Shown here: positions 1 to 54,974 of the stretch, piece by piece
How positions within the stretch are numbered: the stretch's first letter is position 1
Layout of the letters: each line of letters starts with the position of its first letter
Source of the DNA: Solirubrobacterales bacterium
GTDB lineage: Bacteria > Actinomycetota > Thermoleophilia > Solirubrobacterales > JACPNS01
Reading direction: 5' to 3'
Assembly (NCBI GenBank): GCA_016185345.1
Contig: JACPNS010000016.1
Coordinates: forward strand, 1 to 54,974
Length of the DNA stretch: 54,974 nucleotides
The notes under the pieces: model-generated
What the model saw: the letters and a program-made list of their open reading frames with translations, nothing else
Database searches by the model: none
Told to the model about the DNA's origin: nothing
Made by a program: the position numbers and the translations under genes

Positions 1-44
1 AAAATATTACACAAAACAAATCTCTACACATATCAAACTTCCCC
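1..44. other. G-free AT-rich tract replacing expected 16S sequence
   Basis: The first 44 bases contain no G at all and are rich in A, T and C. Recognisable 16S sequence begins abruptly at about position 45 with TGACAAACCGGAGGAAGG. In other bacteria the bases before that point are conserved 16S, so this tract does not belong to the gene. It sits at the window edge and is most likely an assembly or read-end artefact; the end of an inserted element cannot be excluded. Confidence 0.6.
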
Positions 45-766
<722 letters not shown>

Positions 767-2753
767 GTCAAGATAGTAAGGGCACACGGTGGATGCCTTG
801 GCATCTGAAGCCGAAGAAAGACGTGAACGGCTGCGATAAGCCGCGGAGAGGAGCTGAATATCCTTTGACCCGCGGATCTCTGAATGGGTAAACCCAGCGC
901 TGGTAATGCAGCGTTATCCCACACTGAATACATAGGTGTGCGGAAGGTAAGCGGGGGAACTGACACATCTCAGTACCCCGAGGAAAGTAAATCAACCGAG
1001 ACTCCCCTAGTAGCGGCGAGCGAAAAGGGATCAGCCTAAACCTCATACGTGTAAGCAACCACGCGTTGCGTATGAGGGGTCGTAGGACATTTTGTCCTGG
1101 AAGTGGTTTTCCAGGCGTGAGTTACAAAGCTGCAGTTAGTGGAAGCTGTTGGAATCCAGCGCCACAGCGGGTGATAGCCCCGTACGCGAAAACTGGCAGT
1201 CTCACGATAGATGTTCCTGAGTAAGACCGTGCACGTGAAACGCGGTCTGAACCCGGGGGGACCACCCTCCAAGGCTAAGTACTTCCAGATGACCGATAGC
1301 GGACAAGTACCGTGAGGGAAAGGTGAAAAGTCCCCCAGACGGGGAGTGAAATAGTACCTGAAACCGCGTGCCTACAAGCGGTCGGAGCACCTTTAGGGTG
1401 TGACGGCGTGCTTTTTGCATAACGAGCCGGCGAGTTACTCGTCATTGGCAAGGTTAAGTGATGAACGGAGCCGCAGCGAAAGCGAGTCCGAATAGGGCGA
1501 CTTAGTCAATGGCGGTAGACCCGAAACCGGGCGAGCTATCCATGGCCAGGCTGAAGCGAGGGTAAGACTTCGTGGAGGGCCGAACCCACCTGGGTTGAAA
1601 ACCGGGGGGATGAGCTGTGGATTGGAGTGAAAGGCTAAACAAGCCCGGAGATATCTGGTTCTCTCCGAAATATATTTAGGTATAGCCTCGAGTAAATTGC
1701 GTGATGGCCGTAGAGCACTGTTTGGACTAGGGGTCTTACCGGATTACCGACTTCAGGCAAACTCCGAAGACCATCACGTTTACCTCGGGAGTCAGTTGCT
1801 GGGGGATAAACTTCAGCGTCAAAAGGGAAACAGCCCAGACCACCGTCTAAGGTCCCCAAGTTCTAGTTAAGTGGAAAACGATGTCTGAGTGCACAGACAG
1901 CCAGGAGGTTGGCTTAGAGGCAGCCACCCTTTAAAGAGTGCGTAACAGCTCACTGGTCAAGTGTTCAGGCGCGGATAATTCAACGGGGCTCAAACTAGAC
2001 ACCGAAGACGTGGATGCACAGATTTATCTGTGCGTGGTAGGAGAGCGTTCTCAAGGCTTTGAAGCAGTCGCGGAAGCGTATTGTGGAGCGTTGAGAAGTG
2101 AGAATGCCGGCATAAGTAACGAAATGAGAGTGAGAATCTCTCACACCGATTGTCCAAGGATTCCTGAGTAAAGCTCGTCTTCTCAGGGTTAGTCTGGACC
2201 TAAGGCGAGGCCGAAAGGCGTAGTCGATGGATAACAGGTTGATATTCCTGTACCGCGTCGCACCCGTTTGACCGATGGGGGGACGTAGAAGGCTAGGAGA
2301 ACCCAGGCGATGGTAGTCCTGGGGTAAGCATGTAGGGGCGGCACCAGTTAAATGCGGCGCTGCGATAACCCGAGGTGCGATGCCAGCTGGCTTTACTGCC
2401 GGCGAGTCTCTGACGCCACACTACCGAGAAAATCCTCTAGGGAGGATGCACGCGCCAGTACCAAAACCGACACAGGTGGACAAGTAGAAAATACTAAGGT
2501 GATCGAGATAACCATCGTTAAGGAACTCGGCAAAATCGTCCCGTAACTTCGGGAGAAGGGACGCCCTATTACCGTGACGCCATTTACTGGTTGAGCGGGA
2601 GGGGGCCGCAGTGAATTGGCCCAACCGACTGTTTACCAAAAACACAGCTCTCTGCTAAGTCGTAAGACGACGTATAGGGGGTGACTCCTGCCCGGTGCTG
2701 GAAGGTTACGTGGAGGTGTTAGAGCTTGCTCGAAGCACTGAAACTAAGCCCCA

Positions 2754-3178
<425 letters not shown>

Positions 3179-3478
3179 AGCGAAAGTCCTTGTCGGGTAA
3201 GTTCCGACCTGCACGACTGGAGTAACGAGTTGGGCGCTGTCTCAACGATGGGCTCGGTGAAATTGCAGTCTCGGTGAAGATGCCGAGTACCCGCGGTAAG
3301 ACGGAAAGACCCCGTGCACCTTTACTACACCCTGATATTGGAATATGGAGCATTTTGCTCAGGATAGGTGGGAAGCTTTGAAGCGTCGGCTTTGGCCGGC
3401 GTGGAGCTAACCTTGAGATACCACCCTGAATGTTTTGTGTTTCTAACGGGTTGCCGTGAATCCGGCATCCGAACAGTG

Positions 3479-3516
<38 letters not shown>

Positions 3517-3532
3517 GTGTAACGGAGGCGCC

Positions 3533-3563
<31 letters not shown>

Positions 3564-3611
3564 CCGAAGAGTGCAAAGGCATAAGGGAGCTTGACTGCGA
3601 GACCCACAAGT

Positions 3612-3613
3612 CA
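3612..3613 (+). other. Deletion junction in 23S rRNA domain V
   Basis: The conserved stretch between the helix preceding E. coli about 2360 and A2503 is absent. The motif GGGATAACAGG, present in every functional 23S rRNA, occurs nowhere in the window. The flanking sequences offer no clean direct repeat longer than a couple of bases that would explain a simple slippage event. Misassembly is the most economical explanation. Confidence 0.85.
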
Positions 3614-3644
3614 TGTCGGCTCGTCACATCCTGGGGCTGGAGTT

Positions 3645-3677
<33 letters not shown>

Positions 3678-3678
3678 T

Positions 3679-3726
<48 letters not shown>

Positions 3727-3845
3727 TACCGTGGGCGTTGGAGAATTGAGTGGAGTTGCCCCTAGTACGAGAGGACCGGGGTGAACAGTCCTCTGGTGTA
3801 GCAGTTGTTCTGCCAAGAGCATCGCTGCTTAGCTACGACTGGACC

Positions 3846-3878
<33 letters not shown>

Positions 3879-4164
3879 GACCACGAGATGAGTTCTCCCA
3901 TCGCTTTAAGCGAGTAAGAGTCCTGGAAGACCACCAGGTTGATAGGCCAGCAGTGGAAGAGCGGTAACGCTTGTAGCTGACTGGTACTAATCGCTCGAGG
4001 GCTTGACGGATATTTTTACTTCTCTTCGGAGAAGCAAACATCACGCGATTTACGTTTTTCGGCTTCGTTTCTGAGTTGTGTTACAAAGGCTTGTGCAGTT
4101 TTCAGGGCCCGCGGGCGCCCGGCGTTCTAGACGCTTGCGGCAGCCACGTGCGGTTCCTTCCAAT

Positions 4165-4283
4165 TTCCAGTGGTTATAGCGTCGGGGAAACACCTCTTCC
4201 CATTCCGAACAGAGCAGTTAAGCCCGACAGCGCCGATGGTACTTGTCTCGCAAGGGACCGGGAGAGTAGGACGCCGCTGGTTC
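4165..4283 (+). rRNA. 5S ribosomal RNA
   Basis: A 119-nt 5S rRNA. It shows the conserved CATTCCGAACAGAGCAGTTAAG core of loop B/C spread over 4200-4221, TGGTACTT and the GGGAGAGTAGGACGCCGC 3' half. Its 5' TTCCAGTGGTTATAGC pairs with its 3' GCTGGTTC end. It follows the 23S gene after about 155 nt without an intervening tRNA, completing the rrn operon order 16S-23S-5S. Confidence 0.96.
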
Positions 4284-4306
4284 TTCATTAGAAAGAACGC
4301 GAAGGA

Positions 4307-4332
4307 GCCGTCACTTATGTGGCGGCTTTTTT
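4307..4332 (+). terminator. Rho-independent terminator of the rrn operon
   Basis: Stem GCCGTCAC (4307-4314) pairs with GTGGCGGC (4319-4326), all eight positions paired with one U.G, around a TTAT loop. Six T residues follow (4327-4332). It lies 24 nt after the 5S gene. The same hairpin lies inside the reading frame of the decayed response regulator on the opposite strand. Confidence 0.9.
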
Positions 4333-4676
4333 GTTGCCTGAAGCGCTCTGAACGAGCAGCACAATTTGCACTCTGTTGTCGAGATCGAGCTCCTCAAGGA
4401 GCCTCGAAACGTGGGCCTTTACCGTTGCAGCGCTCATGAGCAACTGCTCGCGATCTCCTGTGAGATTCCTTGACCGACGGCTTCGGCGACTTCGCGCTCA
4501 CGCGGGCTGAGCTGATAAGAACGGCAACCCCAACTGGCCCCGCCGCGAACAGCCCGATGAGTTGCTTGGCGATTCCGGGCGAGAGCCAACTGTCGCCGGT
4601 CGCCACCGTGGAGATTGCGCGGTCGATGTCCTCCGGAGCGCTGCTCTTGAGTGAGTAGGTCTGAACTTCCGTCTCG
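4315..4676 (-). pseudogene. Remnant of a NarL/LuxR-family response regulator
   Basis: Reading the minus strand across three frames gives the C-terminal half of a NarL-type regulator: a linker reading SSAPEDIDRAISTVATGDSW and LSPGIAKQLIGLF, then the HTH start YQLSPREREVAEAVGQGIS, then LLMSAATVKAHVSRLLEELD. Two frameshifts separate these blocks, one before YQLSP and one between QEIA and LLMS, and the receiver domain is missing. The last frame continues through the rrn terminator hairpin and stops with TAA at 4315-4317. A functional product is not possible without two frame changes; sequencing errors could mimic this, but the loss of the receiver domain argues for real decay. Confidence 0.75.
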
Positions 4677-4703
4677 CCGCCACGCTTCGACTGACGGAAC
4701 CGC

Positions 4704-5657
4704 CTACTTCTTGACCAGAGACGACGGGTGCGACTTGAGCCAGCTGCGCAACGCGAAATACGCGGGGCGCGGCTTGCCAGTTACATCCATCAGGCCTGAG
4801 TCCCAGAGGTATGGCTTGCGCTTCAGCTGATCCGTTCCGTACCAGCTGTAGAGGTACACGCGCTTGATCCGTCGGTCGCCCAATGAGAGTTTCAGGCTGG
4901 CGCGGACGCCCTGCGCCGCGCGGCTGACGTTGGGGGAATAAACCGACCCCAGCGCCACGATGCCACCGACTTCTGTGAGCCAGACTTCTCCGGGAACGGC
5001 TTTGACGAACTTTCTCGTGTTGCTGTTGCGGTAAGAGCGATTGCGGTTCGCGTCGATGTAGCTGTGCAGACCCCAAAGCTTGGGCTTGTAGGCCGTCTTG
5101 CGGAACGCCGCGATCCAGGGCAGCATGTTGGGCTGGTCCAGAACGTCGGCCGCGACGATCTTGCAGTTCGTGCAGATCTTGCGCGCCGCGTTGTAGAACT
5201 GAGCCGCTCGCCTGGGGTAGTTCTTGGTCGGTTGCGAGCGGTGGTTCGCCTCGTTCCAAGGCGTGAAGGTTTTGAGCTCGGGGTAGTCCTTCCGCAAGTA
5301 CTTCAGCGACTTCTGGAAGTTTGAGACTGATGGGAGCTTCGTCGGATAGCGCAGCGAACGGTTGAAGGCAATGTTCGGTTCGACGCCGGCGGCCTTGGCA
5401 GCTTCCATCCATGCCTTTAGGTCCGCCCGCTGAACGGGGTCGTAGCGGTAGTCGTACGGGATGATCTTACGTGCGATTTTCGTCTTCAGTGATACGTAAT
5501 TGGGGTCGGTGAACATGGCGTAGCCGTTCTCGCCGATGCCGACGGTGGGGGCGTAGTTCTTGGCCGAGGCGCTGCCGCATCCTGCGGTCGCCAGAAGTGC
5601 GACTGCGAGGAGCCCGATAACTGAGGTGCGTGTGATTTGCCGAGTCATGTATTTCAT
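4704..5657 (-). CDS. Exported glycosidase-like lipoprotein (clan GH-A-like fold)
   Basis: The 317-aa protein starts with a signal peptide (TRQITRTSVIGLLAVALLATAGC) whose Cys27 sits in a lipobox-like site, suggesting a lipid-anchored surface protein. The rest reads like a TIM-barrel glycosidase: TPWNEAN with Glu136 resembles the acid/base NE motif of clan GH-A, HSYID (about 198-202) the strand before the nucleophile, and LTEVGG with Glu229 the nucleophile position. I cannot assign a GH family or substrate. It is transcribed away from phzF across a 55-bp gap. Two starts, MKYM or the internal MTRQ, are possible; the longer is given. The exported protein at 30407 has the same general architecture without the lipobox. 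Confidence 0.8.
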   Translation of the reverse strand: MKYMTRQITRTSVIGLLAVALLATAGCGSASAKNYAPTVGIGENGYAMFTDPNYVSLKTKIARKIIPYDYRYDPVQRADLKAWMEAAKAAGVEPNIAFNRSLRYPTKLPSVSNFQKSLKYLRKDYPELKTFTPWNEANHRSQPTKNYPRRAAQFYNAARKICTNCKIVAADVLDQPNMLPWIAAFRKTAYKPKLWGLHSYIDANRNRSYRNSNTRKFVKAVPGEVWLTEVGGIVALGSVYSPNVSRAAQGVRASLKLSLGDRRIKRVYLYSWYGTDQLKRKPYLWDSGLMDVTGKPRPAYFALRSWLKSHPSSLVKK

Positions 5658-5699
5658 TCAACCCGCGCTTACCCACGGTGTTGCTGTCTGATGCGTAGC

Positions 5700-5705
5700 T
5701 AGGCT
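5700..5705 (+). promoter_or_regulatory. Candidate -10 (TAGGCT) for leaderless phzF mRNA
   Basis: TAGGCT ends 7 nt before the phzF ATG and no Shine-Dalgarno sequence is present, so transcription would begin at or next to the start codon. The -35 region is not recognisable. Confidence 0.5.
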
Positions 5706-5712
5706 CCGCTCA

Positions 5713-6513
5713 ATGCCAGTGCAATACGTGATTGACGCGTTCGAGCGTGGTCCTTTCACCGGGAATCCGGCGGCAGTTGTGCCGCTCGAAGAGTGGCCCG
5801 AGGATTCGACACTTCGGGCGATCGCGGCGCAGAACAATCTTTCCGAGACTGCGTACCTGATCGATAGGGGCACGGTAATCGATCTTCGATGGTTCACGCC
5901 CTCACAGGAAATCGAACTTTGTGGTCACGCGACACTCGCGAGCGCTCACGCGTTGTATGCCGAACTCGGGGATTCGCGTGATGAGCTGCGGTTTCAGACG
6001 AGAGGGGGCGAACTGATCGTGACTCGTGACGGCGCTGGCTATCGGATGGACTTTCCGGCTGCGCCGCCGCGAGCGGAGCCGGTTGAGGCAGATGTGGCTC
6101 GCGCAGCGCTCGACTCGATCGGGCAAGATCTCGGTGAAGTGTTGGAGACGGACGGCTACCTGTTCGTCGTTCTGGAGGATCCGGCTGCGGTACGCGCTAT
6201 TGAGGCAGACACGGCAGCGATCGCGAAGCTTCCGCGCGGGCACATCTATGCGTCGGCGCCGGGCGATGAGGGATTTGACATCGTCGATCGAGTGTTTGCG
6301 CCGGGAGTCGGGATACCCGAGGATCCGGCGACCGGTTCGGCGCACTGTTCATTCACGCCCTATTGGGCAGAGCGCCTCGGCAAGATTGAAGTGACGGCAT
6401 TCCAGGCGTCTGAGCGCGGCGGGTACTTCAAGTGCCGGTGGCGCGAGCCTGACGGTCGCGTGGACCTGATCGGAAGCTGTCGAACGTTTCTGCGAGGCGA
6501 GATCAGCCTTTAG
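5713..6513 (+). CDS. PhzF family isomerase
   Basis: This 266-aa protein belongs to the PhzF/diaminopimelate-epimerase-fold family. Family motifs are clear: FTGNPAAVV (15-23), NLSET with the catalytic-type Glu45, CGHAT (70-74) and DPATGSAHC (204-212). PhzF isomerises a phenazine precursor in pseudomonads, but no phenazine genes are present here and most genomic homologues have unknown substrates, so only the family is assigned. It lacks an SD sequence and begins 7 nt after TAGGCT, suggesting leaderless translation. Its TAG stop overlaps the stop of the opposing gene at 6510 by 4 nt. Confidence 0.9.
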   Translation: MPVQYVIDAFERGPFTGNPAAVVPLEEWPEDSTLRAIAAQNNLSETAYLIDRGTVIDLRWFTPSQEIELCGHATLASAHALYAELGDSRDELRFQTRGGELIVTRDGAGYRMDFPAAPPRAEPVEADVARAALDSIGQDLGEVLETDGYLFVVLEDPAAVRAIEADTAAIAKLPRGHIYASAPGDEGFDIVDRVFAPGVGIPEDPATGSAHCSFTPYWAERLGKIEVTAFQASERGGYFKCRWREPDGRVDLIGSCRTFLRGEISL

Positions 6514-6740
6514 CCGCGAACGCGCTCTCGGGCCAGGGCGCGATCACGGGCGCGGGGGAGTGAGCACTCGATCTCGCGCTGGCGGGGGCGGGAACTCCAC
6601 TCGATGTCGGTGGCCCAGATGTCGCGTGAGCGGACCTTTCGGCGTGGGAAGTCGGTGATGACTCTGTACTCGCCGAGGGTGGCGAAGTCCACCACCAGGT
6701 CGAGGCTTTTCACAAAACGATTTTCGGGGGAAGGCTTCAT
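6510..6740 (-). CDS. Small protein of unknown function, possibly SOS-regulated
   Basis: I do not recognise this 76-aa protein. It opens MKPSPENRFVKSLDLVVDF, is rich in Arg toward the C-terminus, and has no signal peptide, membrane segment or Cys. ATG at 6740 is chosen because AGGA lies 8 nt upstream; a longer reading frame exists to 6902 but runs into the divergent gene. The shared upstream region carries two GAAC-N4-GTTC palindromes resembling LexA operators, the nearer 30 nt from this start, so DNA-damage control is a reasonable hypothesis. It converges on phzF with a 4-nt stop-codon overlap. Confidence 0.6.
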   Translation of the reverse strand: MKPSPENRFVKSLDLVVDFATLGEYRVITDFPRRKVRSRDIWATDIEWSSRPRQREIECSLPRARDRALARERVRG

Positions 6741-6769
6741 CAGTTCGATTCCTATCTGAGCTGGTCGAC

Positions 6770-6783
6770 GGAACGTATGTTCG
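6770..6783. promoter_or_regulatory. LexA-box-like palindrome 1
   Basis: GGAACGTATGTTCG contains GAAC-GTAT-GTTC, fitting the Gram-positive SOS box core (CGAACRNRYGTTYC) except for its two outermost bases. It lies 30 bp upstream of the minus-strand gene starting at 6740. Confidence 0.5.
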
Positions 6784-6813
6784 TATGTTGCGATTTGGCT
6801 CGGACGGAAAAAG

Positions 6814-6827
6814 CGAACAGTTGTTCG
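6814..6827. promoter_or_regulatory. LexA-box-like palindrome 2
   Basis: CGAACAGTTGTTCG is a perfect CGAAC-N4-GTTCG inverted repeat, the SOS-box layout of actinobacteria and Bacillus. Its centre is 44 bp from that of site 1, about four helical turns. It ends 22 bp before the ATG at 6850, next to a possible -10 (TAGTTT, 6834-6839). Confidence 0.55.
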
Positions 6828-6849
6828 TGCCGCTAGTTTCTTCGCCGAA

Positions 6850-7170
6850 ATGACCGAGGAACCCCTTGCACCCGCGGTTTGCGCGAGATGCAACGCTGCC
6901 ATTGATCCGTCAGATCACTTCCAGGTGATGGCGACTGACGACGTGCGAACGGCAGTTCTTTGCCGATCGGAGCACATTGTTGCCTGGGTTTTGCGCGGGG
7001 CACAGTGGCAGGTCGATCGACCTTGGGAGATTGAGCCGGACACACGATCAGCGACGGGGGCGGTCAAAGTGAAGCGCGCGCGCTCCGGCCAGATCATCGA
7101 GCGAGATTTTGACAGCGCGGAAGAACTGCGCGCCTGGGCTTCGGCAGGCGCATTCTGGTCGCAGGAGTGA
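6850..7170 (+). CDS. Small zinc-ribbon-like protein of unknown function
   Basis: The 106-aa protein begins MTEEPLAPAVCARCNAAIDP. Cys11 and Cys14 form a CxxC pair, and a further Cys-Arg-Ser-Glu-His (CRSEH, about 38-42) could complete a metal site resembling a treble-clef or zinc ribbon. A middle segment, WVLRGAQWQVDRPWE, is followed by a conserved-looking hydrophilic tail. I cannot name a family. It is divergent from the gene at 6740 and would share the two LexA-like sites. No good SD sequence is present; TAGTTT ends 10 nt before the ATG, slightly further than the leaderless spacing seen elsewhere in the window. Confidence 0.65.
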   Translation: MTEEPLAPAVCARCNAAIDPSDHFQVMATDDVRTAVLCRSEHIVAWVLRGAQWQVDRPWEIEPDTRSATGAVKVKRARSGQIIERDFDSAEELRAWASAGAFWSQE

Positions 7171-7318
7171 TATTTCGATGAATGCGAAGGGTTGAGCCGG
7201 ATGGCAGCCGAATATCCAACTGGTGACTGTTAGCCTAAAAAATTCACTCGAGAACGGCGTTGTCGAGCCCAAGGTGAGCCGGAGCGCTCGCCAGACACTT
7301 CGCCAAGGAGACCGCAAG

Positions 7319-8617
7319 GTGCAAAAGCTTGTAATCGAAGGCGGCCAGCCGCTGTCAGGGACGGTGATTCCGGCCGGTAACAAGAACGCCGCACTGCCGT
7401 GCATCGCGGCGGCGCTGCTCACCGACCAGGAAGTCGTGCTTGAGAACGTGCCGCGGATTCGCGACGTGGACGCGATGCTCGCACTGCTTGAGAATCTTGG
7501 AGTGACGATTGAGTGGCGAGACGATCACGAATTGGTGATGAACGCCTCGGGCGTAGACCACCAGGACGTTGACAAGGACCTCGCAAACAAGATTCGCGCG
7601 TCGTTCCTACTTGCTGGGCCGCTGCTCGCGCGCTTTGGTCGAGCGGAGATGCCTCCTCCTGGCGGCGACGTGATCGGGCGCCGCCGCCTCGATCCGCACC
7701 TCGATGCCTTTCGAGCGCTGGGCGCTGAAGTTGACGTGGACCGATGGATCACACTGTCTGCTCCGAACGGTCTCAAGCCATGTGATTTCATGATGGACGA
7801 ACCATCCGTGATGGCCACGGAGAACGCATTGCTTGCCGCCGCCATGACTGACGGCGAAACGATCATTCGGAACGCAGCGAGCGAGCCGCACGTGCAGAAC
7901 CTCGCGCGCATGCTCGAGTCAATGGGCGTACAGATCACCGGCATCGGCTCCAACGTGATGCACGTCCACGGCGCGACCCACCTCAGCGGAACGCGTCATC
8001 GCATCTCGCCCGATCACATTGAAGTCGGCAGCTTCATCGCCCTTGCGGCGGCCACCGGCGGAGAAATGCGCATCATGGATTCTGCGCCCGCCGACTTGCG
8101 AATGACTCGGCTCGGCTTTGAGCGACTGGGCGTGAAGATCGAATTCGACGGCGACGACACGATCGTTCCGGCCAACCAGGAAATGATCGTCAGGAACGAT
8201 GCCGGCGAGATGATGCCGAAGATCGAAGACGGCCCGTGGCCGGCCTTTCCGGCCGACCTCACGAGTATTGCGCTCGCGCTTGCAACGCAGTCGCACGGCA
8301 GCGTGATGATCCACGAGAAGATGTTCGAGAACCGCCTCTTCTTCGTTGACAAGCTCGTCGCCATGGGTGCGAACATCACGCTTTGCGACCCGCACCGCGC
8401 AATCGTCATCGGCCGGGCCCGGCTCCGCGGTGAACGTCTTGAGAGTCCGGATATTCGTGCCGGTATGGCATTGCTCATCGCGGCGCTCTGCGCCAAGGGG
8501 ACTTCTGAAATCGGCAACATTCGGCAGATTGACCGCGGCTACGAGAGCATCGATCAGCGACTGCGTGATCTCGGTGCTCATATCGAGCGCGTCTCTACCG
8601 AACCCGTTCACGCCTAG
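7319..8617 (+). CDS. murA: UDP-N-acetylglucosamine 1-carboxyvinyltransferase (MurA)
   Basis: MurA transfers enolpyruvate from PEP to UDP-GlcNAc, the first committed step of peptidoglycan synthesis in the cytoplasm. The 432-aa protein starts at GTG 7319, with AAGGAG about 10 nt upstream; an in-frame extension to 7223 lacks such a site. Lys22 and Asn23 (GNKNAALP) and the late DPHRAIV region match the family. The active-site loop reads PPGGDVIG, with Asp117 where E. coli has Cys115, as in mycobacterial and chlamydial enzymes; this replacement is known to give fosfomycin insensitivity. It leads a run of same-strand genes into the his cluster, with 12 nt before hisZ. Confidence 0.95.
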   Translation: MQKLVIEGGQPLSGTVIPAGNKNAALPCIAAALLTDQEVVLENVPRIRDVDAMLALLENLGVTIEWRDDHELVMNASGVDHQDVDKDLANKIRASFLLAGPLLARFGRAEMPPPGGDVIGRRRLDPHLDAFRALGAEVDVDRWITLSAPNGLKPCDFMMDEPSVMATENALLAAAMTDGETIIRNAASEPHVQNLARMLESMGVQITGIGSNVMHVHGATHLSGTRHRISPDHIEVGSFIALAAATGGEMRIMDSAPADLRMTRLGFERLGVKIEFDGDDTIVPANQEMIVRNDAGEMMPKIEDGPWPAFPADLTSIALALATQSHGSVMIHEKMFENRLFFVDKLVAMGANITLCDPHRAIVIGRARLRGERLESPDIRAGMALLIAALCAKGTSEIGNIRQIDRGYESIDQRLRDLGAHIERVSTEPVHA

Positions 8618-8629
8618 TCTTTCCAAGCG

Positions 8630-9628
8630 ATGAGTTCGGCAGAAACCACCCAGTCGGGCGGCGCGAGCGCGCCTGAGACAATTCCGGTCCCAATGGGAAC
8701 GCGCGATGTGCTGCCCGAAGAGATGGCAGAACTGCGCGAGATTTCTGGTCGAGCGCTGAAGGTTTTCACGAACGCTGGTTATGGTGAGATCGCGACGCCC
8801 GCCCTAGAGTACGAAGAGACGATGCGCCTCGCTGGCGCCGACGCAGCAGAAAACGTCTATCGGGTGCCTGACAAGGATGGCCAGGTCCTCACGCTGCGCT
8901 TTGACTCGACGGTTCCGATTGCCCGGCTTGCTGCAACGCGGTATCGCACCGTCGAGCCGCCACTTCGCTTCTGTTACATGCAGCACGTCTATCGCGCGAT
9001 CGAGCCCAAGCGCGCCGAGTCGCGGCAGTTCCTCCAGATCGGGATGGAGCTGCTTGGGCTGCCGGCGCAAGCTGGCGACGCCGAGGCGATCGAGGTTCTT
9101 GTTTCGGTGCTGCGCGAGAGCGGACTGAGCGACTTCAAGATCGCCGTCGGCGACGTGAATTTCTTTGCCAAGCGCCTTGCTGCGGCCGGGATCATCGGCG
9201 CGGCCAAGGACCAGATTGTCCACGAAATGCACACTCGGGACCTCGTCGGCTACCGTCGCGAGCTTGCCACGAGCAGCGTCTCACCGGCCGATCAGGAGGC
9301 GCTCGAGGCGTTGGCGATTGCCCGCGGTGGTCGAGCCCTGCTCGAAGACGAGGGCGCCGAAGAACTTCTGAAGCTCGATGACCTCTTGGCGGCCGCCGAC
9401 GTCGCCGACCAGGTGATCTACGACCTTGGTCTTGTGCGTCCGCTCAGCTACTACACCGGCACGGTGCTCGAGGTCTTTGCACCCAGCAGTGGATTCCCGC
9501 TCGGCGGCGGCGGACGCTACGACAATCTGGTCGGCCGCTTTGGTCGCGACCTCGCCGCGTTTGGTTTCTCGCTCAACCTCGAGCGGCTCCACCTCGCCGT
9601 TCTCGCAGAGCAGGAGACGAAATCCTGA
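8630..9628 (+). CDS. hisZ: ATP phosphoribosyltransferase regulatory subunit (HisZ)
   Basis: A histidyl-tRNA-synthetase-like protein of 332 aa that keeps the class II catalytic fold (PMGTRDVLPEE near 21, RFDSTVPIARLAA, RAESRQFLQIGMELLG, GGGGRYDNLVGRFG) but lacks the C-terminal anticodon-binding domain. This, and its position directly before a short hisG with a 1-nt overlap, identify it as HisZ, which forms an octameric complex with HisG and is needed for its activity and feedback control by histidine. A free-standing HisRS would be about 100 residues longer. Confidence 0.9.
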   Translation: MSSAETTQSGGASAPETIPVPMGTRDVLPEEMAELREISGRALKVFTNAGYGEIATPALEYEETMRLAGADAAENVYRVPDKDGQVLTLRFDSTVPIARLAATRYRTVEPPLRFCYMQHVYRAIEPKRAESRQFLQIGMELLGLPAQAGDAEAIEVLVSVLRESGLSDFKIAVGDVNFFAKRLAAAGIIGAAKDQIVHEMHTRDLVGYRRELATSSVSPADQEALEALAIARGGRALLEDEGAEELLKLDDLLAAADVADQVIYDLGLVRPLSYYTGTVLEVFAPSSGFPLGGGGRYDNLVGRFGRDLAAFGFSLNLERLHLAVLAEQETKS

Positions 9629-10284
9629 TGGCCGATCAGCGCGTGATTGCCGCAGTTCCGCGTGGGACGCTCATGCCGAAGAGCCTTGACCTGCTTGAAG
9701 GCATCGGTTACGACGTCACCGAAGTGCGTGAGAACGACCGCAAGCTGTTCTTCGACTCCCAGGGAATCATCACGATGCGTCCGAGCGACGTCGCGACCTA
9801 CGTCGAGCGCGGCGTCGCAGACATCGGCATCGTTGGCAAAGACGTCCTGATGGAGCAGTCTGATCGCGATCTGTACGAGGTCCTCGATCTTGATTTCGGC
9901 GCCTGTCGCATGATTGTCGCCGTCGTCGAGGGCAACGAGCACGCCTCCGAGGAACAGCTTCGCCGTCGCGGTACGCTGCGCGTCGCCACCAAGTACCCGA
10001 AGATCGCCCAGAAGCATTTTGGCCAGACCGGGCGTCAGGTCGAACTGGTTGAAGTCAAGGGCTCGGTTGAGCTTGCCGCGATTGCCGGCATGGCCGACGC
10101 GATTGTGGACCTGACGGCGACGGGAATAACTCTTCGCGAGAATGGCCTCGTGATCACAGAAGAGATCGTCGAATGCACTGCGCGGTTGATTGTCAACCCG
10201 GGGGCGTATCGCCTGAAGTCCGAAGAGATCGACCGCGTGGTCGCGGAACTGTCCGCGCTCGTCGCGTTGAACGCGGAAGCCTGA
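9628..10284 (+). CDS. hisG: ATP phosphoribosyltransferase catalytic subunit, short form (HisG)
   Basis: HisG condenses ATP with PRPP, the first step of histidine synthesis. At 218 aa it is the short form, without the C-terminal ACT-like regulatory domain, which fits the HisZ gene immediately upstream. Recognisable segments are AVPRGTLMPKSLDLLE, the GVADIGIVGKDVL region (about 66-78), RVATKYPKIAQKHF and the PRPP-binding-type DAIVDLTATGITLREN (about 157-172). Start ATG overlaps the hisZ stop, so translation is probably coupled. Confidence 0.95.
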   Translation: MADQRVIAAVPRGTLMPKSLDLLEGIGYDVTEVRENDRKLFFDSQGIITMRPSDVATYVERGVADIGIVGKDVLMEQSDRDLYEVLDLDFGACRMIVAVVEGNEHASEEQLRRRGTLRVATKYPKIAQKHFGQTGRQVELVEVKGSVELAAIAGMADAIVDLTATGITLRENGLVITEEIVECTARLIVNPGAYRLKSEEIDRVVAELSALVALNAEA

Positions 10285-10296
10285 GAGGGTTGACGC

Positions 10297-11532
10297 GTGC
10301 CGATCAAACGATTCAGTTCGGACGCAACCGCGAGCGACATTCGCGCGCTCTCACCTGATCCGCCGGTCGAAGCAGTTGCCGAGATCCTCGCCGCCGTCAG
10401 ATCACGCGGCGACGAAGCGCTGTTGGAATTCGAGACGAAGTTTGGCGGCGCGGTCGCAGTTGGGAAGATCCGTGTTGCCCAGGAAGCGATCGACGCCGCG
10501 CCGGGAAGAGTCGACATCGATCTGCTTCAGGCGCTCAAGCTCGCGATCGGCAACGTGCGCGAAGTTGCCAGTGCGCACTTGAGCGATAAAGAGTCCGTCA
10601 CGCTTCCTCAAGGGCACAGGGTCTCGTACCGGACTATTCCGTTGAGTCGTGCTGCGGCCTATGTGCCCGGTGGCCGCGGGTCGTATCCGTCAACCGCCGT
10701 GATGTGTTTGACAACCGCGGTCGCCGCCGGGGTAGGAGGCGTCTGCGTGCTGAGTCCTGCGCGCGAGCACGGCGAAGTGGACGGCGCGGTACTTGCTGTC
10801 TGCTCCTTGCTCGGGGTGGACGAGGTCTATGCGATAGGCGGCGCGCAGGCGATTGCGGCCGCGGCTTATGGAACTGAAACGATCCCAGCTGTCGACGTCA
10901 TCGTCGGACCTGGCAATTCGTACGTACAGGAAGCCAAGCGGCAGCTCGTCGGCCGAGTCGGTATCGATTCAGTGGCCGGGCCGAGCGAGCTCGTGATTGT
11001 CGCTGATGCGTTTGCCGACCCGGAACTCGTGACGCTCGACCTCAAGGCACAGGGAGAGCACGGGCCCGACTCGCTGGTCGCATTGATCTCCAATGACGAC
11101 GAACTGCTCGATGTGGTTGCGCGCGGCTGCGAAGACATTGGCGCTGAGCTCGCTCTCGTTCGGGTCGAAGACCTGCACCGCGCGGTCAGTCTTGCCGACG
11201 AGATTGCCCCGGAGCACTTGCAGCTGATGGTGAAGGCCGGTGTCGCCGACGAACTGGCCGTCGGGATCCGTAACGCCGGCGCTCTGTTCCTTGGCAGTAA
11301 CGCGGCAACGGCCTTTGGGGACTACGTAACAGGCTCCAACCACGTGCTTCCGACCGGTGGCGCTGCGCGCTATGCCGGAGCATTGTCGGTGGCGACTTTC
11401 CGCCGCCGAATGGCCGAGGTGAAGGTCTCAGACGGAGCCGTCGGCCCGCTTGCAGATGCAGGAGCGACGATTGCGCGCGCAGAAGGTTTCATCTGGCACG
11501 CAAAATCGATGGAGGCCCGTAAACGTGACTGA
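10297..11532 (+). CDS. hisD: Histidinol dehydrogenase (HisD)
   Basis: HisD carries out the last two steps of histidine synthesis, oxidising histidinol to histidine with two NAD+. The 411-aa length is typical. Motifs include YVPGGRGSYPSTAVM, the DVIVGPGNSYVQEAKR segment, GPSELVIVAD, the zinc-ligand region AQGEHGPDS, the catalytic APEHLQL (Glu-His) and GSNHVLPTGG. The start is GTG 10297, 12 nt after hisG. The 3' end overlaps the GTG start of hisB by 8 nt. Confidence 0.96.
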   Translation: MPIKRFSSDATASDIRALSPDPPVEAVAEILAAVRSRGDEALLEFETKFGGAVAVGKIRVAQEAIDAAPGRVDIDLLQALKLAIGNVREVASAHLSDKESVTLPQGHRVSYRTIPLSRAAAYVPGGRGSYPSTAVMCLTTAVAAGVGGVCVLSPAREHGEVDGAVLAVCSLLGVDEVYAIGGAQAIAAAAYGTETIPAVDVIVGPGNSYVQEAKRQLVGRVGIDSVAGPSELVIVADAFADPELVTLDLKAQGEHGPDSLVALISNDDELLDVVARGCEDIGAELALVRVEDLHRAVSLADEIAPEHLQLMVKAGVADELAVGIRNAGALFLGSNAATAFGDYVTGSNHVLPTGGAARYAGALSVATFRRRMAEVKVSDGAVGPLADAGATIARAEGFIWHAKSMEARKRD

Positions 11533-12130
11533 TCAGAAACGCAGTGCTGAGCTGACGCGCAAGACCGGCGAGACCGATGTCTCGCTCGCGCTTTCCCTGG
11601 ACGGGGACGGCGCAGGCTCGCGTGACACCGGCGTCGGGTTCCTCGACCACATGCTTGACCTCTTCGCTCGCCACGGTCACTTTGACCTGCAGGTCGATGC
11701 AACCGGGGACCTCAAGACCGGTGCGCACCACACGGTCGAGGATGTCGGCATTGTTCTGGGCCAGGCTCTGGACGAGGCGCTGGGAGATCGCTCCGGCATC
11801 ACTCGTTACGCCACAGCAACCATTCCGATGGATGAGGCCCGCGCCACCACAAGCATTGACATCTCGGGTCGTCCGTTCGTCGCATTTGAGGATGGAGGGC
11901 TTACGCCTGGACTGATTGGCGACTTCGACGCCGAACTCACAGAAGAGTTTCTGCGCGCGCTGGCAAACAACGCGAATCTTACCCTGCACGTCACGGTCGA
12001 GGCCGGGACGAATACTCACCACATTGTTGAAGCCATCTTCAAGTCGCTCGCCCGCGCACTCAGGGCTGCCGTGGCCATCGATCCCGATCAGCACGGAGTA
12101 CCTTCAACAAAGGGCACGCTGACTGACTGA
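11525..12130 (+). CDS. hisB: Imidazoleglycerol-phosphate dehydratase (HisB)
   Basis: HisB removes water from imidazole glycerol phosphate in histidine synthesis and binds two manganese ions. The 201-aa protein is the monofunctional form, without the phosphatase domain of the E. coli enzyme. Metal-binding histidine motifs are all present: GFLDHMLDLFARHGHFDL, HHTVEDVGIVLGQAL and THHIVEAIFKSLARALR. The GTG start at 11525 overlaps hisD by 8 nt, and the product then begins TDQKRSAELTRKTGET. The aminotransferase hisC, often between hisD and hisB in actinobacteria, is absent from this position. Confidence 0.95.
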   Translation: MTDQKRSAELTRKTGETDVSLALSLDGDGAGSRDTGVGFLDHMLDLFARHGHFDLQVDATGDLKTGAHHTVEDVGIVLGQALDEALGDRSGITRYATATIPMDEARATTSIDISGRPFVAFEDGGLTPGLIGDFDAELTEEFLRALANNANLTLHVTVEAGTNTHHIVEAIFKSLARALRAAVAIDPDQHGVPSTKGTLTD

Positions 12131-12171
12131 CTCGGTGGCGACCCGGCGACGCAATGACTGCCAATGCCTAA

Positions 12172-12840
12172 ATGACACAGCAGACGCTGGAAACATCTGA
12201 TGCAGAAATAGCGATTCTCGATTACGGAATGGGAAACCTCCGTTCCGTCGAGAAGGCGCTCGAGCACGTCGGTGTGCGCGCGCCGATTGTCTCTGAAGCC
12301 GACGCAGCTCACGCGGCCGATGGGCTGATCCTTCCGGGGGTTGGCGCCTTCCCGGAGGCGATGCGCCGCATCCGCGAAGCTCACTACGACGAGCTGATTC
12401 CCGAGTTCTTGGCCAGCGGTAAACCGGTGCTTGGCATCTGTCTCGGAATGCAAGTTCTCTTTGAAAGCTCGAGCGAGCACGAAGGCTCGTGGGGGCTAGG
12501 CCTGTTGCAGGGTCGCGTCGATGTCCTCGACGCAGGCGATCTCAAGATTCCACAACTCGGCTGGAACGCCGTGCGTTGGGCTCGATCCTCGCCCCTGATC
12601 GACGGTCTTCAGGACCCGTCCTACTTCTACTTCGCGAACTCCTACTCTGTACGGGTCGTCAATCGCGGCGATCTGCTTGGCGAGTCCGACTACGGCGCGC
12701 CGTTCACCGCCGTTGTCGAGAAGCCGCCGCTGTACGGCGCTCAGTTCCACCCAGAAAAGTCGAGCACGCACGGGCTGCGCATGCTGGCAAACTTCGCAAA
12801 GATCTGCGTCGACGTCAAGGCCGAAGCGCTCAGCAAGTGA
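12172..12840 (+). CDS. hisH: Imidazole glycerol phosphate synthase, glutaminase subunit (HisH)
   Basis: HisH hydrolyses glutamine and channels ammonia to HisF. The 222-aa class I amidotransferase has the expected triad: Cys90 in LGICLGMQ, with His and Glu in QFHPEKSS near residue 193-199. It also has the DYGMGNLRSV start and GVGAFPEAM loop. The gene follows hisB after 41 nt and ends in GTGA, where the hisA GTG overlaps the hisH TGA. A roughly ten-residue N-terminal extension precedes the conserved AILDYGMGN. Confidence 0.95.
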   Translation: MTQQTLETSDAEIAILDYGMGNLRSVEKALEHVGVRAPIVSEADAAHAADGLILPGVGAFPEAMRRIREAHYDELIPEFLASGKPVLGICLGMQVLFESSSEHEGSWGLGLLQGRVDVLDAGDLKIPQLGWNAVRWARSSPLIDGLQDPSYFYFANSYSVRVVNRGDLLGESDYGAPFTAVVEKPPLYGAQFHPEKSSTHGLRMLANFAKICVDVKAEALSK

Positions 12841-13559
12841 TCCTCTTTCCGGCAGTCGACATCCGCCACGGACACGCCGTGCGCCTGACCCAGGGCGACT
12901 ACGACCGCGAACAGATCTACAACGACGACCCGCTGGCGGCGGCCGAGGTCTGGACCTCCCAGGGCGCGACGCATCTTCATGTAGTGGATCTCGACGGCGC
13001 GCTTCACGGTGAACGGCGCAATCTCGACCATCTGACGCGAATCGCTATGGGCACCGGCCTTCCCGTGCAGTACGGCGGCGGGCTGCGCGATATTGAGGCC
13101 GTCGGCGCAGCATTCGAAGCGGGCGCCTGGCGTGCGGTGATCGGCACGGCCGCGTTTCGAGACCGTGCGCTCGTAGAAGCAGCCGTGGGCGAGTTCGGCG
13201 ACCGGATAGTGGTCTCGGCAGATGCACGCGACGGTCGTATCGCGGCGCAGGGCTGGACCGAGGCGACGGACCTTGCTGCCACCGATGCCGTCACGGAGTT
13301 ACGGGCCGTCGGGGTGAAGACTTTCGTCTACACCGACATCGCTCGTGACGGGATGCTTGTCGGTACTGATCTCGAGGGCATGCGCACGATTTCGGCCGCC
13401 GCCGGCGACGCAAACGTGATCGCTTCTGGTGGCGTCGGGGAGCTGGCTGATTTGCAGAAGCTCGTCGAGCTGGACCTTCCGAACCTCGAAGGCGTGATTG
13501 CCGGCAAGGCGCTGTACGAGAGGCGCTTCACCCTCGGTGAAGCGATGAATACGCTCTAG
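12837..13559 (+). CDS. hisA: ProFAR isomerase (HisA)
   Basis: HisA isomerises ProFAR to PRFAR by an Amadori rearrangement. The 240-aa (beta-alpha)8 barrel begins with GTG at 12837, giving ILFPAVDIRHGHAVRL with the catalytic Asp at the end of strand 1. The second catalytic Asp is in YTDIARDGM, with phosphate-binding GG loops at QYGGGLR and ASGGVGEL. The start is fixed by the 4-nt overlap with hisH and by family alignment; the much longer open frame upstream is a shadow of hisH. A bifunctional PriA role (His plus Trp) is common in actinobacteria and cannot be excluded. Confidence 0.94.
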   Translation: MILFPAVDIRHGHAVRLTQGDYDREQIYNDDPLAAAEVWTSQGATHLHVVDLDGALHGERRNLDHLTRIAMGTGLPVQYGGGLRDIEAVGAAFEAGAWRAVIGTAAFRDRALVEAAVGEFGDRIVVSADARDGRIAAQGWTEATDLAATDAVTELRAVGVKTFVYTDIARDGMLVGTDLEGMRTISAAAGDANVIASGGVGELADLQKLVELDLPNLEGVIAGKALYERRFTLGEAMNTL

Positions 13560-13562
13560 GAC

Positions 13563-14366
13563 ATGCCGCCGCTCAAACGCATAATTCCCTGCCTCGACGT
13601 CGACAACGGCCGTGTTGTCAAGGGCACGAACTTCGTGGACCTGCGCGATGCGGGCGACCCGGTTGAGCTGGCCGAGCGCTACGACGAAGAGGGTGCCGAC
13701 GAGGTCGTCTTCCTCGACATCACAGCGACGTCGGATGACCGCGAGACGATCGTCGATCTTGCGCGCCGGGCGGCCGACAATGTGTTTATTCCCTTCACGA
13801 TCGGCGGCGGGATCCGCTCGGTCGAGGATGCTCAGGCAGTCCTTGACGCAGGCGCCGACAAAGTGGCAATCAACTCCGCTGCCGTCAAGCGCCCCGGGCT
13901 GATCAGCGAAATGTCCGAGGTTTTTGGCAGTCAGTGCGTGGTGCTCGCTATCGATGCCAAGCACACCGGCCACACCGCTGGCGGTCGTTCCGGATGGGAA
14001 GTATTCACCGCTGGCGGACGCACCGAAACTGGTCTCGATGCCGTGGCCTGGGCGCTCGAAGGCGTCAGGCGCGGGGCCGGCGAGATTCTGCTCACGAGTA
14101 TGGATCGCGACGGGACCAAGGACGGCTACGACATCGACCTGACCCGCACCGTGGCCGATGCCGTTTCGGTGCCGGTCATTGCCTCGGGCGGCGCCGGCAC
14201 GCTTGCCGACATGGTTGCCGGCGTCTCAGAGGCCCACGCAGACGCCGTGCTGGTCGCTTCACTCTTTCACTTCGGCGAGTTCACGGTCTCTCAGGCCAAA
14301 CACGCGATGCAGGACGCCGGGATAGACGTTCGGATGGTCGAGTCCGAGCACGTCACGACCAGATGA
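13563..14366 (+). CDS. hisF: Imidazole glycerol phosphate synthase, cyclase subunit (HisF)
   Basis: HisF uses ammonia from HisH to cyclise PRFAR to imidazole glycerol phosphate and AICAR. It is a 267-aa barrel with catalytic Asp residues in [14 protein letters not shown] and [14 protein letters not shown], plus phosphate loops in FTIGGGIRS and IASGGAGTL. It begins 3 nt after hisA and is the last his gene in the cluster; hisI, hisE and hisC are not in the window. It meets the opposing gene at 14368 with a 1-nt gap, leaving no room for a dedicated terminator. Confidence 0.96.
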
Positions 14367-14367
14367 G

Positions 14368-15675
14368 TCAGTTCTTCTTGTTTCTGGCGGCTCGTCGTAT
14401 CGCCGCGCGACGCTCCTTGGCCTCGCGGGCATACGTGCTCGTCTTGACGAGCGCACTGATCGACTCGTAGCCCGTCCAGTAGAGGCGGCGTCCATCGGAG
14501 ATGACTGGGTTGTAGGCGCCACTGCCGCGGGCGAAAACGCGCTTGCCCGACCTGGTCGAGAGCCCGTACGTGTTGGTTGTGTCGATCGTCGAGAAGTAGA
14601 CGACCTGGCCGACCACGGTCGGTGCGCCGGAGATCTCACCGCCGGAGTCGTGGGTCCAGCGTGTATTGCCGTTGGCGGCATTCAGCGCGTAGAAAGTTCC
14701 TGAGTAGGAACCGAAAAAGACCGTCGGGCCGATGCCCTTGACGTTGTCGACCGCCGCGGCGCCGTAGACGTAGGAACCTGTTCCGCGCGACCAACCGAGC
14801 CTTCCGTTCTCGCTGGAGAACGAGTACATCTTGCCGTCGGTGTTGCCGATATAGACGCGACCATAGGCAACGGCCGGCGTCGCATAGAAGTTGCCCGAGC
14901 CAAACCCAAATCGCGCACCACTTGTTGAGCTGCGCCAGACCTGGCGGCCGTTCGACGCCCGCACCGCGTGCACGGTTCCGCCATATGCGCCAACATAGAG
15001 CTTGCCGTTGGCATACGCCGCGCCGCCCTTTATCGCGCCGCCCGCGTCGTAGGTCCATTCCGTGCGTCCGTTGCTCGCACGCAGGCGGTAGAGTTTGCCA
15101 CTCTCGGATCCAAAGATCACGCTGTCCTCGATGATCAGCGGCGAGGATTCGCTGCGCGAGCCGAGCTTCTTTGCCCATTTGATGTTGCCGGTCTTGGCGC
15201 TCATCGCGACGATTCGCCCGCTCAGCGTGACCACGAAAATGCGACCGTCGGAATAGGCAGGCGACGCCGCGGACAACTTGCCGATCTTGTGCGTCCACAG
15301 TTGGCGACCGGTCTTGGCATCGATCGCGTAGACGCGGGAGTCCTTGCGCACGACGTAGAGCACTCCGCGCACGAGGATCGGCGAAAACTCCAGCAGCTGG
15401 TTGGCGCTGAAACGCCACAGCGGCCTGAACGGGGGCGAGAGCGTCGGAGTGAAGGCCCGTGTTCGGGCAGCTTTGAAGCCGTAAACAGGCCAGGAGAAGG
15501 TCTCTTCTCGGATTGACAGCTCTTTGCGTTCAGTCGGCGGCTTAAACTCGACGTTCGAGTTCGTCACGTCGTTGTTTCGTCCGGCAATCCAGATGTACAA
15601 AACCGCCACGAGGACGCCAAGCCCGAGAACGAGCGAGGCGAATCGCACCAAACCGTCTACGCGTTTTTTCGGCAC
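14368..15675 (-). CDS. Membrane-anchored PQQ-like beta-propeller repeat protein
   Basis: A 435-aa protein with one N-terminal membrane segment (VRFASLVLGLGVLVAVLYIW) and an extracytoplasmic beta-propeller of PQQ/BamB-like blades. Blade motifs recur: VYAIDAKTGRQLWTHKIG, IVAMSAKTGNIKWAKKLG, LYRLRASNGRTEWTYDAG, VHAVRASNGRQVWRSS and FYALNAANGNTRWTHDSG. The tail is Arg/Lys-rich. Its role is unknown; such proteins often act as envelope scaffolds. The GTG at 15675 is preferred because TATCTT ends 6 nt before it, fitting a leaderless start; the frame stays open to 15729. Confidence 0.85.
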   Translation of the reverse strand: MPKKRVDGLVRFASLVLGLGVLVAVLYIWIAGRNNDVTNSNVEFKPPTERKELSIREETFSWPVYGFKAARTRAFTPTLSPPFRPLWRFSANQLLEFSPILVRGVLYVVRKDSRVYAIDAKTGRQLWTHKIGKLSAASPAYSDGRIFVVTLSGRIVAMSAKTGNIKWAKKLGSRSESSPLIIEDSVIFGSESGKLYRLRASNGRTEWTYDAGGAIKGGAAYANGKLYVGAYGGTVHAVRASNGRQVWRSSTSGARFGFGSGNFYATPAVAYGRVYIGNTDGKMYSFSSENGRLGWSRGTGSYVYGAAAVDNVKGIGPTVFFGSYSGTFYALNAANGNTRWTHDSGGEISGAPTVVGQVVYFSTIDTTNTYGLSTRSGKRVFARGSGAYNPVISDGRRLYWTGYESISALVKTSTYAREAKERRAAIRRAARNKKN

Positions 15676-15681
15676 ATGGCG

Positions 15682-15687
15682 AAGATA
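15682..15687 (-). promoter_or_regulatory. Candidate -10 (TATCTT) for leaderless beta-propeller gene
   Basis: On the minus strand TATCTT lies 6 nt before the GTG at 15675. No SD sequence is present. This helps choose the start among three in-frame candidates. Confidence 0.4.
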
Positions 15688-15730
15688 GGCGCACCAGCAG
15701 TCCATCCATCCGAATCCACCCCGGAGCACA

Positions 15731-16978
15731 ATGCCTTACCTCCCCGAAGTCAAGACTGAAGCGCTCCGCACGTTGCCGGGGGTGCCCGAGCTGTTGTCGG
15801 CGGTGTCCGACAGACCCGGCACGTACCTGGTTGGCGGGGCCGTGCGCGACCTGATGCTCGGCTTTGCGCAGTTTGACTACGACGTGGTGGTCGAAGGCGA
15901 CGCCGGCGAGCTGGCCGACCTCCTGGTCGAGCGAATCGGCGGAACGGTCAAGCGCCACGCGCGCTTCATGACAGCAAACTTTCGCTCAACTGATGGCGCG
16001 CTATCGATCGACGTCGCATCGGCGCGGACCGAGACGTATCCCGCACCAGGCACGCTTCCCATGGTCGAGCCTGCCGACCTTGAGCACGACCTCGTTCGTC
16101 GTGACTTCACCGTTAACGCGATGGCACTGGCGATCTGGCAAGACCGCTTTGGCGAACTCTTCGAATTTCCTGATGCCAACTCTGACCTGCTCGCGCGCGT
16201 CCTGCGAGTAACGCACGACGACAGCTTCATCGACGACCCCACTCGGCTGCTTCGCTTGCTCAGATATGGAGCTCGCCTCGGCTTCACGGCCGAACCTCAC
16301 ACCGAAGAGCTCGCGCGCGCAGCCGTCGATGCAGGCGCGCCGGCGACGGTGTCCGGAGGACGAATCCGTGATGAGTTGCTCGACCTGCTCGCCGAGCGCT
16401 CTGCCGTGGTCGGGGTGGAGTCGATGCACGCGCTCGGGCTCGACCGTGCGCTCCACGACAAGTTTGACGCCGACGAGTATGTGATCGCCCGCGCGAGCAA
16501 CGAGCAGGTGGACGGCCTGCGGCAGGAGCTGCTTCTGCTTGCGCTCTGCTCGCGCGCGATGGATGAGGCGACGTTGGCCGAATGGCTCGACTATCTGAAG
16601 CTGTCGCGCAAAGACACTGAGCTCGTCGCTCAGGCCGTGGCTCGCGGACCGGAACTTCTGGCAGAACTCGCCGCTGCCGACTCAACCGCGGCAGCCGACG
16701 CGCTCCTACGCCCGCTGCACGCCGAAACGATCGTTTTCGCGCTCGCGCTGCCGGCGGCCGATCGCGAAGCCTCGGAAATCGCGCGTGGCTGGCTCGAAGC
16801 GCGGAGCGGCGGGAAGCTAGAGATCAGCGGCGCCGACCTGCGCGACGCCGGAGTGGGAGAGGGCCCGGTCATCGGCCGGGCATTAGCCGAGACTTTGGAA
16901 GCCACGCTAAATGGGGCGATCGAGGGCCGCGATGCCCAGCTCACCTTCGCATTGGCACAAGCGCGTCGCGAGAGCTGA
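15731..16978 (+). CDS. cca: CCA-adding / poly(A) polymerase family tRNA nucleotidyltransferase
   Basis: A class II nucleotidyltransferase of 415 aa that most likely adds or repairs the tRNA 3' CCA end. The catalytic domain has GGAVRDLMLG, the metal-binding pair in FDYDVVVEGD, a strand with DVASARTETY, and the RRDFTVNAMAL and DDPTRLLRLLRYGARLGF motifs. No HD phosphohydrolase domain is recognisable in the C-terminal half. CCGGAG lies just upstream of the ATG. It starts a long same-strand run ending at rluD, with 5 nt before the next gene. Confidence 0.9.
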   Translation: MPYLPEVKTEALRTLPGVPELLSAVSDRPGTYLVGGAVRDLMLGFAQFDYDVVVEGDAGELADLLVERIGGTVKRHARFMTANFRSTDGALSIDVASARTETYPAPGTLPMVEPADLEHDLVRRDFTVNAMALAIWQDRFGELFEFPDANSDLLARVLRVTHDDSFIDDPTRLLRLLRYGARLGFTAEPHTEELARAAVDAGAPATVSGGRIRDELLDLLAERSAVVGVESMHALGLDRALHDKFDADEYVIARASNEQVDGLRQELLLLALCSRAMDEATLAEWLDYLKLSRKDTELVAQAVARGPELLAELAAADSTAAADALLRPLHAETIVFALALPAADREASEIARGWLEARSGGKLEISGADLRDAGVGEGPVIGRALAETLEATLNGAIEGRDAQLTFALAQARRES

Positions 16979-16983
16979 TCTCC

Positions 16984-17667
16984 GTGTTTGAGGTTCCACT
17001 TCCAGGCGCAAGGGCGCTGTTTACCACTCGGCTCGGCGGGTCGAGCGCGGCTCCGTACGACTCCCGAAACCTTGGGTTGCTGACCGACGACGATGAGACG
17101 GTCGTGCGCCGCAACATCGATCAGCTTAAGAGTGAATTCGAATTGTCGACGATGCAGTTGCTCCAACAGGTACACGGCGGCGAGATCGAACACGTCTCGT
17201 CGGCGACTACCGGAACAATCCCGATCGCCGACGGCGCGATCACCACTGAGCGTCTCCACGGTCTGCTGATCACGGGCGCTGATTGCCCGGCCGTCATGCT
17301 CGCTTCCGAGAATCGACTGGCAGCGCTTCACTGCGGCTGGAGGCCGGTGGCCGCAGGAATCATCGAGTCTGCGGTCGCGCATTTCAATGGCGAAGAGATT
17401 CACGCCGCGATCGGACCCGGAATCTGCCAGGAACACTTCGAAGTAGGCCCAGAGGTGATCGACGCGATGGGAGTGGACGGACCAGCGCACTCCGCGGGTC
17501 GTCGGCTGGACCTGACGGGGATCATCGGGACTCGGCTGAAGCGCGCGGGGGTTGGCAACGTACACGTTGTCAATCGCTGCACGCACTGCGAACCCGAGTA
17601 CTTCTTTTCCCACCGACGTGACAACGGCTTGACCGGGCGGCAGGCGGGCGTTGCATGGCGAATCTGA
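16984..17667 (+). CDS. yfiH: YfiH/LACC1-family purine nucleoside-processing enzyme (former laccase-domain protein)
   Basis: The 227-aa protein belongs to the DUF152/YfiH family, once called polyphenol oxidases and now known to act on purine nucleosides (adenosine phosphorylase/deaminase activities). The zinc-site signatures are present: QVHGGEI (His), GADCPAVML (Cys) and ALHCGWRPVAAGI (His), followed by AAIGPGICQEHFEVG. The C-terminal FFSHRRDNGLTGRQAGVAWR is diagnostic. In actinobacteria this gene lies between ftsZ and yggS/sepF; here cca is in the place of ftsZ. GTG start, overlapping yggS by 13 nt. Confidence 0.92.
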   Translation: MFEVPLPGARALFTTRLGGSSAAPYDSRNLGLLTDDDETVVRRNIDQLKSEFELSTMQLLQQVHGGEIEHVSSATTGTIPIADGAITTERLHGLLITGADCPAVMLASENRLAALHCGWRPVAAGIIESAVAHFNGEEIHAAIGPGICQEHFEVGPEVIDAMGVDGPAHSAGRRLDLTGIIGTRLKRAGVGNVHVVNRCTHCEPEYFFSHRRDNGLTGRQAGVAWRI

Positions 17668-18323
17668 GCGCCGACCTCGAAACCGTCAAGCGGAATCTCG
17701 ATCGGGTTCGCTCGGGGGTGGCTGATGCGTGCGACCGCGCTGGCCGCAATCCAGACGAGGTGAGCATTTGCGTTGCGACCAAGTACGTTGAGCCCGACGC
17801 GATGGACGTGTTGCGCGAGGCCGGGATCGAGATCGCGGCCGAGAACCGACTTCAGGACATGATCGCCAAACAAGAGCGCTTCGGCGACGACTTCGAATGG
17901 CACTTCATCGGCGCGATCCAATCGCGCAAGGTTCGGGAGATCGCCGGGCGTGTGAGCACCATTCATTCGCTGGGCACAGAATCGGCGCGCGAAAAGCTGG
18001 CCGACCTCGACGCAGCCGCGCCTCGATTGCTCGTCCAGGTGAACGTTTCCGGGGAAGAGTCGAAGCAGGGTGTCGCGCCCGACGATCTGGGCGCATTCAT
18101 TTCGGCGACGCCCCAGACGGTGTCCGGGCTGATGACGATGCCCCCGCTCACGTGGCATCCCGAAGGCGCACGTCCGCATTTCGCGCGACTCAGATCGCTT
18201 GCACAAGCGCACGGTCTGGACGACCTCTCGATGGGCACAAGTCAGGACTTCGGGGTCGCAGTTGAAGAGGGCGCAACACTGATCCGCGTGGGATCGGTGC
18301 TCTTTGATCCCTCAAACAAATAG
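17655..18323 (+). CDS. yggS: YggS-family pyridoxal phosphate homeostasis protein
   Basis: A 222-aa fold-type III PLP-binding protein. The PLP lysine is in SICVATKYVEPDAM. EIAAENRLQDM (a variant of the usual GENRVQE), WHFIGAIQSRK, HSLGTESARE, LLVQVNVSGEESKQGV, GLMTMPP and SMGTSQDFGVAVEEGATLIRVGS are family hallmarks. YggS/PLPBP proteins have no confirmed catalysis and help control PLP and amino-acid pools. Its place before sepF is conserved in Gram-positive and actinobacterial division clusters. Confidence 0.94.
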   Translation: MANLSADLETVKRNLDRVRSGVADACDRAGRNPDEVSICVATKYVEPDAMDVLREAGIEIAAENRLQDMIAKQERFGDDFEWHFIGAIQSRKVREIAGRVSTIHSLGTESAREKLADLDAAAPRLLVQVNVSGEESKQGVAPDDLGAFISATPQTVSGLMTMPPLTWHPEGARPHFARLRSLAQAHGLDDLSMGTSQDFGVAVEEGATLIRVGSVLFDPSNK

Positions 18324-18367
18324 GATTCCACGAAGGAGATCGCCTCAAACGGGCGAAACCGCTGCAT

Positions 18368-18907
18368 ATGGCTGTCAAAGACAAATGGCACACCGCTCTG
18401 GTTTACTTCGGTCTTGCCGAAGCCAATCACGACTACTACGACGACGAAGAGGTCTACGACGACGGGTATGAACCCGAAGCCGAACTCCAGGAGTCGTACG
18501 CCGAGCGCCCGAACGTGCGCCGCATCAGCTCCCGTCGCAAACGCGACGACTTCGACGACATTTTTGCCGAGGACGTCGGCGACACGCCGACACGCACGCT
18601 GAAGTCAGTCGGTCCCAAGGCCGGCAACAGCGGCCAGATGCACTTTTCGGCGCCCCAGAGCTTTAACGAGGCCCAACAGATCGCCGACAAGTTCAAGAAC
18701 CAGGTCCCGGTGATCCTGAATCTTCAGGAGACCGACACCGACATGGCCAAACGCCTGATTGACTTTGCGAGCGGTCTGACTTACGCGCTCGACGGTGGGA
18801 TGCAGCGCATCGCCGACAAGACCTTCCTGCTCACTCCGCGCAACGTGCACTTCTCTGCCGAGGAGCGTGCTCGGTTGATGGAGCGCGGTTTCTTCAACCA
18901 GGCCTAG
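18368..18907 (+). CDS. sepF: Cell division protein SepF
   Basis: SepF anchors FtsZ filaments to the membrane through an N-terminal amphipathic helix and is the usual FtsZ anchor in actinobacteria lacking FtsA. The 179-aa protein has the helix (MAVKDKWHTALVYFGLAE), an acidic, Tyr-rich linker (about 21-90), and the SepF core (FNEAQQIADKFKNQVPVILN, RLIDFASGLTYALDGGMQRI, TFLLTPRNVHFSAEE). The AAGGAG at 18333 is about 30 nt upstream, too far for a normal SD contact, so the initiation mode is unclear. Confidence 0.95.
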   Translation: MAVKDKWHTALVYFGLAEANHDYYDDEEVYDDGYEPEAELQESYAERPNVRRISSRRKRDDFDDIFAEDVGDTPTRTLKSVGPKAGNSGQMHFSAPQSFNEAQQIADKFKNQVPVILNLQETDTDMAKRLIDFASGLTYALDGGMQRIADKTFLLTPRNVHFSAEERARLMERGFFNQA

Positions 18908-18923
18908 GTCTTTTCGCGCAGCC

Positions 18924-19658
18924 ATGCAGCTCGGTTTTATCGGCAGTGGCAACATGGCGCGGTCGCTTGCTCTTGGGCTTGGCGAACCGGCCCTGTTCAG
19001 CGACAGTGGCTCTGGCCGCGCCAAGCTGCTTGCGGCGCAGACCGGCGGAGAGTCGCTGGCAACGGTCGAGCTAGCTTTGCGCGCAGACGTCATCTTTCTC
19101 TGCCACAAGCCGAAGCAGCTTTCCGAAGTCGCCACGCAGATCTCAGATTTTTCCGGGACGATTGTTTCGGTTCTTGCGTCAACTCCGCTCGCGGCACTGC
19201 GGGAGGCCTACCCGAGTGCCAAGGTCGTGCGCACGATGCCCAACATTTCGGTTGAGTTCGGCGAGGGCGTATTCGCAGTTGCCGCGGAGGGCGACGACGT
19301 CCCGGAACTGATCGACAAGTTCAATCGCCTCGGACTGGTCATCCAGACCCCTGAAGAACACTTCGAACTCGTCACCGCGATCGGCGGTTGCGCACCAGCG
19401 TTCTTTGCGCTGTTTGCCAGCGAGCTGATCTCCGCAGCAGTCAAACGTGGCCTCGATCCCGCGCAGGCCAAGGAAGTCGTGAACGAAACCCTTCGCGGCA
19501 CTGGGACGGCACTGCGGTCCAACGGGGTCGATCCCGACGCTTTGATGACGGCCGTCGCCTCGCCCGGCGGACTGACCGAACGTGCTCTCGAAAGTTTCGA
19601 TCACTCGGGCCTACGGACCGCCGTCGATCGCGCGGTCGCTACCGTCCTCGGCGAATGA
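18924..19658 (+). CDS. proC: Pyrroline-5-carboxylate reductase (ProC)
   Basis: ProC reduces pyrroline-5-carboxylate to proline with NAD(P)H. The 244-aa enzyme has the Rossmann start QLGFIGSGNMARSLALGL, FLCHKPKQLSEV, the VVRTMPNISVEFGEG block, and C-terminal signature blocks AIGGCAPAFFALF, RGTGTALRSNGVDPDALMTAVASPGGLT. It is slightly shorter than E. coli ProC. It lies 16 nt after sepF, and its TGA overlaps the yggT ATG. A proC next to sepF is a recurrent arrangement in division clusters. Confidence 0.93.
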   Translation: MQLGFIGSGNMARSLALGLGEPALFSDSGSGRAKLLAAQTGGESLATVELALRADVIFLCHKPKQLSEVATQISDFSGTIVSVLASTPLAALREAYPSAKVVRTMPNISVEFGEGVFAVAAEGDDVPELIDKFNRLGLVIQTPEEHFELVTAIGGCAPAFFALFASELISAAVKRGLDPAQAKEVVNETLRGTGTALRSNGVDPDALMTAVASPGGLTERALESFDHSGLRTAVDRAVATVLGE

Positions 19659-19954
19659 GCCTTGCAATCACGCGAGTCGACGTCGCGAGCTACGTCAGTG
19701 CCCTGGTCTGGATCTATTCGGTCCTGATCCTTATTCGCATTCTTCTTACGTGGGTTCCGCGCATGCCAGAAAACGCGGCCCTGCGCACTGTTGTCGGCTT
19801 CGTTGAGGACATCACCGAGCCCTACCTTGCGCTCTTCCGGCGCTTGATTCCGCCGCTGCGCGGTGGGCCCGGGCTGATCGACATCAGTCCGATCATCGCG
19901 ATCTTTGCGTTGGTGCTCATCGGCTCGCTCGTCACCAGCCTGATCCAGGGCTGA
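19655..19954 (+). CDS. yggT: YggT family membrane protein
   Basis: This 99-aa integral membrane protein starts at ATG 19655 inside ATGA, overlapping proC. Two hydrophobic segments (SALVWIYSVLILIRILLTWV and SPIIAIFALVLIGSLVTSLI) flank a conserved loop (ENAALRTVVGFVEDITEPYLALFRRLIPP), the YggT/YlmG pattern. The family is linked to division-site or osmotic functions, with chloroplast relatives in nucleoid distribution; the exact role is unknown. The longer open frame upstream is a proC shadow. Confidence 0.92.
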   Translation: MSLAITRVDVASYVSALVWIYSVLILIRILLTWVPRMPENAALRTVVGFVEDITEPYLALFRRLIPPLRGGPGLIDISPIIAIFALVLIGSLVTSLIQG

Positions 19955-19958
19955 TCCG

Positions 19959-20264
19959 ATGGAGCCTGCTCCGTTGCCTGAGTGGCTGAGTGACGCTCCC
20001 GGTGGGAGTCAGTTGCTTGTCCGTGTCACGCCCCGTTCGGGGACCAACTCAATTGCTGAGCCGCGTGGCGGCCGTTTGCTGCTCCGCGTGACCGCCGCTC
20101 CCGAGGATGGGAAGGCGAACGCTGCTGCCTGCAAACTGATCGCAAAGGCGCTTCGCATTGGCAAAACGAGCGTCGCAGTGAAAGTCGGCGAGGCAGCTCG
20201 CGACAAGACCCTGAGCATTGATGGTCTCAGCGCGGCTGAGGTGGCAGATGCGCTGGCGTCCTGA
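19959..20264 (+). CDS. yggU: YggU/DUF167 family protein
   Basis: A 101-aa DUF167 protein, identified by LLVRVTPRSGTNSI, LLLRVTAAPEDGKANAAACKLIAKAL and KVGEAARDKTLSIDGLS. The small alpha/beta domain has no established function. It commonly follows yggT. It begins 4 nt after yggT and overlaps the start of lspA by 17 nt. Confidence 0.92.
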   Translation: MEPAPLPEWLSDAPGGSQLLVRVTPRSGTNSIAEPRGGRLLLRVTAAPEDGKANAAACKLIAKALRIGKTSVAVKVGEAARDKTLSIDGLSAAEVADALAS

Positions 20265-20727
20265 TCGCGCACTCCTCACCGCCGCTGCGGTCGTCGCATT
20301 TGAACAGTGGACAAAGTGGTTGGCCTTCAGTCAGCTGACGCCAGGCGAGAGCGAATCCGTGTTTCCGGGCGTGAGCCTCGGTCAGACTCGCAACGAAGGC
20401 ATCGCCTTTGGCTTCTTTGCCGGGCAGCCGTGGCTTGTGTTCAGCCTGATGGCAGTCGCGCTCGCCGTCCTGATCTGGTTTTACCTGCGTCATCGCGGTC
20501 GGCCGGGCCTGTGGCTCGCCACGGGATTGCTGCTCGGCGGTGCGATCGGCAATGCGATCGACAGGATTTCCGCAGGGTACGTACGCGACTTCATCGAACT
20601 TCCGCGCTTCCCATCATTCAATCTGGCCGACGTCGCGATCACGTTCGGAGTGATCCTCCTGGTGCTGACGGTCGAACAGAATCCGCGTGAAGACGAAGAG
20701 AGCGATGCGAGCCCCGTCGAAGATTGA
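20248..20727 (+). CDS. lspA: Prolipoprotein signal peptidase (LspA)
   Basis: LspA is the membrane aspartyl protease that removes signal peptides from diacylglyceryl-modified prolipoproteins. The 159-aa protein has four hydrophobic segments and the family motifs: QTRNEGIAFGFF (usually NxGAAFG), GGAIGNAIDRISAGYVRDFI with the first catalytic Asp, and PSFNLADVAITFG with the second. ATG 20248 gives MRWRPDRALLTAAAVV; the in-frame start at 20218 lies inside the previous gene. The glycosidase-like lipoprotein at 4704 is a plausible substrate. It overlaps rluD by 23 nt. Confidence 0.93.
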   Translation: MRWRPDRALLTAAAVVAFEQWTKWLAFSQLTPGESESVFPGVSLGQTRNEGIAFGFFAGQPWLVFSLMAVALAVLIWFYLRHRGRPGLWLATGLLLGGAIGNAIDRISAGYVRDFIELPRFPSFNLADVAITFGVILLVLTVEQNPREDEESDASPVED

Positions 20728-21616
20728 ACTGGTCGTCGTCGGCGAGCAGGCCGGCGAACGCCTCGATCGCGTCATCGCTGTCATGCCGGAGGTTGGATCC
20801 CGTGCGCAGGCCGCGAGGCTGATCGAGCAGGGCTTGGTTGCATTAGATGGCGAGACGGCGCGAAAGAGCGAGCGGGTTGAGGAAGGGGATGTCATCGTCG
20901 TCGAGCTCGCAGAGGCGACCGTGGGCAACCCGAGCGAGCCGGCGGTGCCGTTCGAGATCATTTACGAGGATTCGTCGCTGTTGGTCGTGGATAAGCCCAG
21001 CGGCCTGGTGGTGCATCCCGCCCCCGGGAACCGAACGGGAACGCTCTCGCAGGCGCTGATCGGACTGGCCGGGGGTGGGGATCCAGAACGCCCCGGGATC
21101 GTTCACAGGCTTGACAAAGAGACCTCTGGTCTGCTCGTGGTTGCGCGCAACGACGACGTCCTGCGAGCGCTGCAGAAAGCTCTTCAGGCGCGCGAGATCA
21201 CTCGCCGATACACAGCGCTCGTCCGTGGTCGGGCTGAGTCTGCGAGCGGGACGATCGATGCACCGCTGGGTCGCGACCGGCGCAACCCAGAAAACATCTC
21301 GATCCGCATGGACTCCGAAAGAAGGGCAGTCACGCATTTCGAGGTCGTCGAGGAGATCGGCAACCGAAGCCTGTTGCACGTGTCTCTTGAGACCGGGCGG
21401 ACGCATCAGATTCGCGTTCATCTGGCGGCGATCGGCCTACCGGTTTGCGGTGATCCGACGTATGGCATTTCCAATGATCTCGGACTCGAGAGGCAGTTCC
21501 TGCACGCCAGTGCGCTCAGTTTTCGTCATCCGGTGAGCGACGAGCCGATGAGCTTTGGTTCGCCACTGCCGCCGGATCTTGCACATGCACTCGAGCTGGC
21601 CAGGGCCGACGGCTAA
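20705..21616 (+). CDS. rluD: RluD-type 23S rRNA pseudouridine synthase
   Basis: A 303-aa RluA/RluD-family enzyme with an N-terminal S4 RNA-binding domain (QAARLIEQGLVALDGETARK) and catalytic domain. VHRLDKETSGLLVVARND holds the catalytic Asp; other signatures are VVDKPSGLVVHPAPG, LETGRTHQIRVHL and FLHASALSFRHP. RluD modifies H69 of 23S rRNA (E. coli 1911, 1915, 1917), just upstream of the intron insertion point in this genome's 23S gene. ATG 20705 aligns with the family start. It is coupled to lspA, an arrangement seen widely (lspA-rluD). Confidence 0.92.
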   Translation: MRAPSKIELVVVGEQAGERLDRVIAVMPEVGSRAQAARLIEQGLVALDGETARKSERVEEGDVIVVELAEATVGNPSEPAVPFEIIYEDSSLLVVDKPSGLVVHPAPGNRTGTLSQALIGLAGGGDPERPGIVHRLDKETSGLLVVARNDDVLRALQKALQAREITRRYTALVRGRAESASGTIDAPLGRDRRNPENISIRMDSERRAVTHFEVVEEIGNRSLLHVSLETGRTHQIRVHLAAIGLPVCGDPTYGISNDLGLERQFLHASALSFRHPVSDEPMSFGSPLPPDLAHALELARADG

Positions 21617-21773
21617 ACTTCGCGGACTATCTACCCGTGCCATCTGACTGGGTTCGATCCCAGACACAAGGTCGTCAGAGCGGACACTCCTGCTGAGCAG
21701 TGCAATCAAGTTGCAGCGTCTCGGTGAATCGCAGGGCACGGATCGTTTACATCATTCATTCAAGGAGCTTTAT
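21617..21773 (+). other. rpsB upstream region
   Basis: This 157-nt gap between rluD and rpsB includes a small hairpin, CTGGG-TTCGAT-CCCAG (21648-21663), that could belong to a ribosomal-protein leader, and an SD sequence, CAAGGAG, near 21761. A promoter for the translation operon is expected here but I cannot place one confidently. No tRNA can be folded around the T-arm-like hairpin. Confidence 0.35.
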
Positions 21774-22862
21774 ATGGCCGCGCCAGGACTGGCGTCGTTC
21801 AGCAACGACGCCCCTGACCTAAAAGACCTGCTGCAGGCTGGAGTCCATTATGGACACCAGACCCGTCGTTGGAACCCAAAAATGCGTCGCTACATCCACG
21901 GCGAGGCCGGTGGCATCTATGTCATCGACCTGATCCAGACCGAGCAGCTGCTGACCGAAGCAAGCAAGTTCGTCGGAGACATCGCCCGTCGTGGCGGAAC
22001 CGTGCTGTTTGTCGGCACCAAGAAGCAGGCCCGTGACGCCGTGGCAGAGATTGCCGGCGCCGCGAAGATGCCTTACGTCAACCACCGTTGGCTCGGTGGT
22101 GTCCTGACGAATTTCCAGACGATCAACCAGCGCATCAAGCGCTTGCACCAGCTCGAGGCCCAGAAGGCCGAAGGCAAGCTCGAGCTTCTCCCGACCAAGG
22201 AGCGCATCAAGGCCCTCAAGGAGCTCGTCAAGCTCAACGCGAACCTCGGTGGCGTCAAGGACATGACTCGTCTTCCGGACGCCGTCGTGGTTGTCGACGT
22301 CAACGCCGAAGAGATCGCCGTCAAGGAGGCCAACCGCCTTCGTATTCCGGTCGTCGCGCTGGTTGACACCAACTGCGACCCGGACCCGATCGACTACGTC
22401 ATTCCGGGAAACGACGACGCAATCCGTTCCTGCAAGGTCATTCTCGGCGCCCTCGGCGCCGTGATCAGCGACCGCCACGGTCAGTGGCAGGCAGAGTTTG
22501 AGGCTCAGAAGGCCGAAGAGGCCGAGCGTCGCCGCAAGGACGACGAGGCAAAGGCCGCCAAGGAAGCCGAAGAGAAGGCCAAGCGCGAAGCTGCGAAGGC
22601 CGCAGGTGAGCCTGTTCCGGAAGAGCTCCCGGAGGCAACCTGGGTCGGCGACGCCCCCAAGGAGGACCCCGAGATCCCGCAGCGCGGCGGACGCGGTGGT
22701 CGTGGCGGTCCGGGTGGACCGGGCGGTCGCGGCGGCCAGGGCAAGGGCGGACCGAGTGGCCAGTCAGCTCCTGCCGAAGCCAAGCCCGCTGAATCCAAAC
22801 CCGCTGAGCCGGCTGCTGAAACCGAGAAGAGCGAAACCGCTTCCACTGAGGAGAAGAGCTAG
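21774..22862 (+). CDS. rpsB: 30S ribosomal protein S2 with long RGG-rich C-terminal tail
   Basis: Residues 1-235 are a normal S2: [47 protein letters not shown] and [26 protein letters not shown]. The protein then continues to 362 aa, about 100 residues beyond most S2 proteins. First comes a charged, probably helical Lys/Glu/Ala segment (240-280), then a Gly/Arg tract (about 303-328) with RGG repeats, then a Pro/Ala/Glu tail. ATG 21774 has CAAGGAG upstream; an earlier frame opening at 21711 has no such signal. rpsB and tsf are separated by 2 nt. Confidence 0.96.
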
Positions 22863-22864
22863 CC

Positions 22865-23467
22865 ATGTCAGCAACAATTACCGCTTCAGACGTGAAGGCA
22901 CTCCGCGACCAGACCGGCGCGGCGATGATGGACTGCAAGAAGGCTCTGGTCGAGTCCGACGGCGACATCGAGAAGGCGCTCGAGGCGCTGCGCATCAAGG
23001 GTGCGGCTTCTGCCGCCAAGCGCGGCGACCGTGAGGCATCAGAAGGCCTGATAGCCGACTACATCCACGCCAACGGACGCATCGGCGTGCTCGTCGAGAT
23101 CAACTGCGAGACCGACTTCGTTGCCCGCAACGACGACTTCGCTGCGTTCGCGCAGGACATCGCGCTGCACATCGCGGCCGCGGCGCCGGAGTACGTCACC
23201 GAGGAAGAAGTTCCCCAGGAGCACAAGGACGCCGAGGCCAAGATCTTCGCCGAGCAGGCAGCAGACAAGCCCGACAACATCCGCGAGAAGATCGTCGAAG
23301 GCAAGCTGAACAAATGGCTCGAGGAAATCGTGCTGATGAAGCAGACGCACGTGAACCCCGAGAAGCACGACGGCAAGTCGATCGAGGAGATCCGCACCGA
23401 GTTCGCCGCCAAGACCGGTGAAAACGTCGTTATAAAGCGCTTCGCGCGATTCCAAGTCGGCGCGTAG
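22865..23467 (+). CDS. tsf: Elongation factor Ts
   Basis: EF-Ts is the nucleotide-exchange factor that regenerates EF-Tu-GTP. The 200-aa protein is the short actinobacterial/thermophile-like form with one reduced core. Key motifs are VKALRDQTGAAMMDCKKALVE (UBA-like N-domain), GLIADYIHANGRIGVLVEIN and CETDFVARNDDF, including the TDFV residues that contact EF-Tu. ATG 22865 follows the rpsB stop by 2 nt and an SD-like GAGGAGAAG is inside the end of rpsB. Confidence 0.96.
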   Translation: MSATITASDVKALRDQTGAAMMDCKKALVESDGDIEKALEALRIKGAASAAKRGDREASEGLIADYIHANGRIGVLVEINCETDFVARNDDFAAFAQDIALHIAAAAPEYVTEEEVPQEHKDAEAKIFAEQAADKPDNIREKIVEGKLNKWLEEIVLMKQTHVNPEKHDGKSIEEIRTEFAAKTGENVVIKRFARFQVGA

Positions 23468-23480
23468 GCACCGTGGCGCG

Positions 23481-23486
23481 TAAGCT
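23481..23486 (+). promoter_or_regulatory. Candidate -10 (TAAGCT) for leaderless pyrH mRNA
   Basis: TAAGCT ends 8 nt before the pyrH ATG in the 27-nt gap after tsf, with no SD sequence. It may give pyrH-frr-uppS-cdsA their own promoter in addition to readthrough from rpsB-tsf. Confidence 0.4.
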
Positions 23487-23494
23487 GGGTTTGC

Positions 23495-24214
23495 ATGGCT
23501 GAAGCCGCGTTTTCAAGGGTCCTTCTAAAACTCTCCGGCGAGGCCCTTCAGGGCTCCGGGGAGTACGGCGTTGACCCCGATCGTCTCGATTCCGTCGCAA
23601 AGCAGATCCACGATGTCGCCGAGCGTGGCGTCGAGATCGGCATCGTTGTCGGCGCAGGGAACATCTACCGCGGCATGAGTGGTGCGGCCGCTGGCATGGA
23701 TCGCGCTTCGGCCGATTACATGGGGATGGTCGCCACGGTGCTGAACGGTATCGCCCTGCAGGACGCGTTGGAGCGCCAGGGCACCCACACCCGGGTGCTC
23801 AGCGCAATCACCATGGCGGAGGTCGCAGAGCCGTACATCCGGCGCCGCGCGATCCGGCACCTCGAAAAGAAGCGCGCCGTGATCTTTGCCGCCGGCACCG
23901 GAAACCCATTCTTCACCACGGACACAGCTGCCGCCCTGCGCGGCCTTGAGATCCGTGCTGATGCGATCCTGATGGCCAAGAACGGAGTGGAGGGTGTGCT
24001 CGATTCCGATCCGCGCGAAAACCCCGACGCGAAGTTGATCAGGGACATAACGCACCAAGAGGCGATCGCCAAGGAACTCAAGGTCATGGATGTGACGGCG
24101 CTGTCACTGTGCATGGACAACCGCCTCCCGATCTATGTTTTCAACATGAACGACGAACAGAACATCACGCGCATCATCGAAGGCGAGCGCGTGGGAACGG
24201 TGGTCAGCACATGA
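23495..24214 (+). CDS. pyrH: UMP kinase
   Basis: PyrH phosphorylates UMP to UDP, feeding pyrimidine nucleotides and UDP-sugars. The 239-aa amino-acid-kinase-fold enzyme shows FSRVLLKLSGEALQG, GIVVGAGNIYRGM, DYMGMVATVLNGIALQDAL, FAAGTGNPFFTTDTAAALR and AKNGVEGVLDSDP. It sits in the conserved order rpsB-tsf-pyrH-frr and its TGA overlaps the frr ATG. Confidence 0.96.
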   Translation: MAEAAFSRVLLKLSGEALQGSGEYGVDPDRLDSVAKQIHDVAERGVEIGIVVGAGNIYRGMSGAAAGMDRASADYMGMVATVLNGIALQDALERQGTHTRVLSAITMAEVAEPYIRRRAIRHLEKKRAVIFAAGTGNPFFTTDTAAALRGLEIRADAILMAKNGVEGVLDSDPRENPDAKLIRDITHQEAIAKELKVMDVTALSLCMDNRLPIYVFNMNDEQNITRIIEGERVGTVVST

Positions 24215-24780
24215 GCGACGAACTGATCGAGGCCCTGCTTTCCGACGCGGGCGAACGCATGCAGAAGTCCGTGGAGAATTCCCGTGACAAGCTCGCGACG
24301 GTGCGCACAGGTCGTGCGAGCCCTGCGTTGCTCGAGCGCGTGTCAGTCGATTATTACGGCACCCAGACACCGATCAACCAGATGGCGAACATCGCAGCGG
24401 CCGAAGCGCGACTCCTTACGATTTCGCCCTATGACAAGAGCGCACTACCGGCTATCGAGAAGGCGATCATGGAGTCTGACCTCGGCCTGACTCCGAACAA
24501 CGACGGCAATGTCGTACGAATCCAGATCCCCGAACTGACAGAAGAGCGCCGCAACGAGATGGTCAAGCAGGCCCGTCACCTGGCCGAAGAAGGCCGCGTC
24601 TCGATCCGCAATGTCCGCCGCGACATCATGCAGGAGCTCAAAGAGCTGCGCACGAGTGGCGACGTTGGCGAGGATGACGAGAAGCGTGGCGAGGACGACC
24701 TTCAGAAGCTGACCGACAAGCACGTCGGTGAAGTGGACGCCCAGTTGGCGCACAAAGAGACCGACCTGCTCGAGGTCTGA
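24211..24780 (+). CDS. frr: Ribosome recycling factor
   Basis: RRF splits post-termination ribosomes together with EF-G. The 189-aa protein starts at ATG 24211 within ATGA. Family hallmarks are VRTGRASPALLERVSVDYYG, PINQMANIAAAEARLLTISPYDKSAL, the LTPNNDGNVVRIQIPELTEERR block and QARHLAEEGRVSIRNVRRDI. A short acidic insertion (DVGEDDEKRGEDD) lies before the last helix. The ORF extension to 24109 is a pyrH shadow. Confidence 0.96.
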   Translation: MSDELIEALLSDAGERMQKSVENSRDKLATVRTGRASPALLERVSVDYYGTQTPINQMANIAAAEARLLTISPYDKSALPAIEKAIMESDLGLTPNNDGNVVRIQIPELTEERRNEMVKQARHLAEEGRVSIRNVRRDIMQELKELRTSGDVGEDDEKRGEDDLQKLTDKHVGEVDAQLAHKETDLLEV

Positions 24781-25472
24781 TGTCTGACACGCCCCGCGGC
24801 GACCATTCACAGCGTGCGCGCTGCGTCGCCATCATCATGGACGGGAACGCGCGCTGGGCCCAGCAACGTGATCTGCCCGTGCTCGACGGACACCGCGAGG
24901 GTGCCCAGGCGCTCAAGCGTACGGTCAAGGACGCCGTCAGACACGACCTTGACGAGCTAACGGTGTTCGCCTTCTCCACCGAGAACTGGTCACGTCCGGA
25001 GGACGAGGTCCGCGGCCTGATGGCGATGTTCGCCGAATTGATCCGCAGCGAGACACCTGAGCTCAAGGAGCAGGGCGTGCGAGTGCAATTCATTGGCCGT
25101 CGCGATGGCTTGAGCGCTGAACTCCGCGACATGATGGATTGGGCAACCGAGGAAACTGCTTCGCTGAAGCGATTGAAGCTTTACGTCGCCTTCAACTATG
25201 GCGGTCGCGCCGAACTGCTCGACGCCGCGCGCCGTTTCGACGGCGAGACCGAGGAAGAATTTGCCGCACTGCTCTACGCACCGGACATGACAGATCCCGA
25301 TCTCGTCATCCGCACCAGCGGCGAGCGTCGACTTTCCAACTACCTGCTCTGGCAGACCGCCTACTCAGAGCTGCACTTCACGGACGTGTTGTGGCCCGAC
25401 TTTGACGAGGAAGTGCTTGTCGGTGCATTACGCGAATTCGAATCACGGGGGAGGCGTTTTGGTGCCCGCTGA
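24780..25472 (+). CDS. uppS: Undecaprenyl diphosphate synthase (isoprenyl transferase)
   Basis: A cis-prenyltransferase making the C50-C55 lipid carrier for cell wall synthesis. The 230-aa enzyme has the IIMDGNARWAQQRDLPVLDGHREGA motif with its catalytic Asp, TVFAFSTENWSRP, FNYGGRAELLDAAR, and the DPDLVIRTSGERRLSNYLLWQTAYSEL block with DVLWPDFDE. Its ATG overlaps the frr stop by 1 nt (TGATG). It is followed, overlapping by 11 nt, by cdsA, the usual order. Confidence 0.95.
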   Translation: MSDTPRGDHSQRARCVAIIMDGNARWAQQRDLPVLDGHREGAQALKRTVKDAVRHDLDELTVFAFSTENWSRPEDEVRGLMAMFAELIRSETPELKEQGVRVQFIGRRDGLSAELRDMMDWATEETASLKRLKLYVAFNYGGRAELLDAARRFDGETEEEFAALLYAPDMTDPDLVIRTSGERRLSNYLLWQTAYSELHFTDVLWPDFDEEVLVGALREFESRGRRFGAR

Positions 25473-26316
25473 GCGCGGCACGCCGCCCAGGCGACGTCCC
25501 AGGTCGCCTTCGCGGGTAGGCGGGTCGCACATTGCTGCTCGCGTCGCGGTAGCTGTGCCGGCAGGGCTCGTCGCGTTGTTCAGCATTGTCACATCGCCAG
25601 AAACGCTGGCGATCTTTGTTCTGGTGGTCGGAGCGATCGCCCTGCATGAGTTCTACGCGCTCAGCTACTCCGTCCAGCCGATCCGGTTCGCTGGATTCGT
25701 AACGTTCGGCGCGCTCGTCGCCTCGGGACTTTGGGGCGATCAGTTCCAGCTCGTCACAGTGATCGCAGCCGCTTTCGCGCTCGTATTCCTGCTCAGTGCG
25801 CTCACCGGCCCACGAAAGAACGCAACCTTCGGGATGGCTGCGACGCTGTTCGGCGCCTTTTGGATCGGTATCCCGCTCGCACACGCCCTCTGGCTTCAGC
25901 AGCTCCCGCACGGAGAGATGATCATCATCGACATCCTGCTGGGAACGTTCTTGGGCGACACCTTCGCGATGTTCGGCGGCAAGCTGTTCGGTCGCACAAA
26001 GATGGCACCGGGTCTCTCGCCCAACAAAACGATGGAAGGCCTCGCGATCGGAATGGTCGGCGCGACTGCGACGGTGTGGTTCGCTGGCCTCTACCAGGAT
26101 TGGATCACAGGGCAGAACGCACTCCTTCTTGGTCTAGCGGTCGCCGTGACTGCACCACTCGGAGACCTTTTCGAGAGTTACATCAAGCGAGACTTCGGCG
26201 TCAAGGACAGTGGGCGCGCGTTTGGCGCTCACGGCGGAGCGATGGATCGCGCAGACGCTGCCCTGTTCGTTCTGGTCGTGGGCTACTACGTGTGGTTCGT
26301 GATGGCCCCCTCTTGA
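25462..26316 (+). CDS. cdsA: Phosphatidate cytidylyltransferase (CDP-diacylglycerol synthase)
   Basis: CdsA makes CDP-diacylglycerol for phospholipid synthesis, supplying the PgsA-like enzyme encoded at 33734. The 284-aa polytopic membrane protein ends with the CdsA signature LGDLFESYIKRDFGVKDSG, preceded by APGLSPNKTMEGLAIGM. The GTG at 25462 is chosen because GGGGGAGG lies 8 nt upstream inside uppS; the open frame before it is uppS sequence. The N-terminus is Arg- and Pro-rich before the first membrane segment. Confidence 0.94.
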   Translation: MPAERGTPPRRRPRSPSRVGGSHIAARVAVAVPAGLVALFSIVTSPETLAIFVLVVGAIALHEFYALSYSVQPIRFAGFVTFGALVASGLWGDQFQLVTVIAAAFALVFLLSALTGPRKNATFGMAATLFGAFWIGIPLAHALWLQQLPHGEMIIIDILLGTFLGDTFAMFGGKLFGRTKMAPGLSPNKTMEGLAIGMVGATATVWFAGLYQDWITGQNALLLGLAVAVTAPLGDLFESYIKRDFGVKDSGRAFGAHGGAMDRADAALFVLVVGYYVWFVMAPS

Positions 26317-26318
26317 CC

Positions 26319-26324
26319 TAGCCT
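26319..26324 (+). promoter_or_regulatory. Candidate -10 (TAGCCT) for leaderless dxr mRNA
   Basis: TAGCCT begins 3 nt after the cdsA stop and ends 7 nt before the dxr ATG. No SD sequence is present between the two genes. Confidence 0.5.
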
Positions 26325-26331
26325 TCGCTCG

Positions 26332-27486
26332 ATGCGCAAAGTCCTGATACTCGGTTCGACTGGATCGATCGGCACACAGGCGCTCGACGTGATCGAGCGC
26401 AATAACGAGCTGATCGTCGTCGGCCTTTCTGCCGGCAGCGACCACGTCGCACTGCTCGAACAGGCGCACCGCCACCGGGTTGAATCGATCGCGCTCGCAA
26501 GCCCCGATGCCGCCGCACTGGCCAGCGAGCAATGGGACGACGGAACTGTGTTTTCGGGGATCGACGGAATCATCCGCCTGATCGTCGAGACCGAGTGCGA
26601 CATCGTGCTCAACGCGATCGTCGGTTCCGCGGGCCTGCCTCCAACTATTGCGACGCTCGGCGAAGGTATTGACCTTGCACTCGCCAACAAGGAATCGCTC
26701 GTAGTGGGCGGGGAGCTCGTGACCCAGCTCGCCGAGGGCACCGGCGCAGAGCTGATCCCCGTTGACTCCGAGCACTCGGCTTTGTTCCAGCTTGTTCACA
26801 GCGAGCAGCCCGGCACCGTCGATCGCCTCGTACTGACAGCGTCTGGCGGCCCATTCCGTGGTCTTACGCGTGAAGAGCTGCAGAGTGTCAGCGTTTCTGA
26901 CGCCCTGGCGCACCCCACGTGGGACATGGGCGGCAAGATCACGATTGACTCGGCCACGCTGATGAATAAAGGCCTCGAGATAATCGAGGCGCATCACCTC
27001 TTCGGCGTCCCGTACGACCGGATCGATGCCGTGGTGCACCCGCAGTCAATCATCCATTCCTTGATCGACCTCAACGACGGCGCGACAATGGCTCACCTGG
27101 GCTACCCGGACATGCGGGTCCCGATCTCATACGCCTTGAACTACCCCGTGCGCGCGGACGTGCCCGTTGAACGGTTGGATCTTGCACAGGTCGGCTCGCT
27201 CACGTTCGAGGAGCCGGACCGCGAGGCGTTTGGCTGCCTTGCGATCGCCGAAGCTGCGGGTCGCGCAGGCGGCTCGGCCCCCTGCGTGATGAACGCAGCC
27301 AATGAAGTCGCCGTGGCGGCGTTCCTTGCCGAGGAGATTCCGTTCCTGGCTATCCCCGAGGTGATCGAGCGCGCGCTCGACTCCGTAGGGCAGGTGTCGA
27401 TCGGTCACTTCTCACAACTGGCCGACATCGACGTCGAGGCACGGGTCAAGGCGCGCGAAGCAATCGCCGAAACTGTGTTGGACTGA
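26332..27486 (+). CDS. dxr: 1-deoxy-D-xylulose 5-phosphate reductoisomerase
   Basis: Dxr (IspC) converts DXP to MEP, the committed step of the non-mevalonate isoprenoid pathway and the target of fosmidomycin. The 384-aa enzyme has the NADPH motif LGSTGSIGTQALDVIE, LANKESLVVGGEL, the metal/substrate motif PVDSEHSALFQL, TASGGPFRG, the ATLMNKGLE segment and HPQSIIHSLI. It shares this window with ispG and uppS, so three steps of isoprenoid and lipid-carrier synthesis are clustered. rseP follows after 16 nt. Confidence 0.96.
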   Translation: MRKVLILGSTGSIGTQALDVIERNNELIVVGLSAGSDHVALLEQAHRHRVESIALASPDAAALASEQWDDGTVFSGIDGIIRLIVETECDIVLNAIVGSAGLPPTIATLGEGIDLALANKESLVVGGELVTQLAEGTGAELIPVDSEHSALFQLVHSEQPGTVDRLVLTASGGPFRGLTREELQSVSVSDALAHPTWDMGGKITIDSATLMNKGLEIIEAHHLFGVPYDRIDAVVHPQSIIHSLIDLNDGATMAHLGYPDMRVPISYALNYPVRADVPVERLDLAQVGSLTFEEPDREAFGCLAIAEAAGRAGGSAPCVMNAANEVAVAAFLAEEIPFLAIPEVIERALDSVGQVSIGHFSQLADIDVEARVKAREAIAETVLD

Positions 27487-27502
27487 TCGGGTTCGTGAAA
27501 CA

Positions 27503-28597
27503 GTGACTTGGTTCCTTGCATTTCTGGCCTTCGCAGCACTCGTCGTACTCCACGAGTACGGCCACTTTCTTGCGGCCAAAGCCGTGGGCATGAAGGCCAC
27601 GCGTTTCTCGCTCTTCTTCCCGCCGGCGCTCTTCAAGTACAAGCCGAAGAACAGTGAAACAACCTACGAGATCGGATCGATCCCCGCGGGCGGTTTCGTG
27701 AAGATCGTCGGAATGAACCCCGACGAGGAGATCGCGCCCGAGGACCTCAAGCGGGCCTACTTCATGATGCCGGTCTGGAAGCGCATCACGGTGATCGCGG
27801 CTGGTCCTGCAGTCAACTTCCTGATTGCCTTCATCCTGATCTGGGTTCTTTACGCATTCATCGGCGTTTCCCAACCCGGCCCTGCGACCAGCAAGGTCGG
27901 AGAGGTGGCGTTGGGTCAGCCAGCGACCGGCGTGATCAAGCCGGGCGACACTGTCGTCTCGATCAACGGTGTCGAAGGCAAACCACAGGAGATGATCGCC
28001 GAGCTCCAGAAGTCGCAGTGCGACGGGGCCAAGACCGAGGGCTGCGTTGCGACAAAGCCCGTCACGATCGTCTACGAACGCGACGGCACGGAGCGGACGG
28101 CCAAGCTCACGCCGGAGTACGACTCAACTGCTGAACGCATGCGTGTTGGCATGACGTTCGATTCGATCGCGGGACCCCAAGAGACGCTCCCGCTCTGGTC
28201 GGCGTTCACCACGACCGCGGATCGCATGTGGTACGTCACGTCATTGACCGTGACGCTGCCGAAGCGCCTTTTTGTCGAGAAGGAACGCAAAGAGATCTCG
28301 AGCGTCGCCGGCGGTTACAAGCGAACCGAGACGGCGATCAAGACCAGCACGGAGCAGGCGATCGGATTGATCGCGCTGATCTCGCTGAGTCTCGCGATCA
28401 TCAACCTCTTCCCGTTCCTGCCGCTGGACGGTGGCCACATCTTCTGGGCGCTTGTCGAGAAGGTCAGGGGCAAGCGGGTGTCAACCCCGACGCTCGAGAA
28501 GGCGAGCATCGTCGGCCTGGCGCTGGTCGGAATGCTCTTCCTGATCGGATTGTCGAACGACATCGAGCGCTTCCGCTCGGGCGGATTCGGTCCCTGA
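27503..28597 (+). CDS. rseP: RseP-family intramembrane site-2 metalloprotease
   Basis: A 364-aa zinc protease that cuts transmembrane substrates such as anti-sigma factors. The zinc motif is LHEYGHFLAAKAVGM in the first membrane segment; the third ligand is in LPLDGGHIFWALVE near residue 310. A PDZ domain lies between (about 125-215), with ATGVIKPGDTVVSINGVEG. GTG start without a clear SD sequence. The order dxr-rseP-ispG is conserved in many bacteria. The actual substrate is unknown; the small membrane protein at 36311 could be one, which is only a guess. Confidence 0.93.
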   Translation: MTWFLAFLAFAALVVLHEYGHFLAAKAVGMKATRFSLFFPPALFKYKPKNSETTYEIGSIPAGGFVKIVGMNPDEEIAPEDLKRAYFMMPVWKRITVIAAGPAVNFLIAFILIWVLYAFIGVSQPGPATSKVGEVALGQPATGVIKPGDTVVSINGVEGKPQEMIAELQKSQCDGAKTEGCVATKPVTIVYERDGTERTAKLTPEYDSTAERMRVGMTFDSIAGPQETLPLWSAFTTTADRMWYVTSLTVTLPKRLFVEKERKEISSVAGGYKRTETAIKTSTEQAIGLIALISLSLAIINLFPFLPLDGGHIFWALVEKVRGKRVSTPTLEKASIVGLALVGMLFLIGLSNDIERFRSGGFGP

Positions 28598-28622
28598 CCC
28601 TGACGGTTTGAGCGGTCCTCCG

Positions 28623-28942
28623 GAGATACGCGATGCCGATCCGGCAATAGACGCCGCCGCCGAAGTCGAAGGACGGGTGATGGGCTACGCATACGCCGCG
28701 CCCCACGCCTCGCGCGATTCGTACCGCTGGGCGTGCTCGACTGCGATTTACCACTGCCCAACGCGCGATCCGTGACGATGCACGAGAAGCTCGGCTTTCG
28801 TGAAGCCGCGCACTACCGGCGAATCGGCTACAAACTGGGCAAGTGGCACGATGTGATCTGGATGCAGCGTGATCTGGTGCCCGACGGAACCGATTTTCCG
28901 AATCCGCCTCCCGCGCCAGGTCGGCCGGGCGCAGGCGCCTGA
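28623..28942 (+). pseudogene. Remnant of a GNAT acetyltransferase (phosphinothricin-acetyltransferase-like)
   Basis: Two reading frames together give pieces of a GNAT N-acetyltransferase. One frame (28623-28775) reads AAAEVEGRVMGYAYAAPHAS and then DSYRWACSTAIYH before a TGA. The second frame reads LPLPNARSVTMHEKLGFREAAHYRRIGYKLG and then KWHDVIWMQRDL. These match the start and end of the family, but the acetyl-CoA-binding segment (RGxGxG/A) between them is missing and the frames do not connect. The N-terminal part is also shortened. The remnant fills the space between rseP and ispG. Confidence 0.75.
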
Positions 28943-28947
28943 CCGCC

Positions 28948-28953
28948 TACCCT
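28948..28953 (+). promoter_or_regulatory. Candidate -10 (TACCCT) for leaderless ispG mRNA
   Basis: TACCCT ends 7 nt before the ispG ATG; the intervening TAGATCA has no SD character. Confidence 0.5.
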
Positions 28954-28960
28954 TAGATCA

Positions 28961-30244
28961 ATGGCTTCCAAGAAGCAAATCTGGGTCCGCAACGTCCCGA
29001 TCGGCGGCGGCGCGCCGGTTGTGGTGCAGTCGATGACGAAGACCGAGACCGCCAGCAAGCAGGCGACGATCGATCAGATCAATCGCATGGCCGAGGCCGG
29101 TTGCGAGATCGTCCGCTGCGCCGTTCCGCGCGACGAAGACGTTGTAGCGCTCAAGGAGATCCTCGCGGTCTCGCCGATCCCGATCATTGCGGACATTCAC
29201 TTCAATCACACGCTGGCGCTGAAGGCGATCGACGCCGGCGCAGATGCGATCCGATTGAACCCCGGCAACATCGGTGGACCGGACAAGGTCGCTGAAGTCG
29301 TCGCGAAGGCGAAGGAGAAGGGGACACCGATGCGTATCGGCGTCAACTCCGGCTCGCTTCCCAAGCACCTTCACGAGCTTGAGAAGGAGAACTCGGTCGA
29401 GGCGCTGGTCACAGCAGCCACCGAGTTCGTAGCGCTGATGGAGTCGCTCGACTTCGACAACTTCAAAGTTTCGATCAAGTCCACGAACGTTCCGAACACG
29501 ATCGCCTCGAACCGACTGCTCAGCGAAAAGATCGACTACCCGTTGCACCTCGGGATCACCGAGGCCGGCACCAAGTGGAGTGGTTCACTCAAGTCGAGCG
29601 TTGGCCTGGGCACCCTTCTGGCCGACGGCATCGGCGACACGATTCGGATTTCGCTCTCAACTTTCCACGCAGAAGAAGAAGTCAAGGTCGCCTGGGAGAT
29701 CCTCAAGGCGCTCCAGCTGCGCGAGAAGGGCCCGGTTCTGATTGCCTGCCCAACGTGCGGGCGACTGCAGTTCGACATGGACACAGTTGTCCAAGAGATC
29801 GAGACTCGGCTTGAGGCCTATGACGAACCGATCGAAGTCGCCGTGCTCGGTTGCGCCGTGAACGGGATCGGCGAGGCAGCCGCAGCAGACTTCGGCATTG
29901 CCGGCGCCAAGAATGAAGGCGTGATCTTCGCCCAGGGCAAGGCCCTGCGCAAGGTCCCTACCCCTCAGCTCGTCGACGAGCTCTTCGTCGAGATCGACAA
30001 GTCGCGCGCGGCCGGCGGCAAGGTCGAGTTCGATGAAGCCAAGTCGGCAGAGGGCATGGAGTTCATCCGCAAGATCGAAGAAGAAAACGCCGGGGACCTG
30101 ACTCCGGAGAAGCTTGCAGCGCTAGAGGCCGAGAAAGCTCGCGAGGGCGAGGACTTCACCGGACCTGAGCTACCAGTGCTCAAGCCGGTGATCATCGACG
30201 AGGCTGCGTCTCCGCAGGCCGGTCGTCGATTCGCTCGCAACTAA
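28961..30244 (+). CDS. ispG: 4-hydroxy-3-methylbut-2-enyl-diphosphate synthase (IspG/GcpE)
   Basis: IspG is the [4Fe-4S] enzyme that reduces MEcPP to HMBPP in the MEP pathway. N-terminal barrel motifs are VVVQSMTKTETASKQAT, IIADIHFNHTLALKAID, RLNPGNIGGPDKV and RIGVNSGSLPKHL. Cluster ligands are CPTCGR (two Cys) and VLGCAVNGIGEA (one Cys), with the conserved Glu nearby. At 427 aa it carries about 60 extra residues, a charged tail from about residue 355. An ATG 7 nt after TACCCT suggests leaderless expression. Confidence 0.95.
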   Translation: MASKKQIWVRNVPIGGGAPVVVQSMTKTETASKQATIDQINRMAEAGCEIVRCAVPRDEDVVALKEILAVSPIPIIADIHFNHTLALKAIDAGADAIRLNPGNIGGPDKVAEVVAKAKEKGTPMRIGVNSGSLPKHLHELEKENSVEALVTAATEFVALMESLDFDNFKVSIKSTNVPNTIASNRLLSEKIDYPLHLGITEAGTKWSGSLKSSVGLGTLLADGIGDTIRISLSTFHAEEEVKVAWEILKALQLREKGPVLIACPTCGRLQFDMDTVVQEIETRLEAYDEPIEVAVLGCAVNGIGEAAAADFGIAGAKNEGVIFAQGKALRKVPTPQLVDELFVEIDKSRAAGGKVEFDEAKSAEGMEFIRKIEEENAGDLTPEKLAALEAEKAREGEDFTGPELPVLKPVIIDEAASPQAGRRFARN

Positions 30245-30318
30245 CTCGGGTGCCGACTCGCTTTTGAGTCCGCTGGAATCGGCGAGTGGAACAGCATCGA
30301 GCCCACTGCCCAAGAAGC

Positions 30319-30353
30319 CTCCACACTCGATCCCTGGCGGATCGAGTGTGGAG
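30319..30353. terminator. 15-bp perfect inverted repeat between convergent genes
   Basis: CTCCACACTCGATCC (30319-30333) and GGATCGAGTGTGGAG (30339-30353) form a perfect 15-bp stem around CTGGC. There is no T-tract on either side, so it is not a textbook intrinsic terminator. Its place between the ends of ispG and the opposing gene at 30407 suggests a two-way terminator or mRNA-end stabiliser. Confidence 0.6.
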
Positions 30354-30406
30354 TTGATGCGGCTTAGATTTCAGGAGTGGGCGGGTTTGGTGGCCCCGCG
30401 CACGCG

Positions 30407-31870
30407 CTAGTTCGTCTTCATCTTGATCAGCGTGCCGGGCTTGGACCAGCGGCTGATTCCGCCTGACCAGTTGATGCGGTAGGTCTTCGACTTCGCACCG
30501 CTCAGGCTGATGTCTTGCATGAAGTATCCAGTTGACGCGCTGACCGGGATCGACTTCACCGTGGTCCACGTGCCGTTGGACTTGACCTCGAGCTTGGCGG
30601 TTTCAGTACCGGGCGACTTCGCGCGTAGGCAGCCCCAGATCGTGACCTTGTTCGAGCTCGCGGTCTTGAAGACCATGAATGGCGTCTGGAATGCCTCGTA
30701 CAGGCCCTTCTTCTTGGTGCCGTCTGCGAAGCGTAGGCCCGTCTGGAAGGAAACGCTGTCGCTCTCCTGGTCGTCGACCAGCAGATACTGCGAGTAGGTG
30801 GCGACGCGGGAATCGGTCCAGGTTAGATACTCGCTGGCGTTCAGGTAGTACGGCACCTTCGAGAGGGGCTGGCCTAGGCTCTTGTCCGGCGGATTGGTCT
30901 GAATGCCGTACTCGCTGTTGTAAATCTTCATCTTCTTCGTTGCAAGGCGTTTTGCCTTGTAGGCCTGGTCGAGCACCTTCTCGACGCGGGGCAGGTAGGC
31001 AATCGGGGCGTTGTCCTTGGATGCCTTCTCGGTTGCAGTCGGCGGGGCGCTCAGGTTATACGGGTGGTAGGCGAGGCCGGAGGCCTTGATCTTCTGGAAG
31101 TCGGCGCACTTGTACTTCTTGGCTGCGCTGCCCTTGAGAGCCTTTCCCTTTGAGTCAAGGCAGAAGAACGCGCGGAGCCAGGTCAATGGACGCGTGGCGA
31201 GCGTGGGCAGGTAGCGCTGGTAACGACCGAGTATCTCGCCGATCAGGACCGTCGAAGATGCGTGACCGTTGGAAGCGAGTGCCTTCTGGGCGGCGCGGTA
31301 CATGTCTCGGTAGTGGATCGCGGACTGTGCCGCGCCGCTCCTGGACTGCGGCTGCATGAATCGTTTGAGGTTTACCTCATTCCAGAACGAGAAATAGCGG
31401 ACGCTCGGATAACGCTTGCCGACGGCCGTCACGAACTCCGCGTAGTCAGCCGCCTTCGGTTCATATGCGCCCGCGCCAGGCGAAGTTTCCTTGCTTACGG
31501 CCCAGCGCGGTGCTGGGGCGGTGATCATGAGCCACACCTTCATGCCGCGCGCCTGCGCACCTGCGACGGCTGCATCCACGGTGGTCCAGACGCCGGCTGG
31601 GTAGTTGTCTGCGTTCGTCAGGTCGACCGCGGGCTTGACCGTGGAAGTCCCGTTGGGCGCGAAGCTGCGCCACGTCACGGGAATCTTCATGATGTCGAAC
31701 CCGAGCGCGTCGGCCTCATCGAGAGCGGCGGTCTGTGCCGCCGGCTCCGACGAGAGGATGCGTCCTGGGTCGTCGATCACGCTCAGCTGGCTCTTGGAGG
31801 CGATCGCCGAGGTGGAACTGATGGCCAGCAACATCAAAACTATGGCCAGTCCGAGAATCAGTGTTTTCAC
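30407..31870 (-). CDS. Exported glycosidase-like protein (clan GH-A-like)
   Basis: A 487-aa protein with an N-terminal signal peptide (KTLILGLAIVLMLLAISSTSAIA) and no lipobox. The body looks like a (beta/alpha)8 glycosidase: FWNEVNLKRF with Glu165 as putative acid/base, AYHPYN (about 268) and YNSEYGIQT with Glu320 as putative nucleophile. The last 100 residues (TIWGCLRAKSP to the end) look like a beta-sandwich domain. Family and substrate are not assigned. The GTG at 31870 gives a clean signal peptide; the frame stays open to 31933. Confidence 0.82.
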   Translation of the reverse strand: MKTLILGLAIVLMLLAISSTSAIASKSQLSVIDDPGRILSSEPAAQTAALDEADALGFDIMKIPVTWRSFAPNGTSTVKPAVDLTNADNYPAGVWTTVDAAVAGAQARGMKVWLMITAPAPRWAVSKETSPGAGAYEPKAADYAEFVTAVGKRYPSVRYFSFWNEVNLKRFMQPQSRSGAAQSAIHYRDMYRAAQKALASNGHASSTVLIGEILGRYQRYLPTLATRPLTWLRAFFCLDSKGKALKGSAAKKYKCADFQKIKASGLAYHPYNLSAPPTATEKASKDNAPIAYLPRVEKVLDQAYKAKRLATKKMKIYNSEYGIQTNPPDKSLGQPLSKVPYYLNASEYLTWTDSRVATYSQYLLVDDQESDSVSFQTGLRFADGTKKKGLYEAFQTPFMVFKTASSNKVTIWGCLRAKSPGTETAKLEVKSNGTWTTVKSIPVSASTGYFMQDISLSGAKSKTYRINWSGGISRWSKPGTLIKMKTN

Positions 31871-32013
31871 GTTTCGAGTGTTCAAGTTTCTACAACCTTG
31901 GGGGCGCGTTGGGGACCGAGTTGAGCGTTGCACTTACGGCTAGAAAACCGACTTCGACGGCGAAGTTGCGCCGTAGCTCGCGGATCGAAGCGATCGATGC
32001 TATCGATGGGAAC

Positions 32014-32019
32014 TAGGAT
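32014..32019 (+). promoter_or_regulatory. Candidate -10 (TAGGAT) for leaderless proS mRNA
   Basis: TAGGAT ends 8 nt before the proS ATG, separated by the C-rich CCCCGCCG that has no SD complementarity. Confidence 0.5.
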
Positions 32020-32027
32020 CCCCGCCG

Positions 32028-33728
32028 ATGACACGCCTGAGCGAATATCTCCTGCCGACCGAGAAGCAAGCCCCTGCCGACGCCGAGGCAATCTCGCACA
32101 AATTGATGGTTCGAGCGGGCCTCATCCGTCAGATCGGAGCTGGCCTCTGGACCTACCTTCCCGCTGGCTGGAGGGTCCAACGCAAGGTTGAGCAGATCAT
32201 CCGAGAAGAAATGGACCGCTCCGGCGCGATGGAGATCCTCATGCCGGTCATCCAACCGGCGGACCTCTGGGAGAAAACCGGGCGAATCGGCATCTCAGAG
32301 CTCTTCAGGCTCAAAGACCGCAAGGACACGGACATGGTGCTGGCCATGACCGGTGAAGAAGCCGTCACCAACCACATCGCTCGCGAAGTGCGCTCCTACC
32401 GTGACCTTCCGCTCACGCTCTACCAATTTCAGACGAAGGGCCGTGACGAGCCCCGACCGCGCGCGGGAATGCTGCGCACGCGCGAGTTCACGATGAAGGA
32501 CGCGTACAGCTTCGATCGCGACGAGGATGGGCTTGCCCGTTCTTACGACATCCAGGCCAACGCCTACAAGCGCATTTTCGATCGAATCGGCCTCGAGTGG
32601 TACATGGTCGAGTCGGATGTCGGAATGATGGGGGGATCCCGCGCCGACGAATACATGGCCCCGTGCGCCGCTGGTGAGGACAATGTCGCGCTGGCCGCTG
32701 GCTACGCCGCGAACGTCGAGATCGCCACCGGAACGCCCGCGCCGCGTGTCGCCGGTCCTGATCTCGACGCACCGGAGGAGGTCGCTACGCCCGGCCAGAC
32801 GACGATCGAGCAGGTGGCTACCGCCCTGAACGTTGCGCAGAGCACGCTCCTGAAGGCGATGCCGATGATCGACGAAGAGGATGGCACGCCGCTGCTCGTG
32901 ATCCTCCGGGGTGACCACTCGCTGAACGAGATCAAGCTGCAGAACGCAATCGGGCGTCCATTGCGGCAGGCCAGAGATGCCGAGATCGAGAAACACTTCA
33001 ACTCGCCGACGGGGTACACGGGCCCGCTCCGCCAATCCGTACGCATCGTCACCGATCGCGCCTGCGAGGGCGAGGCAGGCGGTTGGGTCGCCGGAGCGAA
33101 CAGAGCCGACACCCACGTCAAGGGCGTCAAGATCGGCCGTGACTTCGAGACAGAGTTTGCCGACGTTCGAACCGTCGTTGCCGGTGACCTCTCACCGGGA
33201 GGCGACCCGATCGAGATCGTTCCGGCGATCGAGATCGGCAACATCTTCAAACTCGGTACTCGCTACAGCGAGGCGTTGGGAGCAACGTTCCTCGACGAAG
33301 AGGGCAAGGAACACGCGATCGTCATGGGAAGCTACGGAATTGGCCCGGCACGTGTGGTCGCAGCTGTAGTCGAACAGCTCGCCGACGCTGCAGGGATCGT
33401 CTGGCCTAAGGCAATTGCTCCGTTCCACGTTCACCTCGTCGTTCTGGGCAAAGACCCGGAGGGGCCTGAGCGCGTGGCCGCCAACAACCTTTACGAAGAG
33501 CTCATCGAGGCTGGGCTCGAGGTGATCTACGACGACCGCTCCGCCGGTCCGGGCGTGAAATTCGCTGATGCCGAACTGCTCGGCTGCCCGATTCGCATAA
33601 CGCTGGGCGCGCGCAGTCTCGAATCCGGTGAGCTCGAGCTTCAGATCCGTCGTGGCCAGGAAAACAAATCGATTCCGATCGAGGGCGCGGTGAAGGCGAT
33701 CCAGGCCGAGCTCGACGCGGTCGACTGA
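32028..33728 (+). CDS. proS: Prolyl-tRNA synthetase (bacterial type)
   Basis: ProS charges tRNA-Pro. The 566-aa class II synthetase has motif 1 and 2 regions (RAGLIRQIGAGLWTYLPAG, LYQFQTKGRDEPRPRAGMLR, REFTMKDAYSFD), an INS editing domain between motifs 2 and 3 (about 225-400, including GDHSLNEIKLQNA), motif 3 (GSYGIGPARVVAAVVEQ) and the anticodon-binding domain (PFHVHLVVLG, YDDRSAGPGVKFADAELLG). It leads a run proS-pgsA-RsiG-FHA-MerR. Confidence 0.96.
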   Translation: MTRLSEYLLPTEKQAPADAEAISHKLMVRAGLIRQIGAGLWTYLPAGWRVQRKVEQIIREEMDRSGAMEILMPVIQPADLWEKTGRIGISELFRLKDRKDTDMVLAMTGEEAVTNHIAREVRSYRDLPLTLYQFQTKGRDEPRPRAGMLRTREFTMKDAYSFDRDEDGLARSYDIQANAYKRIFDRIGLEWYMVESDVGMMGGSRADEYMAPCAAGEDNVALAAGYAANVEIATGTPAPRVAGPDLDAPEEVATPGQTTIEQVATALNVAQSTLLKAMPMIDEEDGTPLLVILRGDHSLNEIKLQNAIGRPLRQARDAEIEKHFNSPTGYTGPLRQSVRIVTDRACEGEAGGWVAGANRADTHVKGVKIGRDFETEFADVRTVVAGDLSPGGDPIEIVPAIEIGNIFKLGTRYSEALGATFLDEEGKEHAIVMGSYGIGPARVVAAVVEQLADAAGIVWPKAIAPFHVHLVVLGKDPEGPERVAANNLYEELIEAGLEVIYDDRSAGPGVKFADAELLGCPIRITLGARSLESGELELQIRRGQENKSIPIEGAVKAIQAELDAVD

Positions 33729-33733
33729 GCGCT

Positions 33734-34360
33734 GTGCGGATGGCTCGCGAGCGCGGTTTCAAACGGATCGCCGGCATCGACCGGTCCGGGGGTCCAGATG
33801 AGCTCACCAGCGGCAATCAGCCCTGGCGCCCCTGCACGATCCCCAACTTCATCGGCTACGCACGAGCGCTGCTGATCCCGATCTTCTTCGTGCTCGCGTG
33901 GAACTCGCCGGACGGTCGCGACTCGACGGCAAACATCGCGCTGTTCATCTGCGGGGCGAGTGACTACCTGGACGGCTTGGCCGCTCGCCTGACCGGTCAG
34001 TTCAGTCGGCTCGGCACGCTACTCGATCCCTTGATCGACCGCCTGATGATTCTGGCCGCCGGTGTCATCATCTACAAGTTCGAGCTGCTCCCGCTCTATC
34101 TGATTCTGCTCGTGTTCATACGCGAGGCGTTGATGTTGGTGCTTTCAGTGCCCGCGCTTATGAAGGGCATTGAGATCAAGGTCAACTGGATCGGTCGCCT
34201 GGCGGTCTGGCCCTTGATGGGGGGCGGCATGCTCGCGCTCTACCTTGATACCTGGGTCGCAAACGCGCTCGTCTGGATTGGCGTGCTGGGTTCGTACGCC
34301 GCCTCGTGGTTGTATTTCAAAGCCGTCTGGCCGCAGCTGCGCGCAAAACCTCAACCGTAG
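33734..34360 (+). CDS. pgsA: CDP-alcohol phosphatidyltransferase, PgsA-like
   Basis: A 208-aa integral membrane enzyme with the complete CDP-alcohol phosphotransferase signature D-x2-DG-x2-AR-x8-G-x3-D-x3-D, read as SDYLDGLAARLTGQFSRLG then TLLDPLIDR (about 75-102). It most likely makes phosphatidylglycerophosphate from CDP-diacylglycerol and glycerol-3-phosphate, or a related phospholipid such as PI phosphate; substrate choice cannot be read from the motif. A poorly conserved, 35-residue hydrophilic N-terminus precedes the first membrane segment. Starts at GTG 33734 and ATG 33740 are both possible. Confidence 0.88.
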   Translation: MRMARERGFKRIAGIDRSGGPDELTSGNQPWRPCTIPNFIGYARALLIPIFFVLAWNSPDGRDSTANIALFICGASDYLDGLAARLTGQFSRLGTLLDPLIDRLMILAAGVIIYKFELLPLYLILLVFIREALMLVLSVPALMKGIEIKVNWIGRLAVWPLMGGGMLALYLDTWVANALVWIGVLGSYAASWLYFKAVWPQLRAKPQP

Positions 34361-34503
34361 GTGGAGCCTTAGGGAAAAGTCTGCTTATACTGCAGGCACT
34401 CCTCCGGCGGTCCGCAATTTTGGGGCGGTGCCAAGGAGATCTGGGGTTGGACCACGAAACTGTTGGTTCCAGAGCTTTTCAAAACTTTCGAGGGAGCAAC
34501 GCG

Positions 34504-35061
34504 TTGGACGAATGGGTTTCAGACATCGGCTCGATGAGCGATGCCGAGCTGAAGGGACTGATCGGTGAACTCGCCACCGAAGAGCAGGACATCTCGTACG
34601 GGCGCCGCATCCTTCACGGCAAGATCGACCTTCTGCGCGCCGAGCTCGTAAATCGACTGCGCGCGCGCCACGACGCCGGCAACGAGACAATCACCGACGC
34701 CGATGTCGCAAAGCTGACCGATCTGATCACCGCCGCAGAGAGCGAGGCAGCTCCGGGTGGACAGCTTGCAGACACCGAGCCGCACGAGTCTTCGAGCGCT
34801 CAGACCGAGCCGTTCCCGGACCTCGGCGCACTGACCGACGTTGAGCTGAAGGAGCTGATTCGAAAGCTCACAGACGAAGAGCGCGAGATCTCCTACCAGC
34901 GTCGCATCCTTCACGGCAAGATCGACATCCTTCGCGCCGAGCTGGTCAATCGCATGCGCACGCAGCGTGAAGAGGGCCAGGCGACCATCACTGGCGAGGA
35001 CATCGAACAGCTCACCGAAATTCTGTCCGGCAAGGCCGCCGCTCCGGCGGAGGGGGAATAG
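34504..35061 (+). CDS. RsiG-like protein with two tandem c-di-GMP-type helical motifs
   Basis: The 185-aa protein consists of two homologous units. Unit 1 (about 11-76) contains Glu27, Ser31, Arg34, His38 and Asp42; unit 2 (about 110-175) has Glu126, Ser130, Arg133, His137 and Asp141. The spacing E-x3-S-x2-R-x3-[H]-x3-D equals the c-di-GMP-binding motif of the anti-sigma factor RsiG of Streptomyces and Rubrobacter, with His instead of Gln. Both units share RRILHGKID and LRAELVNR and end in an acidic helix. A disordered linker (about 80-105) joins them. The TTG at 34504 is preferred (GAGGGAG 8 nt upstream). Partner sigma factor is not in the window. Confidence 0.78.
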   Translation: MDEWVSDIGSMSDAELKGLIGELATEEQDISYGRRILHGKIDLLRAELVNRLRARHDAGNETITDADVAKLTDLITAAESEAAPGGQLADTEPHESSSAQTEPFPDLGALTDVELKELIRKLTDEEREISYQRRILHGKIDILRAELVNRMRTQREEGQATITGEDIEQLTEILSGKAAAPAEGE

Positions 35062-35067
35062 CGTCAA

Positions 35068-35529
35068 GTGGCGCTGCATTGCCCCGAATGCGGCTTCGTA
35101 AACCCCGCTGGGGCAAACTACTGCCAGAAGTGCGGCGCGTACCTCGCCGAGGAGGTCGCTCCCGGCACCACGACGGCGCAATACGACTTGGGCGAGACCG
35201 CAGAGGGTGAGAGCGTGAATCCCTCAGAGACGCCCGCTGACGGCCCCTCACTGGTCATCCGCACCGGCGGCCGCGCCGGCGACAGCTTCACGCTCGACGG
35301 AGATCGATTCAGCGTTGGGCGCGACACCGACTCAGACGTTTTCCTCGACGACGTCACGGTCTCCCGCAACCACGCAGTGATCGTGCGCCGCGCCGACGGC
35401 CTGCACATCGATGACCTCGGCTCGCTGAACGGCAGCTATGTCAACCGACGCCGCATCGAGTCCCACTTTCTCGCCGACGGCGACGAACTTCAAATCGGCA
35501 AATTCAAGCTGACCTTCCTGGAGCGTTGA
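35068..35529 (+). CDS. Zinc-ribbon FHA domain protein (GarA-like)
   Basis: The 153-aa protein starts with a zinc ribbon (Cys5, Cys8, Cys19, Cys22: CPECGF and YCQKCGA), followed by an acidic, Thr-containing linker and a forkhead-associated domain (about 60-150). FHA residues for phosphothreonine binding are present: FSVGRDTDSDVFLDD, VSRNHAVI, and LGSLNGSYVN. In Mycobacterium, GarA (Rv1827) is phosphorylated on an N-terminal ETTS-type motif and regulates central nitrogen metabolism; here the linker has TTT but no exact ETTS. GTG start; overlaps the next gene by 1 nt. Confidence 0.88.
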   Translation: MALHCPECGFVNPAGANYCQKCGAYLAEEVAPGTTTAQYDLGETAEGESVNPSETPADGPSLVIRTGGRAGDSFTLDGDRFSVGRDTDSDVFLDDVTVSRNHAVIVRRADGLHIDDLGSLNGSYVNRRRIESHFLADGDELQIGKFKLTFLER

Positions 35530-36314
35530 TGGCAATCGAGCAGCAGACTTCAATCAACGCAGCATCACCCAACGGCTCGTCCGGCGAGGGTGAGGTGACG
35601 ATCGTCCCGCGCGAGAAGGCGCTGACGATCGGCGCAGTGCGTAAGACGCTCGAAAAGGAGTTCGGCGACGTCTCGATCTCCAAGATTCGCTACCTCGAAG
35701 ACCAGAAGCTGCTCACGCCCAGGCGCACTGAAGGCGGCTACCGCGTCTACACGCAGGACGACGTCGCGCGCTTGCGCACGATCCTGCGTCTCCAGCGCGA
35801 CGAATACTTGCCACTTCGCGTAATTCGCCAAGAACTCTCGGCCGGTCGCTCAGAAGAAGAACTGCCACCGCGCTCTGCGCAGCCCGCACGCGGCACGCGC
35901 CGCTTCAGCCTGACTGATGAACAGTCACAGACGCTCTATGCAGCGGACGACGTCCTCGCTGACACAGGCGCGCCCGCTGACCTCGTCAGGGAATTGATCG
36001 ACTTCGGCCTCGTCACCGGATCGAGCAGGGCCGGAGCAACGTACTTCGATCAGACTGAGCGCGAGATCATCCGTGCCGTGACCGAACTCGCTCGCTATGG
36101 CGTGTCTGGCCGCAACCTGCGCGTATTCAAGACGTCAGCAGACCGCGAGTCTGCGCTGCTTGAACAGATTTTCGCTCCGGGCCTGCGCTCGCGTAGTCGT
36201 GAAGCGCGCGGAGACGCGGTCGAAGCGCTGGAGAACCTCACCGCTGTGACTTCGCACCTCAAACACCTTTTGCTTGTGCGCGATCTGCGTCGACTGGTAA
36301 CGACCCGCGGCTAG
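35529..36314 (+). CDS. MerR-family regulator, FtsR/Rv1828-like
   Basis: A 261-aa DNA-binding protein. The MerR winged HTH (about 35-105) reads LTIGAVRKTLEKEFGDVSIS then KIRYLEDQKLLTPRRTEGGYR and DVARLRTILRLQRDEYLPLR. The following 155 residues are mostly helical without the Cys pattern of metal sensors. Size, domain plan and position directly after a GarA-like FHA gene match Rv1828/FtsR, a regulator of division genes such as ftsZ in corynebacteria. ATG 35529 overlaps the FHA stop (TGATG). It converges on the gene at 36311 with a 4-nt overlap of stop codons. Confidence 0.85.
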   Translation: MAIEQQTSINAASPNGSSGEGEVTIVPREKALTIGAVRKTLEKEFGDVSISKIRYLEDQKLLTPRRTEGGYRVYTQDDVARLRTILRLQRDEYLPLRVIRQELSAGRSEEELPPRSAQPARGTRRFSLTDEQSQTLYAADDVLADTGAPADLVRELIDFGLVTGSSRAGATYFDQTEREIIRAVTELARYGVSGRNLRVFKTSADRESALLEQIFAPGLRSRSREARGDAVEALENLTAVTSHLKHLLLVRDLRRLVTTRG

Positions 36315-36817
36315 CGGGGAATCGTCCCGCGCAGAACGGTCTTCTCGCTGGGTGGCGCGCCGTTGATGATCACGCGCAGTTCCACGCGCCTGTACTTCTG
36401 CAGTTCGGCAACCGTGAGCTTGGCCTCGCCGACAAAGATGCGTTCGCTGCCGATGGCCGAATTTCCGAGCAGTTTGTCTTCGGGCTGTCCACCGGTCAAG
36501 ACCAGCTGGTAAATCTGCTTTTCCGTTGATGGCTTCAGGCGGGCGGCGAGTACACGCATCGATTCCGCGCTTCCTCGACGAAGCACCTCGGCCAGTCCGC
36601 GCCCGGAAGAGCCACCGATCGGCTTGAGCTGAATACGCTCGATGATCACCGGGGTCAGGACCTTGGGCACCACCTCCGGGTTATCGTCGCCGGAGAGCAA
36701 GGTGCGCCCTGCGAAGCCAGCGACAAGAAGAAGCGCCAACAGGGCCGCTGCATAGAGAACCAGCCGGCGCTTGCGAACGTCTGGATCGCGTGCCGGAGTT
36801 GTGTCCTCGGTGGCCAT
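36311..36817 (-). CDS. Small membrane-anchored protein, possibly RskA-like extracytoplasmic domain
   Basis: I do not firmly recognise this 168-aa protein. A short cytoplasmic N-terminus (ATEDTTPARDPDVRKRR) precedes one membrane helix (LVLYAAALLALLLVAGFAG), followed by a roughly 120-residue outside domain. The outside part, including KQIYQLVLTGGQPEDKLLG and VELRVIINGAPPSEKTVLRG, recalls the C-terminal domain of RskA-type anti-sigma factors, but the cytoplasmic part is too short for a zinc-finger anti-sigma domain. TAGGAT lies 9 nt before the ATG. Confidence 0.7.
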   Translation of the reverse strand: MATEDTTPARDPDVRKRRLVLYAAALLALLLVAGFAGRTLLSGDDNPEVVPKVLTPVIIERIQLKPIGGSSGRGLAEVLRRGSAESMRVLAARLKPSTEKQIYQLVLTGGQPEDKLLGNSAIGSERIFVGEAKLTVAELQKYRRVELRVIINGAPPSEKTVLRGTIPR

Positions 36818-36826
36818 CGGAAGGGC

Positions 36827-36832
36827 ATCCTA
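36827..36832 (-). promoter_or_regulatory. Candidate -10 (TAGGAT) for the gene at 36311
   Basis: Minus-strand TAGGAT ends 9 nt before the ATG at 36817. It shares a 40-bp intergenic space with an oppositely oriented candidate for the PaaI gene, so the two promoters would overlap. Confidence 0.35.
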
Positions 36833-36843
36833 GGCCGCAGCGG

Positions 36844-36849
36844 TAGATT
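36844..36849 (+). promoter_or_regulatory. Candidate -10 (TAGATT) for leaderless PaaI-type gene
   Basis: TAGATT ends 8 nt before the ATG at 36858, with no SD sequence. Confidence 0.5.
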
Positions 36850-36857
36850 CTCCGGCC

Positions 36858-37271
36858 ATGAACGATCATCCGCAGCCAATACTTCCGCTCGATCAGGACC
36901 TCAACTCCGCGCTCGGCTTTCACGTCGACGCAGTGGAGGTCGGTCGCGTGACCGGTCACTTCGCAGTTGAGAACCAGGTGCGCCAGCCGTTCGGCATCGT
37001 CCATGGCGGCGCACATGCAGCGTTCGCTGAAACGCTCGCCTCCGTCGGTACGTTCCGTGCAGTCGCCGAATCGGGCAACGTCGCGATGGGCATGAGCAAC
37101 AACACAACGTTTCTCCGCTCCGTCAACTCCGGCGTCATTCACGCCGAGGCGATAGCGCTGAGCCAGGGCAAGACAACCTGGGTCTGGGACGTGACGCTCA
37201 AGGACGAACAAGATCGCGTGTGCGCGGTGAGTCGCGTGACGATCGCAGTTCGCGAGCGCCGCAGGGCATAG
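36858..37271 (+). CDS. PaaI-family hotdog thioesterase
   Basis: A 137-aa single hotdog-domain acyl-CoA thioesterase. The region QPFGIVHGGAHAAFAETLAS contains the HGG motif, with Glu on the central helix as the likely catalytic acid; FLRSVNSGVIHAEAIALSQG is the conserved second half. Relatives hydrolyse hydroxyphenylacetyl-CoA or 1,4-dihydroxynaphthoyl-CoA, but the substrate here is unknown. The gene is monocistronic, with a two-way terminator right after its stop. Confidence 0.88.
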   Translation: MNDHPQPILPLDQDLNSALGFHVDAVEVGRVTGHFAVENQVRQPFGIVHGGAHAAFAETLASVGTFRAVAESGNVAMGMSNNTTFLRSVNSGVIHAEAIALSQGKTTWVWDVTLKDEQDRVCAVSRVTIAVRERRRA

Positions 37272-37307
37272 AAAAGGCCAGACCCGCGGGTGCGGATCCG
37301 GCCTTTT
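37272..37307. terminator. Bidirectional terminator
   Basis: AAAAGGCC (37272-37279) pairs with GGCCTTTT (37300-37307); an inner GACCCGC/GCGGATC stem adds all but one further pair. A-tract and T-tract on either side make it work for both the PaaI gene and the convergent exported-protein gene. Confidence 0.85.
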
Positions 37308-37327
37308 CGGCAATCAGTTGCTGCGAA

Positions 37328-38119
37328 CTATTCGCGGATCAGCTGACCAGTGATGTCCAGGTTGGTGAAGCTCTTCACTGAGAAAATCGGCTTCTTCCCG
37401 CTGGGCGGCTTAGGTGACGTGAGTGTCAGGTTCAGCTTGGTCATGGCGATGATTCCCGGCGGCAACAGATCCGCGATGAACGGCGGAATGTCCTGACGGT
37501 TCGGGAGGATCGTGCGAATGACGCCCTTCTTGCTGACGCCCACGTACTGGTACTGGTTGGCGTTCTGCACTGGGTTGTCCGACTGGATCCAAGCGACGAA
37601 CGCGAGGGTGTCTCCCGAGCGCGGCTTGTAGTTGAACAGGTAGACGTTACCCGTGATAAGACCTGCCTGTGATGGGTCGTAAGGCTGGCCCGGTGTACCT
37701 ACGACTGCCTCAAATGTGCCCTTGCCGACGATTGACTTGAGCGGGCAGTTCTTCAGCACGGTCGCTGGGTTCTTGGCGCCCGGCTGCGGAGCCAGGAAGT
37801 CAGACTTGTTGTTTCCGGCCGCGTTGGTCGGAATCTCGTCCTTGCCGCCAACTGTCTGCGTCGGGACGATCTTGCAGTACGGCAGTGCCTTCGTGTTGTA
37901 GACGCCGGACTTGGACGCGATGATCATTTCCTTGATGCGCTGGGGCACAAGGCCGCCATCTTCGGTGTTGAGCAGGCTCAATTTGAGCGTGCCCGGCCCT
38001 TTGGCCTTCTTGAACTTCAGGGTTACAGAAACGCTGTTCTGTAGAGCGGCGTTGGACGCGGTCACGCCGATGGCGAGAGCCGCGACAACAGTCGCGATAA
38101 GAATGAGCTTGGTACGCAT
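37328..38119 (-). CDS. Exported protein of unknown function
   Basis: The 263-aa protein has a clear signal peptide (MRTKLILIATVVAALAIGVTASNAA) and no further membrane segment or lipobox. The mature part looks like a beta-rich domain, beginning VSVTLKFKKAKGPGTLKLSL, with two Cys (YCKIVP and NCPLKS) that could form a disulfide. I cannot assign a family. An SD sequence, GAGGAGG, lies 6 nt before the ATG, in contrast with the leaderless genes nearby. It ends at the two-way terminator shared with the PaaI gene. Confidence 0.8.
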   Translation of the reverse strand: MRTKLILIATVVAALAIGVTASNAALQNSVSVTLKFKKAKGPGTLKLSLLNTEDGGLVPQRIKEMIIASKSGVYNTKALPYCKIVPTQTVGGKDEIPTNAAGNNKSDFLAPQPGAKNPATVLKNCPLKSIVGKGTFEAVVGTPGQPYDPSQAGLITGNVYLFNYKPRSGDTLAFVAWIQSDNPVQNANQYQYVGVSKKGVIRTILPNRQDIPPFIADLLPPGIIAMTKLNLTLTSPKPPSGKKPIFSVKSFTNLDITGQLIRE

Positions 38120-38381
38120 GCAGCCTCCTCAAAAACTGGTTTGCATCTGTCTGATTGGTGATGGACTGCAGCGACGCCGCGCGACTCCATGACTCGTAGA
38201 AAGTCCGACTCAGTGAGTCGCGGAAGCCTTCGTCCACATGATGTAACACCCACGCTGCCGAGCAAGTTGCGCTTTAGCGGGGTGATTTCGGTTTCCTCCC
38301 GGATCCCGTGTACAGCGCGAGATCCTACTGCAGTTTTACCCGCGAAGCAGGGACGCAAAACGCGTTGCGGTCAAGGCTGCG
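38120..38381 (-). other. Intergenic region downstream of nadE
   Basis: This 262-nt gap lies between the end of nadE and the start of the exported-protein gene, both on the minus strand. Apart from the SD sequence near 38125 and some short inverted repeats (for example CGCAAAACGCGTTGCG near 38355), I see no coding potential, riboswitch or convincing terminator. Confidence 0.4.
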
Positions 38382-40100
38382 TTAGAAGTAGCGACGGCGA
38401 GCCGTGATCGGCATGCGACGATCGCGCCCAAATGCCCGGTGCGTGATCTTCACTCCAGGTGGCGCTTGCCGGCGCTTGTACTCGGCGAGGTCGATCATCC
38501 GCAGGATGCGCTGTGCGAATTCGCGATCTGCGCCGGACTGAACAATCTCGTCGAGGCCGAGGTCCTGCTCGATGTATTGCTCGATGATCGAGTCGAGCTC
38601 GGCATAACTGCCGAGCGTCGCCTCATCGGACTGGTCGAGGCGGAGCTCCGCAGACGGGGGGCGGTCGATGATGCCGACTGGAATCGGCGACTCGGCCCCG
38701 CCGAGTGAGCCCGTCGGGATCTCGTGATTGCGCCAGCGCGAAAGGGCGAACACGAGTTGTTTGGGAACATCCTTCAGGGCCGCGAAACCGCCGGCCATGT
38801 CGCCATAGAGCGTCGCGTATCCAACCGCCATCTCGCTCTTGTTTCCGGTCGTCAGAACCATCGATCCGAACTTGTTGGAGAGGGCCATCAAAAGGAGACC
38901 GCGGATGCGCGCCTGGACGTTTTCCTCAGTCTGATCCGGTTTGCGACCGGCAAACACGGGGGAGAGGGCGGCGTCGAAACTCTGCATCATCGGCTCGATC
39001 GAGAACTCATGGCTGGGGCAGGAGAGTCGTTCGATCAGCTCGCGACCGTCGGCGCGGGTCTCGGCGCTGTTGAATGGGGAAGGCATCGTCACCGCGGTGA
39101 CGGATTCCGGTCCCAAGGCGTCGCAGGCCAGTGCAAGAACGAGGGCTGAGTCGATTCCGCCCGAAACTCCGACCAGAACGCCTTTGAAACCGTTCTTTCC
39201 GACGTAATCACGGATCCCCATCATGAGCGCCGCGTAGGTCTCGTGCTCGCGCGGTTCAGTGTTGGGCGCGATGATTGCCTGCGCGGCAGTACCGACCGGA
39301 AGGTCGACACCCGCGAAGCCGGGATTGACGCGACTGGGCGGATCGGCCAGATCTACTGCGCAGCGCAACAACTCTGACTCGAATTGTGGGGCCCGTGCGA
39401 TCACTTCGCCGTTCGAATCGATCACGACGCTTGCGCCGTCGTAGACCAGCTCATCCTGACCGCCGACAATGTTGCAGTAGGCGATCGGCAGGTCAAAGCG
39501 ATTCGCGCGCTCGCTGAGCATTTTTTCTCGCTCCCGCGCCTTCCCGATGTGAAATGGCGACGCCGAGGCATTCAGGATCAGTCGCGCCCCGAGCTTGGCG
39601 AGCCCGCTGTACACGGGATCGTCAAACCAGACGTCTTCGCAGATTGAGAGTCCGATCGGAATGCCGCCAGCGTTGATCACGAGCGGCTCGTCGCCGGGAA
39701 TGAAATAGCGGCGTTCATCGAAGACGCCGTAGTTGGGCAGAATCTGCTTGCGGTAGCTGGCGACAACTTCGCCATCTGCCAGTACCGACAGGGCATTGGC
39801 TACGCCCTCGGGATGGGCCATCGGATAGCCGACCAGCGAAACGATCGATGTCGCATGCGATGCAACTCGTTCGAGCTGAGCGCGCGCGGCTACGAGGAAG
39901 TCCTCGCGCAGTACGAGATCCTCGGGTGGATATCCAGAAAGCGCGAGCTCGGGAAACACGACGATCTGAGCGCCCTCAGCCTCTGCGCGAGCAATTTGCG
40001 AGATGATCAGATCGGCGTTGCCGACGAGATCCCCGACGATCGGGTTGATCTGGGCCAACGCTAGTTCCACGCGAGACGGGATATTTGGAGAGACGTTCAT
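38382..40100 (-). CDS. nadE: Glutamine-dependent NAD+ synthetase
   Basis: A two-domain, 572-aa NAD+ synthetase. The N-terminal nitrilase-type glutaminase domain has its Glu-Lys-Cys triad in FPELALSGYPPEDL, YRKQILPNYGVFDERRYF and LSICEDVWFDDP. The C-terminal synthetase domain has the ATP P-loop LVGVSGGIDSALVLALA, TTGNKSEMAVGYATLYGDM and a C-terminal KITHRAFGRDRRMPI. It amidates nicotinic acid adenine dinucleotide. The ATG at 40100 aligns best with the family, though AAGGA directly abuts it; the frame remains open to 40154. Confidence 0.94.
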   Translation of the reverse strand: MNVSPNIPSRVELALAQINPIVGDLVGNADLIISQIARAEAEGAQIVVFPELALSGYPPEDLVLREDFLVAARAQLERVASHATSIVSLVGYPMAHPEGVANALSVLADGEVVASYRKQILPNYGVFDERRYFIPGDEPLVINAGGIPIGLSICEDVWFDDPVYSGLAKLGARLILNASASPFHIGKAREREKMLSERANRFDLPIAYCNIVGGQDELVYDGASVVIDSNGEVIARAPQFESELLRCAVDLADPPSRVNPGFAGVDLPVGTAAQAIIAPNTEPREHETYAALMMGIRDYVGKNGFKGVLVGVSGGIDSALVLALACDALGPESVTAVTMPSPFNSAETRADGRELIERLSCPSHEFSIEPMMQSFDAALSPVFAGRKPDQTEENVQARIRGLLLMALSNKFGSMVLTTGNKSEMAVGYATLYGDMAGGFAALKDVPKQLVFALSRWRNHEIPTGSLGGAESPIPVGIIDRPPSAELRLDQSDEATLGSYAELDSIIEQYIEQDLGLDEIVQSGADREFAQRILRMIDLAEYKRRQAPPGVKITHRAFGRDRRMPITARRRYF

Positions 40101-40203
40101 TCCTTGGCGAAGCCTATTGCCGTCGCGATGGCCTGCCGATAACCAACTGTCCACTTACGTAGTACTTCGCTAAGCAAGCCCCCTCCCGATCGACAGCAAA
40201 CAG

Positions 40204-41979
40204 ATGGCTCCGGCCCGCAACGAAACCCCGCCCCGCCCGGTCGATGACCCTGGCGGAACTCCTCAGATCACGTCAGACACTCCGCCTTCGCACCAGCACC
40301 TGCAGTCGCTTGTGGGCCGGCGCATAGGTGAGATCGTTGTCGCGCTCGGGTTCGCCACAGAAGCGCAGGTTCAGGCCGCGGTAGTTGAAGCCGGCGAGAC
40401 CGGTCGCGCAACGGGTCGCGTTCTGTTCGACCATGGAACGATCAACAAGAATCAGCTAGCGCAGGCGATTGCTGCGCGCACCCAGATTTCCTATATCGAC
40501 CTGCGCAACCTCGAGCTGGACGAGCGGGCGCTGAATGCGATCGATGGCGACACCGCAGCGCGCTACCGCGCTGTGCCGGTCAAATACGTCGACGACGACA
40601 CACTCCTTGTGGCCATCTCGGAACCCGCAAACGTCCTGGCGGTGGATGACATTGCGTTGATGACAGGGCTGAATGTGCGCGCCGCCCTCACAACAGAAGA
40701 GCAGCTGGAAGAGTTGCTCTCGCGCCTCAGCCGAAGCGACGTCGAACGAGCATCTCGCACCGCCGTGAGGCAGGCCGGAAACCTCGCGAGCGGAGAGTCC
40801 TCCGACGCCGAAGACGAGGCTGCCTCGGCGAATCTGCTCGAGTCAGTTCTCACCAACTCCTTGCGCCAGCGAGCGTCCGACATCCACCTGGAGACGCTCG
40901 ATGACCAGACCGTGCGCGTGAGGTACCGGATCGACGGGATCACCCACGACAGCACGAAGGTCGCGGCTCAGCTCGCGCTTCGGATGTTCGCGCGGATCAA
41001 GCTGATGGCGGGGATGGACATTTCCCTGCGGCACGTGCCTCAGGATGGACGTGCCAATTACGGCCCCGAGGGCGCTCAGGTGACCCTCCGCGTTGCAACT
41101 TTGCCGACAATTCATGGAGAGTCGGCAGCGATTCGAATTCTCGACCGCAAGAACGTGCCGCCGCTGGATCGCCTCGGGCTTGATCCAGTCGGTCTCGCCA
41201 GATTCATGCGCGCGTTGCACAAACCCCATGGCGCGATCCTCGCCACAGGTCCGACCGGCTCCGGCAAGACCACCACGCTGTATGCGGCGCTCTCCGAGCT
41301 GAATACCTCCGAGCGTACGATCATCACGATTGAAGACCCCGTCGAGTATCCGTTGGCGGGAATTCGCCAGGTTCAGGTCGCCACGAAGCGCGGGCTCACA
41401 TTTTCGTCAGGTCTGCGTACGATGCTGAGGTCGGATCCGGACGTGGTGATGGTCGGCGAAATACGCGACCACGAGACCGCGAAGATCGGAGTAGAGGCGG
41501 CTCTCACCGGGCGCCTCGTCCTCACTACGTTGCACACCAACAACGCTGCCTCCGCTGTCACCCGACTCACCGAAATGGGCGTAGAGCGCTATCTGGTGGC
41601 GTCTTCGATCGAGTGTGTCGTTGCGAGCCGCCTGGCGCGAAAACTCTGCGCGGAGTGCCGCAAGCCGGTCACGATTGATGAAACCGCAATGCGCGAGGCC
41701 GGTTACGCCGACGCGGCGATCGAAGCCTTTGAAGGCTACGAAGCCGTAGGTTGCGCACGTTGTGCTCAGACGGGATACCGCGGGCGTACCGGAATCTTTG
41801 AAGTCCTTTCTATCGACGACCGGATTCGCGAGCTGTTGCTCGATCGGTTCCCGGCGAGGGCGATTGAGGACGCGGCGCGTGAAAACGGAATGGTCACTCT
41901 TTCGGAGTCAGCATTCGAGCGGGTCCGTCAAGGCGTCATTTCGCTTGCAGAAGCGGCACGGATCACAACTACGGATTGA
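40204..41979 (+). CDS. GspE/PilB-type secretion or pilus assembly ATPase
   Basis: A 591-aa type II secretion/type IV pilus ATPase. Residues about 36-180 form an MshEN/T2SSE_N-like region (VGRRIGEIVVALGFATEAQV and TGRVLFDHGTINKNQLAQAI), a module that in some homologues binds c-di-GMP. The ATPase core has Walker A GPTGSGKTT (about 349-357), an Asp box and Walker B-like DPDVVMVGEIRD, and a His box (LHTNNAASAV). A zinc site (CAECRKP, CARCAQ) follows. No pilC, pilM-Q, pilin or prepilin peptidase gene is in this window, so its partners lie elsewhere or are lost. Confidence 0.92.
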   Translation: MAPARNETPPRPVDDPGGTPQITSDTPPSHQHLQSLVGRRIGEIVVALGFATEAQVQAAVVEAGETGRATGRVLFDHGTINKNQLAQAIAARTQISYIDLRNLELDERALNAIDGDTAARYRAVPVKYVDDDTLLVAISEPANVLAVDDIALMTGLNVRAALTTEEQLEELLSRLSRSDVERASRTAVRQAGNLASGESSDAEDEAASANLLESVLTNSLRQRASDIHLETLDDQTVRVRYRIDGITHDSTKVAAQLALRMFARIKLMAGMDISLRHVPQDGRANYGPEGAQVTLRVATLPTIHGESAAIRILDRKNVPPLDRLGLDPVGLARFMRALHKPHGAILATGPTGSGKTTTLYAALSELNTSERTIITIEDPVEYPLAGIRQVQVATKRGLTFSSGLRTMLRSDPDVVMVGEIRDHETAKIGVEAALTGRLVLTTLHTNNAASAVTRLTEMGVERYLVASSIECVVASRLARKLCAECRKPVTIDETAMREAGYADAAIEAFEGYEAVGCARCAQTGYRGRTGIFEVLSIDDRIRELLLDRFPARAIEDAARENGMVTLSESAFERVRQGVISLAEAARITTTD

Positions 41980-42108
41980 AAAACCCCTAATTTGCAGGGA
42001 ATTTGCCCAATATTGGGTCAATTTTCGCAATCCGTACGTATGTGTGAGGCAACGCACATAACTAGGCGCGAGCGCATGTACCTTTCGCCGCTGACCCAAA
42101 AACAACAG
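41980..42108 (+). other. Upstream part of the riboswitch leader
   Basis: This AT-richer gap after pilB holds a small palindrome, CCCAATATTGGG (42008-42019), followed by TCAATTTT, which might terminate pilB transcription weakly. The promoter for the riboswitch transcript should lie here, but I cannot choose between several weak -10-like hexamers. Confidence 0.3.
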
Positions 42109-42258
42109 GTGCCGAACCGAACTTCGATGTTCGGACGGGGGACCCAATTCCGCTGCCCAGACATTTTGGCGCGGCGGCCGGGGCGAATCAGCCGGTGTTC
42201 CGGCTGTAGCGATCTCAAGGTGAGTAATCGCGAGTCCGTCAGCTAACCCCGCAGGCGC
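42109..42258 (+). promoter_or_regulatory. c-di-AMP (ydaO/yuaA-type) riboswitch
   Basis: Conserved ydaO-class elements appear in order: CCGAAC after the P1 strand, GGGGGACCCA (42135-42144), GGGGCGAATC (42180-42189), the GTAGCGATCTC segment, and the 3' GTCAGCTAACCCCGCAGGC. P1 forms between GTGCC (42109-42113) and GGCGC (42254-42258). The class senses cyclic di-AMP and in actinobacteria often controls cell-wall hydrolase genes, matching the RlpA-like gene 19 nt downstream. There is no terminator stem before the SD sequence (GGAAGG, about 42260), so ligand binding may act on that SD, immediately 3' of P1. Confidence 0.9.
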
Positions 42259-42277
42259 TGGAAGGAGCATTCACCGA

Positions 42278-43060
42278 ATGCAGAACCAAACCCGCGTGCG
42301 GGCAATGATGTCGCGCGCTCTCACACTCACCGGCTCAATTTCGCCGATCTGGCGACTCCCGGTCGGAGCCCTGCCGTTGGCAGCTGCGACGCTCGTCCTG
42401 ATCGCAGTCCCGATTGCCCGAGCGACGACGTCAGAGGCGGTCCCATCCACCGAGGGCGGTGCGGCAGCGCGAGGGGCGAACCCCGTCGTGGCCGAGGCCG
42501 CTCGCAAGCCGAAAATCGACGGAACTGTACTGCGCTCGCGTTCAATCGCTGGTTCGGCAATCAGCGTCCAGGCTCGTCTGGCCGGCGTCGGGCGTGGCAA
42601 GGCCCACGTTCGTATGTCGGTTCGCGCGTCGGGCTCGAAGAAGTGGCGCGTCGTCGCAGCGGACAACGTCCGCGGCGGGAAGAAGTTCAAGTTGAGCTGG
42701 CGGGGCGGGAAGCCCGGTCGTTACATGACTCGCGTGAGCGTTCGCAAGTTCGGTCGGAGCGCGAGTGACCGCACTGGGCGCGTGTACGTGTTTCGCAAGG
42801 GAAACGCGTCCTACTACGGACCTGGCCTCTACGGGGGCGTACTCGCCTGCGGCGGGACGCTCGCGCCGGGCACCGTCGGCGTGGCCCACAAGACACTTCC
42901 CTGTGGCACGCGCGTGACCTTCAACGTCGGCGGCCGCGTGGTCACGGCACCCGTGATCGACCGTGGCCCGTTCATCGCTGGTCGAGACTGGGACCTGACG
43001 ACCGCGCTGCGCAACAAGCTTCGCTTCGGCGACGTCGGTGTTGTCTACGCTACGAAGTAG
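42278..43060 (+). CDS. RlpA-like double-psi beta-barrel exported protein
   Basis: The 260-aa protein has an N-terminal membrane/signal segment (VGALPLAAATLVLIAVPIARA), a middle domain with Arg/Lys-rich beta repeats (about 75-170), and a C-terminal double-psi beta-barrel typical of RlpA: GNASYYGPGLYGGVLACGG, VAHKTLPCGTRVTFNVGGR and VIDRGPFIAGRDWDLTTAL, with the conserved Asp of the DRGPF motif. RlpA proteins are septal lytic transglycosylases or peptidoglycan binders. Its c-di-AMP riboswitch links it to cell-wall or osmotic control. GGAAGGAG precedes the ATG by about 10 nt. Confidence 0.9.
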   Translation: MQNQTRVRAMMSRALTLTGSISPIWRLPVGALPLAAATLVLIAVPIARATTSEAVPSTEGGAAARGANPVVAEAARKPKIDGTVLRSRSIAGSAISVQARLAGVGRGKAHVRMSVRASGSKKWRVVAADNVRGGKKFKLSWRGGKPGRYMTRVSVRKFGRSASDRTGRVYVFRKGNASYYGPGLYGGVLACGGTLAPGTVGVAHKTLPCGTRVTFNVGGRVVTAPVIDRGPFIAGRDWDLTTALRNKLRFGDVGVVYATK

Positions 43061-43089
43061 GCACAAAGAACGAACGGTCGTGCGGCGAC

Positions 43090-43095
43090 TATCGT
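43090..43095 (+). promoter_or_regulatory. Candidate -10 (TATCGT) for leaderless TesB-like gene
   Basis: TATCGT ends 8 nt before the ATG at 43104, with no SD sequence between. Confidence 0.45.
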
Positions 43096-43103
43096 TGTGC
43101 GTC

Positions 43104-44000
43104 ATGAATGACGCGCAGCGAGAGTCGCCGGACACGCTTTCCTTCGACGAGGCCAGTCGGGTCGAAGGCCGAGAGCGGCACTACACCGCCACCGTTCATC
43201 CGAGCTGGGACGGGCCGCTGACCACGCATGGAGGCCTGCTCGCAGCGCTCACGTTGAACGCGATCGACGCAGAGATCAATCGCGACGACGTGCTTGAGCC
43301 GCGCTCTCTCACGTGTCACTACTTGCGGCCGCCGCGGCACGGTCCGATTGAGATATTTGTCGATCCGCTCCGCCGCGGACGACGTTTTGCCTCGTCTCGC
43401 GCCACGATCTCGCAGGGCGGAAAACCCTGCATCGCAGCGCTGGCCACGCACTCGGCGCGAGACCTTCCCGAGGTTGACGCCTGGGCCCTCTCACCTCCCA
43501 AAGTCGCCCCGCCGCCCGCGCGTGAAGACCCACCGATCTCGTTCGAGGAAGTCATGGCGGGGGGAGAGGGTTGGTTTGAAATGCCCGAAGGGATCGCAGC
43601 TTTCTTCCATCGTTTCCTCCTGGCGCCGCGCTTTGGGCATGCGCCCTTCGCAGGTCCGCCAGTCGACCCCGAGGTCGGAACGTCAAACGGTGGATGGATC
43701 GCAACTCGACAGCCACGTCCGATCGACGTCAGCTGGTTGCTCTTCATGGTTGACGCACTTTGGCCCTCGATTTTCCAGCCGATCAGAACGCCGATAATCG
43801 CGCCGACCCTCGACCTGACCACCCACATTCGAGCTTCGATTCCGCCAGGGGGATTGCCCGACCAGCCGCTGCTCGTGCACAACCTCACCCGAGCGGTCGC
43901 GGGAGGACTTTCGGACTCCGATTCATTCGTTTATGGAGTCGACGGCACACTGCTCGCGCAGGCTCGTCAGTTGCAACTCGTGGCGCCTATGGAAGTCTGA
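43104..44000 (+). CDS. TesB-like acyl-CoA thioesterase
   Basis: A 298-aa double-hotdog protein. The N-terminal half has THGGLLAALTLNAIDAEI and SLTCHYLRPPRHGPIEI, and the C-terminal half DVSWLLFMVDALWPSIF and LDLTTHIRASIPP, the TesB/ThioEst pattern. It probably hydrolyses acyl-CoAs; chain length is not evident. The ATG at 43104 gives NDAQRESPDTLSFDEAS and lies 8 nt after TATCGT, whereas the longer frame to 43038 overlaps the rlpA-like gene. 51 nt separate it from the next gene. Confidence 0.87.
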   Translation: MNDAQRESPDTLSFDEASRVEGRERHYTATVHPSWDGPLTTHGGLLAALTLNAIDAEINRDDVLEPRSLTCHYLRPPRHGPIEIFVDPLRRGRRFASSRATISQGGKPCIAALATHSARDLPEVDAWALSPPKVAPPPAREDPPISFEEVMAGGEGWFEMPEGIAAFFHRFLLAPRFGHAPFAGPPVDPEVGTSNGGWIATRQPRPIDVSWLLFMVDALWPSIFQPIRTPIIAPTLDLTTHIRASIPPGGLPDQPLLVHNLTRAVAGGLSDSDSFVYGVDGTLLAQARQLQLVAPMEV

Positions 44001-44051
44001 GTTCGATTGCGGCATAATGCCGGAATTGGAGCCGACCCACAAACCTTCGGC

Positions 44052-44798
44052 ATGACGCCGCCGCAGCCAACGCAGATCGGCCTCAGGGAGGGCGTCACCA
44101 CGCTGCTCTTTGATCTGGACGGGGTTATCACCAAGACCGCGGTCGTGCACTCCGCGGCTTGGAAGGAAATGTTCGACGCGTTCCTCGCGACGCAGGACGA
44201 TCAGCCTCCGTTTGATCCTCGCGTCGACTACGACAAGTACGTCGACGGCAAGCCACGCTACGACGGCGTGCGTTCATTTCTGGCCTCTCGCGGGATCACA
44301 TTGCCGGACGGCAATCCGTCAGATCCACCTGACACTCAGACGGTCAGCGGCCTGGGCAATCGCAAGAACGTCCTGGTCAGCGCCCTGATCGAGCGTGACG
44401 GCGTCGAGGCCTATCCGGGGACGGTCAAGTACCTCGAGGCCGCCAAGGCGGCTGGCTTCCGGATGGCAGTCGTTTCGTCGAGCGCGAACTGCCGGGCAAT
44501 TCTCGAGAGCTGCAACCTGGTCGATGACTTCGAGGAGATCATGGACGGGGTGGTGGCCGCCGAGCGCGGGATCAAAGGCAAGCCCGCGCCAGACACATTC
44601 CTCGCCGCCGCCGGGACGCTCGGCGCGGACGCTTCTCAGGCAGTCGTCTTTGAGGACGCGCTCGCCGGCGTGGAGGCTGGGCGCGCAGGCGGCTTTGGTC
44701 TGGTCGTCGGAGTCGATCGCGTCGGTCAGGCAGAGGCACTGAAAGAACACGGGGCGGACATCGTTGTTGACGATCTTGAGGAGTTGATTCCCACGTGA
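44052..44798 (+). CDS. HAD-family beta-phosphoglucomutase-like protein
   Basis: The 248-aa HAD hydrolase-fold protein has motif I LLFDLDGVITKTA (nucleophile and acid/base Asp), a helical cap domain, motif II VVSSSANCRAI, the Lys in GIKGKPAPDTFL and motif IV VVFEDALAGVEAGRAGGFG. Such proteins next to a GH65 phosphorylase act as beta-phosphoglucomutase, converting beta-glucose-1-phosphate to glucose-6-phosphate. The ATG at 44052 is likely; a TTG at 44007 is also in frame. The stop overlaps the start of the GH65 gene. Confidence 0.88.
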   Translation: MTPPQPTQIGLREGVTTLLFDLDGVITKTAVVHSAAWKEMFDAFLATQDDQPPFDPRVDYDKYVDGKPRYDGVRSFLASRGITLPDGNPSDPPDTQTVSGLGNRKNVLVSALIERDGVEAYPGTVKYLEAAKAAGFRMAVVSSSANCRAILESCNLVDDFEEIMDGVVAAERGIKGKPAPDTFLAAAGTLGADASQAVVFEDALAGVEAGRAGGFGLVVGVDRVGQAEALKEHGADIVVDDLEELIPT

Positions 44799-47233
44799 TG
44801 GGCGAAAAGCCAGCCATGCAGATTGACCCGTGGGCGCTGCGCGAGACCGAGCTGCGCATCGGTGCACTTGCCCAGACCGAAACGCTATTCGCCCTCTCAA
44901 ACGGTCATATCGGCATGCGCGGAAACCTTGACGAAGGCGAGCCGACCGGGCAGATCGGAACCTTCCTCAACGGCGTGTATGAGATCCGGCCTCTGCCGCA
45001 TGCCGAAACTGCCTACGGCTACCCGGAGGCCGGCGAGACAGTCGTATCGGTCCCCAACGGCAAGCTGATTCGCCTGCTGGTCGACGACGAACTGATGGAC
45101 TCCCGCTACGGCGAGGTCCTGCGTCACGAGCGCGTCCTCGATTTCCGTGAGGGCGTATTGCGCCGCGTGATGCACTGGCGCTCGCCGACAGGACAGGAAG
45201 TGATCGTCGAGTCCGAACGGATCGTGTCGCTGCGGCAGCGCGGCGCCGCTGCAATCCGTTACCGCGTCACGCCTGTGAACAAGGACATGCAGCTGGTCGT
45301 CCAATCAGAGCTTGTCGCCAACGGCGATGAAGGGGGAGAGCACCACGACCCCTCCGATCCGCGCATGGCTGCCGTGCTTGACAGGCCGCTCCAGAGCGAG
45401 GAACACTTTTTGCATGCCGAAATGGCGATGCTGATTCACCGGACAGAGAACAGCGGTTTGCGGGTCGCTGCGGCGATGGACCACGTGATCACGGGGCCCG
45501 ATGACATGTACGTCGAGGGCGAAACCGGTCCGGACATCGGTCGGCTCACGGTGACCGCCAAGATCGCTGCCGGCCAGACGCTCGAAGTCCTCAAGTACCT
45601 CGCATATGGCTGGTCGGGGAGGCGCTCGATCTCGTCGGTACGCGCCCAGGTTCGCGGCAATCTCTCCGAGGCTCGCCATACCGGATGGGACGGACTTGTC
45701 TCCGGCCAGAAGGAATTCCTCGCGGAGTTCTGGGACAACGCGGACGTGATCGTCGAAGGCGATCACGAGATGCAACAGGCCGTGCGCTTCGCGCTGTTTC
45801 ACCTGCTCCAGGCCAGCGCGCGCGGGGAGCGCCGCGCGATCCCAGCGAAGGGCTTGACCGGATCTGGTTACGACGGCCACGCCTTCTGGGATACCGAGAC
45901 CTTCGTGCTTCCCGTCCTTACCTACACCTGGCCGATGGCCGCGCGCGACGCGCTGCACTGGCGCCATGCGACGCTAAACATGGCGCGCGAGCGCGCCCAA
46001 CAACTCAACCTCGCGGGCGCGACTTTCCCCTGGCGCACGATTGCCGGGCGTGAGTGCTCGGGCTATTGGCCTGCAAGCACGGCTGCGTTTCACGTCTCGG
46101 CCGACGTCTCCGACGCCGTGCTCCGGTACGTCAAGGCAACCGGAGACGAAGAGTTCCACCGCGAGGTCGGCGTACCAATCTTGATCGAAACTGCGCGCAT
46201 GTGGCACCAGCTCGGGGCTTTCGACACGACCGGGCAGTTCCGAATTGCCGGCGTCACCGGCCCGGACGAGTACAGCGCGATCGTCGACAACAACGTCTAC
46301 ACGAATTTGATGGCCGCGCGCAACCTTCGCGGAGCCGCAGTCGCGGCTGCGAAGTTCCCAGAAGACGCGGCCCTGCTCCACGTCACGCCGGAAGAGCCGG
46401 GCGAATGGATCCACGCGGCAGACACAATGCACATTCCCTTCGACGAGGCGCAACAGGTGCATCCGCAGGCCGACAACTTCACGCACCACGAAATGTGGCC
46501 GTTCGACGACATGGATGAGTCGGACTACCCGCTGATGCTCAACTACCCGTATTTCGATCTCTACCGCAAGCAAGTCGTGAAGCAGGCTGACCTCGTCCTT
46601 GCGCTTTTCACGAATGGCGACTACTTCACGCCCGATGAAAAGCGACGCAATTTTGAGTACTACGAGGGGGTGACCGTCCGCGACTCATCGCTTTCTGCAT
46701 GCGGACAAGGCATTATCGCGGCCGAAACCGGCCACCTTGATCTTGCCTGGCAGTACCTGCAGGAGACGGCGCTCGTAGACCTGCACAACCTCGCGCACAA
46801 CACCAGCGCTGGATTACACCTCGCAGCAACGGCCGGCACGTGGCTCGGCCTGGTCTGCGGATTCGGCGGATTTCGTGACTACTACGACATTCCGTTCTTT
46901 GCGCCACGGCTTCCGAAGAACCTTTCGCGCCTCGCTTTTTATCTCAGGCTCGGAGAGAGCACGTTGCGCGTTGACGTCTCTCAAGCGGAGGCGACTTACA
47001 CGCTGCCCCGCGGAAGCATCGTTGACTTCACTCATTTCGGCGATCGGCACACCTTGACCACTGGCGATTCGATCACGCTTCCGATCGAAGCGATCGCTCG
47101 GCCGGCGACGGTGCACCAGCCCAAGGGCAGGGCTCCCGACGAAATCAAGACGACCGGCACGCACCTCGACGAGACCGGCGCATTGCTGGAGGTCGAGGGC
47201 GACTACCCACACCAGACTGGCACCGCCGTTTAG
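44798..47233 (+). CDS. GH65 family disaccharide phosphorylase (maltose/trehalose/kojibiose type)
   Basis: The 811-aa protein matches GH65 inverting phosphorylases. It has the N-terminal beta-sandwich (LFALSNGHIGMRGNLDEGEP), an (alpha/alpha)6 barrel with YDGHAFWDTETFVLPVLTYT, the catalytic acid Glu491 in VTGPDEYSAIVDNNVYTN, and the phosphate-site DSSLSACGQGIIAAE. It would cleave an alpha-linked glucose disaccharide with phosphate to glucose and beta-glucose-1-phosphate, used by the HAD protein upstream. The exact disaccharide cannot be read from the sequence. ATG 44798 shares its A with the HAD TGA. The TAG stop overlaps the opposite gene by 4 nt. Confidence 0.92.
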   Translation: MGEKPAMQIDPWALRETELRIGALAQTETLFALSNGHIGMRGNLDEGEPTGQIGTFLNGVYEIRPLPHAETAYGYPEAGETVVSVPNGKLIRLLVDDELMDSRYGEVLRHERVLDFREGVLRRVMHWRSPTGQEVIVESERIVSLRQRGAAAIRYRVTPVNKDMQLVVQSELVANGDEGGEHHDPSDPRMAAVLDRPLQSEEHFLHAEMAMLIHRTENSGLRVAAAMDHVITGPDDMYVEGETGPDIGRLTVTAKIAAGQTLEVLKYLAYGWSGRRSISSVRAQVRGNLSEARHTGWDGLVSGQKEFLAEFWDNADVIVEGDHEMQQAVRFALFHLLQASARGERRAIPAKGLTGSGYDGHAFWDTETFVLPVLTYTWPMAARDALHWRHATLNMARERAQQLNLAGATFPWRTIAGRECSGYWPASTAAFHVSADVSDAVLRYVKATGDEEFHREVGVPILIETARMWHQLGAFDTTGQFRIAGVTGPDEYSAIVDNNVYTNLMAARNLRGAAVAAAKFPEDAALLHVTPEEPGEWIHAADTMHIPFDEAQQVHPQADNFTHHEMWPFDDMDESDYPLMLNYPYFDLYRKQVVKQADLVLALFTNGDYFTPDEKRRNFEYYEGVTVRDSSLSACGQGIIAAETGHLDLAWQYLQETALVDLHNLAHNTSAGLHLAATAGTWLGLVCGFGGFRDYYDIPFFAPRLPKNLSRLAFYLRLGESTLRVDVSQAEATYTLPRGSIVDFTHFGDRHTLTTGDSITLPIEAIARPATVHQPKGRAPDEIKTTGTHLDETGALLEVEGDYPHQTGTAV

Positions 47234-47595
47234 CGTCCAACCGGGTCGAAGGAGATCGGCCCGCGTTGACCGAAGTCGGCGCGCGGGTCGCCGAGCGTCT
47301 CGATCGGCAGAGCGGTGAATATCTGGGGGCGGCCGTTTGCCCGGAAGGCGATGTCGACGCCATCGTTGGCCCGGTATGTGTTGCCGATGCCAAGGAACAT
47401 CGACAGCCAACGCCAGAAGCCCAGCCTGCCCTCGCGGACGAGTACGGCCTTGAAGATCAGGTGGCGACCGTTGACAACGTAGTCCGGTCCGCGCTCTTGC
47501 TCGATCCCATTGACGAAGACCTGAAACGGCGGCGAGAGCCCCTCTGGCAGCTCGACGCGAGCACCGGGTTCGAATGTCACGGTGTCGAACGTCAT
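47230..47595 (-). CDS. Small conserved-looking protein of unknown function
   Basis: The 121-aa protein starts MTFDTVTFEPGARVELPEG and has no signal peptide. A Trp-rich stretch, LGFWRWLSMFLGIGNTY, might touch the membrane but is short. I do not recognise the family. It begins 7 nt after TAGTCT without an SD sequence, the same promoter-to-start layout as the next gene upstream. It converges on the GH65 gene with a 4-nt stop overlap. Confidence 0.75.
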   Translation of the reverse strand: MTFDTVTFEPGARVELPEGLSPPFQVFVNGIEQERGPDYVVNGRHLIFKAVLVREGRLGFWRWLSMFLGIGNTYRANDGVDIAFRANGRPQIFTALPIETLGDPRADFGQRGPISFDPVGR

Positions 47596-47602
47596 GCTTT
47601 AC

Positions 47603-47608
47603 AGACTA
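47603..47608 (-). promoter_or_regulatory. Candidate -10 (TAGTCT) for the gene at 47230
   Basis: Minus-strand TAGTCT ends 7 nt before the ATG at 47595 and lies in the short gap after the DoxX-like gene. Confidence 0.5.
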
Positions 47609-47609
47609 G

Positions 47610-47855
47610 TTAGGAATTCTTCGCGCCGTTGAAGGCGAGCCAGCCGGTGTAGGCACCGAGGCCGAGAAATCCAAGTTTGCGGGACTTCTGCATGGCGATC
47701 GAGGCGCCGAGCACGGTCTCGATCGCGCCGTTGCGCATGATCCAGTCGTCTGTGTCCTCGGGGAACGCAACCTTTGTGAGCTCCTTGAACATCTGTGGCG
47801 CAATGAAGTGAGCGATGCCTGTGAGAGCGATGAGAAGGCCTGTGATTCGAAGCAT
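47610..47855 (-). CDS. Small membrane protein, DoxX-like
   Basis: This 81-aa protein reads MLRITGLLIALTGIAHFIAP, then FKELTKVAFPEDTDDWIMRNGAIETVLGAS and a second hydrophobic stretch, KLGFLGLGAYTGWLAF. The pattern of a helix, an AHF/P motif and RNG..ET resembles short DoxX/DUF4267-like actinobacterial membrane proteins, but this is only a loose match. ATG 47855 is chosen because TAGTCT ends 7 nt upstream; the 43-residue in-frame extension looks non-coding. Confidence 0.7.
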   Translation of the reverse strand: MLRITGLLIALTGIAHFIAPQMFKELTKVAFPEDTDDWIMRNGAIETVLGASIAMQKSRKLGFLGLGAYTGWLAFNGAKNS

Positions 47856-47862
47856 GGGTTGC

Positions 47863-47868
47863 AGACTA
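47863..47868 (-). promoter_or_regulatory. Candidate -10 (TAGTCT) for the DoxX-like gene
   Basis: Minus-strand TAGTCT ends 7 nt before the ATG at 47855. The hexamer and spacing are identical to those of the next gene downstream. Confidence 0.5.
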
Positions 47869-48051
47869 GCGATCGCGGTCGAGCACCACCACCGCGACCA
47901 GCGCGGGGAGCAGGGCACCCCCCGCGTATCGTTCTCGGGCGAATTGTGTCGCATCTCACGCAACGAATGCGCGAAAGTAGTCAAGCTGAAAAGGTGAAGG
48001 CAGCAGGGGACTAAAGCCTTTGGCAGTAGGTATCGATGAGTAGGAACACTT

Positions 48052-49164
48052 ATGGCACTCGGCTATCTACGAAACTCTCCGCGCAGAATCACACGAGGAC
48101 TGCTCGACTCGCAGTTCGTGGAATCGCTCGTGTCCCCGAACCCGGTCGAGCGGTACATCGGCCTGCTCGATCCGACGTGGTCGCGTCGAGACGTCCGAGC
48201 GGAGGTCGTTGGCGTTGATCGACAAACGCCGCGCAGCGTCACGCTGACACTGCAACCGAACTCCAACTGGGCTGGCTTCGTGCCCGGCCAGCATGTCGGC
48301 CTGACCGTCGAGATCGATGGAGTTCTGACCACGCGTTACTACTCGCCGGCGAGCCGGCCGGCAGACAAACGTCTTGAGCTGACGATTTCCGCCCACCCTG
48401 CGGGCAAAGTCTCCAACTTCCTTGTCAAGAACGCTCGCGTTGGCATGATCCTTGGCCTCTCGCCGGCCGAGGGGGAATTTGTGTTGCCAAGCAGCCCTCC
48501 GGGCGAACTACTGCTGATCAGCGGCGGGAGCGGAATCACCCCGATGATGTCGATTCTGCGAACGCTGTTGGGTGATGAACACGCCGCTCCGATCACCTTC
48601 CTCCACTACGCACGCACCGGCCGCGACGCCCTGTACCGCGAAGAGCTCGAGCGGCTCGCTGCCGAATACGAGAATTTGAACCTGGTCACCGTGCTGACGC
48701 GCGAAACGGGCCCGAAGCTCATCTCCGGCCGCCTCAGTCGCGAGCAGCTCAAGTCGATCCATGGCGATCATGCGAACGCAGAAGCGTATGTCTGCGGCCC
48801 GGAGTCGTTGATCGCGGCAGCAGAGTCAATCTGGTCACAGGATCAGCTCGAAGACAAGCTGCACACGGAACTCTTTTCGCTCCCGGAACCGCTTGTCGTG
48901 ACCGAAGACGCCGTCGGCAGCGTGCGCTTCACAAAGAGCGGGGTGGAGGTGGCCAACGATGGCCAGTCACTGCTGGTCCAGGCGGAGCAGGGCGGCCTCT
49001 CGCCAAGGCACGGTTGTCGCATGGGTATTTGCCATACGTGCGTCTGCCGCCTCGAGAGTGGAACGGTCCGAAACGTACGCACCGGAGAAGTCAAGACAGT
49101 CAGCAACGAGCTTGTGCAGATCTGCGTCAATGCGCCGGTCGGCGACATGGAAATCGATCTCTAG
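48052..49164 (+). CDS. Ferredoxin-type reductase, desaturase electron donor (Rv3230c-like)
   Basis: A 370-aa flavin/iron-sulfur oxidoreductase. Domains in order: FAD-binding barrel with TRYYSPASRP (about 100), NAD(P)-binding domain with LISGGSGITPMMSILRTLL (about 155) and YVCGPESLI, and a C-terminal plant-type [2Fe-2S] domain with CRMGICHTC plus a distant Cys in QICVNAPVGD. It very probably passes electrons from NAD(P)H to the acyl desaturase encoded 15 nt downstream, as Rv3230c does for DesA3. TAGGA before the ATG could serve as SD. Confidence 0.92.
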   Translation: MALGYLRNSPRRITRGLLDSQFVESLVSPNPVERYIGLLDPTWSRRDVRAEVVGVDRQTPRSVTLTLQPNSNWAGFVPGQHVGLTVEIDGVLTTRYYSPASRPADKRLELTISAHPAGKVSNFLVKNARVGMILGLSPAEGEFVLPSSPPGELLLISGGSGITPMMSILRTLLGDEHAAPITFLHYARTGRDALYREELERLAAEYENLNLVTVLTRETGPKLISGRLSREQLKSIHGDHANAEAYVCGPESLIAAAESIWSQDQLEDKLHTELFSLPEPLVVTEDAVGSVRFTKSGVEVANDGQSLLVQAEQGGLSPRHGCRMGICHTCVCRLESGTVRNVRTGEVKTVSNELVQICVNAPVGDMEIDL

Positions 49165-49179
49165 AGAAGGAGTGGCAAG

Positions 49180-50268
49180 ATGCCCAAGTCAGCAACGAAG
49201 CAGGCCAACCCAATCACAGATCCCGAGTTTGAACTGACCCAGGAGCAGCTTGATCTGTTCGGCGAGGAGCTTGACGCACTGCGTGCTCGCGTCCTTGACG
49301 ACCTTGGTCAGCGCGACGCCGACTACATCAACAAGATTCTCAACGCGCAGCGCGGCTTTGAAGTCGCCGGCCGTGGAATGCTCTTCCTAAGTTTCATCCC
49401 GCCGGCGTGGATCGCCGGAACGGTTTCGCTCGGGATCTCCAAGATTCTCGACAACATGGAGATCGGGCACAACGTTATGCACGGCCAGTACGACTGGACC
49501 CAGGACCCGCGCCTGGACAGCACCCAGTTCGAATGGGACACAAGCTCGCCGTCGGTGAACTGGAAGGACTCCCACAACTACCAGCACCACACGCACACCA
49601 ACATCGTTGGCAAAGACCGCGACGTGGGCTACGGAATCCTTCGCATGTCGGAAGACCAGCCGTGGCATCCGTACTACCTCGGAAACCTTCTCTACGCTAC
49701 GCTCCTGATGACATTCTTCGAGTACGGCGTGGCGATGCACGACCTCGAGGTCGAGCGCATGGTCAGCGGCGAAATCTCGGTGACCGAAAAGCGTGAAGAG
49801 TTCGACCACATCTGGCGCAAAGTCCGCGACCAGGCGGTCAAGGATTACGTGCTCTTCCCGCTGCTCGCCGGCCCGATGGCTCCGGCCGTCCTGGCAGGAA
49901 ACTTCAGCGCGAACATCATCCGCAACATTTGGTCCTTCATGATCATCTTCTGCGGTCACTTCCCAGAAGGCGTCGAGGAGTTCACCGAAGAAGAGACTGC
50001 CAACGAGACGCGAGGTCAGTGGTACTACCGACAGATCCTTGGCTCAGCCAACCTGACTGGCGGCAAGATCTTCCACATCATGAGTGGCAACCTAAGCCAC
50101 CAGATCGAACACCACCTCTTCCCGGACATTCCGGCTCACCGTTACTCGGAGATCGCCGTGGAAGTCAAGGAGGCGTGCGCGCGCTTTGGGATCCCGTACA
50201 ATACGGGACCGCTGCCGAGGCAGTTCGGCAGCGTGGTCAAGAAGATCGCAAGACTCTCTCTCCCGTAG
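49180..50268 (+). CDS. Membrane fatty-acid desaturase (DesA3-like)
   Basis: A 362-aa di-iron acyl desaturase. The three histidine boxes are HNVMHGQYDW, HNYQHHTHTN and HQIEHHLFPD, with hydrophobic segments between (for example FSANIIRNIWSFMIIFCGHF). The closest characterised type is the mycobacterial stearoyl-CoA delta-9 desaturase DesA3, though regioselectivity is not readable here. AAGGAG lies 8 nt before the ATG. It is the second gene of a two-gene operon with its reductase. Confidence 0.93.
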   Translation: MPKSATKQANPITDPEFELTQEQLDLFGEELDALRARVLDDLGQRDADYINKILNAQRGFEVAGRGMLFLSFIPPAWIAGTVSLGISKILDNMEIGHNVMHGQYDWTQDPRLDSTQFEWDTSSPSVNWKDSHNYQHHTHTNIVGKDRDVGYGILRMSEDQPWHPYYLGNLLYATLLMTFFEYGVAMHDLEVERMVSGEISVTEKREEFDHIWRKVRDQAVKDYVLFPLLAGPMAPAVLAGNFSANIIRNIWSFMIIFCGHFPEGVEEFTEEETANETRGQWYYRQILGSANLTGGKIFHIMSGNLSHQIEHHLFPDIPAHRYSEIAVEVKEACARFGIPYNTGPLPRQFGSVVKKIARLSLP

Positions 50269-50340
50269 GCAGCGCTACTGCGGGTGGTGCGGCGACGAGA
50301 TCGATCTGCAGGTCCAGCGAGGGGTTTGGTTCGGCTGGCG

Positions 50341-50588
50341 TCATTCGTCGTCTCCCGCTTCCGCAAATTCCTCATCGCCGCCCGCAGCGTGGTCCGTGAG
50401 CGCGAGAACGCTTCGTCAAGGCTCAGCGGGCCGAGTGAGAAGCCGGGCACTTCGATGCCTTCCGTTGAGGTCGCCGCCATCGCGGCAGCTGGACGATCGG
50501 GATTCGGGACTGCGATTGCGACTCCAGACTGGTCGGCCACTTCCATTGCCTCTGTCGACCCTCTTGCGGTCAGTACGCCAGAATGCAT
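50341..50588 (-). pseudogene. C-terminal remnant of a DrrA-like ABC transporter ATPase
   Basis: Minus-strand reading gives the regulatory C-terminal segment of daunorubicin-resistance-type ABC ATPases: GVAIAVPNPDRPAAAMAATS and SLGPLSLDEAF. After one frame change exactly at the Phe, LALTDHAAGGDEEFAEAGDD follows and then TGA at 50341-50343. SLDE-F-LALT is the family's usual ending. The nucleotide-binding domain is absent: the region where it should begin is occupied by the methyltransferase gene on the other strand. It fills the 314-bp gap after the desaturase. Confidence 0.6.
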
Positions 50589-51380
50589 GCGCCCATGTCA
50601 GCTGCCCCTCCCGCACAACTCGTAAACGCGATCGCGGCGCGCCTTCGCGCGGCCGGCCTTCTCTACGCCGAGGATGAGGCGCGAATCTTGATCGAGGAGG
50701 CCGACGACAACAAGCAGCTGGCGGCGATGATCGAGCGTCGCAGCGCAGGAGAGCCCCTCCAGCAGATCCTTGGATGGGCATCCTTTGCCGGTCAACGTGT
50801 GTCAATTGCAGCTGGGGTGTTTGTTCCGCGCCGGCGGACTGAACTTCTCTTCTTGCAGGCCGCAAAATACACAGAACGGGGCGACGTCGTTCTTGACCTC
50901 TGCTGCGGTTCCGGCGCGATTGGCATGGCAGTTGTCTCGGGCAAGCGCGGAATCGAGTTGCACGCGACCGATATCGATCCAGTCGCGATCGAATGCGCGG
51001 ACAAGAATCTTGAGGGACTCGGCGCGATGACATACGTTGGCGACCTGTTCGAGCCGCTTCCAGTCGTGCTCCGCGGCAGAATCAACGTGCTTGTCGCAAA
51101 TGCCCCATACGTGCCGAGCGCCGCGATCGATGAGATGCCCGCCGAAGCGCGCGCACACGAAGCTAGAGCCGCCCTTGACGGGGGAGAAGACGGCCTGGAT
51201 TTCCATCGCCGAATCGCCGAAGAGGCGCCGGGCTGGATCAAGCGCAACGGTTGCTTGATGTTCGAGACCAGCGAGAGCCAGTCTGACGAATCCATGGCGA
51301 TCTGCCGCGCCCACGACCTGAAGCCCGAGCTTGTCACGTCGGATGAGTTCGAGGCGAACGTGGTCGTGGCCTGGCGCTAG
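50583..51380 (+). CDS. PrmC/HemK-related methyltransferase (putative protein-glutamine N5 type)
   Basis: A 265-aa SAM-dependent methyltransferase with motif I VVLDLCCGSGAIGMAV (about 100) and an NAPY tetrapeptide (LVANAPYVPS, about 174) where PrmC has NPPY. The helical N-terminal domain and GEPLQQILGWASFAGQRVSI are PrmC-like, while GVFVPRRRTELL and NAPY fit the PrmC-related subgroup of unknown substrate found in actinobacteria. It is thus probably not the release-factor methylase itself. ATG at 50583 or 50595 are both possible. It converges on the DUF2855 gene with a 4-nt overlap (CTAG). Confidence 0.85.
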   Translation: MHAPMSAAPPAQLVNAIAARLRAAGLLYAEDEARILIEEADDNKQLAAMIERRSAGEPLQQILGWASFAGQRVSIAAGVFVPRRRTELLFLQAAKYTERGDVVLDLCCGSGAIGMAVVSGKRGIELHATDIDPVAIECADKNLEGLGAMTYVGDLFEPLPVVLRGRINVLVANAPYVPSAAIDEMPAEARAHEARAALDGGEDGLDFHRRIAEEAPGWIKRNGCLMFETSESQSDESMAICRAHDLKPELVTSDEFEANVVVAWR

Positions 51381-52459
51381 GCCGGCTGGAACTGAAGAAT
51401 GTGCCCAACATCCGGGCGACTCTTGCCAGAGAGAACCGATTGATAGGCGGCGTCGATCGCGTCAAGGCCGATGTGTTCCTCGATCTCGAGCCAATCGTTC
51501 ACCGTCGGCGCGAAGGATTCCCAAGCCTTCTCGCTCCGCTCAAAGAACTCGCGCGCCCCCCAGTCCAGTCGGCGCTTCTCGATCCAGGAGGGGAGGAAGA
51601 AGAACTCCCTGCCGGGCGCCATCTCCGTCAAGCTGCTTTCTCGGCCCTGCCAGTGCGTGACGCCGACGATGACGGTTCGTTTCAGGTTTTCGCCAGCGAA
51701 GTCTGCGATCGCATCCAAGTTCGCGTCGTTGCCCGCGAAGTCGATCACGAGCATGGGGGAGTCACCGAGTTCGTCGATCTTGTCGTATGAGACAACGCGG
51801 TCGTAGTAGTCGGTCTTCCCGCAGAACTCGACGTTGCCCGGCGAGGTCAGGCCGACCAGCTAGAGTGTGCTCGCGGCGTGGTTGAGGCAGAATGCCGACG
51901 CGAGCGCGGTCTTGCTCGATGCGCTCGTCAGCACGGCGGTCTCCGCGCCGAACGCGTCGTTCGCGCCAACGAAATCCGCGACGCCGAACGAGGTGGTGAA
52001 CAGCGGGCGCCAGAGCGAGAGCTGATCTTCATCGGAGCTTCCAGGAAGACTCGCTTCATCGACGGTCATGTACTGCTGGTAGACAGCAGGCAGGTCCGCT
52101 CGATGAGGGGCGCCGTCCACGAACCCGCCGTCCGTGACGTGGGTCGGCGTGACCACCAAGTGCGTTGAGAGCGGGAAGTAACCGAAATACCGAGATCCGA
52201 CCGCGATCTGATCGGCGTTCGATTCGACGACGCTCGCATGCCCCCAGACTGGGACCGATCCGAACCCATCCTCGGCCGGGAAGAATTTCCAATAGCCCAT
52301 TGCGTCGCCCAGTACGGCATAGGTGATGTTGTTCGCGCTTAGACCAAAGCGCTCGATCTCAAGCAGAACGTCACCTGCACCGATCTCTGGAAACGGTCGC
52401 TCTGCGACTTTGGACCTGGACAGGTCATTGCGGTGAACCATGAAGTCGGTGATGGACAT
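51377..52459 (-). pseudogene. DUF2855 family protein gene with one in-frame amber codon
   Basis: The frame from ATG 52459 to 51377 encodes a 360-residue DUF2855 protein (a zinc-less quinone oxidoreductase-like family) interrupted only by TAG at codon 200 (51860-51862). Before it comes LTSASSKTALASAFCLNHAASTL; after it, in the same frame, VGLTSPGNVEFCGKTDYYDRVV, so the join falls between the usual SSKTA and GLTSPGN motifs and no residues are lost. Length and both halves look intact, so the change is recent, a sequencing error, or suppressed. TATGGT ends 7 nt before the ATG. Confidence 0.8.
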
Positions 52460-52466
52460 GGGAGCC

Positions 52467-52472
52467 ACCATA
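52467..52472 (-). promoter_or_regulatory. Candidate -10 (TATGGT) for the DUF2855 gene
   Basis: Minus-strand TATGGT ends 7 nt before the ATG at 52459, with no SD sequence. Confidence 0.45.
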
Positions 52473-52642
52473 CCTTGATCATGAAGCGGTTGGAGACACA
52501 TGCCCGATGGCCGCTCGGCTCTGATTCCGATGAGTTTCCGCTCGATTGCAAGAGCCTGGTTTCAGCCGTCCTCGCGCTGCTTACAGCGGGGGTGATCGTC
52601 CGCCGGTCTGGCGCCGTTTATGAAGTCACAAATGCGCTGATC

Positions 52643-53515
52643 TCAGCGCAGCTGCGCGATGGTGAGAGACGCCGAGACGGGGCGGGCGCCGCCGGCACTT
52701 GGAGTAATCGTCAGTGCGGGGAAGTTGCCGGTCGGGTTCACGACCGACAGGGCCGAGTTGATCGTGGTGGTCGTGACAAACGATTCACCGCTGATCGCCG
52801 TCGAACCGGTGAACCGGCCAACGACCGTGTAGGCAAGCTCGGTGCCGTTCAGGGACAGCATGAGCTGGCCGGGTTCGTCGACGGACACGTTGAACGCAAC
52901 GCGATACGTCCCAATGTCCGCAAGGTTGAAGGTGTCAGGCGTCAACCGCGTGATCGACCCGTCTGCCGGCCCGTCCTGTGGGAACTCGACTGCGGCTCCG
53001 GATGGCACGGTCGCGGGATTGTCCCCCGGCATCAACGCGAAGAACTGAGCGAACGCGGCGGGGCCAATCGCGCCGGTGGCTCCGGTCGCCCCGGGTGAAC
53101 CTGGGATGCCAACCGCGCCTGTGGCACCAGTTGCTCCGACAGCGCCGGGGGCACCCGCACTGCCTGGCGCCCCGGGGGCGCCTGCGGCGCCGATGGGGCC
53201 CATGGCCCCGCTGGCACCGATGGGTCCCTGCGCGCCAGGCGCGCCAGTTCTGCCTTGCGCGCCGGTCCTTCCGCGCGGTCCGGTTTTTCCGCGCAGACCA
53301 CGAGGTCCACGCTTACCGCGTGGTCCCGCCGGTCCTTGTGGTCCCGCACTCCCTCGTGACGAACCTGGGGCGTTCACGACTCCGTCGGCAGTAGCCAGTT
53401 CGTTCGTCCCTGCGGACGATGTCGTGCCGTTCGAAGTGGCGACGGAGCCAGCGAGGATCACAAGCAGGGCGAGCAGGGCGAAAAAACTTGGGTTCAGGAG
53501 GCGGCGGTATTCCAT
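52643..53515 (-). CDS. Collagen-like repeat protein with BclB-type C-terminal domain
   Basis: A 290-aa surface protein. An N-terminal membrane or signal segment (FFALLALLVILAGSVA) is followed by about 33 uninterrupted Gly-X-Y triplets (about 51-151); the first third is Arg/Lys-rich (GKRGPRGLRGKTGPRGRTG), the rest Ala/Pro/Thr-rich. Residues 152-290 closely resemble the C-terminal domain of Bacillus exosporium protein BclB: FFALMPGDNPATVPSGAAVE, TFNLADIGTYRVAFNVSV, MLSLNGTELAYTVVGR and a PVSASLTIAQLR end. It likely forms trimers outside the cell. The ATG at 53515 sits 7 nt after TACGGT; no SD sequence. Confidence 0.88.
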   Translation of the reverse strand: MEYRRLLNPSFFALLALLVILAGSVATSNGTTSSAGTNELATADGVVNAPGSSRGSAGPQGPAGPRGKRGPRGLRGKTGPRGRTGAQGRTGAPGAQGPIGASGAMGPIGAAGAPGAPGSAGAPGAVGATGATGAVGIPGSPGATGATGAIGPAAFAQFFALMPGDNPATVPSGAAVEFPQDGPADGSITRLTPDTFNLADIGTYRVAFNVSVDEPGQLMLSLNGTELAYTVVGRFTGSTAISGESFVTTTTINSALSVVNPTGNFPALTITPSAGGARPVSASLTIAQLR

Positions 53516-53522
53516 TCGGTAA

Positions 53523-53528
53523 ACCGTA
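53523..53528 (-). promoter_or_regulatory. Candidate -10 (TACGGT) for the collagen-like gene
   Basis: Minus-strand TACGGT ends 7 nt before the ATG at 53515. Confidence 0.45.
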
Positions 53529-53662
53529 CTCCCTTGAACGGTCATGGGCGTTTTCCGGTGTCGACCGTCACCTCCGGGCGCTGACTATGATCAGCCAGAT
53601 CCAGCACGGAGGCCCTTTCGCGCTCACCGCGAGCCTTCTGCCGACGTAAACACCAGATTTGA

Positions 53663-54974
<1,312 letters not shown>

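What the first reader, a model, noticed from the sequence alone, without database searches (positions are those of the whole stretch)
34504..35061. Tandem RsiG-like protein with two c-di-GMP-type motifs in one chain
Streptomyces RsiG binds c-di-GMP with two degenerate motif copies in one helical hairpin; Rubrobacter RsiG uses single-copy chains as a dimer. Here two nearly identical units, each E-x3-S-x2-R-x3-H-x3-D, are joined by a flexible linker, and Gln is replaced by His in both. It could be a separate evolutionary route to a two-site c-di-GMP switch, or a sensor with altered ligand choice.
Basis: partly seen in the sequence, partly recalled or inferred. Interest (0 to 1): 0.68.

Follow-up and report, generated by a model that had tools for sequence, protein, structure and literature searches.

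The report
Tandem RsiG: independently fused c-di-GMP anti-sigma
An uncultured actinobacterium has fused two copies of a small protein that normally pairs up to hold a sigma factor in check when the messenger c-di-GMP is present; this looks like an independent repeat of the fusion known from Streptomyces, with traces of the fusion event still readable in sister species.

Summary
Window 34504-35061 (+) encodes a 185-aa protein with two RsiG domains (Pfam PF22802, 124.6 bits, two stretches), each with an intact E-x3-S-x2-R-x3-H-x3-D motif. Its closest solved relatives are S. venezuelae and Rubrobacter RsiG. The genome has a WhiG sigma factor, about 20 GGDEF proteins, type IV pili and no flagellin.

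The "separate route" reading is largely supported. All five genomes of this genus (Solirubrobacterales, Thermoleophilia) carry the tandem. Other order members with RsiG have a single-motif RsiG in the same gene slot (proS-pgsA-rsiG-FHA-ftsR). Both units fall among these, apart from Streptomyces-type N and C units. Three sister species keep the start codon and Shine-Dalgarno of the single gene inside the fused frame. One duplication for all twin RsiGs is rejected (p-AU 0.017); one shared only with Streptomyces-type twins is disfavoured but not excluded (p-AU 0.18). Another genus in the class made its own tandem.

"Altered ligand" is not supported: His is universal in the order, and the His-bearing Conexibacter RsiG binds c-di-GMP but not c-di-AMP (PMC8325347).

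Best reading: a single-chain, c-di-GMP-armed anti-WhiG factor, probably controlling type IV pili and c-di-GMP enzymes. New variant of a known kind.

The parts
34504..35061 (+). tandem RsiG-like anti-sigma factor (185 aa, TTG start)
   Evidence: PF22802 twice, 124.6 bits; PDB 6pfj/7lq4 RsiG; AF2 models whose best PDB match is RsiG
34490..34496 (+). Shine-Dalgarno GAGGGAG, 7 nt before the TTG start
   Evidence: read from sequence; TTG and following codons conserved in 5 species
34582..34629 (+). unit 1 c-di-GMP motif E27-S31-R34-H38-D42 on helix 13-57
34738..34815 (+). linker between units (about residues 79-104; 81-94 predicted disordered)
   Evidence: AF2 pLDDT
34804..34806 (+). position of the ancestral ATG start of the single-motif gene; ACC here, ATG with upstream AAGGGAG in three sister species
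   Evidence: DNA alignment
34879..34926 (+). unit 2 c-di-GMP motif E126-S130-R133-H137-D141 on helix 112-156
32028..33728 (+). prolyl-tRNA synthetase (proS), conserved upstream neighbour; name from recalled family features, no family scan run
   Evidence: synteny by tblastn
33734..34360 (+). CDP-alcohol phosphatidyltransferase (pgsA-like), conserved upstream neighbour
   Evidence: PF01066, synteny
35068..35529 (+). zinc-ribbon + FHA protein (OdhI/GarA-like), starts 6 nt after the rsiG stop
   Evidence: PF00498, NF041660 115 bits but below its cut-off of 200, synteny
35526..36314 (+). ftsR MerR-family regulator
   Evidence: NF050798 213.6 bits, above cut-off 150, synteny

Best explanation
A single-chain RsiG. 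A single-motif RsiG gene in the pgsA-rsiG-FHA-ftsR slot duplicated in tandem within this lineage, and the first copy fused to the second. What is elsewhere an antiparallel homodimer of single-motif chains is here one polypeptide whose two motif helices form the antiparallel hairpin. When c-di-GMP is high, the two motifs together bind the intercalated c-di-GMP dimer and clamp WhiG, as in Streptomyces and Rubrobacter. When it falls, WhiG is freed to transcribe type IV pilus and c-di-GMP-enzyme genes. Shown here: family membership, intact motifs, genus-wide conservation under purifying selection, synteny, WhiG and GGDEF genes in the genome, the internal-start relic. Inferred: hairpin fold (prediction only), c-di-GMP binding, WhiG sequestration, regulon.
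For: Family and motifs. Tandem in 5/5 genomes of the genus; single-motif RsiG in the other order members that have RsiG, and only 4 of 80 named genome loci have two motifs in one ORF. Same slot as 29/29 fetched single-motif loci of the order. Unit trees: both units inside the order's single-motif group (95/87), with Streptomyces-type N (98/94) and C (100/99) units forming their own clades (support 85/88 for the order group). HMM scores: unit 1 97-99 bits to order single-motif vs 52-54 to Streptomyces-type N; unit 2 110-113 vs 48-55 to Streptomyces-type C. AU test: one duplication for all twins p=0.017, one shared with the second tandem genus (g47) p=0.012. Internal AAGGGAG...ATG-GAY-TCN-TTY in L014, L050, L051 resembles the start of the single-motif gene. 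WhiG: 359.8 bits to the WhiG equivalog, with Lys and Gly of the c-di-GMP contact and TESRVSQLHTK of sigma4 kept. RsiG and WhiG co-occur (Fisher p=0.0035). WhiG-type promoter TCAA-N16-GCCGATAA about 95 bp before pilB, and one abutting a pilT-like gene. Three of 21 GGDEF ORF starts have a near-consensus site just upstream, about 0.4 expected. Both AF2 models have RsiG as best PDB match (probability 1.00 and 0.99).
Against: The alignments have only 54-79 columns, and a duplication shared with the Streptomyces-type twin alone is not rejected (p-AU 0.35, 0.12 and 0.18). Units 1 and 2 are not recovered as sisters (sister grouping allowed, p-AU 0.50), so an older duplication within the order with later loss cannot be excluded. 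No coordinates of the models were available to check the antiparallel geometry, and TM-scores are modest (0.45). Promoter matches were examined after seeing the hits and are few. Binding, anti-sigma activity and regulon are untested.
Confidence: 0.74

Rival explanations
1. Same duplication as the Streptomyces-type twin-motif RsiG: one ancient fusion, with the single-motif genes of the order derived from it by loss of a unit.
For: AU tests do not reject g1 N+canonical N with g1 C+canonical C (p 0.18; 0.12 and 0.36 separately). Both are twin-motif RsiGs with similar spacing.
Against: HMM scores favour order single-motif RsiGs by about 45 bits for unit 1 and about 58-64 bits for unit 2; trees; canonical twins lie outside the pgsA-FHA-ftsR slot; internal start relic; one origin for all twins rejected, p 0.017.
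Confidence: 0.1
2. The tandem protein dimerises instead of folding back, giving a four-motif assembly that binds two c-di-GMP dimers or two WhiG molecules.
For: Each unit keeps the short helix after the motif helix that single-motif RsiGs have (TDADVAKLTDLI and TGEDIEQLTEIL), and the linker is long and flexible.
Against: Single-chain AF2 models match the monomeric S. venezuelae RsiG over 168-174 columns. Canonical twin RsiG is monomeric (PMC8325347).
Confidence: 0.12
3. A sensor with changed ligand choice (c-di-AMP or another dinucleotide) because Gln is His in both motifs.
For: His in both motifs is real. The WhiG of this genus has Lys where the c-di-GMP phosphate-contacting Arg is otherwise kept, so the pocket may be somewhat altered.
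Against: His is universal in the order. C. woesei RsiG with His binds c-di-GMP and not c-di-AMP (PMC8325347). The guanine-reading Arg and Asp are intact.
Confidence: 0.04

Closest known systems
Single-motif RsiG of Thermoleophilia and Rubrobacteria (R. radiotolerans, C. woesei; PDB 7lq2/7lq3/7lq4)
   Same: Same family, same motif (His form as in C. woesei), same gene slot in the order and class, WhiG in the genome
   Different: Two units fused in one chain; the published survey found only single-motif RsiG in these classes
Twin-motif RsiG of Streptomyces (PDB 6pfj, 6pfv)
   Same: Two motifs on two helices of one chain; the predicted models have these structures as best PDB match
   Different: Units do not group with its alpha1/alpha5 by tree and HMM score; both motifs intact with His; both units keep a C-terminal helix of the single-motif type; different gene neighbourhood
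Tandem RsiG of genus code g47 (family code f7) in the same class (L061-L065)
   Same: Tandem RsiG in the same FHA-ftsR slot
   Different: A separate duplication (shared origin rejected, p-AU 0.012)

Membership tests
RsiG (PF22802) | Pfam model above the curated cut-off | tested here: met
   124.6 bits against 27; each unit alone 62.6 and 71.5
RsiG (PF22802) | E-x3-S-x2-R-x3-[Q/H]-x3-D motif, two per functional unit | tested here: met
   both intact and invariant in 5 species
RsiG (PF22802) | antiparallel helical hairpin | tested here: inconclusive
   AF2 pTM 0.68 and 0.64; top PDB match S. venezuelae RsiG, TM 0.45; geometry not inspected
RsiG (PF22802) | cognate WhiG sigma factor in the genome | tested here: met
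   WhiG equivalog NF004935 359.8 bits, cut-off 343; co-occurrence p=0.0035
RsiG (PF22802) | specific c-di-GMP binding and WhiG sequestration | not testable with these tools
   no wet-lab data
Streptomyces-type twin-motif RsiG clade | unit 1 groups with alpha1 and unit 2 with alpha5 of that clade | tested here: inconclusive
   trees and HMM scores place both units with single-motif RsiGs of the order, but the AU test does not reject the grouping (p 0.18)
Single-motif RsiG lineage of the order | proS-pgsA-rsiG-FHA-ftsR gene order | tested here: met
   29/29 single-motif loci of L001-L030 have rsiG-FHA-ftsR, 28 of them also pgsA; same order around the tandem genes
Single-motif RsiG lineage of the order | one motif per chain | tested here: not met
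   two motifs in all five genomes of the genus

The most novel reading that the evidence does not exclude
Fusion of single-motif RsiG into a one-chain switch has happened at least three times (Streptomyces-type; this genus; g47, with f10 possibly a fourth). In three sister species the retained internal Shine-Dalgarno and ATG still give a separate single-motif RsiG from the same gene, so tandem and single forms coexist: the intermediate stage of a dimer-to-monomer transition caught in living species, with a matching change in the WhiG pocket (Arg to Lys).
Probability: 0.3. Interest if true: 0.68.

Novelty: new variant of a known kind. Interest (0 to 1): 0.5.

Why it matters
The published account (PMC8325347) has one intragenic duplication giving twin-motif RsiG, and only single-motif RsiG in Thermoleophilia. 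Tandem RsiGs nested among single-motif ones suggest that the homodimer-to-single-chain step recurred, which makes it a natural replicate for testing the 'conserved architecture' model of how symmetric proteins arise. The sister species with the old start site preserved would allow the steps (tandem genes, fused gene with internal start, fused gene only) to be compared directly.

Tried and rejected
Altered ligand because of His: rejected on the family-wide distribution of His and on published binding data. NCBIfam weak hits to Cas1 (17.7 bits against cut-off 385) and PDB hits to iodotyrosine deiodinase: coiled-coil noise. AU tests on the 54-column set were uninformative; a first own IQ-TREE run failed (thread setting) and another timed out, replaced. 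The exact WhiG promoter consensus occurs once in the genome, no more than the reversed control; the relaxed one 83 against 54, so most single matches are chance. An Rfam scan of 33500-36500 found nothing. No homologue on plasmids. The first family searched (PF24277) was a wrong accession from memory.

Full report
OBSERVATION. The ORF at 34504-35061 (+) gives LDEWVSDIG...AEGE, 185 aa. The TTG start has GAGGGAG 7 nt upstream, and TTG and the following codons are conserved in four relatives. Pfam RsiG (PF22802) matches twice, 124.6 bits in all, 62.6 and 71.5 for the units alone. The PDB hits by sequence are S. venezuelae RsiG (6pfj) and Rubrobacter RsiG (7lq2, 7lq3, 7lq4). Both motifs are intact.

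WHERE IT OCCURS. In 61 genomes (the window's own and 60 relatives), 51 have RsiG. All five genomes of the window's genus have two RsiG matches in one frame; in the others the RsiG gene has one. A few order members have a second RsiG-like match elsewhere in the genome. Named relatives are uncultured Thermoleophilaceae, Solirubrobacterales and Actinomycetota MAGs, two of them from groundwater by their isolate names (L121-L124, all tandem); the remaining named loci hold one motif per ORF, with 4 of 80 tandem. In a sample of 299 genomes of the class, 235 have RsiG, and follow-up of those with several matches shows other tandem genes: five genomes of genus g47 and two of family f10.

GENE ORDER. 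In 29 of 29 single-motif loci among L001-L030, rsiG lies before an FHA gene and ftsR, 28 of them also with pgsA upstream. The tandem genes of this genus, g47 and f10 lie in the same slot, and Streptomyces-type twins do not. The tandem is therefore most simply the orthologue of the single-motif gene.

HOW IT AROSE. In the unit tree (126 units, 54 columns) the order's single-motif units together with both units of this genus form one group (95/87). Streptomyces-type N units (98/94) and C units (100/99) are separate clades, and the g47 units group with each other and with f10 C (100/88). A longer, smaller alignment agrees. Profile scores: unit 1 97-99 bits to order single-motif against 52-54 to Streptomyces-type N; unit 2 110-113 against 48-55 to Streptomyces-type C. 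AU tests under LG+G4: one duplication for all twins p=0.017; one shared by this genus and g47 p=0.012; units sharing descent with the Streptomyces type p=0.18 (not rejected); units 1 and 2 as sisters p=0.50 (allowed). These hypotheses were framed after seeing the first tree. DNA alignment shows in L014, L050 and L051 an AAGGGAG followed by ATG-GAY-TCN-TTY-CC directly before unit 2, resembling the start of the single-motif gene (for example ATG-GAC-ACC-TTC-CC in relatives). In the window and L049 this site is ACC and the Shine-Dalgarno is gone. This points to tandem gene duplication and fusion, with unit 2 keeping the old gene's start, which has since decayed in the window. dN/dS is about 0.02-0.16 in both units.

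PARTNER AND LIGAND. The genome has one strong WhiG (C15:163525-164205; 359.8 bits to the WhiG equivalog), next to what read as a tyrosine recombinase and, further upstream, a dprA-like gene (these two names are by eye). The Lys and Gly that contact c-di-GMP in the published structures are kept. The Arg (Sv R62) is Lys in all five genomes of this genus and Arg in the 18 other order members examined; this is one inherited change, so only suggestive. RsiG and WhiG are both present in 26 of 31 genomes and both absent in 3 (Fisher p=0.0035). There are 30 GGDEF matches in about 20 frames and no flagellin. His in the motif is universal in the order, and the His-bearing C. woesei RsiG binds c-di-GMP, Kd 25 uM, 1.7 uM with WhiG, and not c-di-AMP.

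STRUCTURE. AlphaFold2 with 32 twin sequences (pLDDT 80.6, pTM 0.68) and with five genus sequences only (75.9, 0.64) gives two motif helices of about 45 residues (13-57 and 112-156), each followed by a short helix, with a disordered linker. Foldseek's best PDB match to each is S. venezuelae RsiG. E-values are above 0.001 and TM about 0.45, so this supports, but does not prove, a hairpin.

REGULON. In Rubrobacter, WhiG-type promoters lie before type IV pilus and c-di-GMP-enzyme genes (PMC8325347). Here a site with perfect -10 (TCAA-N16-GCCGATAA) lies about 95 bp before pilB of the pilBTC cluster, another abuts a pilT-like gene, and three of 21 GGDEF ORF starts have a near-consensus site just upstream, about 0.4 expected. 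Genome-wide excess is modest (83 against 54 control), and the comparison was made after seeing the sites.

LIMITS. Nothing biochemical is shown. Short alignments leave a shared origin with the Streptomyces type formally open. The relatives carrying the tandem are all MAGs.

Noticed in passing
L058, L059 (genome G026); possibly L072 (G199): RsiG-like domain with the c-di-GMP motif (intact in L058; His replaced in L059) fused behind a double ClpC N-domain (PF02861 113-122 bits plus PF22802 about 54 bits): a possible c-di-GMP-responsive Clp adaptor-like protein.
   Followed up: partly
L041, L213, L215, L220, L221: WhiG has Lys in place of the c-di-GMP phosphate-contacting Arg (LVKYVAGK) in all five genomes of the tandem genus, Arg in 18 other order members examined.
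   Followed up: partly
L061-L065 and L066-L067: Other tandem RsiG genes in the same slot, in genus g47 and family f10 of the same class; the g47 duplication is separate from this one, f10 unresolved.
   Followed up: partly
window 35068-36314: The rsiG-FHA(GarA/OdhI-like)-ftsR gene order is kept across the class and in an outside family with Rubrobacter-like RsiG, hinting at a functional link between c-di-GMP, central metabolism and cell division control.
   Followed up: partly
window 40204-41979: A solitary second PilB-like ATPase gene (537 bits to TIGR02538, below its cut-off) 5 kb downstream of rsiG, separate from the main pil cluster on contig C12.
   Followed up: no
window 1-4000: G+C about 54% against about 62% in the rest of the window; a possible recent acquisition.
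   Followed up: no
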